NCBI GenBank assembly: GCA_030066015.1 | Contig: JASJCL010000027.1 | Span: 1 to 60,738, forward strand | Direction of reading: 5' to 3' | DNA: 60,738 nt | Source of the DNA: Desulfosarcinaceae bacterium | GTDB taxonomy: Bacteria > Desulfobacterota > Desulfobacteria > Desulfobacterales > Desulfosarcinaceae | Shown here: one piece after another, positions 1 to 60,738 of the stretch | Numbering within the stretch: the first letter of the stretch is position 1 | Layout of the letters: the number at the start of each line of letters is the position of its first letter | The notes under the pieces: generated by a model | Databases searched by the model: none | Told to the model about the DNA's origin: nothing | The model's input: the letters and a program-made list of their open reading frames with translations, nothing else | Position numbers and translations under genes: made by a program

Positions 1-173
1 CGTTCCACGGATTCGGCCCGTTTCATGGATGGGGTCCGTGATGCGATGATGATTGGTCCCGATGACGCGAGCCGGCGCTATCCTGCCGCTTCGCAGACCA
101 CCAGCCTCAAGGGCCATACCCGGCCCCTGCCCCCGACAGCGGCTTCATTTTTTTATTTACAAAGCATTCGTTT

Positions 174-3919
<3,746 letters not shown>

Positions 3920-4028
3920 AGCTTCCCGCCTGCCGGCGGCCAATGGCGGCCGCTGGCGGCGAATGTCGGGTGTTTGCCGGTTCCCGCCATGGACCGGCTT
4001 CATCATAGCAGTACCCTCCTACCCTCCT

Positions 4029-4070
4029 TAAAAGGGCTGTCCGGATGGTCCGGGCGGCCCTTTTATTTTA
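4029..4070 (+). terminator. Rho-independent terminator after PFOR
   Basis: An inverted repeat of AAAAGGGC and GTCCGG with its complement GGCCCTTTT is followed by a T-rich run to 4070. It lies about 110 bases after the PFOR stop. Confidence 0.85.
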
Positions 4071-4145
4071 CCATATTCAACCCAATAATTTCACTGATCA
4101 CTCTTGAAATGGTAATTTGATCTAGCCAATCTTCTTGATCCTCTC

Positions 4146-4173
4146 TTGAAAATCGGGTTGAACGCGCTATAAT
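4146..4173 (+). promoter_or_regulatory. Predicted sigma-70 promoter of the first gntR gene
   Basis: TTGAAA at 4146-4151 and a consensus TATAAT at 4168-4173 are 16 bases apart. This leaves a leader of about 110 bases before the regulator start. I found no perfect TGGTNNNACCA site in the 4071-4289 gap. Apart from the PFOR terminator and this promoter the gap appears empty. Confidence 0.6.
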
Positions 4174-4289
4174 GAGCCTTCAGCAATAGGGGCAGTCCGC
4201 GGCCTCGCCATGGGTATTAGGGGGATAACGGCGCTCCTGTTCAAGGGAACGAAAACGCCGTCCATGCAGCCTTTAAGCGAGATATAGCG

Positions 4290-5048
4290 ATGGTAGTGAA
4301 TACCCTGAGACCCAAAAAACTCGCCGATCAGGTCTTTGAACGGATCCGTGATCTGATCTTCAAGGGCGATCTCAAACCCGGCGAGCGATTGAAATCGGAG
4401 CGGGAACTCTCCGAGATCATGGACGTCAGTCGGCCCACCATCCGGCAGGCCATCGGCAAACTCGTCGATCGCGGTCTGGTGGAGAACCGCCAGGGTCAGG
4501 GAACCTTCGTCTGCAATCCCAATGAGATGCGGTCCCATAACCTATTGCGCGATCTGATCGACTGGGATGAGGCCAGCTTGAAAGATCTGCTCGAAGTACG
4601 GATGGCACTGGAATGTCAGGCGGCCACCACAGCGGCCTTGAGAGCGACGGGGGAGGACGTGGCCAATCTGGATCGCCATGTTCAGGAGATGCGGGCGTCA
4701 ATCCAGGCCGGCGAACTGGGGATCCTCGAAGATGTGCGCTTTCACATGACCCTGGCCTATGCCACGAAAAACCAGGTCCAGATCCTATTGATGAAGAACA
4801 TGTACGACCTGCTCCACTTCGGCATCGAGGAGGGGCTCAAGCAACTCTACCTGCAGCCCGAGAACCTTGAGGCGATCCTTTCACAGCATCAGCAGGTCAC
4901 GGATGCCATCCGCCAGCGCGATCCGGCCGCCGCCTACGCCGCCATGCACACCCACATCTATTTTCTCATCAATTATTGTTGCAATGAGGGCGCCCTGCTC
5001 AAGCAGGACGCCCCGGATCTGATCCACTCGTCAGCGGTTGGGGACTGA
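4290..5048 (+). CDS. GntR family (FadR/FCD subfamily) transcriptional regulator 1
   Basis: A 252-residue ligand-responsive DNA-binding protein. The N-terminal winged helix-turn-helix spans about residues 8-75, with LADQVFERIRDLIFKGDLKP and the recognition helix segment DVSRPTIRQAIGKL. The C-terminal FCD domain (about 95-225) keeps the metal-site pattern: Asp/His in DVRFHM, His in QHQQV and His in THIYFL. FCD regulators of this type usually sense small carboxylic acids. It lies between PFOR and the first lactate-oxidation pair, so lactate or pyruvate is a reasonable effector, but that is inference. It is paralogous to the regulators at 13230 and 25193. The start is ATG 4290 with only a weak GCGAGA upstream. 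Confidence 0.93.
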   Translation: MVVNTLRPKKLADQVFERIRDLIFKGDLKPGERLKSERELSEIMDVSRPTIRQAIGKLVDRGLVENRQGQGTFVCNPNEMRSHNLLRDLIDWDEASLKDLLEVRMALECQAATTAALRATGEDVANLDRHVQEMRASIQAGELGILEDVRFHMTLAYATKNQVQILLMKNMYDLLHFGIEEGLKQLYLQPENLEAILSQHQQVTDAIRQRDPAAAYAAMHTHIYFLINYCCNEGALLKQDAPDLIHSSAVGD

Positions 5049-5855
5049 TCCTGCGCCGCCGCCCCGCCCGAGACCGTATCGATGCGGCCACCATCGCCTC
5101 GAGTGCCCCCACAGGATTGGGCCGGCGCCTGTGCGATACCGGCCTCGGCCAAAGTTCGCCGAATGGTGGTCATTTTTTTTGGCTTTTGGTCGGGCAAGGT
5201 CTGAAAGGACAGCCCCGCATCCCGCTTTTCCTGGGCCACTGTCGGCAGCATGGTGCTGCCAATGGGGGCATTGAGCGCTGCCGGGATCTTCACCTTTGGG
5301 GTTACCATCTTTCCGAAAAAAACCACCGATGGATTTCATCCGATTGGTTTTTTTTCATTGGCTTTACTACCATCATGCACCCGTTCATTCGAGCGTCATC
5401 GATCCTAGCTATCTCATTTATAATATTTTTGTATCATATTTTTAGTTACATAAGAACGTATCTGGAAGGATTGCGGCAACCACCTTCTTCCCGCCAATGG
5501 ATGAAGTATTTTTTACCAATAATTCCACATGGGAGCCGCTGGGTTGGGCACGTCGGGTGGCAGAGCTAGAAGCGGTGGGCTGAACGGAATACGCGCATTA
5601 AAATACTCCAACCAATTGAAAAAAATTCGGTTATCGGTGAAGGTTATCCCACGACCGCTCTCGAAATTTCGGAGACACAGGAGAGCAGCGCAGCGGGTTG
5701 GCGTCCCGAGTGCACTGCAATCTGCGAGATAAGGTATTTTTTTTGACCAATTTTTTTAATCAACCCATTTTCAGCTTTAATGGATGTTTCAAGAGTGGTA
5801 TAGAAAAGAGCCTACCGCTGTGAACCTTTCAATCCTATGGGAACGGAGCTATGCC
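5049..5855. other. 807-base intergenic region between gntR1 and the first lut pair
   Basis: The first 280 bases are GC-rich, and an open frame on the minus strand there is not convincing. The stretch from about 5340 to 5790 is distinctly AT-rich with long T runs. A TTGACC at 5743-5748 could be a -35 element for the downstream pair, but the matching -10 (CATTTT) is poor. I see no terminator with a clear stem after gntR1 and no perfect FCD operator. Confidence 0.5.
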
Positions 5856-6482
5856 GTGAGCGACACGTCTTCGACCGCGTTATTCACCCACAAAGCAGAA
5901 CTGGTGTCCACCATCGTCCACCCGGCCAAGCGCCTCGATGACGCGCTGGCCTACGCGCTGAGCGCCTGCGTCGAAAAGGAGGCGTGCCCAATGCTGATCT
6001 CCGGCTGTGAGGCGGAATTGTCTCCACCGGCCGAAGCGCTTTGCGAGACCAAGCGCGGCAAGATCATCGCCGCCCCGGATCTCGATGCCACCCTCCGCGA
6101 GGGGTTCGCCGAGCAGTGCGACCAGGCGGGGATCCGCCTGATTCATGAAGGCCTCAGGGACCACCTGGGCGGTATCGACATCGGCATCACATGGGCCAAC
6201 TGGGGCATTGCCGAGACCGGTACCCTGGTTATCGATTCGACCCGTGAGGAGATCCGTCTGGCCTCCATGATCAGCGAAATTCATGTGGTCCTCCTACCTG
6301 TGGACCGCATTGTGGGTGGAGCGGACGAGATCGCCGATGCGCTCGAGACCGCCATGCGGGATCCTTACAACTACACCGCCTTCATCACCGGGGCCAGCCG
6401 AACCGCTGACATTGAACGGGTGCTGGCCCTGGGTGTTCACGGACCACTGGAACTACACGTGCTGCTGCTGGGAGATGATTGA
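5856..6482 (+). CDS. lutC: Lactate utilisation protein C (LutC/LldG, LUD domain), copy 1
   Basis: A 208-residue LUD-domain protein, the small subunit of the LutABC-type L-lactate dehydrogenase complex. The family signature is visible as WGIAETGTLVI near residue 117 and as GVHGPLELHVLLL at the C-terminus. I chose a GTG start at 5856 because GGAG lies seven bases upstream; an upstream in-frame ATG at 5784 adds 24 residues unlike the family. The stop codon overlaps the next ATG (TGATG), so the gene is translationally coupled to the LutB-LutA fusion. The second LutC in this window, at 21450, is divergent in sequence and is not a recent duplicate. Confidence 0.88.
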   Translation: MSDTSSTALFTHKAELVSTIVHPAKRLDDALAYALSACVEKEACPMLISGCEAELSPPAEALCETKRGKIIAAPDLDATLREGFAEQCDQAGIRLIHEGLRDHLGGIDIGITWANWGIAETGTLVIDSTREEIRLASMISEIHVVLLPVDRIVGGADEIADALETAMRDPYNYTAFITGASRTADIERVLALGVHGPLELHVLLLGDD

Positions 6483-8632
6483 TGCAGAGATCGACGACAT
6501 TAAAAGGGTATCGGAAAGATGTAGGCGTCGCGCTGAAGAATGAATTCCTGCGCAAAGCGATGGACAACTTCGCCGTGGCCTACCGTGCGTCGCGCGAGAA
6601 CGCATTTCGGGAATTGGACAGTGAGCGCCTGATTCAGGATGTGGCCGAACTGAAGGACCGCGGCATCGATCAAATGGAGGCCCTTCTCGATCAATTCATC
6701 GCCGTGGCAACGTCCAAGGGGGTTCACGTTCACCTGGCCAAGGATTCCCAGCAGGCCAATGAAATCATCGCCACGATCGCCGCCGAGAGCGGCGCCAAAC
6801 GGGTGATCAAGTCCAAATCGATGACGGCCGAAGAGACCCTCCTCAACCCGTATCTGGAGATCAAGGGGCTGGATGTGACCGAGACCGACCTAGGTGAGTG
6901 GATCATCCAGTTGCGCGGCGAGGGCCCATCCCACATGGTGATGCCGGCCATTCATCTCTCCCGCTACCAGGTGGCCGACCTGTTCACTGACGTCACCGGC
7001 GCCCAGCAGAGCAACGATATCGAGAAGCTGGTCAAAGTGGCGCGGCGAGAGCTGCGTCAGAAGTTCGTGGATGCTGACGTGGGCATCAGCGGCGCCAACT
7101 TCGCCATCGCCGAAACCGGCACCATCGGATTGACCACCAACGAGGGCAATGCACGCCTGGTGACCACCCTGCCCAAGACCCACATCGCCCTCATCGGTCT
7201 CGAAAAACTGGTGCCGACCATTCGGGAGGCGTTGGCCATCAACCGCGTCCTGCCCCGCAACGCCACCGGCCAGGCGATCACCTCCTACGTCACCTGGATC
7301 ACCGGACCGGCCCCCTGGGGCGGCGAAGCGGACGGCCGCAAGGCACTTCACATCGTCTTCCTGGACAACGGCCGCCGGGCCTTGGCCAAGGATCGCGATT
7401 TTTCCCAGGTATTGCGCTGCGTGCGCTGCGGCGCCTGTGCCAATGTCTGCCCCATCTATCGCATGATCGGCGGACACCAGTACGGTCACATCTACATCGG
7501 GGCCATCGGCCTGATCTTGACCTACTTCTTCCACGGCCGTGCAAAAGCCCGCAACCTGGTCCAGAACTGCATCAATTGCGGCGCCTGCAAGGCGGTCTGC
7601 GCTGCCGGCATCGATCTGCCCAGTCTCATCAAAGCGGTGCATGAAAAGATCCTCGGCGAGGAGGGTCATCCCCTCACCAACACCCTGCTCAATCGCGTTC
7701 TGCGCAGCCGCAAGCTGTTTCACGGCTTGCTGCGCTCCACCCAGCTCACCCAGCGCCCAGTCACCACCAGCGATGGCTATCTGCGCCACCTGCCCATGAT
7801 CTTCGCCAAGGAGCACCGCTTTCGCGCCCTGCCCTCCATCGCGGAGAAGCCGTTCCGGGACCGCTGGGCGACCATTGCCCCCTCGGTGGCGAAACCCCGC
7901 TTCAAGGTCGCCCTCTTCTCGGGATGCGTCCAGGATTTCGTCTATCCGGAGCATCTCGAAGCCGCCACACGGGTGATGGCCGAAGAGGGCGTGGCCTTAG
8001 CGTTTCCCATGGATCAGTCCTGCTGCGGACTTCCGGTACAAATGATGGGCGAGTCCAAGGCGGCCCGCGATGTGGCGATTCAGAACGTGCTCGCCATGGC
8101 GGCGGAGCGCTACGACTACATCGTCACCCTCTGCGCCTCCTGTGCCTCCCACTTGAAGAAGGGCTACCCGAAACTCCTCGCCGACCACCCTAGCCTTGCG
8201 GACAAGGCGGAGCGCTTCGCTGACAAAGTACTGCCATTTAGCAGTTTCATGGTGGACGTGTTGGCGCTGAGCAGCGCGAACTACACCGGCGACGGCGAGG
8301 CGGTCACCTACCACGCCCCCTGTCACCTCTGCCGTGGACTGGGGATTCGTGAAGCACCCAGAGCCCTCATCGACCTCTCCGGGCATCGCTATGCGCCCGC
8401 CTCCGAGGAGGAGACCTGCTGTGGTTTTGGCGGCACCTACTCCAGCAAGTTTCCCCGCATCTCGGCCGAGATACTGGAAACCAAGCTCAAGGATTTCCAG
8501 GCCACCGGCGCCGAGCGGCTGGTCACCGAATGCCCAGGCTGTCTCATGCAGTTGCGCGGCGGGATCAAGCAGCGGGGCATCGAGATGGAGGTGTTGCACA
8601 TGGCCGAGCTGCTGGAGCGGCGCCGGAAATAG
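6482..8632 (+). CDS. LutB-LutA fusion: iron-sulfur L-lactate dehydrogenase subunit
   Basis: A 716-residue protein that joins LutB and LutA, normally two polypeptides. The order is a LUD domain at about 65-300 (FAIAETGTIGL), a bis-[4Fe-4S] ferredoxin segment (CVRCGACANVCP near 315, CINCGACKAVC near 363), and two CCG domains. The CCG domains show SCCGLPV, the PCH of YHAPCHLCRG, and CCGFGGTYSSKF. With LutC it should oxidise L-lactate to pyruvate in the cytoplasm and pass electrons on through its clusters. ATG 6482 has GGGAG seven bases upstream; a TTG three bases earlier is less likely. From general knowledge, comparable fused proteins occur in organic-acid oxidation clusters of Desulfovibrio. 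The gene ends this two-gene operon. Confidence 0.9.
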   Translation: MQRSTTLKGYRKDVGVALKNEFLRKAMDNFAVAYRASRENAFRELDSERLIQDVAELKDRGIDQMEALLDQFIAVATSKGVHVHLAKDSQQANEIIATIAAESGAKRVIKSKSMTAEETLLNPYLEIKGLDVTETDLGEWIIQLRGEGPSHMVMPAIHLSRYQVADLFTDVTGAQQSNDIEKLVKVARRELRQKFVDADVGISGANFAIAETGTIGLTTNEGNARLVTTLPKTHIALIGLEKLVPTIREALAINRVLPRNATGQAITSYVTWITGPAPWGGEADGRKALHIVFLDNGRRALAKDRDFSQVLRCVRCGACANVCPIYRMIGGHQYGHIYIGAIGLILTYFFHGRAKARNLVQNCINCGACKAVCAAGIDLPSLIKAVHEKILGEEGHPLTNTLLNRVLRSRKLFHGLLRSTQLTQRPVTTSDGYLRHLPMIFAKEHRFRALPSIAEKPFRDRWATIAPSVAKPRFKVALFSGCVQDFVYPEHLEAATRVMAEEGVALAFPMDQSCCGLPVQMMGESKAARDVAIQNVLAMAAERYDYIVTLCASCASHLKKGYPKLLADHPSLADKAERFADKVLPFSSFMVDVLALSSANYTGDGEAVTYHAPCHLCRGLGIREAPRALIDLSGHRYAPASEEETCCGFGGTYSSKFPRISAEILETKLKDFQATGAERLVTECPGCLMQLRGGIKQRGIEMEVLHMAELLERRRK

Positions 8633-8654
8633 GCGCGCACGACAGCGATCCAAT

Positions 8655-8687
8655 AAAAAAGGGCGGCTGGTGCCGCCCTTTTTCTTT
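8655..8687 (+). terminator. Rho-independent terminator after the LutB-LutA fusion
   Basis: AAAAAAGGGCGGC and GCCGCCCTTTTT form a strong stem with a short loop followed by a T run, starting about 22 bases after the stop. Confidence 0.92.
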
Positions 8688-8859
8688 CCCGGAGAGAGGA
8701 GGTGCCCCCAATCGATCTGGTGGCCTCCCCGGGCAAATCCTATGTCCGCCGAACTGAGCGCCATCCTTCAGTGGATGGGGACCGATCGGTGCTCAGCCGC
8801 CCAGCTTCGAAGAAGTTGGACCAAGGGCTCATGGGGAAGATGGGCCCTAAACCGGTGCT

Positions 8860-10245
8860 TTAGCCATAGGCCACAGCCGGCAGCCAGATGACCAACTGGG
8901 GCCAGATGGCCACTGCCAACAAGCCCATGAGCTGCAGGACGATGAAGGGCACAACGCCCTTGTAAATGTCGAGCAGTTCGATTTCGGGGGGCGCGACTCC
9001 CTTGAGGTAAAAGATGGCGAATCCCACCGGAGGGGTCAGGAAACTGGTTTGGAGGCTCACCGCCACGAGGACAGCGAACCATACCAGCTCCGGATTGTCG
9101 ATCACCCCGTGCCCATCGATTTCGATGCCCAGAGCGGACACCACCGGTGCCAGCAGCGGCAGGATGATGAGGGTGATCTCGATCCAGTCGAGAAAAAAGC
9201 CCAACGCGAATACCGTTCCCAGGATGACGGCCATGACGCCGTACGGCCCCAGGGGCAGGCCGGTGAGGGCGGCCTCGATGAACTCGTCACCCCCTAGACT
9301 CCGAAGTACCAGGGCGAAACAGGTGGCACCGATGAAGATACCGAAGATGTAGCCGGTGGTGTTGAAGGTGGCGTGGCAGACCTCCTTGAGGACCTTCAAA
9401 TTAAACTTTTTGTTCATGATGGCCAGGAGGGTGGCCCCCAGAGCGCCTACGCCGCTGGCTTCGGTGGGCGTGGTGATACCCATGAAGATAGATCCCAGCA
9501 CGGCCAAGATCAAAAGCGCCGGCGGAAAGATCGATTTTAGAACGTCCCACACCATGCTGATCTTGACCGGCGGCCGGCTTGGATCCAGCGGCGCGACACC
9601 GGGGTTGAGGGCACAGAAGCCGACGATATAGATGATGTAGAGCGATCCCAGAATGACGCCCGGCAAGACGGCGCCCATAAAGAGATCACCTACGCTGAGC
9701 CCCAACTGGTCGGCCATGATGACGAGCATGATGCTGGGGGGTATCAGAATTCCCAAGGTGCCCGATCCGCACACGGTGCCGGTGGCCAGGGCTTTGTTGT
9801 AGCCCTGATTGAGCATGGCCGGAATGGAGAGCAGGCCCAGGAGAACCACCGAGGCGCCGATGATGCCGGTGGAGGCCGCCAGGACGATACCGATGATGGT
9901 GACGCTGACGGCCAGGCCGCCCCGTACCGGACCGAAAAGGGCCTGCATCTTCTGCATCATCTTCTCGGCGATACCCGAGCGGTCCAGCATCAATCCCATA
10001 AAGATGAACATGGGCAGCGCCACCAGGACCCAATTGTCCATAATTTTATAGAGCCGATTGACCACCATCCCGACGGTCAAGTAGTCCAGGCCGGTCCAGG
10101 TGCCGAGGTAGATGTCCGCCAAGTAGCCGATGAAGGTGAAGATCATGGCCACACCACCCAGGACAAGGGCGATGGGAAAGCCGGTGAAGAGTAGACCGAT
10201 GAAGGTCGCAAACATCAAAATGACGAGTACGCTGTTGGCATCCAT
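8860..10245 (-). CDS. dctM: TRAP transporter large permease subunit (DctM type)
   Basis: A 461-residue inner-membrane protein with about twelve hydrophobic segments. It is the ion-coupled translocating subunit of a tripartite ATP-independent periplasmic transporter. Family features include the amphipathic loop at ALPMFIFMGLMLDRSGIAEK, the GIIGASVVLLGLLSIPAML region, GTVCGSGTLGILIPPSI and GVGALGATLLAI. It follows dctQ by six bases and is the last gene of the dctPQM run. The substrate cannot be read from this subunit; the binding protein suggests lactate or 2-oxo monocarboxylates. Confidence 0.95.
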   Translation of the reverse strand: MDANSVLVILMFATFIGLLFTGFPIALVLGGVAMIFTFIGYLADIYLGTWTGLDYLTVGMVVNRLYKIMDNWVLVALPMFIFMGLMLDRSGIAEKMMQKMQALFGPVRGGLAVSVTIIGIVLAASTGIIGASVVLLGLLSIPAMLNQGYNKALATGTVCGSGTLGILIPPSIMLVIMADQLGLSVGDLFMGAVLPGVILGSLYIIYIVGFCALNPGVAPLDPSRPPVKISMVWDVLKSIFPPALLILAVLGSIFMGITTPTEASGVGALGATLLAIMNKKFNLKVLKEVCHATFNTTGYIFGIFIGATCFALVLRSLGGDEFIEAALTGLPLGPYGVMAVILGTVFALGFFLDWIEITLIILPLLAPVVSALGIEIDGHGVIDNPELVWFAVLVAVSLQTSFLTPPVGFAIFYLKGVAPPEIELLDIYKGVVPFIVLQLMGLLAVAIWPQLVIWLPAVAYG

Positions 10246-10251
10246 GAGGTC

Positions 10252-10782
10252 CTAGGCTCCCTTCTTGGCAGTTTTAAGATACGCAAATCCTTTGATCAGG
10301 CGTGCCACAGCCGACAGGAACAAGAGAAACATGCTGATGGGGATCAGCGACTTGGGCAGCCAGCGGCAGCATAATCCCAGGGGAGCATCGGAACGTTCAT
10401 TGACCTTGACCGCTTCCCAGAAGAAATCGAGTCCATGAAAGAAGATGACGTAGATCATGGGCATGAGCAAGACGATGATGCCGATTATCTCGACCCACTC
10501 CTTGGTCCGGCGGGACATCTTCTCATGGACCAGATCGAGTCGGATGTGGGAGTCGACGGATTGACAGTAGGACATCCCGAACACCACACCGACGCAGTAT
10601 AGATGCCATTGTACCTCTTCCAAGACAACGAGCCCCTTGCCAAACACGTAGCGCAGCACCACCTGCAGGATGATCGCGAAGATCAGCGCCACGTTGAGCC
10701 AGGAACACCAACGGCCGATCGATTGGACGAAATTGTCCAAAGCGGCCGCGACCTTGTTGTTGGTTTCTGACACCGACGTCAT
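10252..10782 (-). CDS. dctQ: TRAP transporter small permease subunit (DctQ type)
   Basis: A 176-residue membrane protein with four predicted transmembrane helices, the small partner of DctM. The start at 10782 (MTSVSETN) has a strong GAGGAGG five bases upstream. An earlier in-frame start adds 18 residues without such a site. Typical DctQ features are WHLYCVGVVFGMSYC, the RLDLVHEKMSRRTKEWVEI loop and the SDAPLGLCCRWLP segment before the last helix. The 387 bases between dctP and dctQ are unusually long and contain a stable hairpin just behind dctP. Confidence 0.93.
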   Translation of the reverse strand: MTSVSETNNKVAAALDNFVQSIGRWCSWLNVALIFAIILQVVLRYVFGKGLVVLEEVQWHLYCVGVVFGMSYCQSVDSHIRLDLVHEKMSRRTKEWVEIIGIIVLLMPMIYVIFFHGLDFFWEAVKVNERSDAPLGLCCRWLPKSLIPISMFLLFLSAVARLIKGFAYLKTAKKGA

Positions 10783-11169
10783 ACAACCTCCTCGCAATTG
10801 GCGATTGATTTGGGTCCCGGTGAGCGGACCCACCATATGAGTACGATTGCCACTTGGCGACGCAGCAGATCGCGGATACCAAAAGTAAAGAATGTGTCCC
10901 GGAACAGTGGTGCTGGCGTAACCGTATCATAACCCGACCGGGCAGTGGACACAAAAACAGCCCAAACATCATCCGCTTCCAGAATGCGACCCTGGAAACA
11001 CCGCCGAATGTTGCGGGGAACGCGTTGTATTTCCAGCACAAACCCGAGCGTGCCGAGATTCACTGGATCTACCGGCTTTAATCGACCCGGGAACCGCGTC
11101 AAACAAATTGCCGGGGGCCAATTTAGCCGACCCCCGGCAAGAACAGACACGACTCAGGTCAGATGCGGT
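10783..11169 (-). other. 387-base dctP-dctQ intercistronic region
   Basis: It contains the hairpin at 11110-11138 close to the dctP stop and otherwise no gene that I can support. No T-tract follows the hairpin, so readthrough into dctQM is likely. I found no convincing promoter for dctQ. Confidence 0.5.
11110..11138 (-). terminator. Stable intercistronic hairpin behind dctP
   Basis: An eight-pair GC stem (GCCGGGGG with CCCCCGGC) and a 13-base loop lie 32 bases beyond the dctP stop. Only a loose AATTTG follows, so it is more likely an mRNA-stabilising or partially terminating element than a full terminator. It may raise the level of the binding protein over the permease. Confidence 0.6.
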
Positions 11170-12237
11170 TTACTTCGTGGAGCGCGGCAGGAACCCGCGG
11201 CTCGACCAGTATTTGTAGTCGGCGCGGAAAGCCGTCATGTGGTCATAGACTTTCTTAAAGAAGGGATCTTTGCTCTGCTCGGTGACGACCTCTTCCCAGG
11301 CGCCACGGAAGGTATCGAGCATTTCATCGGACCAATACATGTTCTTGACACCGCGTTTGGTCTCGTTCTCCTTGATGACGGTACCCTGAATGGCTTCGGT
11401 CATGGCGAATGCGTCGAGGGTGGCAGCGCGCGTGCCGACATCCATCACCATTCGCTGATGATCGGTCATACCATTCCAGACGTCTTTGTTGATCAGGAGT
11501 TCGAAAACGGTGGCTTGCTGATGCCATCCCGGGTAGTAGTTGTATTTGACGACCTTGTAGAAGCCCAGGCGCTGGTCGATGGCCGGCATGGAGAACTCGG
11601 TGGCATCGATCGCCTTTTTCTCCAAGGCCGGGAAGATCTCACCGCCGGGGAGCAAACTGGTGGACACACCAAGCTTCTGCATGGCCTGGCCGCCGAGGCC
11701 GAAGAAACGCATCCGCATGCCCTTGAGGTCATCGATGGATTTGATCTCCTTGGCGAACCAACCGGAGGTCTCGGGGGCGATGATGCCGCACACCAGCACC
11801 TTCACGTTGAAACCGGCTTGGTCATACATCTCCTGGTAGAGTTCCATACCGCCACCGTAGTACAACCAGGCCAGGTATTCACCGGCTTCAGGGCCGAACG
11901 GCACCGCGGAGAAGAGGGCCGCGGCCGGAATTTTACCCTGCCAGTAACCGGCTGTGGCGTACCCGGCGTTGATTTTACCCTTGGAGACGGAGTCGAGAAT
12001 TTCGAACGGCGCCACGAGTTTGCCCGGCTCGTACACGTTCATTTTAATCTCACCGTTGGACAACGTCTCGATGCGTTCAGCCAACCATGGAGGCGTAGTA
12101 CCCAGACCAGGGAGGGCTGTCGCGAAACACACTGGAACTTTCAGCAGCACTTTTTTGGCCATGGCTGGCGTAGCCGTGCACATGAAAATCGCTACGCACA
12201 TCAGCGCAATAACCTTGACCAGACGACACTTACTCAT
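11170..12237 (-). CDS. dctP: TRAP transporter substrate-binding protein (DctP; TakP-like)
   Basis: A 355-residue periplasmic receptor. The start at 12237 has AAGGAGG upstream and gives a clear signal peptide (residues 1-27, cleavage after ATPAMA). The body resembles the TakP/TTHA0766 branch, which binds 2-oxo monocarboxylates or calcium-lactate. The branch features I see are AWLYYGGGMELYQE, the block DLKGMRMRFFGLGGQAMQ, and LLPGGEIFPALEKKAIDATE. Given the island of lactate genes I infer lactate or pyruvate as ligand. It is first in the dctPQM operon and is read from a promoter with an FCD-type operator at its start point. Confidence 0.93.
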   Translation of the reverse strand: MSKCRLVKVIALMCVAIFMCTATPAMAKKVLLKVPVCFATALPGLGTTPPWLAERIETLSNGEIKMNVYEPGKLVAPFEILDSVSKGKINAGYATAGYWQGKIPAAALFSAVPFGPEAGEYLAWLYYGGGMELYQEMYDQAGFNVKVLVCGIIAPETSGWFAKEIKSIDDLKGMRMRFFGLGGQAMQKLGVSTSLLPGGEIFPALEKKAIDATEFSMPAIDQRLGFYKVVKYNYYPGWHQQATVFELLINKDVWNGMTDHQRMVMDVGTRAATLDAFAMTEAIQGTVIKENETKRGVKNMYWSDEMLDTFRGAWEEVVTEQSKDPFFKKVYDHMTAFRADYKYWSSRGFLPRSTK

Positions 12238-12302
12238 GAATTGCCTCCTTGTAGATTGGTTCCCATAGGATCTCTTCACTCAGCCTGTCAAAACAATGTT
12301 TA

Positions 12303-12315
12303 TTGGTAATACCAA
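12303..12315. promoter_or_regulatory. FCD-type operator at the dctP promoter
   Basis: A perfect palindrome TTGGTAATACCAA matches the TGGTNNNACCA consensus known for FadR/PdhR-type regulators. It begins a few bases past the predicted dctP start point (near 12318), an ideal repressor position. The likely binders are the GntR/FCD proteins encoded in this window. Confidence 0.75.
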
Positions 12316-12324
12316 TTCTGGAGT

Positions 12325-12353
12325 GTCATACATCTCACCGGCCCTTATGTCAA
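12325..12353 (-). promoter_or_regulatory. Predicted sigma-70 promoter of dctPQM
   Basis: Read on the minus strand: consensus TTGACA at 12353-12348, a 17-base spacer, then TATGAC at 12330-12325. Transcription would begin near 12318, giving an 80-base leader. Confidence 0.7.
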
Positions 12354-12469
12354 GTTAAAAAATAAACCAGCCGCCCGTCAAGGCAAATTTCATCATTAAA
12401 TATAGACAGTTGAATTATACAGGCCTCTTGCTTGAACGATTACTCCGCATGGACCTTAGCACCTTTAAA

Positions 12470-12480
12470 TGGTCACACCA
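12470..12480. promoter_or_regulatory. FCD-type operator candidate upstream of dctP
   Basis: TGGTCACACCA is a perfect match to TGGTNNNACCA. Its centre is about 166 bases from the dctP operator centre, a distance compatible with looping between two bound dimers. Confidence 0.55.
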
Positions 12481-12838
12481 ATCGGTCCAATCGCGGACAA
12501 TTGGCGATCGCGACACCGGGCGCCGGCCGCCCTTCGCGCATCGGCCGGCGGCCGCCTATGGAAGCCAAATCCATGGGCCCGCTTTTCGCGGGACGTTGCT
12601 CGAGGAAGACGGCTGCCAGGCTGGTCCGGAGCGATCAGGTCCCGACCGGGGTGCACCGGTCCACGTCACGGGCGCGGCAATTCCCGCCTGGGTTCGCCGG
12701 GGAGGGCCTGACGATCGCCTTGAACCGGTGGGGCCGGCGCTCACTCGGTGGGAGGTCGCCGGAAGGTCCAACGGCCGGACGCGGGGGGTGGTTGCGGCGA
12801 TACCCCTGTATGGGGCAGACGGCGCAAATCGCATATAT

Positions 12839-12849
12839 TGGTTAGACCT
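12839..12849. promoter_or_regulatory. Imperfect FCD-type operator upstream of gntR2
   Basis: TGGTTAGACCT differs from the consensus at its last base and otherwise matches the lutA operator TGGTTAGACCA. It lies about 50 bases before the gntR2 promoter candidate. Confidence 0.45.
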
Positions 12850-12895
12850 TTGAAGCAAGGCCCTATTAATCGGCCTTCCAGTAGGGGGTTATCGC

Positions 12896-12924
12896 TTGAA
12901 ATCGAAGTGTTCATCTGGTATGAA
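12896..12924 (+). promoter_or_regulatory. Promoter candidate of gntR2
   Basis: TTGAAA at 12896-12901 and TATGAA at 12919-12924 are 17 bases apart. The resulting leader would be about 300 bases, so a closer start point is possible. Confidence 0.35.
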
Positions 12925-13229
12925 TATATAGTATATATTGATTGTTATAGGATGTAAGCACCTTTTTTACAACCAATTCGGCGGCTTGGTCATACCTCTG
13001 AACGATTGGCGTGGATGAGCGGGCCGACGAAAGCGACACCTACGATTCGGGCGTCTCGGTTCGCCGCCGACGCCCGCCGAGGTGTGCCGTAACCAGCTTT
13101 TTCCAGGGCAGCGGCCCGGCGGTCTCCCCGCTGACCTTCGCCTGCGGCCGGTCCCCGAGCTACCCCTGCGGATAGCAGTGAACTGCGCCGGGGGTCCGCC
13201 GCCGGAAAGCGCCCAGAGATTGGACCATA

Positions 13230-13976
13230 ATGATCCTCACGAGAGCGAGCGACAGATCCAAACCCATCTCCCTTGACCCGATCAAACCCCGTCGCGTCTC
13301 CGATCAAGTCTTCGAACAATTGCGTGAGCACATCGCCCGCGGTCGCATCAAACCCGGTGAGCGCCTCATGCCCGAGCGGGAATTGGCCGCTTCCATGCGG
13401 GTCAGCCGCACGACGGTACGCGAGGCGCTTAATAAAATGGTGGTCATGGGCATTCTCGAGCAAAAACAGGGCCAGGGCACCTTTGTGCGCACCCTCGATC
13501 AAACGGCACCCGATAGCTTCACGGGGATATTGGGGTCCGAGGAGGCCACCCTCATCGATCTTCTCGATGTGCGTCTGGGCTTGGAGTGCAACGCCGCCCG
13601 CTTTGCCGCCCTGAGGGCCACCACGGTCGATCTCCATATCCTCGAACGTCATCTGGAGGAAATGGCCACCGCCATCAACACCGACAGTAACGGCGCGGAT
13701 GCGGACGTTGCCTTCCACATGGCCATCGCGGAAGCCTCCCACAACCCCCTTCAGGTTCATCTCATGCGGCAATTCTACGATTTCATGTCACTGGGGATTG
13801 AACGAAATCGCTCCCTCTTTTACGAGGGTGGCGACCGTATCGGTACCGTCCAGCATCAGCATGAGCGGATGGTGGCCGGCATCCGGCAGCGCGATCCCGA
13901 AGCGGCCGTGAAAGCGGTTCAAGCGCATATCGACAATATCCGTGAACGGCTGGAGGCAGCGGCAGCGGCGGAGTGA
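13230..13976 (+). CDS. GntR family (FadR/FCD subfamily) transcriptional regulator 2
   Basis: 248 residues. The winged helix-turn-helix spans about 18-85 (VSDQVFEQLREHIARGRIKP, then RVSRTTVREALNKM). An FCD domain follows with the metal-site residues in DVAFHMAIAEAS, QHQHERM and AHIDNI. The DNA-reading helix is closest to that of regulator 3 (DVSRTSVRDAINKL), so both probably recognise the same TGGTNNNACCA sites near dctP and lutA. It converges on the CoA-transferase gene. The start at 13230 has no strong ribosome site; residues before ISLDPIKPRRVSDQV may be excess. The effector is probably a carboxylate of the lactate pathway (inference). Confidence 0.92.
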   Translation: MILTRASDRSKPISLDPIKPRRVSDQVFEQLREHIARGRIKPGERLMPERELAASMRVSRTTVREALNKMVVMGILEQKQGQGTFVRTLDQTAPDSFTGILGSEEATLIDLLDVRLGLECNAARFAALRATTVDLHILERHLEEMATAINTDSNGADADVAFHMAIAEASHNPLQVHLMRQFYDFMSLGIERNRSLFYEGGDRIGTVQHQHERMVAGIRQRDPEAAVKAVQAHIDNIRERLEAAAAAE

Positions 13977-13977
13977 T

Positions 13978-14006
13978 CCGCCGATGGATCCGTCGGCAGT
14001 CGGCGG
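13978..14006. terminator. Hairpin between convergent gntR2 and CoA-transferase genes
   Basis: CCGCCGA and TCGGCGG form a seven-pair stem around a 15-base loop in the 49-base gap between the two stops. No T-tract follows on either strand, so it would be a weak or Rho-assisted terminator. Confidence 0.4.
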
Positions 14007-14025
14007 GTTACAGGCGCGACCCGGA

Positions 14026-15915
14026 TCAGAGGTTGCCGTTTTCGGCCAAATGTTCAAACTTGCAGCTCAAGGCCAAGGACTCGCCATCGAAGCTGGTCTT
14101 GACCTTGTAGGGCAGGGTCTTGAACAGGCCGATCATCGCCTTGTTCTGGGGAGACGTGTAGGCCACCAGCCCGGAGATGCCATTCTCCCGCGCCGACTCG
14201 GCCAGCTTGCGCAGGAAGACTCTGCCCAACCCCTTGCCCTGGAAATCCTTGCTCACGGAGAAGGCCACCTCGGCCATATTGCTGTCGAAAAGCAGAAGAT
14301 ACTCTCCGACCGCCACGACCCGCCCAAAGCCAGCCTCTCCGATGACGCCCACCAGGGTCATGTCTTTGATGTAGTCGATCTGGGACTTCACCTCGATGTC
14401 CGAATGTCCGAAGCTGCTCTTCTCGTGAAAGAAGCGTGAGAAGATATCCTTTTTGTCGAGGGAGTAATAGTGCTCTTGGATGCGGCGTTCATCTACCGGC
14501 TTGGCCGGACGGATGATGAGGGATTCGCCGTCGATGAGAATGGTCTCCTCCAACTTGACGGGATAGACGGCCCGGCGGGCCTCACCGAGACTGCGATTGG
14601 CGCCGATCAGGCCGGCGTCCTTGGCCGCTTCGAATAGGCCGTCGCGCGCATCCGGATGGGCGATGCTGATCATGGCCATGGCCCGCTCCTGCAAACTCTT
14701 TCCAAACAGGTTCACGACGCCATACTCGGTGGCCACATACTGGACGTCGCCACGGGGGACCACCACCGATTGGTCTTGCATCATGGGAACGATGTTGCTG
14801 CTGGAACCGTCCGCACTCATTGCAGGCAGCATGAGGATGCTTTTCCCCCCCGGCGAGCGTTTGGCGCCGCGGACGAAGTCGGAGATGCCGCTGACACCGG
14901 CGAAGAAGGTCGATGCCACCGCTTCGGCGGCCACCTGGCCGGTAAGATCCACCGCCTTGGCCACGTTCATGGAGACCATGCGGTTGTGGCGGGCGATGAT
15001 GAAGGGATCGTTGACGTAGTCGCTGGGGTGGAAGTCGACGCCCGGATTGTCGTGCAGAAACTCGTAGAGATTGCGCGAGCCGACGGCGGCCGAGGCCACC
15101 AGCTTGCCGTCGTTAAAGCCCTTGCGGCGATTGGTGATGACCCCAACGGCATAGAGATGCATGATATCGTCGGTCAGATACTGGCTGTGAAACCCCAGGT
15201 CGTTCTTCTGGGAGAGGGCCTGAACGGTGGCCTGGGAGGCGGCGTCCAACCCCACCTGCAAGGTGGAGCCGTCCTCGATGAGGCGGGCGATGTGGTTGCC
15301 AATGTGGGTGGCCACCTCCGAGGGCTCGGGGGGGGAGGTCACGAGGAGATCTTCCTCCTGCTCGACGATAACGTCGACGCTGTTCACATGAATGAAGCTC
15401 TGGCCCATGATGCGTGGCATGCGCGGATTGACCTGGGCGATCACCAGGCGCGCGGCCTGGGCCGCCGCCATGGTGACGTCCACCGAGACGCTCATGCTCA
15501 TCCAGCCGAAATCGTCGGGAGGCGACACCTGGATAAGGGCCACATCGATGGGCAGTTTCTTGCTCTTGAAGAGGCTCGGCACTTCGCTCATGTTCATCGG
15601 CGTGATGAAGCGTTTGTACTTCTGAAAGGCGGGCGAACCGGTGGCACCGAGGTAGATCTGACGAATATTGAGGCTGAGGTCCTGGGTCTTGTCGGCGATG
15701 TCGCTCAGAGGGGTGATTTCGGAACTCATCATCCGCACGATCTCCAGCCCCGTGAACAGGTTGGTGCGCGCCGAGAGGGTTTTGACGAGGTGCTGGGGCT
15801 GTCCGCAGGCGGATCCGATGAAGACGCGTTGGCCCGACTTGATGAAGCGGATCGCCTCATCAGGGGCGCAGCGTTTTTCGATATAGTTGTCGGCCCAGTA
15901 TAGTGACTCGCCCAT
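14026..15915 (-). CDS. Acetyl-CoA hydrolase/CoA-transferase fused to a GNAT acetyltransferase domain
   Basis: 629 residues. About residues 10-455 form an acetyl-CoA hydrolase/4-hydroxybutyrate CoA-transferase-type enzyme (FIGSACGQPQHLVKTLSAR, then VATEYGVVNLFGKSLQERA near 395), which moves CoA between acetate and another acyl group. About residues 465-615 are a GNAT domain with the acetyl-CoA loop QGKGLG. The start at 15915 has AGGAGG five bases upstream. A terminator and a separate promoter lie before it, so it can be expressed apart from the synthetase gene upstream. From general knowledge this fusion exists in other anaerobic bacteria, but the target of the GNAT part is unknown. It could acetylate a protein or serve as an acetyl-CoA sensor. 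Confidence 0.9.
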   Translation of the reverse strand: MGESLYWADNYIEKRCAPDEAIRFIKSGQRVFIGSACGQPQHLVKTLSARTNLFTGLEIVRMMSSEITPLSDIADKTQDLSLNIRQIYLGATGSPAFQKYKRFITPMNMSEVPSLFKSKKLPIDVALIQVSPPDDFGWMSMSVSVDVTMAAAQAARLVIAQVNPRMPRIMGQSFIHVNSVDVIVEQEEDLLVTSPPEPSEVATHIGNHIARLIEDGSTLQVGLDAASQATVQALSQKNDLGFHSQYLTDDIMHLYAVGVITNRRKGFNDGKLVASAAVGSRNLYEFLHDNPGVDFHPSDYVNDPFIIARHNRMVSMNVAKAVDLTGQVAAEAVASTFFAGVSGISDFVRGAKRSPGGKSILMLPAMSADGSSSNIVPMMQDQSVVVPRGDVQYVATEYGVVNLFGKSLQERAMAMISIAHPDARDGLFEAAKDAGLIGANRSLGEARRAVYPVKLEETILIDGESLIIRPAKPVDERRIQEHYYSLDKKDIFSRFFHEKSSFGHSDIEVKSQIDYIKDMTLVGVIGEAGFGRVVAVGEYLLLFDSNMAEVAFSVSKDFQGKGLGRVFLRKLAESARENGISGLVAYTSPQNKAMIGLFKTLPYKVKTSFDGESLALSCKFEHLAENGNL

Positions 15916-15974
15916 CGAAACCTCCTCTTCTCTCAGGTGTCAGAATAATCGGTTCATCCCGTAACGGTGCTCGT

Positions 15975-16003
15975 ATAGTAGATGATGTGTTTGGTCAGGG
16001 CAA
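15975..16003 (-). promoter_or_regulatory. Predicted promoter of the CoA-transferase-GNAT gene
   Basis: On the minus strand TTGCCC (16003-15998), a 17-base spacer and TACTAT (15980-15975) precede the gene by about 60 bases. Confidence 0.5.
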
Positions 16004-16020
16004 CCTCTATTCAGCCGGGC

Positions 16021-16053
16021 AAAAAAACGCCCTCAGCCGACCGGCAGGGGGCG
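16021..16053 (-). terminator. Rho-independent terminator after the acetyl-CoA synthetase gene
   Basis: Read on the minus strand: CGCCC, an inner GCCG-GT-CGGC helix, GGGCG, then seven T. It lies about 40 bases past the synthetase stop and separates it from the CoA-transferase gene. Confidence 0.75.
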
Positions 16054-16092
16054 CCGCTGCCCGCCGAATCCGACCACTGCCGGCGCGTCCGC

Positions 16093-18249
16093 CTAATCGC
16101 CCGCCGGCGCTTCCAGCAGGAAGCGGACGTCGGCCACAGTGGCCCCCTCCCCCTTGGCATGCACCAGAAGCGGATTGATGTCCAACTCCTTGATCTCGGG
16201 ATGGTCGCGCACCAGGTCGCTGAGGCAGACCAGGAGCTTTTCCAGAGCGGCAGTGTCGGCCTTGGGCATGCCGCGGAAGCCGTTGAGCAGGGCGTGACCT
16301 TTGATGCCGCGCACCATGAAGCGCGCATCCTCGCGCAGCAGCGGCGCCAAGCGGAAGGCCACGTCCTTGAACACCTCTACGAAGACACCGCCCGAGCCAA
16401 ACATCAGCAGGGGGCCATAGACGGGGTAGCGCATCATGCCGAAGATCACCTCCTGTCCCTTGGGGGCCATCTTTTGGACGAGCACGCCGGTGATTTCGGC
16501 CGCGGAATCGTAGGCCTTGGCATTGGAGAGAATCTCGTCGAAGGCCGCCGCCACCGCCGTCCGGTCCGCCATGCCGACCTTGACCCCGCCGGCGTCCGAT
16601 TTATGGATGATCTGCGGCGAGACGATCTTCAATACCACCGGATACCCCATCGTCTCGGCCGCCTGAATCGCTTCGTCAGCACTGGTGGCCAACTCGGTGG
16701 GCAGGGTCGTGAAGCCATAGGCCCGGAGGATGGCGAGGCCTTCCAGTTCGCCCAGATAGAACTTGCCCGCTTTGACACTCGCCTGGATCACTGCGGCCGC
16801 GGCGGCCTTGTCGTGCTGCGTGCGATACGGCGCCAGATCCTGACGATTGAGCCATTTGGAGTAGCGATAGACCGCACCGAAGGCCTTGGCGGCGTTCTCG
16901 GGGAAGCGGTAGACCGGAACGCCGTTCTCCTGGAGATATTTGACACCGGCGGAGACATCGATGATCCCCATGAAGCAGCACAAAATCGGTTTGTGAGAGC
17001 GGCGGGCAATGCGGACGATGGCCTCGGCCGTGCCCATGGCGTTGGTCATCGATTGCGGCGTGAGAATCACCATGGCCCCGTCCACCCCCTCGTCTTTGAT
17101 GACGGCGGCCAAGGCGTTCTCGTAGCGATCGTGGGCCGCATCACCGATAACGTCCACCGGATTGTTGACATTGGCGGTGGCCGGCAGGTGGCTGGTCAGC
17201 GCCTCGATGGTGTCCTCATGGAATTTGGCCAATTCGAGACCGGAAGAGACGGTCATATCGGTGGCCACGATACCGGGTCCGCCGGCGTTGGTGACGATGG
17301 CCACCCGGTTGCCCTGGGGCACCTTGCGGCGCAGTTTGCCGAGCGCGTTTTCGTTCTTGTAGGCGAAGGCGATGCCAAAATCGAAGAGTTCATCGATGCT
17401 GTCCACCCGAATGATGCCCGACTGGGCGAAGATGGCATCGTACACCGCTTCCGAGCCGGCCAGCGAACCGGTGTGGGAGGCCGCCGCGGCAGCGCCGGCG
17501 CTGGTACGGCCCGACTTGATGGCCAGAACCGGTGTGGGCCGATCGCCGCCGGTGATCTCCTTGAGGGCGGCCACGAACTCCGGACCGCGCTGGAGTTCCT
17601 CCACATACATCATGATCACCTCGGTGTCCGGATCCCCGTGGAGGTAGCGCAGCAGATCCAACTCGTCCACGTCGGCCTTGTTGCCGATGGAGATGAACTT
17701 GGAGAAACCGAACTCCTTGTCCGTGGCGAAGTCCAGCACGGCGGTGCAGAGAGCGCCACTCTGGGAGATAAAGGAGATGTTACCGGGCTTGGGCATGCGG
17801 CGCGAGAAGCTGGCGTTGAGGGCGACGTCTGGCAGGGGATTGATCACACCCAGACAGTTGGGGCCCACCAGGCGCACGCCCGCTTTGCGGCACATGGCAA
17901 CGATCTCGTTCTCGATGGCGAGACCTTCGCCGCCCACCTCCTTAAACCCAGCGGAGACGATGACCAGGCCGCGCACCCCCTTTTCGATGGCACTGGCCAC
18001 GGCGGCCTTGGCCAAATGGGGTGGCAGAATGATCATGGCCAGATCGATCTCGTCGGGAATCTCGGTGACACTTGGGTAGGCGCGTACACCGGCAACGGCC
18101 TTGGCCTTGGGATTGACCGGGTATAGGGTTCCGGTAAAGCCACCCCTGAGGATGTTTACGAAGATATCGTGGCCCACCTTACCGGTGGTGGTGGAGGCAC
18201 CCACCACTGCGACGGCCGTTGGTGAAAAAATAGCGTCCAAGTCTTTCAT
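16093..18249 (-). CDS. Acetate-CoA ligase (ADP-forming), alpha-beta fusion
   Basis: 718 residues. It converts acetyl-CoA, ADP and phosphate to acetate, CoA and ATP, or runs in reverse. The order is a CoA-binding Rossmann domain (about 8-135, AVAVVGASTTTGKVGHDI), succinyl-CoA-ligase-like domains with the phospho-histidine in ASHTGSLAG near 258, and a C-terminal ATP-grasp domain (about 490-715, GYPVVLKIVSPQIIHKSD). It provides substrate-level ATP from lactate oxidation. No phosphotransacetylase or acetate kinase gene is present in this window. AAGGA lies nine bases before ATG 18249. It follows glcF by 395 bases, so co-transcription with the lut genes is possible but not certain. Confidence 0.93.
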   Translation of the reverse strand: MKDLDAIFSPTAVAVVGASTTTGKVGHDIFVNILRGGFTGTLYPVNPKAKAVAGVRAYPSVTEIPDEIDLAMIILPPHLAKAAVASAIEKGVRGLVIVSAGFKEVGGEGLAIENEIVAMCRKAGVRLVGPNCLGVINPLPDVALNASFSRRMPKPGNISFISQSGALCTAVLDFATDKEFGFSKFISIGNKADVDELDLLRYLHGDPDTEVIMMYVEELQRGPEFVAALKEITGGDRPTPVLAIKSGRTSAGAAAAASHTGSLAGSEAVYDAIFAQSGIIRVDSIDELFDFGIAFAYKNENALGKLRRKVPQGNRVAIVTNAGGPGIVATDMTVSSGLELAKFHEDTIEALTSHLPATANVNNPVDVIGDAAHDRYENALAAVIKDEGVDGAMVILTPQSMTNAMGTAEAIVRIARRSHKPILCCFMGIIDVSAGVKYLQENGVPVYRFPENAAKAFGAVYRYSKWLNRQDLAPYRTQHDKAAAAAVIQASVKAGKFYLGELEGLAILRAYGFTTLPTELATSADEAIQAAETMGYPVVLKIVSPQIIHKSDAGGVKVGMADRTAVAAAFDEILSNAKAYDSAAEITGVLVQKMAPKGQEVIFGMMRYPVYGPLLMFGSGGVFVEVFKDVAFRLAPLLREDARFMVRGIKGHALLNGFRGMPKADTAALEKLLVCLSDLVRDHPEIKELDINPLLVHAKGEGATVADVRFLLEAPAGD

Positions 18250-18644
18250 GGCATGTGTTCCTTATGGCGCAGTTGCATCTGTTCAATGATCAGCAGGCAG
18301 ATCAGTGACACTCCGGTTCCAGGCGATCAGCGACGTCAATGACGCACTGCGCCCACTTCCCACGGGGAGTCGCATCGCTTGCAGAAGGGCTCCGCCGGAA
18401 AATCGCGGATGCGGGTGGCAGCGCCATCCCTTGCAGGATCATTCCGCGACGGAGGCCGGGCACACCCGGTGGTGAGCCGATTGACGACTTCAGAATAGAT
18501 GGAGCCGGTTTTTGTGAATGTCCAGATACAGGAACGCGGAGACCGTTTTCGTGATGGTCAGTTGGATGGGCACTGGGGTGGTCGCAGCTATGGGTCGTTC
18601 AGCGGAGCGGAGATGCGTTTGGGCGGATCGAGCTGAACCGTCTA
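18250..18644. other. 395-base gap between glcF and the acetyl-CoA synthetase gene
   Basis: There is a small CCGGG-CACA-CCCGG hairpin at 18456-18469 but no T-tract, and no gene I can support. I see no promoter good enough to call for the synthetase. Weak TTGAAC/TAAGGA elements exist just upstream of its ribosome site. Confidence 0.4.
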
Positions 18645-19934
18645 TCACGCGTCCAATGCTGCTGCATAGAGTTCCACCGGATGCCGTACCTTGATCTGTG
18701 CCGCGGCCTGGGAGAGCATGTCTGAGACCTGAAGCATGCAGGCGGGGCACCCCGTGGCCAGTACCTCAGCACCGCTGGCCTGAATCTGAGCCGCTTTTAG
18801 CTGACCGATATCTCTGGAGATATCATAGTACTGCAGATTAAAACTGCCCCCCATGCCGCAACACACGTCGGGCTGGGCCATCTCCTTTAGGGTGCAACCC
18901 GGGGTGGCCGCGATCACCGCCCGCGGTTCCGAGAAAACGTGGAGGCCTTTTTTCAGATGGCAGGGATCGTGGTAGGTCACCGTACACCCGCCTGCAGCGC
19001 TGTTCGAAAGGGGCTTTAGAGAGGCCTCCTGGATCAGGAACTGGTTGATGTCCATAGTGCGGCGGGCCAGACGGGCTGCCGTGTCCCGATGACGCTCGTC
19101 GGCCATCTGCGGCCAGACCTCGTGGAGGGTGCTCGTGCAGGTAGCACAGGCGGTGACCAGATAGTCGAACTCCCCGCTGGTATACAGCTTGAGGTTATGG
19201 GCTTGCAGCTTCCGGAAGGTGGCCAGATCGCCGCTGGCCAGAGCCGGTATTCCGCAGCAGGCCTGGTTTTCCGGCAGAAAAAGCCCCACCTCGAGGTGAT
19301 CCAAGATCTTCAGCGTGCTGTCAGCGATGTTGGGGAAAATTTTGTCGATGAGGCAGCCGGTGAAGAGCGCCACCTTAAGCCCCGAGGTGCCTGCCGGACG
19401 GTCGATGGCGGCCGCCTGCCGGTGAAAGGGCACCGGGGCAAGGGTTTTAAAATGGCGGTCCTGGACCAGCGGTGACATCACCCGCGCGCATGAGGTTCCG
19501 ATGATCTCATTGGCCGAGCGGGTAAAGAGGTGCTGGAATTTTGCCCCCCACGCAGTGAGATGATCGAACAGCCGCGGGTTGGCCAACATGCCCCTCAGAA
19601 TCAGCCGTTTGGCCGGCGGCAATCCCATGAAACCGCTCAGAATCGCGCGGGCCTTGAGAAAGATCTCTTGAACACTCACCCCGGAGGGGCAGTTGGCCGC
19701 ACAGGATCCGCACAACAGGCATTTGTTGAGTTGGCGATGGACCCCTTCAGGGTCATCGAAGATGTGCTCCATCAGTCCGCTGAGGAGTGCCAACTTACCG
19801 CGGGTGACATCGGCTTCACGGCCGGTCTGATCGAACACCGGGCAGACCGACTGGCACATACCACATTTCATGCAAACAACGAGCTGATCTTCCAATTCCC
19901 GCATCAGACGGGCGAGCGTCTCCATGGAGGCCAT
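18645..19934 (-). CDS. glcF: GlcF-type iron-sulfur subunit of D-lactate/glycolate dehydrogenase
   Basis: 429 residues. Two [4Fe-4S] motifs near the N-terminus (CMKCGMCQSVCP about 20, CLLCGSCAANCP about 70) are followed by two CCG domains (ACCGIPALASG, YHDPCHLKKGLH, CCGMGGSFNLQ). It accepts electrons from the FAD subunit encoded by the preceding gene. The start at 19934 (MASMETLARLM) gives a family-like N-terminus four bases after the glcD stop; a longer in-frame extension would overlap glcD by 78 residues. Glycolate-type systems also need GlcE, which is absent here, so a D-lactate dehydrogenase role fits better. Confidence 0.9.
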   Translation of the reverse strand: MASMETLARLMRELEDQLVVCMKCGMCQSVCPVFDQTGREADVTRGKLALLSGLMEHIFDDPEGVHRQLNKCLLCGSCAANCPSGVSVQEIFLKARAILSGFMGLPPAKRLILRGMLANPRLFDHLTAWGAKFQHLFTRSANEIIGTSCARVMSPLVQDRHFKTLAPVPFHRQAAAIDRPAGTSGLKVALFTGCLIDKIFPNIADSTLKILDHLEVGLFLPENQACCGIPALASGDLATFRKLQAHNLKLYTSGEFDYLVTACATCTSTLHEVWPQMADERHRDTAARLARRTMDINQFLIQEASLKPLSNSAAGGCTVTYHDPCHLKKGLHVFSEPRAVIAATPGCTLKEMAQPDVCCGMGGSFNLQYYDISRDIGQLKAAQIQASGAEVLATGCPACMLQVSDMLSQAAAQIKVRHPVELYAAALDA

Positions 19935-19938
19935 TACA

Positions 19939-21336
19939 TTATGCTTTCGCAGCGATGATTTTACCGGGGTTGAGGATATTGTTGGGATCCATAGCGCGCT
20001 TGATGCGCCTCGAGAATAGAATGGTGCCGGCGCTGGTCTCTTTTTCCAGATAGCGGCATTTGGCCAGTCCGGTGCCGTGCTCGCCGCTAAGGGTGCCCCC
20101 CATTTCCAGCGCCGCGTCGAAAATGGCGTCGATGGTGTGCTCCACCCGCTGCCACTCTTCGGGGTCACGCTTGTCCGTTAGGATGGTGGGATGTAGGTTA
20201 CCGTCCCCGGCATGACCGAAGGTGCCGATGGTGACGTCGTAGCGCGCGGCGATCCGACCGATGGCGGCCACCATGTCCGGTATGCGGCTGCGAGGCACCG
20301 TGGCATCCTCCAAAACAAGCGTGGGTTTCAATTGTGCCAGGGCCGATAGGGCGGCGCGTCGCGCAGCCCACACGCGGTCCCGCTCGGCGGCATCCTGGGC
20401 CACGCGGATCGATGCCGCGCCCATGGAGCGGCAGAGCTTCTCGACCCGCTCGGCGTCCTCCTCCACCTGGGCCGGGTGACCGTCAAGTTCCACCAAGAGC
20501 ATGGCCGCTGCATCTGTGGGCATGCCGGCCTTGCTGAAATCCTCCACCGCCCGGATCGTAAAGTTGTCGAGGAACTCCAGGGTGGCCGGTACGATTCGGT
20601 TCGCGATGATGGCGGCCACCGTTTCCGAGGCTTTTTCCAGCGAATCGAAAACGGCCATCATAGCCTTGTTGTGCACTGGCAAGGGAATCAATTTAAGAAT
20701 GATCTCGTTGAACACGCCCAGGGTGCCCTCCGACCCCACCATCAGCCCGGTCAGGTTGTATCCTGTGGCGCACTTGACCGTCTTGGAGCCACTCTTTACC
20801 AGGTTGCCCTCCACATCAAAAAAACTCAGGCCCATCACATAATCCCGCGTCACCCCGTACTTCAGGCCGCGCAGGCCGCCGGCATTCTCCGCCACATTGC
20901 CGCCGATGGTGGAGACCGCCTGGCTGCCGGGATCGGGCGGATAGAACAGGCCCTTTGCCTCCACAGCGGCGGCCAGCTTGGCGGTCACCACGCCGGGCTG
21001 GACCACAGCGTACATGTCCGCTTCGTTGATTTCGACAATGGACTTCATCCCGTTGGTGACAATGACCACCCCATCGGGCAGCGGCACGGTGCCGCCGCTG
21101 AGATTGGTCCCTGCGCCGCGAACGGTCAGCGGCAGGCCGTTTTCGTTGCACAGGCGAACGGCCTGGCCCAACGCTTCGGTGCTTGTCGGGCGAACGATGA
21201 GACCGGGCTTGACCGGATCCACGACAGCGGCGTCATATGCGTAGGTGTGCAGATCTACGGCATCCGACCAGGCGTTTTCGTCGCCGACGAGGGTTTTGAA
21301 TTGGCCGACAAGGGCATTGGATATCATGGCAGGCAT
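19939..21336 (-). CDS. glcD: FAD-linked D-lactate dehydrogenase (GlcD type)
   Basis: 465 residues. The N-terminal PCMH-type FAD domain spans about 35-215 (VRGAGTNLSGGTVPLPDGVV, PPDPGSQAVSTIGGNVAENA). The C-terminal FAD-oxidase domain carries GHAGDGNLHPTI and SGEHGTGLAK. It oxidises D-lactate (or glycolate) to the 2-oxoacid and hands electrons to the GlcF-like partner just downstream. ATG 21336 follows AAAAGGG with almost no spacer; the in-frame ATG at 21327 has better spacing and may be the true start. It lies between lutC and glcF in the same direction, so one transcript can provide enzymes for both lactate isomers. Confidence 0.92.
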   Translation of the reverse strand: MPAMISNALVGQFKTLVGDENAWSDAVDLHTYAYDAAVVDPVKPGLIVRPTSTEALGQAVRLCNENGLPLTVRGAGTNLSGGTVPLPDGVVIVTNGMKSIVEINEADMYAVVQPGVVTAKLAAAVEAKGLFYPPDPGSQAVSTIGGNVAENAGGLRGLKYGVTRDYVMGLSFFDVEGNLVKSGSKTVKCATGYNLTGLMVGSEGTLGVFNEIILKLIPLPVHNKAMMAVFDSLEKASETVAAIIANRIVPATLEFLDNFTIRAVEDFSKAGMPTDAAAMLLVELDGHPAQVEEDAERVEKLCRSMGAASIRVAQDAAERDRVWAARRAALSALAQLKPTLVLEDATVPRSRIPDMVAAIGRIAARYDVTIGTFGHAGDGNLHPTILTDKRDPEEWQRVEHTIDAIFDAALEMGGTLSGEHGTGLAKCRYLEKETSAGTILFSRRIKRAMDPNNILNPGKIIAAKA

Positions 21337-21382
21337 CCCTTTTGAGTAGGCATGGAAATGAAATATTAAGTCCTGGACTTCG

Positions 21383-21410
21383 GGCGCATTTCACTGTGGT
21401 GAAACGCGCC
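21383..21410 (-). terminator. Intercistronic hairpin between lutC and glcD
   Basis: A 12-pair stem (one G-U) closes a four-base loop: GGCGCGTTTCAC with GTGAAATGCGCC on the minus strand. No T-tract follows, so it probably tunes or protects the mRNA rather than ending it. Confidence 0.6.
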
Positions 21411-21449
21411 AGAGGTATGGCGGATGAGATGCGCTGTTTTTGACCGGCA

Positions 21450-22127
21450 CTAGTTGCGGATCAATACGATCAACTCCTTGGGCCCATGAACGCCGAACAC
21501 CAGGGTGAACTCGATGTCGGCCGTCTTGGATGGTCCAGAGATGAAAAGGGCGTTGGTGGGCATGCCGTCGGTCCACCTCTCGGCCGCCATCATTTCGGTC
21601 ATCGAATTGTAGATCGTGTCGGCATCCAGCACCGCCACGTGCACTGGCGGCACTAGGGAGAGGAGTCGCGGTTCGGCCGGCGTGGGCCAAAGCGCAATCG
21701 CACCGGTCTCGGCCACGCCGCCACGGGTGCTGGTGATCCCCACATCGATGTTCTGAAAAAGCTCGCTCTTGAAAGATTCTACCGGTTGCGTATAGGCCAC
21801 CAGCTTCGGCAGGTCATCAGCGTCGGCGGGCCAGGCGGATTCTATTTCAGGCCCGATGGGGCCTTGGGGGCCATACAAAACCCGCTTCCAGCCCCTCTTC
21901 CGGGCCAATTGTTTGAGTTTGTCCTGCCATGAATCGCTTTCCACGATGTAAACCTCAGCGCGGATGGCGCTCATCAATGCAGCCAGGCGCTCAATCTTCG
22001 CATCGCCTGCCAGGGATATCTCCGACGGCAGTGGTGCGTCTGGCACATCGGTCTGCTCTGTACCGGAGGCGTGCAGGCGGGCCAATATGCGTTGCCGGGC
22101 GGTTTGGTTGCTGAGCTGGCTATTCAT
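21450..22127 (-). CDS. lutC: Lactate utilisation protein C (LutC, LUD domain), copy 2
   Basis: 225 residues with the LUD signature GVAETGAIALW near 142 and the C-terminal GVHGPKELIVLI. It overlaps the end of lutB by eight bases, a sign of translational coupling. It is the third gene of a conventional lutABC run and differs widely from copy 1 at 5856. With LutA and LutB it forms a cytoplasmic iron-sulfur L-lactate dehydrogenase. Confidence 0.92.
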   Translation of the reverse strand: MNSQLSNQTARQRILARLHASGTEQTDVPDAPLPSEISLAGDAKIERLAALMSAIRAEVYIVESDSWQDKLKQLARKRGWKRVLYGPQGPIGPEIESAWPADADDLPKLVAYTQPVESFKSELFQNIDVGITSTRGGVAETGAIALWPTPAEPRLLSLVPPVHVAVLDADTIYNSMTEMMAAERWTDGMPTNALFISGPSKTADIEFTLVFGVHGPKELIVLIRN

Positions 22128-23550
22128 GGTTTACCCCTTCATCCCGTAAGCGTTGGTGGAGGCTCTTGCGGGCGATCCGCGGCGCCGTTCGAACAGACGT
22201 CCACTGTTTCAGCGGCCCCACCTTGGGCAGGTGGTTTCCCATGGCACCCGCTACGCGGGTTCCCAGCTCGTTGAGCAGCGGCGAACGGTTGGCCAATTCC
22301 CAACCCTTCCAGACCATGGTTTCAGCGAAGTTCTTTTTGTATCCACCGCCATCGACGACGGCCGCCGCTTCTTGATCGTAGCTTTCGTAGCGCAAGCGAC
22401 GGATCAGGTCGGGGATGGGGATCTTCACCGGACAGACCTCGCCACAGGCCCCGCAGAGGCTGGAGGCTGTGGCCAGCACACCGGCCTTTTCAAGACCCTC
22501 CATCTGGGGGGTCAATATCTTACCGATGGGACCGGGATAGACATGACCGTAGGCATGGCCGCCGATACGCACGTATACTGGGCAGTGGTTCAGGCAGGTG
22601 CCGCAGCGGATGCAGAGCAAGGTCTGGCGCAGCTGGGGGTCGGCGAGGATGCTGGAACGGCCATTGTCCAATATGACCAGGTGCACCTCCTTGGGACCGT
22701 CCTTTTCATCCGCTTTGCGGGGGGAACTTATCATGTTGATGTAGGTAGTGATCAACTGGCCCGTGGCCGAGCCGGTCAACAGCCGCAACAAGGGCGGTAC
22801 GTCGGAGAGCTTTTCGACCACCTTCTCCAGGCCCATTACGGCCACGTGAACATCAGGGACGGTGGTGCACATCCGACCGTTGCCCTCGTTCTCCACCAGG
22901 AGCAGGGTACCGGTCTCGGCGATAGCGAAGTTCACGCCCGACAGCCCCACCTTGGCATCGGCGAAACGCTCCCGCAGCGTCCGTCGGGCAATGGCGGTCA
23001 GCTCTTCCACATCCTCGGTATAGGGGGTGCCGGTAAGCTTCTCATGAAAGATGGCGGCCACTTCGTCTTTGTTCTTGTGGATGGCCGGCACGATGATGTG
23101 GGAGGGTGTTTCGTGGTTGAGCTGGATAATAAACTCGCCCAGATCGGTCTCCACCCCCTCTAAGCCGTGCGCTTCCAAAAACCGGTTCAGATGCATCTCC
23201 TCGGAGACCATGGATTTCCCCTTGACCACCGCTGAGGCCTCATGACGGCGCATGATCTCCAAAATGATGTGGTTGGCCTGGGATGTATCCTCGGCCCAGT
23301 GGACGTGAATGCCGTTTGCCGTGCACTTCGCTTCGAGCTGTTCCAGCAGCTGGGGCAGCTTTTTCAGGGCTCGGCGCTTGATGGCATTGCCGGCGGCCCG
23401 CAGCTGTTGCAATTGGTCGCTGTCGGGAAAAATGGCGCGGCGCTTCTCGACCAGGATATCCATGGCATTGCGCAGATTCTTGCGCAACTGACCATCGTTG
23501 AGTGCGGTGTCGATGTTGCTATCGAAATCAAAGGAGGTCTTACTGCCCAT
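22120..23550 (-). CDS. lutB: Lactate utilisation iron-sulfur protein B (LutB)
   Basis: 476 residues. A LUD domain (about 65-300, FAIAETGTLLLVENEGNGR) precedes a bis-[4Fe-4S] segment (CIRCGTCLNHCP near 310 and LCGACGEVCPVKIPIPDL near 360) and a C-terminal DUF3390-like tail. I took the start at 23550 (MGSKTSFDFD) with GAGAGAA upstream. This overlaps the lutA stop by 11 bases, and an in-frame extension of 23 residues would overlap far more. It transfers electrons from L-lactate oxidation within the LutABC complex. Confidence 0.93.
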   Translation of the reverse strand: MGSKTSFDFDSNIDTALNDGQLRKNLRNAMDILVEKRRAIFPDSDQLQQLRAAGNAIKRRALKKLPQLLEQLEAKCTANGIHVHWAEDTSQANHIILEIMRRHEASAVVKGKSMVSEEMHLNRFLEAHGLEGVETDLGEFIIQLNHETPSHIIVPAIHKNKDEVAAIFHEKLTGTPYTEDVEELTAIARRTLRERFADAKVGLSGVNFAIAETGTLLLVENEGNGRMCTTVPDVHVAVMGLEKVVEKLSDVPPLLRLLTGSATGQLITTYINMISSPRKADEKDGPKEVHLVILDNGRSSILADPQLRQTLLCIRCGTCLNHCPVYVRIGGHAYGHVYPGPIGKILTPQMEGLEKAGVLATASSLCGACGEVCPVKIPIPDLIRRLRYESYDQEAAAVVDGGGYKKNFAETMVWKGWELANRSPLLNELGTRVAGAMGNHLPKVGPLKQWTSVRTAPRIARKSLHQRLRDEGVNHE

Positions 23551-24298
23551 TGGTTCTCTCCCAAAGGAATTCGGCCAGGTGCTTGCCGTCGATGGCCAGT
23601 TGGCCATGCGCCATGGCACCTGCGATATTCATCAGACAACCACAGTCACCGGCCAGAAGGGTCGAGGCGCCACTGCGGCGGATATCGTCGACTTTGTCCT
23701 TGACCATGGCCGCTGAAATCGCCGCCTGTTTTATGGCGAAGGTGCCACCGAACCCGCAGCATTCCGTCTCGCGCTCCAGTTCCACCAGAGTCACCTTGGA
23801 CAGCTGCCCGATCAAGGCTTTGGCATATTGGACGACGTTCATCTCACGCAGGGCGTGGCATGAGCTGTGCCAGGTAACCGTTGTCGGAGCGCCCCGATCA
23901 TCGAGCCGGACGTTCAGAACCGTGGCCAGGTATTCGAAGAGGTCGAATATACGACTGGCGAAATCGCGGGCGGCCGCTTCCTCTTTCGTACCAGCAAAGA
24001 GCTCGGGGTAGTGGTGCTTCATCATACCGGCACAGGATCCAGATGGCACCACGATGGGGTATGGCTTCGAAAATACATGGATCTGCTTGCGGGCCACAGT
24101 GCGGGCCTGTTGGATAAACCCAGAATTGAAGGCCGGCTGGCCGCAGCAAGACTGGTCTGGAGGGAAGAGAATCTCCACTCCTTGGGATCGAAGCAGGTTG
24201 ACGGCCGCCATCCCTGCGTCTGGATAGACAGCATCTATCAGGCAGGTGGCGAAAAAATAGACCTTGTTCGATGGGTCTGGAGACACCTTTCGTTGCAT
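23540..24298 (-). CDS. lutA: Lactate utilisation protein A (LutA), CCG-domain subunit
   Basis: 252 residues with two CCG (Cys-rich) domains: the first with YFFATCLIDAVYPDAG and SCCGQPAFNSG, the second with WHSSCHALREM and CCGFGGTFAIK. The CCG domains bind an Fe-S cofactor and are shared with GlcF and heterodisulfide reductase B. First gene of the lut-glc run. ATG 24298 has GGGGTG upstream. The predicted promoter is almost 400 bases away, so the transcript has a long leader. Confidence 0.93.
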   Translation of the reverse strand: MQRKVSPDPSNKVYFFATCLIDAVYPDAGMAAVNLLRSQGVEILFPPDQSCCGQPAFNSGFIQQARTVARKQIHVFSKPYPIVVPSGSCAGMMKHHYPELFAGTKEEAAARDFASRIFDLFEYLATVLNVRLDDRGAPTTVTWHSSCHALREMNVVQYAKALIGQLSKVTLVELERETECCGFGGTFAIKQAAISAAMVKDKVDDIRRSGASTLLAGDCGCLMNIAGAMAHGQLAIDGKHLAEFLWERTNGQ

Positions 24299-24678
24299 TT
24301 CGCACCCCTTCTTATGGTGCCGGTCGCTAGGTTGGTAATACGCCGGGAAGGCGCACAGGCCGCAGAGCGGTGGAGACAGAGCGACAACCTGAACGGTCCG
24401 CTCGACGCGTTCCAGGATGACGACGGAAGGAAATCTAGCGGACGCCGCCTGCCCTGCGAGTGAAGCTGCGGTTAAAACCGCCAGTTAAACTCCCGCCGTA
24501 CGAACCTCCGCCGCTTGCTTGGGCGGTGGATCCGCCACTACATAGAGCCCCTGGATCGAGGGACGCGAAAGACTGCTGCCTGGGCAGCCGGACGGCGGCG
24601 TTACAAAGCGGGACGTGGTCTTTGCCGATGAGATCACCGATGCGAGGGAACAGGATGCAAAAGTGGTCTTTGGTTATT

Positions 24679-24689
24679 TGGTTAGACCA
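24679..24689. promoter_or_regulatory. FCD-type operator at the lutA promoter
   Basis: TGGTTAGACCA is a perfect TGGTNNNACCA site. It starts 11 bases past the predicted -10 element, nearly the same geometry as at dctP (10 bases), and fits a repressor that blocks initiation. Confidence 0.75.
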
Positions 24690-24700
24690 TTCATACGAAA

Positions 24701-24729
24701 CTTCTACTAGGTACCCCGCATAGTGTCAA
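24701..24729 (-). promoter_or_regulatory. Predicted sigma-70 promoter of the lutABC-glcDF run
   Basis: Minus strand: TTGACA (24729-24724), 17 bases, TAGAAG (24706-24701). The start point would be near 24694, leaving a leader of about 395 bases before lutA. Confidence 0.55.
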
Positions 24730-24935
24730 GCAAAATTCCGCAACACTCTGTTAGTGAAAAACAGGCCGTTTTCATTATGACCCTTCCCGATAACCTCTCG
24801 GCCAGCAATACTCTCTAAAGTTACTTGGCAAAGTGGAGCGTAATGGTCTACTACCGGGTACCCTCTCCGAATGGATACTGTCTGCAATCATGAACATAGG
24901 GCCTGGGTGCGGGCCGTTGGATGCGGGGACGATAT

Positions 24936-24946
24936 TGGTACTACCA
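24936..24946. promoter_or_regulatory. FCD-type operator in the lutA-gntR3 region
   Basis: TGGTACTACCA is a perfect match to the consensus. It lies 57 bases centre to centre from the site at the gntR3 promoter. Confidence 0.6.
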
Positions 24947-24992
24947 TTTTTTATTTTTTCCAGAAAAGGCTAAAGAGAGCGAATAGTGTTCC

Positions 24993-25031
24993 TGGTTAAA
25001 CCTTGACACAAATTTACGAATACCTTAACAA
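24993..25031 (+). promoter_or_regulatory. Predicted gntR3 promoter with overlapping FCD operator
   Basis: TTGACA at 25003-25008 and TAACAA at 25026-25031 are 17 bases apart. TGGTTAAACCT at 24993-25003, one mismatch from the consensus, abuts and shares a base with the -35 element. This suggests autoregulation. Confidence 0.6.
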
Positions 25032-25192
25032 TAGATCCTGAGCGAACCTGCGACTACGCCATGGACGACATGCGACTTGCGCTTCTCAAACGGGTCCGAC
25101 ACCCCATCTGACAAGTCGATTTCTCGCCGATCTGACGCAGTCTCCAAGGCATCTCAATCAACGGCCGTAATAACCCTTATGAGGCTGCACGA

Positions 25193-25951
25193 ATGGTGCA
25201 CAAACTCAAGCCCATCAAGCCCAAACGCATATCGGACCAGGTGTTCGAACAACTACGTGAACTGATCTTTCGTGGCGAATTCAAGCCCGGCGAGAAGATC
25301 ATGACGGAGCGCGAGTTGTCTGATGCATTCGATGTGAGCCGAACTTCGGTGCGGGACGCCATCAACAAATTGGTGGTCATGGGGCTTTTGGAGCAGAAAC
25401 AGGGCCAGGGCACCTTCGTGCGCTCTCCAGGGGGACGCGATCATGAGTTCATGGCCGAGGCGATGCGGTCCCAGAACGCCACCTTGTTGGATCTGCTGGA
25501 AGTGCGCATGGGATTGGAGTGCAACGCGGCCGCCTTGGCGGCCCAGCGGGCCGTGGAGCGCGACATTACCTTCATGGAGGACAGCCTGCGAGAGATCAAT
25601 AGTGAGATGGCCGCCGGTCGTCTGGGGGCCAGCGCTGACACGAGCTTTCACATGGCCATCGCCTACGCCACCCACAACCCGCTTCAAGTTTACCTCATGA
25701 AGCGTTTTTACGATTTCCTTTTTTACGGCATCGAAGAGAACCTCATCAAATTGTACGAAAAGGTGGACCAGATGAAGCGCATCAGCGATCAGCACCAGGC
25801 GATTGTCGATGCCATCAAAGACCGCGATCCCAACGCTGCCTATTTGGCCACCAAAAAGCATATCGAGTACGTGATGCAGCGGGTGGGTGAGCAGAAACGA
25901 GATGCCCGTGAGATGCGGGAGGTGCTGGAGGGCTATAGGGACCTTATGTGA
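25193..25951 (+). CDS. GntR family (FadR/FCD subfamily) transcriptional regulator 3
   Basis: 252 residues. The winged helix-turn-helix is at about 10-78 (ISDQVFEQLRELIFRGEFKP, DVSRTSVRDAINKL). The FCD domain has the metal-site residues in DTSFHMAIAYAT, DQHQAIVDAI and KHIEYV. It is divergent from the lutABC-glcDF run and shares a regulatory region with three TGGTNNNACCA-type sites, so it is the best candidate for the local regulator and for its own control. ATG 25193 has GAGG eight bases upstream. Its own terminator follows. Confidence 0.94.
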   Translation: MVHKLKPIKPKRISDQVFEQLRELIFRGEFKPGEKIMTERELSDAFDVSRTSVRDAINKLVVMGLLEQKQGQGTFVRSPGGRDHEFMAEAMRSQNATLLDLLEVRMGLECNAAALAAQRAVERDITFMEDSLREINSEMAAGRLGASADTSFHMAIAYATHNPLQVYLMKRFYDFLFYGIEENLIKLYEKVDQMKRISDQHQAIVDAIKDRDPNAAYLATKKHIEYVMQRVGEQKRDAREMREVLEGYRDLM

Positions 25952-25976
25952 GGATCTGGCAACGGACGTGACACGT

Positions 25977-26006
25977 GAAAGGCCGCCCCGAGGGGCGGCC
26001 TTTTTG
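25977..26006 (+). terminator. Rho-independent terminator after gntR3
   Basis: AAGGCCGCCCC and GGGGCGGCCTT form a strong stem followed by TTTTT about 27 bases after the stop. Confidence 0.93.
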
Positions 26007-26131
26007 GTTCAGGTGGTCCTTTTGGCGTGCCGCGTCGGAGCTTCGTCGCAGCAACTCATGGATCTGCGGACCGATCCGGAGGGGATCTCGCAGCGGGCGC
26101 CAATCAGCGTCGCACCGCGCGGCAGTCGTGA

Positions 26132-27751
<1,620 letters not shown>

Positions 27752-27829
27752 GCTTTTCTCCTCCTCCCGGGTGGGGTGCGTTGGTGGATACCCCCGGCCG
27801 GCGCCGGCATGGGCATCGGCCGAGATGGC

Positions 27830-27858
27830 AACTTAAAAGGCGGCGGCCTGGCTGTCAA
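27830..27858 (-). promoter_or_regulatory. Predicted sigma-70 promoter of the fumarase gene
   Basis: Minus strand: TTGACA (27858-27853), a 17-base spacer, TAAGTT (27835-27830); the leader is about 75 bases. Confidence 0.6.
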
Positions 27859-28047
27859 GGGGCGCGACCGCCATTGCAGGTTGATTCGTCAGATCGTCGC
27901 GTCGTCGATTCGGTGGGCGCATGCGGGGTGGTTCCAGGCGTTGGGCCGGGTGTCAACCGCGAGTGGCAAACGATTTACCGAATCAACGAATTCACGCGTT
28001 CACCCGCCCCTAAAGGGTGACCCCAAAACGCCCCACCGACATTTCCC

Positions 28048-28076
28048 TTGACAGAGGACACGTCACTTCCTAATCA
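28048..28076 (+). promoter_or_regulatory. Predicted sigma-70 promoter of the thiBPQ operon
   Basis: TTGACA at 28048-28053 and TAATCA at 28071-28076 with a 17-base spacer. The start point near 28083 is just before the riboswitch, as expected. Confidence 0.7.
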
Positions 28077-28086
28077 TACTCCAACA

Positions 28087-28186
28087 AATGCGGGAGTCCG
28101 GGCCGACCGGGCTGAGAGGGACCCTAGGCGACAGCGGCGGGTTCGACCGTTTGACCTGAACCGGATAATGCCGGCGGAGGGAAAGT
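28087..28186 (+). promoter_or_regulatory. TPP riboswitch (THI element)
   Basis: The conserved thi-box blocks are present in order: GGGCTGAGAGGGACC near 28109, then ACCTGAACCGGATAATGCC near 28154, and GGCGGAGGGAA near 28173. The aptamer binds thiamine pyrophosphate and should switch off the transporter operon when the vitamin is plentiful. Confidence 0.95.
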
Positions 28187-28202
28187 GCAACGCCAACACG
28201 GA

Positions 28203-28230
28203 GCCGTTCCCACCGGGGAGCGGCTTTTTT
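28203..28230 (+). terminator. Terminator of the TPP riboswitch expression platform
   Basis: A nine-pair stem (GCCGTTCCC with GGGAGCGGC, one G-U) with loop ACCG and six T lies 17 bases after the aptamer. This indicates control by premature termination rather than by hiding the ribosome site. Confidence 0.85.
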
Positions 28231-28315
28231 CGTGGCCGCGCTCCTCTAATGCACCGCAGCGCAGCAACCATTCGCGGCGGTACAGCCCGACCTATCCTCT
28301 CACCAAGGAGTGCCG

Positions 28316-29368
28316 ATGATGCCAACGCCCAGCTATAAGACCTTTTTGCTACCCCTCTGTTTTTTACTGCTGCTCACTGTACAGCGGCTGCCAGCCGCTC
28401 CGGTGGAATTGGTGGTCATGAGCCACGACAGCTTCAATGTGAACAAGCGGTTGGTGGCCGAATTCGAAACGGCCCACAATGCCAAAATCCGCTTTCTCAA
28501 GGCCGGGGATACCGGGGCCGCCCTCAACAAGGCGATTCTCAGTAAGAACAACCCGCTGGCAGACGTCTTCTACGGGGTAGACAACACCTTCTTGAGTCGC
28601 GCCCTCGCGGCCGACATCTTTCTGCCATACCCATCCCCCAAGCTGGACCACATCCCTGCAGCACTTCGTCTCGATCCCCAGCACCGACTGCTGCCCGTGG
28701 ACTTCGGAGATGTCTGTCTCAACTACCACAAAGCCTGGTTCAAGGAGAGGGACCTGGCCCCGCCAAGTCGCCTCGAGGATCTCATCAAACCAGCCTACAA
28801 GGGTCTCACCGTGGTACAAAACCCCGCCACCTCCTCACCGGGGCTGGCGTTTCTACTGACCACCGTGGCCCACTTTGGCGATCCGAACTATCTGGAATTC
28901 TGGAAACAGCTGCGGGCCAACGACGTCCTGGTCACCGATGGATGGGAAAGCGCTTACTGGGGCCATTTCAGCGCCGCCTCCAAGGGTGACCGCCCCATCG
29001 TCGTCAGCTACGCATCGAGCCCCTCAGCAGAGGTTCACTTCGCCGAGACCCCCCTGACGGAGGCGCCCACGGCCGCCCTCATCGCCCCGGGCAGCGTTTT
29101 CCGCCAAATCGAGTTTGTGGGCATCCTCAAAGGAACCCAGCGCCGTCGACTGGCCGAGAAGTGGATCGACACCATGCTGGACCGTCCCTTTCAGGAGGAG
29201 ATCCCCCTGACCATGTTCGTCTACCCCAGCAATGCCACCGCCCGCTTGCCGGAGGTGTTCGTCAAGCACAGCCAACTGGCCGATGCCCCCGTGGAGCTGA
29301 GCCCAGACGCGATCGCCAAGGGGCGCGAGGCCTGGATTGAAGCGTGGACCTCGGCGGTCCTGCGATGA
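28316..29368 (+). CDS. thiB: Thiamine ABC transporter, periplasmic binding protein
   Basis: 350 residues with a signal peptide of about 26 residues (hydrophobic LLPLCFLLLLTV core, cleavage near LPAA). The mature part has the ThiB/iron-binding fold markers VELVVMSHDSFNV, NPLADVFYGVDNTFLSRAL and NPATSSPGLAFLL. It captures thiamine or its phosphates for the ThiPQ permease. ATG 28316 sits five bases after AAGGAG; a GTG six bases earlier is inside the ribosome site. It is placed directly behind a TPP riboswitch, which fixes the substrate class with good confidence. Confidence 0.94.
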   Translation: MMPTPSYKTFLLPLCFLLLLTVQRLPAAPVELVVMSHDSFNVNKRLVAEFETAHNAKIRFLKAGDTGAALNKAILSKNNPLADVFYGVDNTFLSRALAADIFLPYPSPKLDHIPAALRLDPQHRLLPVDFGDVCLNYHKAWFKERDLAPPSRLEDLIKPAYKGLTVVQNPATSSPGLAFLLTTVAHFGDPNYLEFWKQLRANDVLVTDGWESAYWGHFSAASKGDRPIVVSYASSPSAEVHFAETPLTEAPTAALIAPGSVFRQIEFVGILKGTQRRRLAEKWIDTMLDRPFQEEIPLTMFVYPSNATARLPEVFVKHSQLADAPVELSPDAIAKGREAWIEAWTSAVLR

Positions 29369-29381
29369 AGGATCCGCTCTA

Positions 29382-31067
29382 ATGCGGCCCGCGAAGGGGG
29401 CTGCCGCAGGGCAGTGGCGACGGTGGTTGGCGGTGCCGCCGTTGGCGTTCCTAGGGCTATTTTACTTCTATCCTCTGATGCGGATTTTGGGGGTGAGCCT
29501 GACAGGACCCGACGGTGCCCTGTGGGCGCCGCTGCAGCGCCTGATGGTGCAGGACTACTACTTAAGGGTTCTGGGATTCACCTGTGGTCAGGCCATTCTC
29601 TCCACCCTCATCACCCTGGCCGCGTCCCTGCCGGCAGCCTTTGTCTTCGCCCGCTTCAGCTTCCCCGCTAAAAAGCTGATCCTGGCACTGACCTCTATCC
29701 CGTTTGTCCTACCCACTGTGGTCGTGGCGGCGGCCTACGATGCCCTTTTGGGACCGCAGGGTGTGGTCAACGAGGGGCTCATGGCCCTCTTCGACCTGGC
29801 AACGGCACCGGTCCAGTTAAAACACCGCCTGACCTTGATCCTCTTGGCCCACCTTTTCTACAACTTTACCATCGGCCTGCGCATCATCGGTGGTTACTGG
29901 TCCCAGTTACCCGAGACCATGACGGCGTCCGCCACTACCTTGGGCGCCGCCCCCCTGCAGGTGTTCCGAACGATCACCCTGCCCATCCTCAAACCGGCCA
30001 TCTGGAGCGCGGCGCTGCTGATCTTCATCTTCTGCTTTTCCAGCTTCGGTGTCATCCTAATCCTGGGCGGTCCCCGCATGGCCACGCTGGAAGTGGAGAT
30101 CTATCGCCAGACCCTGCATCTGTTCAACCTGCCCATGGCCGCTGTCCTCTCACTGGTGCAGATCGCTTTCACCTTCACGGCCATGGGCGTATACACCCGT
30201 CTCCAGCGCCGGGCGGCGGTGGCCATCACCCCCTCATTGACGAAGAGAGCCGCCCCGCAGCCCGACGGTGTTGGCCAATGGATGTTGGTGGCGGGCACCC
30301 TCTTCGCTATGCTCGTTTATCTGGGAGCCCCGCTGCTGGCGCTTCTGCTGCGCTCCGTCATGACCACGCGTGGGCTGGCACTGACCTACTACCGTCAGCT
30401 GTTTCAGAACCCGGAGCAGTCCTTTTTCTTCGTGCCGCCCATCTCGGCCATCGGGAACTCCCTGTTTTTCGCCACGTCGACGCTGGTCCTGGCCGTGGTA
30501 TTGGGTGTGACGGCGGCCGCCTATTTGGCTGGTCCACGCAGCCGCCTGAACGCCTTCCTGGACCCCCTCTTCATGCTGCCACTATCCACCTCCGCGGTGA
30601 CACTGGGCTTCGGCTTTCTCATCGCCCTGGACCGACCGCCCCTCAATCTGCGCACCAGTCTTTGGCTGATCCCCTTGGCCCACACCCTGGTGGCCTTTCC
30701 CTTCGTGGTGCGCAGCGTGTTACCCGCCCTGCGCAGCATTCCCGCCAGCCTACGAGAGGCCGCGGCACTGCTGGGTGCATCGCCGAGCCAGGTTTGGCGA
30801 ACGGTGGACGTGCCCATCATGGGGCGCGCCCTTGCGGTAGGCGCCGTCTTCGCCTTCACCATCAGCTTGGGAGAGTTCGGCGCCACCGCCTTCACCGCCC
30901 AGCCGCAGCGCACCACCATTCCGCTGGCCATATATCGCTTTCTGGGGCAGCCCGGGGCCCTCAATTATGGCCAGGCCATGGCCATGAGCAGCCTGTTGAT
31001 GCTGGTCACGGCCTGCGGCTTTCTGGCCCTGGAGCGCCTGGGCGATACGGCGGGCAGGGAGTTCTAA
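29382..31067 (+). CDS. thiP: Thiamine ABC transporter, permease
   Basis: 561 residues with two tandem binding-protein-dependent permease domains, about twelve membrane segments. The EAA-like loops are ETMTASATTLGAAPLQVFRT near 205 and PASLREAAALLGASPSQVWR near 465. It moves thiamine across the inner membrane together with ThiQ. ATG 29382, 13 bases after thiB, has GAAGGA upstream. An in-frame start at 29337 would overlap thiB. One base separates it from thiQ. Confidence 0.94.
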   Translation: MRPAKGAAAGQWRRWLAVPPLAFLGLFYFYPLMRILGVSLTGPDGALWAPLQRLMVQDYYLRVLGFTCGQAILSTLITLAASLPAAFVFARFSFPAKKLILALTSIPFVLPTVVVAAAYDALLGPQGVVNEGLMALFDLATAPVQLKHRLTLILLAHLFYNFTIGLRIIGGYWSQLPETMTASATTLGAAPLQVFRTITLPILKPAIWSAALLIFIFCFSSFGVILILGGPRMATLEVEIYRQTLHLFNLPMAAVLSLVQIAFTFTAMGVYTRLQRRAAVAITPSLTKRAAPQPDGVGQWMLVAGTLFAMLVYLGAPLLALLLRSVMTTRGLALTYYRQLFQNPEQSFFFVPPISAIGNSLFFATSTLVLAVVLGVTAAAYLAGPRSRLNAFLDPLFMLPLSTSAVTLGFGFLIALDRPPLNLRTSLWLIPLAHTLVAFPFVVRSVLPALRSIPASLREAAALLGASPSQVWRTVDVPIMGRALAVGAVFAFTISLGEFGATAFTAQPQRTTIPLAIYRFLGQPGALNYGQAMAMSSLLMLVTACGFLALERLGDTAGREF

Positions 31068-31068
31068 C

Positions 31069-32133
31069 ATGGACCGACTCGAGCTGCAGGGCGTGGCCAA
31101 ACGCTTCGGCGACCTCTGGGTGGTAGACGGCGTCGACCTGACGCTGGCCGAAGGCGAGATTGTCGCACTCCTGGGCCCCTCTGGCTGTGGCAAGACCAGC
31201 CTCCTGCGCCTCATCGCCGGCCTGAGCCGGCCGGACCGCGGCCGGATCCGTTTTGGCGGCCGGGACCTCGCCGCGGTGCCGCCCCATAGGCGTGGCTTCC
31301 GAATGATGTTTCAGGAGTTCGCCCTGTTTCCCCACCGCAATGTGGCCCGCAATGTGGCCTATGGTCTGGAGATCGAAAAACGCCCCCCGGAGGCGGTTCA
31401 ACGACGGGTGGGGGAGATGCTGGCCTTGGTGGGACTGTCGGGCTACGAGGAGCGCGACGTGGAAGCGCTCTCGGGAGGGGAGCGTCAGCGGGTGGCCTTG
31501 GCCCGCAGCCTGGCAGCGGAGCCGCGCCTGCTCATGCTCGATGAACCGCTGGCGGCCCTGGACCGAACCTTGCGCCAGCGGCTGCTGCTTGATCTGGTGC
31601 AGATTCTGCGCCGCATTCGGGTAACGACCCTCTTCGTCACCCATGACCAGAAAGAGGCCTTCGGTGTGGCGGACCGCATTGCCGTGATGCAGTCGGGCCG
31701 CATCCTGCAGATCGACGCGCCGGAGGCCCTCTACAGGAGACCCCGATCGGCGGCGGTGGCCCGCTTTCTGGGTTTCAGCAACCTGATACCCGGTGAAGCC
31801 ACTGCATCGGACAGTGTCCGAACCCCCCTGGGGGAGTTTCCCGTCGATGGTCCGCACAGCGCAGCGCCAGGCCCCGTCATTCTGCTGGTGCGACCGGAGG
31901 CGGCCACGATCGCACCGTCACATCTCCCGACACCATCCGTCCGTGTGGCGGGTCGGGTCACCGCCAGCCTGTTCCAAGGTGACACCTATCGCGTGGCCGT
32001 CCTGACACAATCCGGTGTCTCCCTGAGTGTCATCCTTGCCGCCAGGCCGACACCGCCCGCCGTCGGCGAGTCGATCCATCTGGAACTGGATCCCCGAGCG
32101 GCGGTCCTCCTCCCCGCTGAGGATCCGCTGTGA
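31069..32133 (+). CDS. thiQ: Thiamine ABC transporter, ATP-binding protein (long form)
   Basis: 354 residues. Walker A GPSGCGKTS near 36, signature LSGGERQRV near 131, Walker B LLMLDEPLAALD near 155 and the H-loop FVTHDQKEAF are all intact. It is about 120 residues longer than the 232-residue E. coli ThiQ because of a C-terminal TOBE-like domain (about 230-350) of the kind found in FbpC/PotA subunits. This domain may sense substrate or regulate ATP hydrolysis. Last gene of the riboswitch-controlled operon; it converges on the acyltransferase gene. Confidence 0.92.
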   Translation: MDRLELQGVAKRFGDLWVVDGVDLTLAEGEIVALLGPSGCGKTSLLRLIAGLSRPDRGRIRFGGRDLAAVPPHRRGFRMMFQEFALFPHRNVARNVAYGLEIEKRPPEAVQRRVGEMLALVGLSGYEERDVEALSGGERQRVALARSLAAEPRLLMLDEPLAALDRTLRQRLLLDLVQILRRIRVTTLFVTHDQKEAFGVADRIAVMQSGRILQIDAPEALYRRPRSAAVARFLGFSNLIPGEATASDSVRTPLGEFPVDGPHSAAPGPVILLVRPEAATIAPSHLPTPSVRVAGRVTASLFQGDTYRVAVLTQSGVSLSVILAARPTPPAVGESIHLELDPRAAVLLPAEDPL

Positions 32134-32184
32134 AGATCGATCAGTGGCCGTCTGATGATATTGGGATGTGGTTCGAGGCGATGG

Positions 32185-33231
32185 TCAGCGCCGCTGACTG
32201 CCTGCCCCCGCGGCCAGATGGATGCAGTCGCGCCCGCGCGCCGGCAGGGTGCCCAGTGGTGAGGCGCTATCCGGCCGCCGGGATGCGGTTCGATCGGGAT
32301 GGCGTTTCGTGATGGGTGACGCAGCGGCAGCCACGGGCGGCCCCTGGAGGAGGGCTTCGATCTGGGCATCCTTTTGGGTCCACAACCCATTTAGCCACGT
32401 CTGAAAACGGCGCCGGAATGCCCGATCGCCGAAGTAGTCGCCGCGCAGGTCCGACCCAATGGGTAGGGTGCGCACGCGGACCTGGACCTCCGGAACCTGC
32501 CCGCACATGAAGGCCCAGAAATTCTGCACCCCTTGGGGGTAAACGATGGTGACGTCGAGGAGTTGATCGAGGCGCTGACCCATGGCGGAAATGGCGAAGG
32601 CGATACCACCGGCCTTGGTGCGCAGCAGGTGGGTGTAGGGAGATCGCTGGCGCGAATGCTTCTCCTTGGTGAAGCGCGTGCCCTCGACAAAATTCATGAT
32701 GGAGACGGGAATCGTCTTGAATTTCTCACATGCACGCCGGGTGATCTCCAGGTCGCGACCCGCCAGGTGAGGATGTTTCTTCAGAAACGCCCTGGAGTAG
32801 CGCTTCATGAAGGGGAAGTCCAGGGCCCACCAGGCCAGCCCCATGATGGGAAACCAGAAAAGCTCTTTCTTGAGGAAAAATTTGAGGAAGGGAATCCGCC
32901 CGTGAAAGACCCGTTGGAGGACCAGGATATCGACCCAGCTCTGGTGGTTGGCCACCACCATGTACCACCCATGGGGGGAAAGATGCTCCAATCCGCGCAC
33001 CTCCCAGCGGGTGGTGCTGGTCAGCCGCTGATTGAGATTGTTGAGTTCGATCCAGCGCAGGGCCGTTCCGTCGAGAATACGGGTACACAGCCGGCGCCAC
33101 GATTCAATGGGGATCAGCGCCTTGAGCAGGGCGAAGAGGAAGAGGGGGACACACCAGAAAAGGGTGTTGACGAGATATCCCAGAAAGGAGAGGGTTCCCC
33201 GCAGGGGACCGGGCAGCCAATGAAAAAGCAT
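32185..33231 (-). CDS. Acyltransferase, PlsC/YihG family
   Basis: 348 residues. The acyltransferase box NHQSWVD (HX4D) lies near 107 and is followed by the FVEGTRFTKEKH block near 180 (EGTR motif). It starts with one or two membrane helices (LGYLVNTLFWCVPLFLFALL). YihG-like proteins act as lysophospholipid acyltransferases at the inner membrane. GGAGG five bases before ATG 33231 supports the start. The last ~45 residues are Pro/Arg-rich and not conserved-looking. It follows comEC by 164 bases on the same strand. Confidence 0.88.
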   Translation of the reverse strand: MLFHWLPGPLRGTLSFLGYLVNTLFWCVPLFLFALLKALIPIESWRRLCTRILDGTALRWIELNNLNQRLTSTTRWEVRGLEHLSPHGWYMVVANHQSWVDILVLQRVFHGRIPFLKFFLKKELFWFPIMGLAWWALDFPFMKRYSRAFLKKHPHLAGRDLEITRRACEKFKTIPVSIMNFVEGTRFTKEKHSRQRSPYTHLLRTKAGGIAFAISAMGQRLDQLLDVTIVYPQGVQNFWAFMCGQVPEVQVRVRTLPIGSDLRGDYFGDRAFRRRFQTWLNGLWTQKDAQIEALLQGPPVAAAASPITKRHPDRTASRRPDSASPLGTLPARGRDCIHLAAGAGSQRR

Positions 33232-33395
33232 TCGTGCCTCCAGCTTCGATCACATGGCCTTAGGGTCCGTCGATCACGGGCGACGGGCCGGCATTGCAAC
33301 GATGCCGCAATGTTTAGGCAACGCCGCAGACATTGGCAATCTTTCGACAGATGACTGACAAAAGTTTTACAATCTCGGTGGCGCCGCGGCCTGGC

Positions 33396-35912
33396 TCACC
33401 GGAGTGAGCTCAGACGGGGGCGCGTGGGATCGAGCCGCAGCGTACGGCCGTCGCTGATGAAGCGGATGGCGCCATCCAGGTCGGTGCGCCAGAGGCGGGC
33501 CCCTTGTCGGCGGTAGCGCTCAGTCACCTCTGGGTGGGGGAAGCGATAGGGATTCTGCCAGCCAACGGAGAAGACCACCTCCCGGGGTGCCACGGCGGCT
33601 ACCCAGTCGGAGCTGCTGGAGGATCGGCTGCCATGATGCGGGGCGTAGAGGACGGTGGCGGCAAGGGCTGCAGCGGGAAGGCGATCGATCAGCTCCCTTT
33701 CGGCCCGCTGGCCCAGATCACCTGGCCAGAGAAAGCTGTGTTCCCCGTGGGTCAATTTCAAGACCAAAGAATTGTCATTGGTCCTTCGCCGAACCTGATG
33801 GCGAGCATAAAACCGGGGCGGATGGAGCAGCTCGAGGTCGGTTTCACCCAGGCGCAAGTGCCGCGGCAGCGCTTCAAAGGAGGGGCTCGGGATACCCTCC
33901 TGTGCGATCCGCCGACACAATTCCGCGAATCCAGCCGTTTGGGGCGCATCGAGATTGCGCCAGAGTTGACCGACATTAAAATGCCGTAACAGATAGAGCA
34001 GCCCATTGAGATGGTCGCTGTTGGGGTGTGTCAAGATCATCAAGTCGATCGTACGGATCTTCTTGCGGCCCAATAGGGGCGTCAGGACACGGCGGCCCAC
34101 ATCGAAGCTCCGATTGTCGGAAAATCCGCCGCCGTCGATGAGAAGGGTCTTCCCGCCCGGCAGTTCCACAAGACTGCTGCCCCCCTGCCCCACATCAACG
34201 GCGGTGATCCGCAGATGGGGGTGGTAATGGCGGGTATAGGTCCAGTAGGCGATATCCCCCCCCAAAAGGACTCCCAAGCAGGCGATGGCCACTTTCGCCC
34301 GCAGCGATCGAAAGGCGCAGGGCAGGAGGATCAGTAGCGTATAGAGGAGCAGCAGTTCAAATCCGCTGGGGGTGATGGTGTCCAGGGCCGCCCAGTCAAA
34401 ACCGGCCAGCAGGTTCACCATGAGATCCACTGCGCTCAGGTGGTGGGCGCACCAGATTAGCAGCGGTACCGCACCGGGCAGGTTGCAGAGAGAGAGGAGA
34501 AGCCCTATCAGGCCAACGGGCAGGATTAAAAAACTCACCCATGGCACGAGGATCAGGTTGGCCGGCAGCGCCACGAGGGACAGTAGATTGAAGTAGTGCG
34601 CCACCAAAGGGGCCGTCCCCACATATGCCAGGGCAGAGACAAGGGCCAGTAGCCGCAGGCGGTGTCGCAGCCCAAAGGGACCCGGCCGCCCCCGCCGCCA
34701 CCAGTCACCGCTGCATTTCAGACCATACAAAATGGCGGCCACCGCACCAAAGGAGAGTTGAAAGGAGATGGAGAACAGCGCCGGCGGATGGCAGAAGAGG
34801 ATCACCATAGCGGCCAAGCAGAGCGTATTGGAGCTGTCGCTGCGACGCTGAATCAGAATCGCCGCCATGAGGATGGCCATCATCATCGCTGCCCGCTGGG
34901 TGGACACGGGCAGACCCGCCAAGAGCGCATAGCCCACCACCGGCGCAACGGCCAGCGCGGCGGCGGTGCGCCCCACCCATCCCCGCCAGCGAAGGGACGG
35001 TACGAGGGAGAGCAACGCATTGAAGATTACGAAGGAGAAGGCACCCACCGCCCCCAGATGGAGACCGGAGATGGCCAGCAGGTGGGCGACCCCGGAACGG
35101 TTGTAGGGGTCCCGCATCTCTGTGGTCAGGCCGTGGCGCCGGCCCATGAGCAGAGTTTCCAGCAGCGGTGTCACGGCATCGCGTTGACTGGTTGCGCCGG
35201 CGCTGCGCACCAGATCGGCAAATCGATCCAGGCGGTACTGCAGTAAGTTCTTCCACCAACCCGGGGCTTCGGCCGGGGTGAGGACCGTTAAGGTGTGGCG
35301 ACGGGCGTAGGCACTCACCAGCAATCCCTGAAAGGCCATATAGCGCGCATAATCGAAGCCTCCCGGATTGGAAAAGCTGCGAATACGCCGCAGGCGACCG
35401 GCAAACCGAATCTGATCGCCGCGTTGCAGCCCCCCCTCGTCGACCGACCAGGTAAGGCGCAAATCGCCCTGGACCGTTCGGACCTTCTCAGAGGAGGGCG
35501 CAGAAAGCGTATGGACTTGGATTCGGGCGCGGTAGCGATGTCCGGATAGGCGGGGTTGTTCCACCACCAATCCGGTCACGGTGCGGACGCCGCCGTCGGC
35601 GTAGAGGGCGATATGGTCGGATGGCGGATGCGGGTTCAGCCAAGGCTGGATCGCCAGATACCCGGTGGCGAGCCAAAGCAGCAGTGGACTGAAGCGTGCC
35701 GGTCGCTGTCGATGCAGGCAGCCTGCCGTCCACACCAGGGTCGTCAAACACAAGAGCAGGCCTGCCCACCGATGGCCGGGCCAGGCAGCTCCCGCAGCCA
35801 GACCGAGGAGAAGGGCCGGCACCAGCGCGATGAGGGGGCGATGGCGGAAGGTCTCACCATGCCCGGTGAGCGGCCCAGGCCACATTGGGAGCGAAGGGTC
35901 GCCGGCCGCCAT
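33396..35912 (-). CDS. comEC: DNA internalisation-related competence protein ComEC/Rec2
   Basis: 838 residues. N-terminal helices and a DUF4131 region (GDLRLTWSVDEG, GDQIRFAGRLRRI) come first, then the Competence domain with many helices (AHLLAISGLHLGAVGAF, FQLSFGAVAAILYG). A C-terminal metallo-beta-lactamase-like domain from about 560 has DVGQGGSSLVELPGG, THPNSDHLNG and APHHGSRSSSS. It forms the inner-membrane channel for single-stranded DNA uptake, with a likely nuclease domain. It begins five bases after the yjbQ stop. No other competence gene is in the window. Confidence 0.94.
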   Translation of the reverse strand: MAAGDPSLPMWPGPLTGHGETFRHRPLIALVPALLLGLAAGAAWPGHRWAGLLLCLTTLVWTAGCLHRQRPARFSPLLLWLATGYLAIQPWLNPHPPSDHIALYADGGVRTVTGLVVEQPRLSGHRYRARIQVHTLSAPSSEKVRTVQGDLRLTWSVDEGGLQRGDQIRFAGRLRRIRSFSNPGGFDYARYMAFQGLLVSAYARRHTLTVLTPAEAPGWWKNLLQYRLDRFADLVRSAGATSQRDAVTPLLETLLMGRRHGLTTEMRDPYNRSGVAHLLAISGLHLGAVGAFSFVIFNALLSLVPSLRWRGWVGRTAAALAVAPVVGYALLAGLPVSTQRAAMMMAILMAAILIQRRSDSSNTLCLAAMVILFCHPPALFSISFQLSFGAVAAILYGLKCSGDWWRRGRPGPFGLRHRLRLLALVSALAYVGTAPLVAHYFNLLSLVALPANLILVPWVSFLILPVGLIGLLLSLCNLPGAVPLLIWCAHHLSAVDLMVNLLAGFDWAALDTITPSGFELLLLYTLLILLPCAFRSLRAKVAIACLGVLLGGDIAYWTYTRHYHPHLRITAVDVGQGGSSLVELPGGKTLLIDGGGFSDNRSFDVGRRVLTPLLGRKKIRTIDLMILTHPNSDHLNGLLYLLRHFNVGQLWRNLDAPQTAGFAELCRRIAQEGIPSPSFEALPRHLRLGETDLELLHPPRFYARHQVRRRTNDNSLVLKLTHGEHSFLWPGDLGQRAERELIDRLPAAALAATVLYAPHHGSRSSSSSDWVAAVAPREVVFSVGWQNPYRFPHPEVTERYRRQGARLWRTDLDGAIRFISDGRTLRLDPTRPRLSSLR

Positions 35913-35916
35913 CAGA

Positions 35917-36357
35917 TCACCCCCTGCGGCCCATCAAGATGACGGCGATGGTGCGTTGACGGGGGCGGTTGTCGTGGTTGATGACCACCATCTGCTGCCA
36001 GGTGCCCAACGCAAAACGACCGTTGCGGATGGCCACATTCAATGAGGGCCCCAGCAAGGCGGCTTGAACATGGCTATGGCCGTTACCGTCGTGCCAGGCC
36101 AGCTCATGGGCGTAAGGTAGGTTTCGGGGGGCCAGACGATCGATGGCGGCTTTTAGGTCGGTGACCACACCGGGTTCGAATTCGATGGTGGTCAGGGAAC
36201 CGGTCGACCCCACCACATTGGCCCACATCACACCGGTTTGGATCCCGGAGCGCTTCAGGAGTGCCTCCATAGGGCTGCTAAGATCCGCGATGTCGGGTCC
36301 GGTGTCCAGATCCACTTTGAGATCCTCGCCGTATTGAATCAGCGTCGAATGTGGCAC
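35917..36357 (-). CDS. yjbQ: YjbQ family protein (UPF0047)
   Basis: 146 residues. The family core is visible: ANVVGSTGSLTTIEFEPGVV, AWHDGNGHSHVQAALLGPS and the end LGTWQQMVVINHDNRPRQRT. YjbQ proteins have been linked to a minor thiamine-phosphate synthase activity, but the main role is unsettled. A GTG start at 36357 has GGGAGG upstream; an in-frame ATG 105 bases earlier adds sequence unlike the family. It lies 4 kb from the thiamine transporter, which may be coincidence. Confidence 0.92.
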   Translation of the reverse strand: MPHSTLIQYGEDLKVDLDTGPDIADLSSPMEALLKRSGIQTGVMWANVVGSTGSLTTIEFEPGVVTDLKAAIDRLAPRNLPYAHELAWHDGNGHSHVQAALLGPSLNVAIRNGRFALGTWQQMVVINHDNRPRQRTIAVILMGRRG

Positions 36358-36448
36358 GGGGCCTCCCTTCTTTGAAGGTCGATGTCGAGGTGGCGAACAT
36401 TTCAATTGAACGGGCCCCGTTGGTGCGATGTGACCAGCCGCTGAGCCC

Positions 36449-38473
36449 TTATTGGAGCCCATGCCGCCAGTTCCACCACCCCTGGCGTTTCTTGAGCCGG
36501 ATGCCCTGGGGAACCGGTTCGTGGAGGTGGGCGAAGATGCGGTATCCGGCTTTGCGCAGCTGGTGCTGGTGGGCGCTCAGATCCAACTCCCAGGTGGGGA
36601 AGAGCCAATGGCAGTCTCCATGGGTGGCCGTCCAAGCCGCCTCATCGCGGGGGCTGTAGAAGGGCTTGCCGGCTTCGAGGGCGTCGGGCAGAACCCGAGC
36701 GATACCCAGCGGCCAAAGCCCCCGCAGGACGATTCCCAAGGGCAGTGGGCTCTCGGCGGCCACCTGGAGATAGTCATGCTGTCCCAGTTCCGGACTGACG
36801 AAAGCGCCCTGGAAGCCCATCTGCCGCAGAGATTCCAGGGCAAACGGGTTGGCCAGGTTGCAGAAGGGGCCGGCCCAGATAGCGGTGGTGCGCTTTCTCG
36901 GGAGCAGGCCCAGCTGCCATGGCGCACCCAATACCAGCGCCGCCGGTCGGTTCAGGAGCGCCCGCTCGATCAGTTTGCGCCACTGCTGTTCCGATTCCGG
37001 CCAGATCACCGGCGGCAACCACCACCAGATCTCCCCACGCCGGCGTTGTCGCAGCAGTCCTTCGCTGAGCCATAGCCCGATACCGCCAGCGCTGCGCCGT
37101 TTCGGCGGCAACCGGTGGACCGGCAGCTCGAAGATGTGCCTGGACGCCTTAAGACGCCTGGGTCTGTGCATTCGCTTCGAACGGCCGGTGGCAACCGCCG
37201 GGGGCGGGCCGAGTTGGGCGTCGAGTTGGCTCAGCTTCGCATCGAGGGCCTTTTCGCGGCGGTCTACGAGAAAAACCGGCGCCCCTTTCGGCGCCCGGCG
37301 GCCGGCGTGTCGCAGGTCCAGACGTCCCCGCTTGGGCACCCCGCGTTTGATCCGAATTCGGCGATGCCAGGGATCGTCTTCATAACCGACCCGCAATTGA
37401 TCCCCCACCAAGAGTTCGAAGCGGGGGGCGAGAAAGGGCTGCGGCCCGCCACGAACCTTGCCGGCCAGGAGTCCCGAGCCGGTCTGGCGATCGGTGGCCG
37501 CGGGATTCTGGGGGCGTTGCGGCAAAAAGCGATAGTGGGTCCGGGTACGCCCCAAAGCCTGGTCGAGAAGTGCCAGCGCCGTCTTTTTTTGGTCTGGATC
37601 ACGGCCGTGGTCCCGCAGCAGGCGATAGGCGGTCACGGTGTAGTAGACGTAGTGCGGGCCCTTTTTGCGACCTTCGATCTTCCAGGTAGTTACGTGCGGC
37701 ACGCCCAAGAGAACCTTGACCAGCACGTCCAGACCCAGATCCTGGCAGGAGAAAAGACGCTGTCGCTGCTGGGACTGGCGGTAGAGCCGCCGGCAGGGTT
37801 GGACGCACCGTCCGCGCAGGCCGCTTCGGCCCCCCAGATAGCTGCTCCAATAACAGCGCCCCGAAACAGCGTAGCAGAGGGCCCCGTGAATGAAGGTTTC
37901 CAGGCTGAGGCCGGGCGGGCAATGGTCGGCCATCTGCTTGATCTCGTCGATGCTCAACTCACGGGGCAAAACGACGCGCGTCACGCCGAAGTGCGCCTGT
38001 ATCACCCCCAAGGCGGCCGGAAAACTCACATTCGCCAGGGTGGAAAGGTGCAACTCCCCCTTGTAGCCCACCTGTCGGGCCAATCGGACGATGCCCAGAT
38101 CCTGAACGATGAGGGCGTCCGGTTGCACCCGGCGGTTCAGTTCGTCAAGGAGAGTGGCGGCCGTCTCCACCTCGTCGCTCTTAAGCAGGGTGTTCAGCGT
38201 CACGTACACCCGCACCCCGCGCTGATGGGCGAGGTAGGTTAGTTGGGACAACTCCTCCAGTTGGAAATTCTTCGCCGCCATGCGGGCGGAAAACTGCTTG
38301 AGGCCGCAGTAGACTGCGTCAGCGCCAGCGGCGACGGCCGCCAGAAAAGCGGCCCGATTGCCGGCCGGTGCAAGAATTTCGGGGGCCGGTAGCGATTCCA
38401 CTGCAGCGGCGTCGTTGGAAGAAGATGGGCCTGGTGGCATGGGGTGGTCGACCTCCTGCGGCATGCGATACAC
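36449..38473 (-). CDS. Peptidase U32 family protein (RlhA/TrhP-like hydroxylase)
   Basis: 674 residues. The U32 core is at about 30-335. It has the signature ETFIHGALCYAVSGRCYWSS near 200 and further cysteines in GRCVQPCRR, which in relatives bind an iron-sulfur cluster. An N-terminal APAGNRAAFLAAVAAGADAVY marks the TIM-barrel start. Family members hydroxylate RNA bases (RlhA on 23S rRNA, TrhP on tRNA) using prephenate-derived oxygen chemistry; which target applies here cannot be told. The C-terminal half matches the usual 600-680 residue length. The first ATG is at 38473. ATG 38440 has AGGAGG upstream at a usable distance and may be the real start. Confidence 0.88.
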   Translation of the reverse strand: MYRMPQEVDHPMPPGPSSSNDAAAVESLPAPEILAPAGNRAAFLAAVAAGADAVYCGLKQFSARMAAKNFQLEELSQLTYLAHQRGVRVYVTLNTLLKSDEVETAATLLDELNRRVQPDALIVQDLGIVRLARQVGYKGELHLSTLANVSFPAALGVIQAHFGVTRVVLPRELSIDEIKQMADHCPPGLSLETFIHGALCYAVSGRCYWSSYLGGRSGLRGRCVQPCRRLYRQSQQRQRLFSCQDLGLDVLVKVLLGVPHVTTWKIEGRKKGPHYVYYTVTAYRLLRDHGRDPDQKKTALALLDQALGRTRTHYRFLPQRPQNPAATDRQTGSGLLAGKVRGGPQPFLAPRFELLVGDQLRVGYEDDPWHRRIRIKRGVPKRGRLDLRHAGRRAPKGAPVFLVDRREKALDAKLSQLDAQLGPPPAVATGRSKRMHRPRRLKASRHIFELPVHRLPPKRRSAGGIGLWLSEGLLRQRRRGEIWWWLPPVIWPESEQQWRKLIERALLNRPAALVLGAPWQLGLLPRKRTTAIWAGPFCNLANPFALESLRQMGFQGAFVSPELGQHDYLQVAAESPLPLGIVLRGLWPLGIARVLPDALEAGKPFYSPRDEAAWTATHGDCHWLFPTWELDLSAHQHQLRKAGYRIFAHLHEPVPQGIRLKKRQGWWNWRHGLQ

Positions 38474-38617
38474 GGCACCTGCTTCATCCCTACCCGCATC
38501 CCCGTTCTAGGTCAAGCGGGGTAGGGCTTTACGGCCGCAGCGCCATTTGACTTTGAAGCCATCCTCATATAGGTTAGCAATTTGCGCAACGACCCCGTCA
38601 CATCAATAGAGCCCGCT

Positions 38618-39979
38618 ATGACCCAGCCACAATTGGTTCAAGCCATTGCCGCCAGGGAGAACCTCGAACGGATCCTCGAGAGTCTCAAAGAGGGGATCAT
38701 CGCCCACGATTTACAGCGTCGCATTTTCTACTTCAATCAGGAGGCGGAGCGTATCACCGGGTATTCCCGCGAAGAAGTCCTTGGTCGCGATTGTCATGCG
38801 GTGTTCGAGGCGCCTTTCTGCAACGAACGCTGCAGCTTCTGTGACACGGGCAATCCGCCCAACTTTGACAGCACAGCCTATCCCCTCAATCTGATCTCCA
38901 AAAGCGGTGACAAGCGTCACGTAGAGTTGACGGCCACGATGATGTACCAGGCAGATGGGGAACGCATCGGGGTGTTGGTCAGCCTGCGCGATCTAACCGA
39001 ACTGACCGAACTGCAGGCCCGCACCGAAACCCAATCCAGCTTCAGCAACATCATCGGCCGCAATAGCAAGATGCAGACGGTCTTCAAACAGATCCGAGAC
39101 GTATCTGACTACGACTTTCCGGTTCACATTTCCGGCGAAACCGGCACCGGCAAAGAGTTGGTGGCGGCGGCCATTCACAACGAAAGCCGCCGCGCCGGCG
39201 CCCCTTTCGTCCCCATTAACTGCGGGGCGTTGCCCGACGGCCTCATCGAGAGCGAACTCTTCGGGCACGTCAAAGGGGCCTTTTCCGGGGCCATTCGAGA
39301 CAAAAAAGGGCGCTTTGAACTGGCCCATAACGGTACTGTTTTTCTGGACGAGGTCGCCGATCTTAGCAAGCCCCTCCAGGTGAAGCTCTTGCGCTTCCTC
39401 CAGGAAGGTTCCTTCGAAAAGGTTGGCGGTGAGCGAACGGTGCATGTCAGCGTGCGCGTCATCAGCGCCACCAACAAGGACCTGAAACGAGAGGTACGCC
39501 AGCATCGATTTCGAGAAGACCTATACTATCGACTTAACGTCATCCCCGTCCACATTCCGCCCCTGCGGGAGCGCAAGACCGATATCCCCCTGCTCCTCAA
39601 TCACTTCCTCGACCAATCCTACAACAAGGCCAATCCCGCCCCGAAACGCTTTACCGACGCCGCTTTGGCGCAGATGATGGATTATCCTTGGCCGGGCAAT
39701 GTGCGCGAGTTGCAGAACGCCGTGCAGTTCTCCATCGTGCGCAGCAGCGGTCATCGCATCGACGTGAATGATCTCCCCTTGGAACTGCGCAACCTGACCT
39801 GTTATCCATCCCGGCGAGGCCCGGCGCGCAAACTGGATGCCGAACGGGTCAAAGCCGCACTGCGCGAAACGGCCGGCAACAAGGCCCGCGCTGCCAAGCA
39901 GCTGGGTGTCGGCCGGGCCACACTCTATCGCTTTCTCAACGACCACCCAGATCTTGGCAGCACGCACCTAACCGGCTAA
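38618..39979 (+). CDS. Sigma-54-dependent transcriptional regulator with Cys-rich PAS domain
   Basis: 453 residues. The PAS domain (about 12-130) carries a cysteine set, CHAVFEAPFCNERCSFC, suited to metal or redox sensing. The AAA+ domain (about 150-385) has Walker A SGETGTGKE near 172, the sigma-54 contact loop as GAFSGA near 220 (Ser in place of the usual Thr, a known variant) and the arginine-finger region. A Fis-type helix-turn-helix ends it (ARAAKQLGVGRATLYRFL). No receiver domain is present, so the PAS is the input. It sits divergent from the U32 gene and upstream of a convergent cytochrome c gene; targets are unknown. ATG 38618 lacks a good ribosome site, and TTG 38582 is an alternative. 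Confidence 0.92.
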   Translation: MTQPQLVQAIAARENLERILESLKEGIIAHDLQRRIFYFNQEAERITGYSREEVLGRDCHAVFEAPFCNERCSFCDTGNPPNFDSTAYPLNLISKSGDKRHVELTATMMYQADGERIGVLVSLRDLTELTELQARTETQSSFSNIIGRNSKMQTVFKQIRDVSDYDFPVHISGETGTGKELVAAAIHNESRRAGAPFVPINCGALPDGLIESELFGHVKGAFSGAIRDKKGRFELAHNGTVFLDEVADLSKPLQVKLLRFLQEGSFEKVGGERTVHVSVRVISATNKDLKREVRQHRFREDLYYRLNVIPVHIPPLRERKTDIPLLLNHFLDQSYNKANPAPKRFTDAALAQMMDYPWPGNVRELQNAVQFSIVRSSGHRIDVNDLPLELRNLTCYPSRRGPARKLDAERVKAALRETAGNKARAAKQLGVGRATLYRFLNDHPDLGSTHLTG

Positions 39980-40041
39980 TCCCTTTTTGCACCCATTCCT
40001 CCCGGCGACACGCCGAACCGAAGCCCCCGGGGTATCTGAAT

Positions 40042-40082
40042 AACGAACCCCCGTCGACGCTGGTCGACGGGGGTTCGTTTTT
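40042..40082. terminator. Bidirectional terminator between the sigma-54 regulator and cytochrome c genes
   Basis: A perfect 16-pair stem (ACGAACCCCCGTCGAC and its complement) with loop GCTG is followed by TTTTT on the plus strand. The minus side has fewer T but can serve the convergent cytochrome gene. Confidence 0.92.
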
Positions 40083-40112
40083 ACTTAAGGTCAGAGGTGA
40101 GTGCCGGTCGGT

Positions 40113-40589
40113 CTACTCTTTGGGATGGCACTCAATACACCCCGTTGGGCCAGTGGCGGGCAGTTGGTCGGGCAGCTTGCCCAAGGTGCGCTCCAACTCG
40201 GCGTTGTTGGCCTTGATCTCCTTGTGGCAGCTGATGCACATGATGTGATAGGCCGTTTTATAGTATTGGTATGCTTCGATCTCTTCCCCCTCGGCAGCGG
40301 CTTTGATGGGGGACAGGATGGCATCGTGGCACCCCTCCGTGGAACAGCTCTGCACCTCCGTATCGTATTCCCACATGTGATGGCATTGATTGCAGGCGTA
40401 ATCGAAATGGACGCCATGGGGGAAGCTGACGGGGGAGCGCTTGGGCTCCACACCTTCCGGGGGACCGATGATGATCTCGCCCAGCGGGACGGTCATCTCT
40501 TCAGCTTCGGAACCGATGGCGATGTTCAGACCGAATCCGGTGGCGGCGATGACGATCAGCATTACAAAGCCCATGCGACGATTCAGCAT
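40113..40589 (-). CDS. Tetraheme class III cytochrome c
   Basis: 158 residues. A signal peptide or N-terminal anchor (residues 1-26) precedes a periplasmic domain with four heme sites: C66-x2-C69-H70, C82-x4-C87-H88, C118-x2-C121-H122 and C151-x2-C154-H155. Extra histidines 58, 61, 71 and 115 are the right number for bis-histidine ligation. The CX4CH site is typical of class III cytochromes of sulfate reducers, where they shuttle electrons among hydrogenases, formate dehydrogenases and membrane complexes. The start at 40589 has GGGGGAG four bases upstream; an earlier in-frame start adds 14 residues. It has its own promoter at 40775-40747. Confidence 0.93.
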   Translation of the reverse strand: MLNRRMGFVMLIVIAATGFGLNIAIGSEAEEMTVPLGEIIIGPPEGVEPKRSPVSFPHGVHFDYACNQCHHMWEYDTEVQSCSTEGCHDAILSPIKAAAEGEEIEAYQYYKTAYHIMCISCHKEIKANNAELERTLGKLPDQLPATGPTGCIECHPKE

Positions 40590-40699
40590 TCTCTCCCCCT
40601 TGAATACAAAGCGCGAAGATCTATTTATCAATATCGGAAGGTAGCGGCCCTTGGGCGCCTCGGGTTGGATGCCGTGCAGCGAGAGACGCCGCCGTGACC

Positions 40700-40729
40700 G
40701 AGACGGATGCGCGGTGAGCGCCCCGTCTC
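40700..40729 (-). other. Hairpin in the cytochrome c leader
   Basis: GAGACGG and CCGTCTC pair, with an inner GCGC/GCGC helix. It lies in the predicted leader of the cytochrome gene and also about 80 bases after the DUF4388 gene stop. No T-tract follows. Confidence 0.4.
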
Positions 40730-40746
40730 AAAATTTTCAGTGGCCT

Positions 40747-40775
40747 GATATAGTATGGATCCACCAAAGTTTCAA
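40747..40775 (-). promoter_or_regulatory. Predicted sigma-70 promoter of the cytochrome c gene
   Basis: Minus strand: TTGAAA (40775-40770), 17 bases, TATATC (40752-40747), leaving a leader of about 150 bases. Confidence 0.55.
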
Positions 40776-40806
40776 TATCAAATTTGACCCGCTTCAACGC
40801 CGCGTT

Positions 40807-43368
40807 TTAGGGGCGTACGGCCCTGACGGCCCCGCAGGCGGAGGCTTCGCGAGACTCGCGGTTGAAGATGCGCTCGTGGGCCCCGGTGACCACGTAGGCC
40901 CCCTGGTTGTAACCCTTAATGAAGCTTTCTGAGCTCCAATACCACTGAGTCGAGCTCAGCGGGAAGAAGGGTTCGCTCTTGTATATCCCGGCCAGTTCGC
41001 CGGGCGCGGGCAGGCGCCAATCTCCGTAGCCGCCTGTGTTGAGGTTGCTGACATACGCAGCGGCACCAGCGTAATCGATGCAATAGCCCAGCATTTGCGT
41101 GGAATCGAGCAGGGTCCACACCTTTCCCGTACTTTTGTCCAGGACGGTTCCGTTGCCATTGCTGCGGTAGCGCTGGGCAACGCGGGCAATGAGACCCTGG
41201 TAGTGGGTCTCCAGATTGGCGATGCGCTGGGACTCCCGCTGCAGGCGTTGTATCTCGGCGGCTTGCCGAGCCTGGGCGGCCCTTCTGCTCTCATCGGCCT
41301 GTCGTTTGACATCCGCCCGACGCTTTTGATCGCTGAGGTTTTCCAAAAGCGCACGGGCCTCGACGATGTAGGGCGATTTGCCATTGCGGTCAACGAAAGT
41401 ACGCACCTTTGCCACCCGGCGAGCGAGGCTGTTGCTGCGGTTCAGGGCATAGCGCTCAACCGTCTTCCAGGCCCGTTGCCGGTTGGCCCCTTTGTCCAGT
41501 GCGGCGATCTTGGTGGTGAGTGTCTCCTTGACCGTCGTGTCCGGATGGGTTTTGAGATAATCGCGGTACAATTTCTGAGCGGCCAGATAATCTTTGTCCA
41601 GTTCGGTGGCCTTTGTTTCCAGGTCGGCCAGATCGGCCTTGTCCCGCAAGCGTCGTTGAAGCTTTTCCACGTCGGGTACCCGCGGACTGCCACTGAACAC
41701 GGCCAGATAGCTGTTGCACAACTGCTGGCAGTGGGGCCAGGTCTGCTCCGCGTCGCAGGTCTCGGCTTGACGTAAGAGAAAAGCGTAGAACTCCTCGCCC
41801 ATTCCCGTAATCAAGTCCTCGACCGCCTGGCGGTGGATCCCTTCGGGAAACCGCGACAAATACGCCTGATAGGCCTCCAGCCGTTTACCGAAGTCGAGCT
41901 GCTCGGCATTCTTTAGCCGCTCGTAATAGGTATTGTCCAAGAGGATCTTGATCCCCCCGATCGCTTTGTTGACCTCCCCCTTGAACCGGCTGTCTGGATA
42001 TTGGGTCAGGAAGCGGCTGTAGATCTCGATCGCCCTGCCTTCGTAGGTATCGTCCAAGGGCAGATTGCTCACATCCAAGGTAGCACGCTCAAAATCACGC
42101 TCTTCAATGGCCTGGCGCACGGCATCGAGCTTGGCGGTGGCGTCGGCGAGAAAGGGGCTCTCGGGACGACTCTCCAGGTAGGCCAGCAGCCGTTTTTCGT
42201 TCTTCTCCAGATCGATCTCCTCCGTCACGGCCCTGATGAGGTCGCGATATTCATTGGCCTGCCGTTTTTTGGCCATAAAGGACTTTCCCCAGAAGAAACC
42301 GACGGTACCCAAAAGGAGAACGCAGACAAGGATACTGGCAACGAGGGTGACACTTAGCTTGCGCCCCTTCTCAACGGGCGTGGGATGGACGACCCGTTCA
42401 AAGGGATATTTACCGGCGGCGGGCCGCGCGGCGGCAGTGCCCGCCGGAAGACCCTCGGGCGAGATGGCATCGGAAGTGGCTGGTACTGGGCCACTGGGAG
42501 CGGCTACCGGGCGTGGTCCACCATCCTGGCGGGGTGTTGGGTCCGCAGTGCCGTCCCCCTGCTCATCCTTGATCTTGAGGCTCTCCATGAGCACATGCAT
42601 GAGGGGCTGTTGAATCTCATCGGCCACTTCGGGATCGGCATCGGCAATCTGTATGGCAACCTGTTCCCAGCTGATAATTCGATAGGCTGCCTCGCGGCCC
42701 TTGATCCCGCGGGTCTCAGCGGCAATGAGGTTCCCCTCACGGACATGGAGCACGCCGCTGCGCTGTCCCGAGAACACCTTCAAGGCAAAGGTGGCGCCCT
42801 CCATTTCGGACATCTGGAGAAAGGAGGGCAGACTGATACCCTGAAGCCGACCGCCAACACCATCGCCCGCCAACTCTAAGGCGGACAGGCTGAGCGCCTT
42901 GTTGAGGAGTTGTCGTAGGTTCTCCTCATCAGCGGCACCCAGGCCGGCTGCACTGTAACCGAGATGCACTTCGATATGGCCGGCCTTGCGGTGCCAGGGC
43001 CACAAGGCGCCGTAAAGCTCCCCGTGCTCCAAAGGCTTCAGAAAAAAAACCTGCTCTTTTTTCACCCCGTCAAGATGCTTGACAGATGGACGCCGCCGCA
43101 TCTTCAGCGAGAGCGATCTCCCCGATGACTTGGCCGGCAAGCCAAAGAAACCCTTGAAGATATTTTCAAGAGTGGCCAGATCGCGGCCGATGGAGGTCGC
43201 CTGGTAGAGGCTGCGCGGATCTTCATAGAAGCGCTTCTCTAAATTCGGCAGGGCATCCAACTGCCGCGCAAGATCCAAAAACCCGGTGAGGATGGGCTTG
43301 TTGTTGCGCAACTCCCGAATGCAGGTGGAATTGGCGGTGAGGATTTCGTCAATAAAGGGGTAGCTCAT
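40807..43368 (-). CDS. DUF4388 (PATAN)-membrane-repeat-DUF1566 protein, function unknown
   Basis: 853 residues with an unusual layout. Residues 1-170 are unassigned. About 178-260 resemble DUF4388/PATAN (ISLPSFLQMSEMEGATFALK, SGVLHVREGNLIAAETRG), a domain tied to signalling systems. A Pro/Ala-rich linker and one membrane helix near 345 (VTLVASILVCVLLLGTVGFF) follow. Beyond it lie about 300 residues of TPR-like helical repeats (AIEIYSRFLTQYPDSRFKGE), a charged coiled coil at about 670-715, and a C-terminal DUF1566 (Lcl-like) domain (GYGDWRLPAPGELAGIY, WYWSSESF). The cytosolic signalling part and external ligand-binding-like part suggest a transmembrane sensor or envelope organiser; this is inference. 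MSYPFIDEILT at 43368 is the likeliest start, with a weak ribosome site. Confidence 0.82.
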   Translation of the reverse strand: MSYPFIDEILTANSTCIRELRNNKPILTGFLDLARQLDALPNLEKRFYEDPRSLYQATSIGRDLATLENIFKGFFGLPAKSSGRSLSLKMRRRPSVKHLDGVKKEQVFFLKPLEHGELYGALWPWHRKAGHIEVHLGYSAAGLGAADEENLRQLLNKALSLSALELAGDGVGGRLQGISLPSFLQMSEMEGATFALKVFSGQRSGVLHVREGNLIAAETRGIKGREAAYRIISWEQVAIQIADADPEVADEIQQPLMHVLMESLKIKDEQGDGTADPTPRQDGGPRPVAAPSGPVPATSDAISPEGLPAGTAAARPAAGKYPFERVVHPTPVEKGRKLSVTLVASILVCVLLLGTVGFFWGKSFMAKKRQANEYRDLIRAVTEEIDLEKNEKRLLAYLESRPESPFLADATAKLDAVRQAIEERDFERATLDVSNLPLDDTYEGRAIEIYSRFLTQYPDSRFKGEVNKAIGGIKILLDNTYYERLKNAEQLDFGKRLEAYQAYLSRFPEGIHRQAVEDLITGMGEEFYAFLLRQAETCDAEQTWPHCQQLCNSYLAVFSGSPRVPDVEKLQRRLRDKADLADLETKATELDKDYLAAQKLYRDYLKTHPDTTVKETLTTKIAALDKGANRQRAWKTVERYALNRSNSLARRVAKVRTFVDRNGKSPYIVEARALLENLSDQKRRADVKRQADESRRAAQARQAAEIQRLQRESQRIANLETHYQGLIARVAQRYRSNGNGTVLDKSTGKVWTLLDSTQMLGYCIDYAGAAAYVSNLNTGGYGDWRLPAPGELAGIYKSEPFFPLSSTQWYWSSESFIKGYNQGAYVVTGAHERIFNRESREASACGAVRAVRP

Positions 43369-44281
43369 TTGCCTGCGTCCTCGAGGGCCATACAGATGGT
43401 CGCCGATATGAGGCCTGAAAAGAGTGCCCTCCCCCATCGGCAAATACACCGGTCAGCAATGGCGCAACTTCCCGGCGGTGAGGGTTGGTGAGCGCCCGTA
43501 CAGGCTCGTCGGCCGATCGATGAGATATACCGTTGGGGCCAGATCGCGGCGACCCCGGAAAGGGATCGCAAGCGGAATCGGAAAGAGCGATTCTTGACAA
43601 TAAGGTATTGATATGCTTTCTCGAATTGAGAATGACCATAGAGAAGATTCCGCATCATGTCAAAGTCGATATTTCACTGTAAGCAACTGCAGGGAGGCGT
43701 CCTCAAGAATCGATACGCCCCACTGTGATGGTTACAAATTTGACCCCGTAAATTACGTTTTTTGCGCGTACCTTAATCTATTTAGAGCGGCGCCCCGCCT
43801 GCGTCCTGCAGTATGGTCGATCCATCGCAACTGAGGAGGGCCGGCGCCCGCTCGGATGCCTGGCCCTGCGGAGAGGGGCTGCTCTCTTATTTCGGCATTT
43901 ATTTTAAGAACATGAAAACGTCGCCCACGAGCTCCCCATATCGGCGCCTGGTTTTTTCCGGATTGCCGATCAAGATGACACTTTAGTATCTGAATTCTAT
44001 ATATAATCTTTAAGAATAGACCAATTCCCCTGTGGCGAATGTCAGTGGGGGCGTCCGGGAGATCCCATGGTCCAGTGACCCCTGAAAACCGCCAAGATGT
44101 ACCGACGCCAGCGGTTTGGCATGAAACCTGCTCAACATTTGTGATGCCCGGGAGCCCGCAGGCGCCCTGACACACCGATGACCACAGTGAGATGCGGATT
44201 TCCGCGCCATTTGCCGATGACCATGCGGCAGTTCCCACTCTGACCATCGCTTTAGATTGAACCGGAGCATCGCGAAACCCA
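43369..44281. other. 913-base intergenic region with no supported gene
   Basis: It lies between the divergent DUF4388 and surface-protein genes. There is a TTCTC-GAATT-GAGAA palindrome at 43618-43632, a TTGACA at 43594-43599 with a poor partner, and a TATAAT at 44002-44007 without a clear -35. Parts near 43600-43760 and 43970-44040 are AT-rich compared with the genes around. Confidence 0.5.
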
Positions 44282-47200
44282 ATGCGTGTATGTTCTCACC
44301 TTGGCCGGCTGGCGGTATCAACGCGCACCTTCCACAGCTACCTCCTCTCGTCGCTTCTCAGCATGGCTATCATGGCCCTGGGAACAGGGCAGGCTGCAGA
44401 GGTGACCCTTGCCTGGGACCCCAATGCCGAAACAGACCTGGCCGGGTACTATCTCTATTACCGCTCATGTCCCAGCAGTGAGCCGTGTGACGTTATCGGG
44501 ACGCTGTCGGGCTTGCCCCGCAAGCAGCTCCGCCTGAACCAGGAGATCGAAGCACCCGCGACACCCCGCTACACCCTCACAGATCTGACGAACGACCGCA
44601 ACTACATCTTCGTCGTGACGGCCTACAATCAATCGGGTAGCGAATCTGGCCCCTCCAATTCCGCAAGGTTCAGCGCACCACCGGCAACCCTGCCACCGCC
44701 CCCGCCGCCACCGCCAGTGGCGCCCCTCACCATAGCGGCCAGCGCCGCGAGCGGCGGTCAGATTACGCCCCGGGGGGATGTCCTGGTCGATGCTGGTACC
44801 CATCGAACGTTCACCATCAGCGCGGACAGGGGTCAGCGAATCATCGACGTAGCTGTGGACGGCACATCGCTGGGTCCCATCAGCACCTACACCTTCCACA
44901 ACGTCACCGCCGATCATACCATTCGCGCGACCTTCGGGCCGGACAGTTACACCATCAGCGCCACCTCCGGCGCCCAGGGCAGCATTTCGCCGAGCGGGGA
45001 GGTTCGGGTCGCTGCCGGCAGCAATCGCATTTTTACAATGACACCCGTCGACGGCCATCGTATCGCCGGTGTTCGGGTGGACAGCAGCCCCCAGGGTTCC
45101 CTCAGCACCTATACCTTCCACAATGTCGCCAGCGATCACCAAATCCACGTAGATTTCGTGTTGGACACCCTGACCATCACTGCCGGCAGTGGTGCCCACG
45201 GTACCATTTCGCCTTCCGGTACGGTGGCGGTTCCCCGAGGGGATAACGCGGTGTTCACCATATCGCCCAACAAAGGGTATCGCATCATCAGTGTGATGGT
45301 GGACGGGACCGACAGAGGTGCTCTGACCCAGGTTCGATTTACCGACGTGCAGACACCCCACGCCATCTATGCCAGTTTTGCTGCGGTCAACTTGGCCCCA
45401 ACCGCCGATGCAGGTCCGGATCAATCCACCTCCGCTGGCAGCCGGGTCACGTTGGATGGTAGCCGCTCCAGTGATCCAGACGACGGAGTCTCCGCCTATC
45501 GATGGGTCCAAACCAGCGGTGAGCGGGTGCTCTTGAACGATGATCGCACTGCCCATCCCAGTTTCGAGGCGCCCGATGTGGGGGTTCAGGCGGCAGATTT
45601 GATATTCCGTCTCACGGTGACAGATGGCCACGATTTAAGCGCCAAGGACAGCGTGCGTGTCCGCGTCAGTGGCACCAATGCTCCCCCGCGCCTGGCAGCG
45701 GTGGCAAAACAAACCGCAACACTCGCTGAAGCCTTGCGCCTGCGCGTCAGCTTCAGCGACCCCAACCCCCAGGACACCCACAGTGCCACCATCAATTGGG
45801 GGGACGGCACGCCGACCGTCACCGGCCAACTCGACGGCACGCATATCCACGGCAGCCATCTGTTCATCAGCCCAGGTGCATATACGTCCACAGTGTGCGT
45901 GAGCGATCAGGAAAACGCGACCCATTGTGCGCCAATCGCCATCGACATCGGCGGTGACGCGACCCCAGTCCCCATCGTGGCGGCCGACTTCGAAACCGGT
46001 CCCAATGGGTTTCACTACCTGGACGACGGGTTCAGAGGTACCGCGGCACCCGCATATGCCCATGGCAGCCACACGCCCACTCACGGCATCACCGGGGGGG
46101 GATTGAAGGTGACCCTGGGCGGCATCGACAATGACACTATTAACGGCATGTCAGGTGCGTGGGAAACAAACTTTCTCCTCGACCGCGCCACCACGGTCAC
46201 CCTTTCACTGCGCTACAATCTGACCCAATGGCCCGCATACGATGCCGACGAGCATAGCCAAGTTTTGGTCCGGATCGATGATGCCCTCGTCGCCCCCGAC
46301 AATGGTGAGGTGGTGGCCGAGGTGGTCGGGGATGGAAAGGGCGGCATTCCCATCACCACCGGCTGGCAGACCCTCAACCTCAGCCTGGGCCAGCTGACGG
46401 CTGGCACACATACGCTCAGGTTCGGGGCCTACAACAATAAAAAGACGAGACGCAATGAAATCACCGAAGCGATCTTCGACGATGTCGTTGTAATGGCCCT
46501 CCTGGCCGACGGCGGCCGGCCGGCGGGCGGCTACGGCGTGGAGCATCGCATCCCGGCGGGCCGGCTCCAGTATCAGACCGCCGGCAACGGCCGTCTATCC
46601 ATCGGCTTTAAAGTCAAGGATCCAGGGAGCCAGATCTGCAGCCTGCACAGCTTCGAATACAGCGTCGATGCCGGCGGCACGTGGAAGCGCCCAGTGGCCG
46701 GCGATGCCACGGCGGCGCTCAACACCGGATGGCGGGACAACAACGGTCAAGGATATGCATCCGCCCCGACCTTCTACGCCGCCGGAGAACACCGGCTGTT
46801 GCTCAATACCAAACATCCCGACCTGGCAGACCTGGTGGGCCTGGAAGCGGAAACGATCCGCGTGCGCTTTAACGTCAGCGACGGGAGTCTCGACAGCGCC
46901 TACCCCATGACCAGCGACACCTTCTCCGTCAGCAATCACGGCCCGGCTATCGCCCTGCGGTTCGATGCGCCCGATTCTTTCCATGTGGACATGGGCCCCC
47001 TGGTCATTGAGGCCAAGTTGAGCGAAGCATCGGTAACCATTCCCACCATCACCCTCATTCCGCCCTCCCCTTTGGGCATCGTCGGTCCCGTCGAAATGTC
47101 GGGTGAAGGGACCCACTGGGACTACATTTTTAACGTTCCCGGCCACAACGGGGTAACCGTCAACGACGGCATCTATCAAGTCGTGGTCGACGACGTGAGT

Positions 47201-48418
47201 GACTTGGAAGGCAACCCTTCTCGGGCAACAGCCCACTTTGTCACCGATACCCGCGACACGGACGGCGACGGCCTGCGCGACAACGCCGATGGCGACGACG
47301 ACAACGACGGCCTACCCGATGACTGGGAACTGCGCTATGGCCTCAATCCCCGGAGTGACGATGGCGATGACGGTCGGGACGGCGATCTCGACCGGGATGG
47401 GTTAAGCAACTGGACCGAATTTCAAGAGGGCAGCAATCCGGCCGACCACCTCACCGCTGATCATCAGCGTCCGCGAATCCTGGCCGTGATACCGGTGCAG
47501 GGCGCCGGCATCGACGATGATCGTCGGGTGCCCGTGGCCAGTTCATTCTGCATGCTTCTGCAGGTGCCCAAGGGGTTGGACGGCACCGACACGAGCAGTG
47601 TCCAGATCAGTGTCACCGATGGGCAATCCCCCTACGTGCGCGACCTATCGGATACCGGTGTTATCCGCCTGCTCAAACTGCTGGATGAACCCGACAACCA
47701 ACTGACACGCTTCTGGCTGATCTACGACCGCAGCCGCGACAGGGTAGGCCTCTTTCCATTCGATGCCGAAATCGCCGTTGGCGTTCTGCTCAAGGATCGC
47801 CAAGATCAGGCCTTTGCCGACGCCATCTACCGGTTCTTCACGGAAACCGAGGCCCAGCATCTGGCGGCACAGGATGAAGCGCCGGAGACCATCGCCCTCT
47901 CCGGCAACGATCCCGACCTCTCCATAGAAGAGGGCTACGACGCTGGGCTGGCCATTACGGAAGGGTCCTTGAGCGGCGGTAAGGTGATTTTCAGCAGTAC
48001 CAGCGCCGTGACCCCCACAGTGGGGCCGGCCAACGCGGTACCTGATCTGCCCAACGGCGACACGATCCCGCTGGGCGCGCCCCTGAATTTGCAGCCACCG
48101 ACCGTGTCGGAAACGCCCGTCAAGCTGCTTCTGCCGGCCCGCGGCGCCACCGCCCAGGGCGATCTCGCCATACAGATCTTCACCGGCGAACATTGGGTCA
48201 CGGCCTACCACCCCGATGGCTCGGTGACCCCAGAAGCCAAGGGCTGGGTGGCGCCGGTGGAGACGACGGTGCGCACCGCGCCGAATCAGGTCCCCCTGAT
48301 GGAGGTACGGGCCTTTCAAAATACAGCCGTCCAGGTGGTGGAGCAGCAGGAGAATCGGCAAGGGGATCAGACCGTTGCCATCTCCTGCTTCGTGGATAGC
48401 TTGCTCGCCGAACCATGA
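44282..48418 (+). CDS. Large secreted multidomain repeat protein (FN3, InlB-like repeats, PKD, TSP3)
   Basis: 1378 residues. A signal peptide ends near residue 39 (GTGQAA). Then come a fibronectin III domain (about 40-130), a proline tract, and three tandem ~75-residue repeats (about 148-370; GGQITPRGDV, QGSISPSGEV, HGTISPSGTV) of the divergent InlB B-repeat type. Two PKD-like domains (about 375-560; APTADAGPDQSTSAGSRVTL, SATINWGDGTPTV) follow. A beta-rich region (565-745), more beta domains, a calcium-binding type 3 repeat stretch near 991 (DTDGDGLRDNADGDDDNDG) and a final ~350-residue part come last. No membrane anchor, LPXTG or PEP-CTERM tail is visible. It is probably exported and involved in adhesion or matrix; no enzyme domain is recognised. 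The ribosome site is weak (GGAGC 14 bases upstream). Confidence 0.85.
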   Translation: MRVCSHLGRLAVSTRTFHSYLLSSLLSMAIMALGTGQAAEVTLAWDPNAETDLAGYYLYYRSCPSSEPCDVIGTLSGLPRKQLRLNQEIEAPATPRYTLTDLTNDRNYIFVVTAYNQSGSESGPSNSARFSAPPATLPPPPPPPPVAPLTIAASAASGGQITPRGDVLVDAGTHRTFTISADRGQRIIDVAVDGTSLGPISTYTFHNVTADHTIRATFGPDSYTISATSGAQGSISPSGEVRVAAGSNRIFTMTPVDGHRIAGVRVDSSPQGSLSTYTFHNVASDHQIHVDFVLDTLTITAGSGAHGTISPSGTVAVPRGDNAVFTISPNKGYRIISVMVDGTDRGALTQVRFTDVQTPHAIYASFAAVNLAPTADAGPDQSTSAGSRVTLDGSRSSDPDDGVSAYRWVQTSGERVLLNDDRTAHPSFEAPDVGVQAADLIFRLTVTDGHDLSAKDSVRVRVSGTNAPPRLAAVAKQTATLAEALRLRVSFSDPNPQDTHSATINWGDGTPTVTGQLDGTHIHGSHLFISPGAYTSTVCVSDQENATHCAPIAIDIGGDATPVPIVAADFETGPNGFHYLDDGFRGTAAPAYAHGSHTPTHGITGGGLKVTLGGIDNDTINGMSGAWETNFLLDRATTVTLSLRYNLTQWPAYDADEHSQVLVRIDDALVAPDNGEVVAEVVGDGKGGIPITTGWQTLNLSLGQLTAGTHTLRFGAYNNKKTRRNEITEAIFDDVVVMALLADGGRPAGGYGVEHRIPAGRLQYQTAGNGRLSIGFKVKDPGSQICSLHSFEYSVDAGGTWKRPVAGDATAALNTGWRDNNGQGYASAPTFYAAGEHRLLLNTKHPDLADLVGLEAETIRVRFNVSDGSLDSAYPMTSDTFSVSNHGPAIALRFDAPDSFHVDMGPLVIEAKLSEASVTIPTITLIPPSPLGIVGPVEMSGEGTHWDYIFNVPGHNGVTVNDGIYQVVVDDVSDLEGNPSRATAHFVTDTRDTDGDGLRDNADGDDDNDGLPDDWELRYGLNPRSDDGDDGRDGDLDRDGLSNWTEFQEGSNPADHLTADHQRPRILAVIPVQGAGIDDDRRVPVASSFCMLLQVPKGLDGTDTSSVQISVTDGQSPYVRDLSDTGVIRLLKLLDEPDNQLTRFWLIYDRSRDRVGLFPFDAEIAVGVLLKDRQDQAFADAIYRFFTETEAQHLAAQDEAPETIALSGNDPDLSIEEGYDAGLAITEGSLSGGKVIFSSTSAVTPTVGPANAVPDLPNGDTIPLGAPLNLQPPTVSETPVKLLLPARGATAQGDLAIQIFTGEHWVTAYHPDGSVTPEAKGWVAPVETTVRTAPNQVPLMEVRAFQNTAVQVVEQQENRQGDQTVAISCFVDSLLAEP

Positions 48419-48643
48419 GCGGAAACCGGACCGAATTGGCGGAAATGGCCCCAAATAAGGCCCCAAAATGCGTTCCAGCAGTGGGAATATTCACATAATG
48501 AAGGCCTTTATTTCGATAACTGATTTGAAATACTAAATTTTCCAAACAGCCCCCCCAGTATTCCAAATTCAAAGGGGGTTGAATTCCGGACCAGCTATTG
48601 ATTACATTGGAAAAAACTGCATCGCACCCTGACACGCGAACGG

Positions 48644-49198
48644 ATGACTGCATTCCACAGCAGCCAGGACACCATCATGATTGCTGACGCACTGAACTTC
48701 GGCAGACGAAAAGCCCCTCGCTATAGAGTCGGTGGTAAATTATTCGCTGTTATCACCCCTCGCAAAGATATCCTGGGCTCCATCCATGACATCAGCCAGG
48801 AAGGGGTATGCTTTTCCTATATCGCCGAAGGCCATCGCCCGGGAGAGCGTTTCGAGATCGACCTCTTTCTCAGCGGCAATGGTTTCGTTTCACAGGGGCT
48901 TACCTGTGAGACGGTGACCGAACTGGTAGAGTTCAATTCCATGCCTTACTCTTCCATCCCCATGCGCCGTGTCCGCGCTAAATTCAGTGATATGGACGAC
49001 CGACAGCGGGAAGAACTCCAAATGTACTTGGAGGAAAGCACCGAGGGCTTGACACCCGACCGCCGCTGCGGCGAAGACCGCCGCCTGAAGAGCGAACGTC
49101 GTTCAAACGTGCGCATCCTGTGGCCGACACTGGATCGGCGCAAGCGTCGTGAGCGCCGTGCACGACCAGACCGCCGCCACCTGCACCTCGTACACTGA
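48644..49198 (+). CDS. PilZ domain protein with Arg-rich tail
   Basis: 184 residues. The PilZ core (about 20-115) has both c-di-GMP-binding motifs: RRKAPRYRV (RxxxR) and DISQEGVCF (D/NxSxxG). The tail from about 138 repeats Arg-Arg units (DRRCGEDRRLKSERRSN, DRRKRRERRARPDRRH), a highly basic segment that might bind nucleic acid, lipid or an acidic partner. ATG 48677 with AGGA upstream is as likely a start as 48644. It follows the surface protein by 225 bases, which suggests, but does not prove, c-di-GMP control of that neighbourhood. Confidence 0.88.
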   Translation: MTAFHSSQDTIMIADALNFGRRKAPRYRVGGKLFAVITPRKDILGSIHDISQEGVCFSYIAEGHRPGERFEIDLFLSGNGFVSQGLTCETVTELVEFNSMPYSSIPMRRVRAKFSDMDDRQREELQMYLEESTEGLTPDRRCGEDRRLKSERRSNVRILWPTLDRRKRRERRARPDRRHLHLVH

Positions 49199-49321
49199 CC
49201 CCAACCGCAGGCACCGCGTCAACCAGCGGTGTCAAGACCACTTTCCGGGATGGCCGCTCCCCACGCAATCGTCACCGAGGGTGCCGGTGATTCGGCCAGC
49301 ATAGATTTGTCCGCGAGGCGC

Positions 49322-49657
49322 TCACTCGCATCGCCGCCAACCACCGATCTGTGTCAATATCCCCTCTTCAAAGGTCAGGGGATAGCAGTAGGTACCGCCT
49401 CTTTCCCGGACCCGGATGTACCAGCGTTTCACGACCCGCTCCTCGGCGACGACCTTAGCGCCGTTGGATTCGGTGTCCGTTCGCGTGCCGACATGCTCCT
49501 CACTGATGATCGAACCGCAAACGGCCAGCTTCATCCGAACATCGAAGCTCGTCTCTCCTGGCACGATCAGGTCGTTTCCACATCGGATGCCGGCGTTTGC
49601 CTGGGAGCCCCCCAGAATCGCCATCCCCACTGCCAAAATCACTAACGCGCGTCTCAA
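49322..49657 (-). CDS. DUF2845 family secreted protein
   Basis: 111 residues with a signal peptide (cleavage after SQANA) and a DUF2845 core: GIRCGNDLIVPGETSFDVRM, two or more cysteines including CYPLTFEEG, and GGWRRCE at the end. The function of this family is unknown; it is periplasmic. The start is TTG at 49657 with a very strong AAGGAG seven bases upstream. It is convergent with the PilZ gene. Confidence 0.83.
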   Translation of the reverse strand: MRRALVILAVGMAILGGSQANAGIRCGNDLIVPGETSFDVRMKLAVCGSIISEEHVGTRTDTESNGAKVVAEERVVKRWYIRVRERGGTYCYPLTFEEGILTQIGGWRRCE

Positions 49658-49787
49658 TCGATATCTCCTTTCCTTACGTTACACGGCCCCATCAGCGGCG
49701 ATCCTGCCGACGCCTCCGTTTCGCTTGACGACCACCGACCAATTTGTTACCAATGTACCAAAACACCAATTTACCAGGAATTTGCTG

Positions 49788-50060
49788 ATGAAACCAGTTC
49801 CCATACAGCGGGTACAGACCGGGATGCGCATCGAAAAACGAATCTTGAAGGTTCTCAAAGCGCTGGCCGAGTACCTGGATATGACCCTGGGAGATCTGAT
49901 CGAAGGGATCGTGCTACACAATTTCGAAGGCAAACAGCCCTTTGATGGGCACCTGCTCAAAAAAATCGACGCAATCAAGGCCATCTATGATCTGGATCTC
50001 ACGGCCGCCCACAGTCACAAACTGACGGAAGCATCCGCACCAGAGCGCCCACAGCCATAG
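49788..50060 (+). CDS. Small conserved protein, ribbon-helix-helix-like
   Basis: 90 residues. RIEKRILKVLKALAEYLDMT resembles a ribbon-helix-helix DNA-binding core, followed by LGDLIEGIVLHNFEGKQPFD and a helix-rich end (DAIKAIYDLDLTAAHSH). From general knowledge such proteins are widespread conserved hypotheticals. ATG 49788 has AGGA upstream, and 12 bases separate its stop from the MFS gene, so the two are probably co-transcribed. It could be a repressor of the transporter, but that is a guess. Confidence 0.7.
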   Translation: MKPVPIQRVQTGMRIEKRILKVLKALAEYLDMTLGDLIEGIVLHNFEGKQPFDGHLLKKIDAIKAIYDLDLTAAHSHKLTEASAPERPQP

Positions 50061-50072
50061 GCCGCCCCTCCG

Positions 50073-51305
50073 ATGTCGATGAACCCGAACCGCAACCTGG
50101 CCCTTCTTCTCGGTGGCCAATTTGTCTCACAGATTGGGGACAAATTCCACATGCTGGCGGTGGCCTATCTGGTGCTGAAAACCACCGGATCCGCCACAAA
50201 GATGGGCCTCCTGCTCTTCTGTTCCATCTTCCCAAGCATGCTCTTGGGAATCGTCGCCGGCGCCGTCCTGGATCGATGCAATAAACTGCACATCATCATA
50301 GCCGCGGACCTGATCCGCAGCGCCCTCGTCGGAACCCTGGCCATCCTCTACGCGACCAGCGGCCTCAGCTTCGGCCCGCTGCTGGCGGCGCAGGTCCTCA
50401 TCTCCGTCTGCAGTGCATTTTTTGATCCCGCCATTCCGGCCTTGATTCCCCAGATTGTCGACCGGACGGCGCTGACACGGGCCAATGCCCAAACGCAGTT
50501 GATCAGCGGTATCGCCACCATCATCGGACCCGTCCTGGGCGGGCTCACCGTCGCTTGGGGCGGCTATCTGCCCGTTTTCGTGATCAATGCCGGATCATAC
50601 CTCTTCTCGGCATTGTCCGAATGCTTGATCCGGTTGGCGCCCACCCCAAATGCGCCCTCCCGTATATCCCAAATCGGCGGTGACATTGTGGCGGGTTGCC
50701 GTTACGTGGGTCAGCGCCAAGCGCTGGTAATGATATTGGGGATGGTCGCGGTCATCCACTTCTTCGTCGGGTCGATCGAATCCGTCATACCGGTCTTGGC
50801 CCTCAGTCTCGGGGGTGACGGGGCCGCCAACATGGGGGTCATCCAGACCACTTTCGGCCTGGGGATCGTTGCCGCGGCACTCTGCATCAGCCTGCGGCCG
50901 ATGGATGGTGGCGAGGAGCGCCTGCTCTTCGGCAGCGTCGGGGCCATCGGCATCCAATTGTTGATCATGGGGGGGGTGGCGCAGTGGGGGGTACACCGGT
51001 TGGTCGCCTACCTGCCCCTTTTCGTCGGCCTGGGCATCGCCACCATCACTGCCGGCACCAGCTTCCGCAGCATCCTCCAAAAGTCGGTGGCAGACGTCAT
51101 GCTGGGCCGCGTATTCGGATTCGTCAGTTCCGTCGGCAACATCTCTATTCCGCTAGCGGCGCTCACTGCGGGCATGCTCCTGGAACACTATCCACATGCC
51201 CATCTGCTGATCGCCAGCGGCGTCGTCTTAGTGCCCCTGAGTGCCGGGGGCCACCATGCTTTCAGAAAACAGCAATTGGGTATTCATCGGCCCCAATTCG
51301 ACTGA
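50073..51305 (+). CDS. MFS transporter, EntS-like group
   Basis: 410 residues, about twelve membrane helices. Signature pieces include LLGGQFVSQIGDKFHMLAVA in helix 1, the GIVAGAVLDRCNKLHIIIAADLI loop region between helices 2 and 3, and AFFDPAIPALIPQIV. The group includes enterobactin- and macrolide-type exporters, so an efflux role is likely but the substrate is unknown. It follows the small ribbon-helix-helix-like gene by 12 bases. No clear terminator follows within 150 bases. Confidence 0.9.
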   Translation: MSMNPNRNLALLLGGQFVSQIGDKFHMLAVAYLVLKTTGSATKMGLLLFCSIFPSMLLGIVAGAVLDRCNKLHIIIAADLIRSALVGTLAILYATSGLSFGPLLAAQVLISVCSAFFDPAIPALIPQIVDRTALTRANAQTQLISGIATIIGPVLGGLTVAWGGYLPVFVINAGSYLFSALSECLIRLAPTPNAPSRISQIGGDIVAGCRYVGQRQALVMILGMVAVIHFFVGSIESVIPVLALSLGGDGAANMGVIQTTFGLGIVAAALCISLRPMDGGEERLLFGSVGAIGIQLLIMGGVAQWGVHRLVAYLPLFVGLGIATITAGTSFRSILQKSVADVMLGRVFGFVSSVGNISIPLAALTAGMLLEHYPHAHLLIASGVVLVPLSAGGHHAFRKQQLGIHRPQFD

Positions 51306-51485
51306 CACCGTAGTTAATATAATAATAGTAAAGGTGAGTGTCTGCCTGGCAAAAAGGCGAATGCGGGTGGTTTCAACAGGCGTGATAGTGGCAGCGGCCG
51401 AGTCAGGGGGGGCATGGGGGTGGTCTTGTGCAGGCGCACGCCCTGTCGCGGGTAAATGATGCATCCACCTCGGCCACAGTGCAGT

Positions 51486-51518
51486 TAAAAGGGGCTCACC
51501 ATTTCGGCAAGCCCCTTT
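51486..51518 (-). terminator. Terminator after tRNA-Glu
   Basis: Minus strand: AAAGGGGCT and AGCCCCTTTT form a stem with a 13-base loop ending in TTTT, eight bases past the tRNA end. It could also stop plus-strand readthrough from the MFS gene. Confidence 0.85.
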
Positions 51519-51525
51519 CCTATAT

Positions 51526-51601
51526 TGGTGATCCCAGCGGGGTTCGAACCCGCGTTACCGGCGTGAGAGGCCGGCGTCCTAAACCACTAGACGATGGGAC
51601 C
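51526..51601 (-). tRNA. tRNA-Glu (anticodon CUC)
   Basis: 76 bases including an encoded CCA. The acceptor stem GGTCCCA pairs with TGGGATC (one G-U); the D-arm region is TCGTCTAGTGG. The anticodon stem-loop CCGGC-CTCTCAC-GCCGG gives CUC, and the T-arm is GCGGGTTCGAACCCCGC. The structure is complete. It has its own promoter and terminator. The second glutamate tRNA (UUC) is not in the window. Confidence 0.97.
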
Positions 51602-51622
51602 TTTATTGCAAAAGTGGGACTC

Positions 51623-51651
51623 CATCTATAAATTTTCACAACCTTTGTCAA
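51623..51651 (-). promoter_or_regulatory. Predicted sigma-70 promoter of tRNA-Glu
   Basis: Minus strand: TTGACA (51651-51646), 17 bases, TAGATG (51628-51623), with the mature 5' end 22 bases further on. Confidence 0.75.
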
Positions 51652-51681
51652 CCCCTTTTGCCGCCCTGGCCGTGCCCTGGA

Positions 51682-51897
51682 TCAGCTGCCTTTCAGCGCG
51701 GCGGTCTTGGGCGTTCCTCGGCGATATCCGACCACAAAGTAGATGGGCGGCCCGAAGAAGGGGATCAGGGCGATAAAGGCCCAGAGGGCTTTGAGGTGGA
51801 CGCCGCCGAAATCTTTGCGGGCGATGTCGAAGATGGCCAGGCAGGTCAGTGCGTAAAAGAGCACGCCGATCAGGATCACAATGGTACTGAAGTCCAT
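51682..51897 (-). CDS. Small membrane protein with PLDc_N domain
   Basis: 71 residues with two membrane helices: STIVILIGVLFYALTCLAIF and LWAFIALIPFFGPPIYFVVG. Between them lies the short DIARKDFGGVHLK loop. This is the phospholipase D N-terminal-like (PLDc_N) domain found alone; free-standing members have no defined role. It starts 15 bases after the mltB-like gene on the same strand and is probably co-transcribed with it. Confidence 0.85.
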   Translation of the reverse strand: MDFSTIVILIGVLFYALTCLAIFDIARKDFGGVHLKALWAFIALIPFFGPPIYFVVGYRRGTPKTAALKGS

Positions 51898-51912
51898 AGA
51901 ACCAAATCGCCT

Positions 51913-52803
51913 TCAGGTCTTTAGGAGGTTGGAGATTTTCAATACGGTGTTCACATAGTATTTGCTGTGATTGTAGTGGTAGATCACCTTTCCGGCGGCT
52001 TCTGAAGATAGCCCCGGCTTCCAGCCGTAATGTTTCAGGTAGCTGGCGATGCTGGCGATGGCATCGGTGTGGTTGAATAGGTCGACGCGGCCATCTTGAT
52101 TGCCATCCTCGGCGTAGGCCAGAATGTTGCTGGGCATGAATTGGGCGATTCCCATGGCCCCGGCGTAGGATCCATTGATGCCGCCAGGATCGATGCCTTC
52201 GCGCTTGGCGTAGGTAAGCAACGCCTTCAGCTCTTTGTATGCCCAGGCGGATTTGCGGTCGGCTTTCTTCTCAAACGCGCTTTTCTCGATGCGGCGGTCT
52301 TCTGGCAGGTTGACCCAGATATCCTGGCGCTGGGCCGTGCCCGACATGACGGCCATGGTGGAGAGGTTGTTGAAAATCGTGCTACGCCCCAGATAGGTGC
52401 CCAGTTTGGTCTCCACGAGGATGATGGCCGTAATCACCTCGGGATCGACCCCGAACTTTTTATGGGCACTTTCGAGCGCTTCGGTATGCTCGCGCATATA
52501 GCGACGGGCGTTGTTCAAATTTTTACGGCTGGTGAACTGATCGTAGTTCAGTCTGGACTCGTTGTGCACGAAGTAGAGGGAGACATTCTTGGTCTCGAAC
52601 ACGATTTCCGGCCGGCTGTAAAGTTGAGCGATCCAATCGGCATCGAAGCCATCGGCGATGAGGCGCTGTTTCAGTTCCCGATAATAGGGTTCGACGTCCT
52701 CAGCGCAGAGCATCGGGGGGAACCCTAGCAGCACTGCCAGTATCACGGTCAGCCACCCGCGGGTGGCGGTCTGAAACAAATAGCGGTTTCGACGTTGGGT
52801 CAT
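51913..52803 (-). CDS. Lytic murein transglycosylase, MltB type
   Basis: 296 residues. A signal peptide (residues 1-35, cleavage near MLCA) is followed by the SLT_2 domain. The catalytic Glu lies in AIILVETKLGTYLG, and further markers are STIFNNLSTMAVM, GSYAGAMGIAQFMPSNILAYAEDG and GDGR-like NQDGRVDLFNHTDAIASIAS. It cleaves peptidoglycan between MurNAc and GlcNAc to form the 1,6-anhydro product. The Cys at the cleavage region might allow lipidation, but the lipobox is imperfect. Confidence 0.93.
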   Translation of the reverse strand: MTQRRNRYLFQTATRGWLTVILAVLLGFPPMLCAEDVEPYYRELKQRLIADGFDADWIAQLYSRPEIVFETKNVSLYFVHNESRLNYDQFTSRKNLNNARRYMREHTEALESAHKKFGVDPEVITAIILVETKLGTYLGRSTIFNNLSTMAVMSGTAQRQDIWVNLPEDRRIEKSAFEKKADRKSAWAYKELKALLTYAKREGIDPGGINGSYAGAMGIAQFMPSNILAYAEDGNQDGRVDLFNHTDAIASIASYLKHYGWKPGLSSEAAGKVIYHYNHSKYYVNTVLKISNLLKT

Positions 52804-53010
52804 CTCCCCCCCTGGTGCAGTTCTAGGGCCTTCGGGTCGATCCTGCCGATGATGTCGGCTTGCCTGGCCTAAAATGGCATGTTATGGTGCCGGCTGTCAA
52901 TTATTAAGAAGAATTGCGAATAGATAAGCACCCTCCGGCTACCCGTGTCTACCGCTATTGTGCAGCAGTCGAACCCGGTCGGTGGGGCGCTTCAGGGAAA
53001 AACAACAGCG

Positions 53011-54381
53011 ATGGCAAAGAAACCCACCAAGTTGCTCTACACCTGCCAAACCTGCGGATTCCAGACACCGAAGTGGATGGGTAAATGTCCGGACTGCGGT
53101 GAATGGGACACCCTTTTGGAGGAGGTTCGCAGTGCAGCCGTATTGCGGCGGGCAACAACGGGAAGCACCGTCGGTGCCAGCCAACCGGTGCCCATCAATG
53201 CCGTAGATTTGGCCGAAGCACCCCGACTGGCGACCCACATCAATGAGTTTGACAGAGTCCTGGGCGGCGGACTGGTGCAGGGCTCCCTGGTCCTCATCGG
53301 CGGCGATCCAGGGATCGGAAAATCGACCCTCATGCTTCAAGCCCTGAATGCCATCGCCACTGCGGGTCGCAAGGTACTCTATGTCTCCGGTGAAGAGTCC
53401 GTCAAACAGCTGCGCCTTCGCAGCCAGCGGGTGGCCGCCAGCAGCGGCAACCTATTGGTGGTCTCTGAGATCGATCTGGACGCCATTTTGGCCATGGTGA
53501 CGAAGAGCGCCCCCGATGTGCTGGTGATCGATTCCATCCAGACCATGTTCAGTGCTGAACTCACTTCGGCCCCAGGCAGCGTCGGCCAGGTGCGGGAATC
53601 CACCATGCGTCTCATGCTCATGGCCAAAAACAGTGGGGTGCCCACGTTTCTGGTGGGTCACGTGACCAAGGAGGGGGTCATCGCCGGGCCGCGCCTGCTG
53701 GAGCACATGGTGGATACGGTGCTCTATTTCGAAGGGGATCGCAACCACGTCTTTCGAATCCTCAGAGCGGTCAAAAACCGATTCGGTTCCACCAACGAGA
53801 TCGGGGTGTTCGAGATGAAGAGCCAGGGATTGGCCGAAGTGACCAATCCCTCCGCCATATTTCTTTCTGAGCGGCCTGAGAATGTGGCCGGCTCGGTGGT
53901 GACGGCCTGCATGGAGGGTACCCGCCCCATCCTGGTGGAGTTGCAGGCGCTGGCCACCAGCACCAATCTGGGGACGCCGCGGCGGACCGTTCTGGGCCTG
54001 GATCAGAATCGCGTGGCCCTCCTGGTGGCCGTCATGGAGAAAAAATTGGGGCTGCACCTCACAGGCCATGATATCTTCATGAATGTGGCCGGCGGGGTCA
54101 AGATTATCGAACCCGCCGCAGATCTGGCCGTGATGGGCGCCATCGCCTCGAGTTTTCTGGACAAACCCATCGCTGCCGGTACCATCGCCATTGGTGAAGT
54201 GGGGCTCACCGGCGAGGTGCGGGCCGTGGGGAACATGGAGGTCCGTTTGGCCGAGGCGGCCAAGATGGGCTTCACCCGCTGCCTGGCGCCAGCGATCAAC
54301 ATCCAGCGTCTGACGGAGAAGCAACAGCTGGCGGTGATCCCGGTGGGCACGGTGGCGGAGGCCATGGAGCAACTCTACTGA
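53011..54381 (+). CDS. radA: DNA repair protein RadA
   Basis: 456 residues. A zinc finger (C12, C15, C26, C29; CQTCGFQTPKWMGKCPDCGE), the RecA-like ATPase with Walker A GGDPGIGKST near 97 and the RadA-specific KNRFG near 254, and a Lon-like C-terminal domain are all present. It drives branch migration in recombinational repair. ATG 53011 gives the standard MAKKPTKLLYTC start; in-frame codons further upstream are not needed. First of a likely radA-rlmE-yebC operon. Confidence 0.97.
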   Translation: MAKKPTKLLYTCQTCGFQTPKWMGKCPDCGEWDTLLEEVRSAAVLRRATTGSTVGASQPVPINAVDLAEAPRLATHINEFDRVLGGGLVQGSLVLIGGDPGIGKSTLMLQALNAIATAGRKVLYVSGEESVKQLRLRSQRVAASSGNLLVVSEIDLDAILAMVTKSAPDVLVIDSIQTMFSAELTSAPGSVGQVRESTMRLMLMAKNSGVPTFLVGHVTKEGVIAGPRLLEHMVDTVLYFEGDRNHVFRILRAVKNRFGSTNEIGVFEMKSQGLAEVTNPSAIFLSERPENVAGSVVTACMEGTRPILVELQALATSTNLGTPRRTVLGLDQNRVALLVAVMEKKLGLHLTGHDIFMNVAGGVKIIEPAADLAVMGAIASSFLDKPIAAGTIAIGEVGLTGEVRAVGNMEVRLAEAAKMGFTRCLAPAINIQRLTEKQQLAVIPVGTVAEAMEQLY

Positions 54382-54442
54382 AGGTCAGGCCATACCGCCC
54401 GTCCGGCGGGTGTTGATATTGACTTGCACAGGACCTAAGTAT

Positions 54443-55084
54443 ATGAAGCGGTCACCGCGAGGGCGCCGTCCCTGGGCCGATCACTATACCCACAAAGCCC
54501 GCAAAGAAAACTATGTGGCCAGGTCGGTCTACAAGCTTCAGGAGATCCAGCAGCGCTTTAAGGTTTTGAAGCGCGGCCAGCGGGTGCTGGATCTTGGGTG
54601 TGCGCCGGGATCCTGGCTTCAGTTCGCCAGTGCGACCGTTGGCAGCAAGGGGTTTGTCATGGGTCTGGATCTCCAGCCGGTGAACCTTGGCCGGCTGCCG
54701 GGCGTGGACTCAAACGTCGCCCGCACAATGGTGGCCGACATCCGCGCCTTGGATGAGGATGCATTGGAAACGATCGGCCGGGGCTACGATCTGGTGATGA
54801 GCGACATGGCCCCGGCGACCACCGGTCAGAAGCATGTGGACGCGGCCCGCTCGCTGACACTCTGCGAGCTGGCCCTGGAGACCGCCTGCCGGGTCCTACG
54901 TCCAGGTGGCCACTTCGTCACCAAAATTTTTCAGGGAGCCGATCACTCATCCTTCTCAGCGGCGGTCGCTCGTAAGTTCCGCCGTCGGGAACATCTAAAG
55001 CCCCGGAGCACCCGTAAGGCCAGCAAAGAGCTATTTGTGGTCGGCTTGGGTTTCAGATCAGGAGGTACACATGGCAGGTCATAG
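54443..55084 (+). CDS. rlmE: 23S rRNA (uridine-2'-O-)-methyltransferase RlmE
   Basis: 213 residues. SAM-dependent FtsJ-type enzyme that methylates the 2'-OH of U2552 in 23S rRNA. The SAM loop [14 protein letters not shown] near 46 and the K-D-K-E tetrad are visible (Lys in [14 protein letters not shown], Asp in LVMSDMAP, Lys in FVTKIFQG, Glu in SKELFVVG). ATG 54443 follows AGGA by nine bases. A TTG at 54410 is possible. It overlaps the start of yebC by 14 bases. Confidence 0.94.
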
Positions 55085-55817
55085 TAAATGGGCCAACATC
55101 AAGCACCGCAAGGGGGCGGTGGACGCCAAGCGCGGCAAGATCTTCACCAAGCTGATCAAGGAGATCACCGTGGCGGCCCGCATGGGGGGTGGCGACATCA
55201 ATTCCAATCCGCGACTTCGCTCGGCCGTCGCCGCCGCCAAGGCGGAAAACATGCCCAAGGACAATATGGAGCGCGCCATCAAGAAAGGCACCGGCGAACT
55301 CGAGGGGGTCAACTACGAGGAATCCACCTACGAAGGCTATGGGCCCGCCGGAGCGGCGGTACTGGTGGAATCCCTGACCGACAACAAGAACCGCGCCGTG
55401 GCCGAAATCCGCCATATTTTCAACAAATACGGCGGCAATCTGGGCGAGAACGGATGCGTGGCCTGGATGTTCGAGAAAAAGGGCTACCTCGTGGTGGAGA
55501 AACGTGTCATCGACGAGGACACCCTGATGGAGACCGCCTTAGACGCCGGTGCGGAGGATGTTCGCGAGGACGGCGATAATTTCGAAGTGGTTACCGCCCC
55601 GGAGGATTTTGAAGCGGTCAAGGAGGTGATCGACGGCGCCGAGATCACCACCCTCTCGGCCGAGGTGACCATGCTCCCCCAGAACATGGCCGAATTGAGC
55701 GGCAGGGATGCCGAAAAGATGATCAAGCTAATGGATGCCTTGGACGATTGCGACGACGTCCAGAAGGTTTACACCAATGCCGATATCCCCGACGATGTGG
55801 TGGCGGCCTTGGGCTAG
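55071..55817 (+). CDS. yebC: YebC/PmpR family protein
   Basis: 248 residues, the usual length. It begins [20 protein letters not shown] and contains [20 protein letters not shown], the [14 protein letters not shown] loop and [17 protein letters not shown]. The family was described as transcriptional regulators, and recent work ties it to translation of difficult proline-rich stretches. AGGAGG lies directly before ATG 55071, inside the end of rlmE. Confidence 0.96.
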
Positions 55818-55836
55818 CACCACAATAACCTATTGT

Positions 55837-55893
55837 CCTCAAACCAAACGCCCCCTGTCGCTGAGTCAGCGACAGGGGGCGTTTGGTTTGAGG
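55837..55893. terminator. Long perfect inverted repeat between convergent yebC and nadA
   Basis: CCTCAAACCAAACGCCCCCTGTCGCTGA is mirrored exactly around a central G (57 bases in total), so a stem of at least 24 pairs is possible on either strand. T-richness is limited to GTTTGGTTT. It probably ends transcription from both sides. Confidence 0.7.
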
Positions 55894-55999
55894 GTGTCAT
55901 TTCACCAGTAGGTCGGCGCCACCAGTAGGCCTGTAAGGTGAAGGGTGACAATACCCCGCCGTGGCCACATCGGCAAACCGACGAAGTGGCGCATCAGCA

Positions 56000-56896
56000 T
56001 CATCGCGCCAGTTCCAACATGCCTTTCACCGCCTTGAGGGCGGGTATCCGGATCGCTTCGGGAACCGTCACTTCGCCCGTCATCGACTCCAGGCAGAAAA
56101 CGATGTCCGCCAGGGTGATCTTTTTCATGTCGGGGCAGAACATGGCCTCGGAAGCGGGAAGGAAGGTTTTGCCTGGAGCGGCTTTGGCAAGGGGATGCAG
56201 GAGCCCCACTTCGGTGCCCACAATGAAGGTGGTGGCATCGGATTCGGCCGCGTAGCGCAGCATGCCGGAGGTACTCACCACGGCGTCGGCAAGGGCCACC
56301 ACCTCGGGACGGCACTCGGGATGGGCCATGAAAAGCGCGTCGGGATGCGTGGAACGGATTTGTTGCACCTGCTCCGCGGTCAACGCGTCATGAAAGGGAC
56401 AATAGCCGTCCCAAGAATGGATGTGGGTATCGGTGTGGGCAGCGGTGTTTCGGGCCAGGTTGCGGTCGGGCGTCATGAGGGCCTCAGCAGCCCCCAGGCT
56501 GTTGATTACCGCGATGGCGTTGGCGGAGGTGCAACAGATGGTGGAGAGCGCCTTGACGGCCGCACTGGAGTTCACGTAGGTGACGATCGGCATCTCCCCC
56601 AGCTCGGCCATGCGGGATTTGAGGGCGTCGGGCGTCACCATGTCCGCCATGGGACAGCCGGCGTCGGCTTTGGGCAGAAGCACGGTTTTGTCCGGCGATA
56701 GGATGGAAGCGGTCTCCGCCATGAAATGCACCCCGCAGAAGACGATCACATCGGCGTCCGTATCTGCCGCGCGGATACTGAGTTCAAGGCTGTCGCCACA
56801 CAGATCGGCTACCTCTTGAATCTCCGGCGGTTGATAGTTGTGGGCCAATAAAAGGGCGTTTTTCTCTTTGAGCAGCGCTTTTATCTTCGTTTGCAT
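56000..56896 (-). CDS. nadA: Quinolinate synthase A
   Basis: 298 residues. It condenses iminoaspartate with dihydroxyacetone phosphate to quinolinate in de novo NAD synthesis. The three [4Fe-4S] cysteines are C81 (DAGCPMADM), C166 (WDGYCPFHD) and C254 (AMFCPDMKKI), at spacing typical of bacterial NadA; a further STICCTSANA motif is also kept. The start at 56896 (MQTKIKALLKEKN) has AAAGGA upstream; a longer frame would run into lolA. nadB and nadC are not in the window. Confidence 0.96.
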   Translation of the reverse strand: MQTKIKALLKEKNALLLAHNYQPPEIQEVADLCGDSLELSIRAADTDADVIVFCGVHFMAETASILSPDKTVLLPKADAGCPMADMVTPDALKSRMAELGEMPIVTYVNSSAAVKALSTICCTSANAIAVINSLGAAEALMTPDRNLARNTAAHTDTHIHSWDGYCPFHDALTAEQVQQIRSTHPDALFMAHPECRPEVVALADAVVSTSGMLRYAAESDATTFIVGTEVGLLHPLAKAAPGKTFLPASEAMFCPDMKKITLADIVFCLESMTGEVTVPEAIRIPALKAVKGMLELAR

Positions 56897-56975
56897 GTCG
56901 CTTTCCTTTCCAGCAGCCATCAAAGCGGGGGGAGCGCCTTCGCCAGGATGGCATCCCCCGTGAACGCCGGCCATC

Positions 56976-57659
56976 TCATGGGTCATTGAGTTTGAGGACG
57001 TCTGTACCCGGAGGGATGTCGAAGGCGAACACCTCATTCTCGAAACGCTGGTTGAATCGATAATCTTTGAGCTGGATCCAGGTCTCGTCCCCGTAAGCAT
57101 TTACGGTGAGTACATCGGTGATGATGAAGGTATCGGCGGAGATCGAGAGATGGACGGCCGTGACGTCGGGGGTTGTCTCCCGGGGGATCAACCGCAAACG
57201 GTATTCCCCCGCCATTTCGGTTGGCTCCTGTGTAACGGTGAAGCCCTGGCGCACCTGGCGGATGTCGGCCAAAAAGCCGGCGCCCCTGCCATCGCCGAAA
57301 AAAGCCGGTGCCGTTCCCGTCATCACCTGTTTATCCAAAGGGCGGTAGACCCATAGGCTGGCGCCATCCGTGATGATGATTTGGGGCTCTGGAGCGGTAT
57401 ACTCCCAGCGCATCTTTCCAGGCCGCCGAACAAAGAGCTGGCCCTGGGCCGTATCCGTAATCTGCATCGCCTTGATGGTGGCCTCCTGATCGAAGGCCGC
57501 GCTGAAGCCCTCTCCGCTGTAAGCACGCTCGATGCCATCGAGGATCTCCGCCACCGTGAGGGCAGGGGTGGCTTGCAGGCACCACCCAGGGGCGGTGGCC
57601 GTGAGGGTAAGGCCGATACAGAGAATCCAGGTCTTCAACAAGGGGATGCGACATGCCAT
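56976..57659 (-). CDS. lolA: Outer-membrane lipoprotein carrier protein LolA
   Basis: 227 residues. The signal peptide (MACRIPLLKTWILCIGLT core) is followed by the LolA fold: FSAAFDQEATIKAMQITDTA, GQLFVRRPGKMRWEYTAPEP, TDGASLWVYRPLDKQVM and a C-terminal FAFDIPPGTDVL. It ferries lipoproteins across the periplasm. ATG 57659 has AGGA eight bases upstream. nadA follows by 79 bases, an arrangement that suggests one transcript. Confidence 0.93.
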   Translation of the reverse strand: MACRIPLLKTWILCIGLTLTATAPGWCLQATPALTVAEILDGIERAYSGEGFSAAFDQEATIKAMQITDTAQGQLFVRRPGKMRWEYTAPEPQIIITDGASLWVYRPLDKQVMTGTAPAFFGDGRGAGFLADIRQVRQGFTVTQEPTEMAGEYRLRLIPRETTPDVTAVHLSISADTFIITDVLTVNAYGDETWIQLKDYRFNQRFENEVFAFDIPPGTDVLKLNDP

Positions 57660-57714
57660 CTGGGGCTTCCTTTGGGTCTGGTTGCAAGGTGGTTTGCCCT
57701 GAATATCGAAAATC

Positions 57715-57744
57715 ATTTTAAATGTAAAATTGATCGGGTCTCAA
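57715..57744 (-). promoter_or_regulatory. Predicted promoter of lolA-nadA
   Basis: Minus strand: TTGAGA (57744-57739), an 18-base spacer, TAAAAT (57720-57715), about 55 bases before the lolA start. Confidence 0.5.
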
Positions 57745-57876
57745 TGATCCGCTGAAGGGGCCGAGGTGTCGCGATAACCGCCGCGACGTGATGCGTTGGG
57801 GAAGGCCCTGCCGGATCGCGCAGCGGTGGTCGGTGCGCCGGCGGCCAGGATCCGCCATAGCTGTAGATCGTCAGTT

Positions 57877-58734
57877 TCAGCCGAATTCAGCCGGCTGGAA
57901 GTAGGTGGTTCGCCCGAACACCGCCCGACAGATCACATCGATCACGCGCATCCGCTTGCGTGCATCGGCCCGTGCGAGGGTGGGCGTTCGGTGCCCCTGT
58001 CCCATGAGGGTTTCCATGTTGCTGCGCTGGAGAAGTCGTTCGAAACTGCGCTGTTGCTCTACCATCTGGAAGGCACGCTGTTTGTGAGCGGTCAGAAGAG
58101 CGAAGGGATCGCGGCTGGCTTCCAATTCGGCAGCCAGCCCAACCACCAAATCGAGTGCCGACCAGAAATCGCGGTGGCTGCTGGGCAGGGCTTCAATGAG
58201 TTTCGTGCACACATCGGCTGCGGCGGTTCCCAGCCGCGCAGCGGCGTTGCGCAGCATGACGCGGACACGAATCTGCTCATCTGCCGCCAGACATCGGGTG
58301 AGGGCGCTTTCCAGCGAGGACGGCCAGCGCCGGGAGACCCGGAGGCGGATCAGGAAACGCTGCAGAAAATCGTCGGGCAGGGGCAGCGACAGGTCTCCCC
58401 CATCGCTACCGAGATGGATGGTCAGCGGGATGGGCGACTGCGCCAGGCGCCCAGCCAGGTGCTGGGTCAGGTCGCCGTCGAAACAGATCTGGTTGAGCAG
58501 CGGTTCAATGTGGTACTGGAAATCGACATCGGGAAAGAGCAGGAACTCCAGCAGGGTTTCTGCCTCGCTGGCACCACCATCGCAAAAGAGGTCCTCAAGG
58601 GTATCCGCGTCTATAGTCCCGAACGTGGCGCTCACAAATCTGGCGGCGTCTCCATCCAGTGACAGGGGACGGCTCAGATGGGACCGCAATCGGTCGACAA
58701 GGGCGTCGATGGGGTTATCGGCGGTGGCGGACAT
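57877..58734 (-). CDS. Unrecognised 285-residue cytoplasmic protein
   Basis: I do not recognise a family. The sequence is alpha-helical, leucine-rich and acidic at its N-terminus, with a basic C-terminus (RADARKRMRVIDVICRAV). It has no signal peptide or membrane helix. Cysteines are scattered (LFCDGG, NQICFDG, TRCLAADE, VCTKLIEAL) without a metal pattern. AFQMVEQQRSFERLLQRSNMETLMGQGHRTP looks like a helical hairpin. Codon use matches the neighbours. It lies between lolA and the HPt gene on the same strand, with gaps of about 100-200 bases, so an operon with the signalling genes is possible. Confidence 0.75.
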   Translation of the reverse strand: MSATADNPIDALVDRLRSHLSRPLSLDGDAARFVSATFGTIDADTLEDLFCDGGASEAETLLEFLLFPDVDFQYHIEPLLNQICFDGDLTQHLAGRLAQSPIPLTIHLGSDGGDLSLPLPDDFLQRFLIRLRVSRRWPSSLESALTRCLAADEQIRVRVMLRNAAARLGTAAADVCTKLIEALPSSHRDFWSALDLVVGLAAELEASRDPFALLTAHKQRAFQMVEQQRSFERLLQRSNMETLMGQGHRTPTLARADARKRMRVIDVICRAVFGRTTYFQPAEFG

Positions 58735-58831
58735 CTTGCCTATCTATCGCTCCGACGTAATTTAGGCAAGCCGTCGGCGCAACGCCTGCAGCAGATCAAG
58801 TCGGGTGAGTGGGAATCTGAGCGGGACGACC

Positions 58832-59149
58832 TCAGTCGCCCACAAAGGCTGCAATGGCGTCGAACATGGCCGTCATCTCCGCCGCCTGGGCGTTCGCCGC
58901 AGTCACTTGGTCGGCGTTCGCGGCCGCTTCGATCTGCTTGGCGGCAGTGTGCAGCTCCATCAGCCCCAAATTGCCTGAAGCGCCCGCCAGGGTATGGGCA
59001 TATCGTGCGGCCGCCGCAGTGTCGCCCCCGCTCAAGGCCTGTCTCAGATTGTCGAAATCGGCCTTGCCGGTCTCCATGAACAACTCGACCAACTCCCGGA
59101 ACTCATCCGCCTCCAGACCGAGGTTGGCACCCATCGCTTTGAAATCCAT
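58832..59149 (-). CDS. HPt-domain phosphotransfer protein
   Basis: 105 residues forming one Hpt four-helix bundle, with the phospho-accepting H52 in RYAHTLAGASGNLGLMEL. AAGGAG before ATG 59149 supports the start. It follows the hybrid kinase gene by 38 bases, so the pair forms a phosphorelay in which phosphate moves from the kinase receiver to this protein. The output regulator is not in the window. Confidence 0.93.
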   Translation of the reverse strand: MDFKAMGANLGLEADEFRELVELFMETGKADFDNLRQALSGGDTAAAARYAHTLAGASGNLGLMELHTAAKQIEAAANADQVTAANAQAAEMTAMFDAIAAFVGD

Positions 59150-59187
59150 TCCAACTCCTTAACCGGGCGGCACCAAAATGCTCCCGC

Positions 59188-60738
59188 TTAAAATACCCAT
59201 TTTTCGAGAACGGCGAATACCGCTTCGCGCTTAATCGGCTTGGTGAGGTAATCGCTCATACCGGCGGCCAGACATTTTTCGCGGTCCCCTTTCATGGCCT
59301 GGGCCGTCATGGCCACGATCGGCACCGACTCATGGCCGGCAGAGCGAATCGCCTGGGTGGCCGATTTGCCGTCCATTTCCGGCATCTGGACATCCATGAA
59401 GATAAGATCGAAACCGTCAGGATCGGCCGTATATTTGTCGAAGGCGATTTTGCCGTTTCCGGCCACTTCCACCTGATAGCCCGCTTTGGTCAGCATCAAG
59501 GAGGCCAGCTTCTGATTGACCAGATTGTCCTCGGCCAGAAGGATGCGCACGCTTTGTTTGAGATCTTCGCGCACCGAATACTGGGTGTGGATCTTCTCCT
59601 CGCGGGGCATCTCACTGGCCTTGACGGCCTGTTCGCCCAGAATGCGGGCAATCATCTGCAACAGCTTCTCCCGACGCGCGGGCTTGCTTAAGAAGCCATT
59701 AAACCCGACCGCTTCGCAGCGCTTGGCGTCACGCTCCATTGAGGCGGACAGAGCCACCAGGGGCAGCCGGGCGATGACACCGGTGTCCGTCCGAATGCGC
59801 TGGGCGATTTCGAATCCGTCCATATCGGGTATGTCCAGGTCGATGATGGCGATCTGCAGCGGTGCCCCTTTGGACTGCCGGTCGGCGATGGTCTTGAGCG
59901 CCTGCGGACCCTCCGAGCAGGCGAATACCGTCATCTCGGCAGACTCCAATTGTTCCCTGAGGATCTGACGATTGGTCTTGTTGTCATCCACCACGATGGC
60001 GCTGACACCCGCCAACTCTGCGGGTTTGATGCGCTGGGCGGTGCGGTCTCCCGACGCGCGCAGCCAAGCGGTGAAGTGAAAGGTGCTGCCCTCCCCCAAG
60101 GTGCTCTCTGCCCAGGCGTCGCCGTCCATTAGATTCGAGATCTGTTTGCAGATCGAGAGCCCCAGGCCAGTGCCACCGTATTTGCGGGTGGTGGAGTTGT
60201 CCGCCTGTTGAAACGGCTCGAATATGGTTGCCACCTTGTCCGCCGGTATGCCGATCCCCGTATCCCGAATGCGGGCATGCAGTTGCACGCGGCCCTCGGT
60301 TTCCGCTTCCATGGCCAAGGACAATTCGATCTCGCCGGCCTCGGTGAATTTAGGCGCGTTACCGAGAAGATTGGTCAGGACCTGGCGAAATCTGAGGGGG
60401 TCCCCTTTCACCCGTGCGGGGACATTGTCCGCGATGTGGCAAAGCAGTTCGATGGGCCGCTGGCCGACCTTGGGCCGCACCAATTCGCAGACATCGTAGG
60501 CCAGCAGTTCCGGATCGAAGTCGATCTCCTCGAAATCCAGCTCGCCACTCTCAATTTTCGAGAAATCCAGGATGTCGTTGATTAATCCCAGAAGGGACTC
60601 GCCGCTGCGCTTGATGGTCTTGGTATAATCTTCTTGAACGGGATCGAGATCGGCGTCCAGCAGCAGATCGGTGAATCCGATGATGCCATTCATCGGGGTC
60701 CGGATCTCGTGGCTCATGTTGGCCAGTTCCTGGCCAAC
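59188..60738 (-). CDS. Hybrid sensor histidine kinase with two receiver domains (N-terminus beyond window)
   Basis: 516 C-terminal residues are visible; the open frame continues past the window edge, so the sensor part is missing. In order: HisKA with H in [12 protein letters not shown], HATPase_c ([36 protein letters not shown]), receiver 1 ([27 protein letters not shown]) and receiver 2 ([27 protein letters not shown]). All key residues are kept in both receivers. The ATG at the histidine box is not a true start, because the residues before it (QELAN) continue the usual H-box context. It works with the HPt gene downstream. Confidence 0.96.

Follow-up and report, generated by a model that had tools for sequence, protein, structure and literature searches.

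The window, meaning here the whole analyzed stretch of DNA of 60,738 nucleotides (positions 1 to 60,738 of contig JASJCL010000027.1, assembly GCA_030066015.1 of a Desulfosarcinaceae bacterium), contains a gene on the reverse strand whose product joins a CoA-transferase-like domain to an acetyltransferase domain of the GNAT type. The features of this locus and its surroundings are the following:

13230 to 13976, forward strand: GntR/FCD regulator (LldR/PdhR-like), convergent with the fused gene (domain models)
14026 to 15915, reverse strand: fused gene, predicted to encode a pseudo-CoA-transferase plus Pat-type GNAT acetyltransferase (open frame, Pfam; an AGGAGG ends 5 nt before the ATG)
14077 to 14580, reverse strand: Pat/PatZ-type GNAT domain, residues ~446-613 (best phmmer matches)
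14224 to 14241, reverse strand: QGKGLG loop for the acetyl-CoA pyrophosphate, residues 559-564 (translation)
14269 to 14271, reverse strand: Glu549, aligned to the Glu of the AE.A motif of Pat (alignment)
14605 to 15885, reverse strand: AbfT-type (Family I) CoA-transferase-like domain, residues ~11-437 (PF02550/PF13336, phmmer, Foldseek)
14884 to 14892, reverse strand: S342-G343-I344 in place of the GGQ of GGQxDFxxGA, with Asp346 retained (alignment)
15181 to 15183, reverse strand: Gln245 at the site of the catalytic Glu of CoA-transferases (alignments, codon read; the column of Glu238 in 3gk7)
15244 to 15246, reverse strand: Asp224 in place of the second Gly of the GxG loop by the active site, reading GLD (alignment)
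16093 to 18249, reverse strand: ADP-forming acyl-CoA ligase, a candidate target, 177 bp upstream of the fused gene (domains, adjacency in relatives, SHTG motif)
18645 to 24298, reverse strand: lactate-oxidation cluster (GlpC/LdhH-like, GlcD-like, LutC-like, LutB, LutA-like), upstream of the fused gene (domain models)

The fused gene is a single uninterrupted frame of 629 amino acids, the product of which (the window protein) matches PF02550 (AcetylCoA_hydro, E 1e-20) and PF13336 (AcetylCoA_hyd_C, E 6e-57) in its N-terminal part and PF00583 (GNAT, E 2e-9) C-terminal to them. An earlier note, made from the letters alone, had proposed a CoA-transferase fused to a C-terminal GNAT domain with an intact QGKGLG loop, and on both points it is borne out. 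In phmmer, the first 430 residues find their best matches among solved structures in the 4-hydroxybutyrate CoA-transferases 9vag (E 4e-106), 3eh7, 3d3u, 2oas, and 3gk7, while the top Foldseek matches of the predicted fold are AbfT and RipA structures with 33-37% identity; the 50 Foldseek matches listed confirm the CoA-transferase fold and nothing beyond it. Hence the window protein has the fold and domain composition of Family I CoA-transferases. The structure model is of moderate quality (pLDDT 74, pTM 0.62, 26 sequences) and too weak for domain docking.

Because the fusion recurs at full length across many separate Desulfobacterota assemblies, it is not a product of chance, and an artefact of annotation or assembly was ruled out on the same ground. 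The closest named relatives belong to Desulfatitalea and other Desulfobacteraceae MAGs, with at most 73% identity, and several genomes contain multiple fused paralogues. Sampling of the fusion covered Desulfobacterota, plasmids, and one scan of genome contigs by exact short peptides, which reaches close relatives only. In the plasmid search, 216 records matched the CoA-transferase half and none of these 216 covered 80% of the fusion; PF13336 itself was matched in 55 of the 58 genomes of the order. A scan for promoters and terminators around the fused gene gave no more than was found in shuffles.

The GNAT half is of Pat/PatZ type: the last 180 residues have as best solved relatives the Pat-type structures 9it0, 9isq (protein acetyltransferase), 4nxy, and 4ava. 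Seven of its ten solved-structure matches are labeled as protein or lysine acetyltransferase or as Pat, and two are labeled 'Acyl-CoA synthetase' (4nxy and 4u5y, which we take to be the GNAT part of Streptomyces lividans PatA); the weakest, 1y9k, is labeled otherwise. The window protein has both the Glu of the AE.A motif and the Q/R-x-x-G-x-G/A loop, the latter being a motif of GNAT lysine acetyltransferases (KATs; excerpt of PMC8556138). Among 182 distinct fused proteins, the Glu549 column contains Glu in 163, Asp in 16, and Met in 2, with one gap, and the [QR]xxGx[GA] loop fits 136. Retention is nearly complete in the fused rows of clade A1, the clade of the window protein (Glu in 30/30, loop in 29/30); the corresponding figures are 63/64 and 41/64 in A2, and 24/24 and 16/24 in group B. 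Group C has Asp at this column in 14 of 20 proteins, and the loop fits in 17 of the 20.

The CoA-transferase half presents a different picture. In Family I CoA-transferases a catalytic glutamate forms a glutamyl-CoA thioester and a Gly-Val-Gly loop lies beside the active site (excerpt of PMC3180442), whereas GGQxDFxxGA is described as a motif of the active center (excerpt of PMC8360832). The catalytic Glu, which is Glu249 in RipA and Glu238 in AbfT, is absent from the window protein, where Gln245 aligns with Glu242 of 3eh7 and Glu238 of 3gk7, the AbfT of Clostridium aminobutyricum (residue numbers of 3eh7 and 3gk7 counted from the printed alignment lines). The two motifs have changed as well: GxG reads GLD, and GGQxDF reads SGISDF with Asp346 kept. 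Since the catalytic Glu is replaced by Gln245 and two more active-site motifs are altered, the CoA-transferase half looks catalytically dead and, judged by the features tested in its sequence, the window protein is not an active CoA-transferase. The earlier description of a CoA-transferase of the 4-hydroxybutyrate/acetyl-CoA hydrolase type therefore holds for fold and domains but not for a working enzyme.

These substitutions are not peculiar to one genome. Clade A1 has 32 rows (30 fused in the visible frame and two truncated by contig ends), and Asp224, Gln245, and SGI are each fixed in 32/32; by comparison, the second Gly of GxG is G in 29/29 unfused rows bearing Glu. For the wider census, 220 distinct CoA-transferase domains were aligned, from which five short or partial rows were removed before tree building and counting (two pieces of L252, together with L005, L212, and L247) and to which eight plasmid homologues and three PDB segments were added, giving 226 rows. 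The fused proteins were sampled from the top of match lists, neither at random nor by residue. The 182 GNAT-fused relatives from Desulfobacterota have at this position Gln (114), Glu (33), Pro (22), Asp (7), Leu (3), Met (1), Arg (1), or Gly (1), so that the catalytic Glu is missing in 149 of them, and annotation as CoA-transferase or hydrolase would for this reason be misleading for most sampled fusions. Single-domain relatives have Glu in 29 of 33 cases and Gln in four; an earlier unfused count of 31 Glu and 5 Gln included L212 and L247, both unfused with Glu. The four exceptions are L031 and L249, both cut by contig ends, L251, which has a 35-residue GNAT remnant downstream, and L248, which has an in-frame stop and no GNAT within 555 bases downstream. 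Glu is found in all eight plasmid homologues, used as unfused controls, and in the three solved structures of the alignment, as also in 2oas and 3gk7 (5/5). The genome of the window repeats the pattern in miniature: its three fused proteins all have Gln and its unfused paralogue on contig C65 has Glu, while a partial fifth match on contig C23 ends short of the Glu position.

How often was the glutamate lost? With midpoint rooting, the FastTree phylogeny places Glu at the root and requires four changes between Glu and other residues. Later trees were built from subsets of the 226 rows (100 or 97), chosen partly at random: a quick tree of 100 rows gave six changes and one of 97 rows, from which the motif columns and three Glu-bearing members of the mostly-Gln clade A (L021, L024, and L102) were taken out, gave a single change. 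A more careful tree gave three changes, and a single loss was not rejected (p-AU 0.418, with the motif columns and the same three proteins left out). Several independent losses, as first suggested by the trees with four and six changes, are accordingly not claimed here; the glutamate may have been lost once or more often.

Could the protein still be a bifunctional enzyme, the CoA-transferase/acetyl-CoA hydrolase half of which works with Gln245, or with this residue converted to Glu, while the GNAT modifies the same pathway? The retention of Asp346 and of the TEYG motif would be in keeping with this possibility, as would the Glu kept in 33 of the 182 fused relatives and the Glu of the three clade-A members; moreover, when Glu is changed to Gln in another Family I enzyme, the variants recover part of their activity. 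Against it stands the joint fixation of Gln, the Gly-to-Asp change in GxG, and the change from GGQ to SGI throughout A1, together with the presence of Pro at position 245 in group C and of Leu, Met, Arg, or Gly elsewhere, none of which can form a glutamyl-CoA thioester (excerpt of PMC3180442). We have set this reading aside as the main one, given the loss of the catalytic Glu and of two motifs, and consider it rather improbable, although some of the 33 Glu-keeping fused proteins may still be transferases.

The apparent loss of catalysis does not seem to have been accompanied by decay of the domain. Mean identity within A1 is 0.73 for the CoA-transferase domain versus 0.71 for the GNAT domain, and in every fused group the former is at least equal to the latter; NPRMPR-, VSPPD.G-, and TEYG-like stretches are conserved. 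With identities this high, the CoA-transferase half appears to be kept rather than decaying, and plain decay is unsupported. The crystal entry 4eub, found by Foldseek, is by its title AarC-E294A with CoA bound, and Glu294 is presumably the catalytic residue of AarC. Since that crystal holds CoA, lost catalysis need not mean lost binding. These data also bear upon the idea that the CoA-transferase half is a ligand-free scaffold for structure or oligomerization, a historical leftover. Degraded active-site motifs would suit such a scaffold, and so would the multimeric state of Family I CoA-transferases (excerpt of PMC3180442), but the conserved stretches, an evolutionary rate no faster than that of the GNAT domain, and CoA binding by AarC without Glu294 render it very unlikely.

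We then consider the genomic context. The gene at 16093-18249 has ATP-grasp_5, Succ_CoA_lig, CoA_binding, and Ligase_CoA_2 domains, the composition of an ADP-forming acyl-CoA ligase; its best NCBIfam models, 4-hydroxybutyrate--CoA ligase and acetate--CoA ligase alpha subunit, are both under their cut-offs. An acetyl-CoA synthetase had been claimed next to the fused gene, and a synthetase does adjoin, though of the ADP-forming type by its domains. A PxxxxGK acetylation motif was not found in this ligase. Beyond it, in the lactate-oxidation cluster, LutB passes the cut-off of the LutB/LldF model TIGR00273, and on the opposite side of the fused gene there are a TRAP transporter and a second lactate dehydrogenase pair. 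GntR/FCD regulators flank the region, at 13230 and 25193.

Among relatives, 18 of the 32 A1 loci (17 under a stricter rule for this ligase) have the ADP-forming ligase no more than 1.5 kb upstream in the same orientation, and one more has it within 6 kb; ten loci with enough flank are without it, and three are short-flanked. The A2 loci have other partners. A RACo-, CdhD-, or CODH-like gene occurs within 6.5 kb in 20 of 66, and in all 20 one or more such genes lie downstream in the same orientation; AMP-forming AcsA is near eight, downstream on the same strand in seven. In the genome of the window, the paralogue on contig C20 lies 264 bp upstream of a RACo/AcsV-like gene, which is followed by CdhD- and CODH-like genes. 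Of the queries used, the RACo/AcsV-like protein is under the AcsV cut-off, the CdhD-type delta subunit is over that of NF003377, and the catalytic subunit of anaerobic CO dehydrogenase is over that of TIGR01702. AMP-forming AcsA is the classical target of Pat; all six neighboring AcsA proteins scanned pass the TIGR02188 cut-off, and PKTRSGK is present in 7/7 neighboring AcsA frames, the seventh (L284) being 58% identical to the AcsA of L289.

When only loci flanked by 4 kb or more to either side are counted, clade A has one of the acetyl-CoA enzymes (ADP-forming ligase, AcsA, or CODH/ACS) at 32 of its 55 loci, and the remaining fused groups have one at 3 of 62 (B 0/14, C 0/15, D 0/5, six other Gln rows 0/5, G 0/1, Glu-bearing proteins 3/22). 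The corresponding Fisher p of 1e-10 overstates the difference, because the gene types were picked with clade A already in view and the loci share ancestry; the count is a description rather than a clean test. Group B has a recurring neighbor of its own, a GidB-like gene at 14 of 24 loci.

This distribution leaves room for an alternative, namely that the acetyl group goes from the GNAT to a small molecule, to a protein N-terminus, or to the fused protein itself, the neighborhood reflecting shared metabolism only. The sequence of a GNAT does not by itself fix its substrate, metabolic neighbors could be co-regulated without being modified, and groups B, C, and D are without any linkage to acetyl-CoA enzymes at their 34 well-flanked loci. 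On the other side, seven of the ten structure matches are protein or lysine acetyltransferases or Pat, and three types of acetyl-CoA enzyme recur beside one clade. On balance we regard this alternative as unlikely.

We instead favor, as reasonably probable from the sequence evidence, that the protein acetylates lysines under the control of its pseudo-CoA-transferase half, which would act as a sensor. It would then parallel Pat/PatZ, where the dead enzyme is an acyl-CoA synthetase. The dead domain of the fused protein would still bind CoA, acetyl-CoA, or another acyl-CoA or carboxylate, and this ligand would set the activity or the oligomeric state of the GNAT. The latter, in turn, would acetylate lysines of acetyl-CoA enzymes, namely the adjoining ADP-forming ligase and/or the AMP-forming AcsA of the genome, with CODH/ACS as a further putative target, and sirtuins would remove the mark; acetyl-CoA supply might in this way feed back on lactate and acetate metabolism. 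On this view the fused protein probably switches acetate metabolism under the control of a sensor, rather than uniting two metabolic activities in one enzyme. The earlier suggestion of a GNAT domain that adjusts acetyl-CoA flux through acetylation of neighboring enzymes fits the Pat/PatZ-type GNAT, the recurring ligase, AcsA, and CODH/ACS genes, and the SIR2 genes; what finds no support is that its CoA-transferase partner is a working enzyme.

The remainder of the genome is consistent with the proposed sensor-controlled acetyltransferase. A query with the GNAT half returned only three Pat-type matches at E <=0.001, all of them the fused proteins, in a genome that is 96.6% complete. A classic PatZ was not found elsewhere in it, and the stretches covered around the nine matches to the ADP-forming ligase carry no GNAT. 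Two SIR2 matches are over the cut-off, and one AcsA match, on contig C22, is over that of TIGR02188. The genome therefore has the predicted parts for adding acetyl groups to lysines and removing them, and no Pat-type candidates other than the fused proteins were found.

In comparison with known systems, the window protein shares the Pat-type GNAT domain with Pat/PatZ (YfiQ) and with the type II enzyme SlPatA. In type I KATs, acetyl-CoA is bound by a dead acyl-CoA synthetase domain (excerpt of PMC8556138), and, as in Pat/PatZ, the large domain of the window protein derives from an enzyme of acyl-CoA metabolism that has lost its catalytic residue (excerpts of PMC8556138 and PMC6456759). A tie to acetyl-CoA synthetase is also common to both, even if here AcsA with PKTRSGK adjoins in some relatives only. 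The differences are that a Family I CoA-transferase, not an NDP-forming acyl-CoA synthetase, provides the dead domain, that the fused protein has ~630 residues against 886 in the PatZ-like chain 9it0, and that several fusion-bearing genomes contain several paralogues each. With an N-terminus of PF02550/PF13336, the defining synthetase domain is absent, and consequently the protein is not a member of type I; by analogy, its mode is most likely that of type I KATs with a different dead enzyme as sensor. The type III KATs (regulated by cAMP, ACT, or NADP) similarly combine an N-terminal domain of a few hundred residues with a C-terminal Pat-type GNAT, but the putative regulatory domain of the fused protein has an enzyme fold, and the CoA-transferase fold is not among the three type III regulatory domains named in the excerpt of PMC6456759. 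AbfT, RipA, and butyryl-CoA:acetate CoA-transferase have the same fold as the N-terminal half; unlike AbfT and RipA, the window protein has Gln for Glu, changed GxG and GGQ, and the additional GNAT. AcuA of Bacillus subtilis does not, to our knowledge, have a fused CoA-transferase-like domain. It is likewise a GNAT KAT, and it controls AMP-forming acetyl-CoA synthetase (excerpts of PMC11255334, PMC11910552, and PMC8556138).

Among the matches listed from titles and abstract openings of open-licence PMC articles, we found no description of a CoA-transferase-GNAT fusion as an acetyltransferase, although one may exist, nor any of its loss of the catalytic Glu or of the neighborhood of acetyl-CoA enzymes. 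NCBI product names pairing acetyl-CoA hydrolase/transferase with GNAT do exist, and the fusion itself may be known to annotators. We know of no ADP-forming ligase established as a KAT target, and none was found as an acetylation target in the literature among the matches listed. In the excerpt of PMC8556138, the sole mention of a CoA transferase concerns a variant of the TCA cycle.

If the favored reading is true, a dead acyl-CoA enzyme would have been recruited in a second manner as sensor of a Pat-type acetyltransferase, a CoA-transferase in this case versus an acyl-CoA synthetase in the other, which suggests that pairing an inactivated enzyme with a GNAT is a widely usable way to sense acetyl-CoA status. 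Sulfate reducers, in which the acetyl-CoA/acetate node sets energy yield and carbon fixation, would then have in the fused proteins candidates for the post-translational control of ADP-forming ligase, AcsA, and CODH/ACS. A broader proposal, which we put forward only tentatively, is that Desulfobacterota have their own class of acetyltransferases with a Glu-less CoA-transferase as sensor of acyl-CoA or acetate, the paralogues of which would each serve one acetyl-CoA node and switch it by reversible lysine acetylation; Glu-keeping members may sense via a glutamyl-CoA thioester. The nodes in this proposal are the formation of ATP from lactate to acetate (ADP-forming ligase), the activation of acetate (AcsA), and the CODH/acetyl-CoA synthase pathway. 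In the genome of the window, the paralogue on contig C20 lies 264 bp upstream of a RACo/AcsV-like gene, which is followed by CdhD- and CODH-like genes.

A fused paralogue, combining a CoA-transferase with a C-terminal GNAT domain, is present in the same genome as the window on another contig:

C20:10543-21023, locus of the fused paralogue L113, which lies on the same strand as, and ahead of, RACo-, CdhD- and CODH-like genes

Such genes, which we take to represent CODH/acetyl-CoA synthase, also follow the fused gene on one strand in relatives such as L104, L106 and L020, and at least one of them lies downstream in 20 of the 66 loci of clade A2. The genome has also a partial CoA-transferase match (L005, C23:187-651) that is 28% identical to the query; it lies close to a contig end, and no GNAT domain was seen in the available part of its frame. 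Within group B of the fused proteins (L055-L074), a gene for a GidB-like rRNA methyltransferase adjoins the fused gene in 14 of 24 cases, with no evident metabolic link between the two.

The catalytic Glu of the CoA-transferase domain is replaced by Asp in the alignment of seven fused proteins (L165, L168, L169, L170, L172, L181 and L183). Since a different Family I CoA-transferase becomes an acyl-CoA hydrolase upon the same change, these seven proteins may, by analogy, be hydrolases. The 20 fused proteins of group C (L075-L094) form a clade having Pro at this position; the FxRGA stretch carries Asn instead of Arg in 18 of them, and the GNAT Glu (Glu549 in the window protein) becomes Asp in 14. 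Judging from these residues, both halves of the group C proteins look altered; a search around their loci for neighbouring acetyl-CoA enzymes (ADP-forming ligase, AMP-forming AcsA or CODH/acetyl-CoA synthase-type genes) found none.

One region of the window holds two sets of genes for lactate oxidation, which differ in type:

5784-8632, plus strand, LUD protein and quinone L-lactate dehydrogenase LdhH, the latter matching NF045670 over the cut-off
18645-24298, minus strand, set resembling LutABC, accompanied by GlcD- and GlpC-like partners

A TRAP transporter is situated between them.
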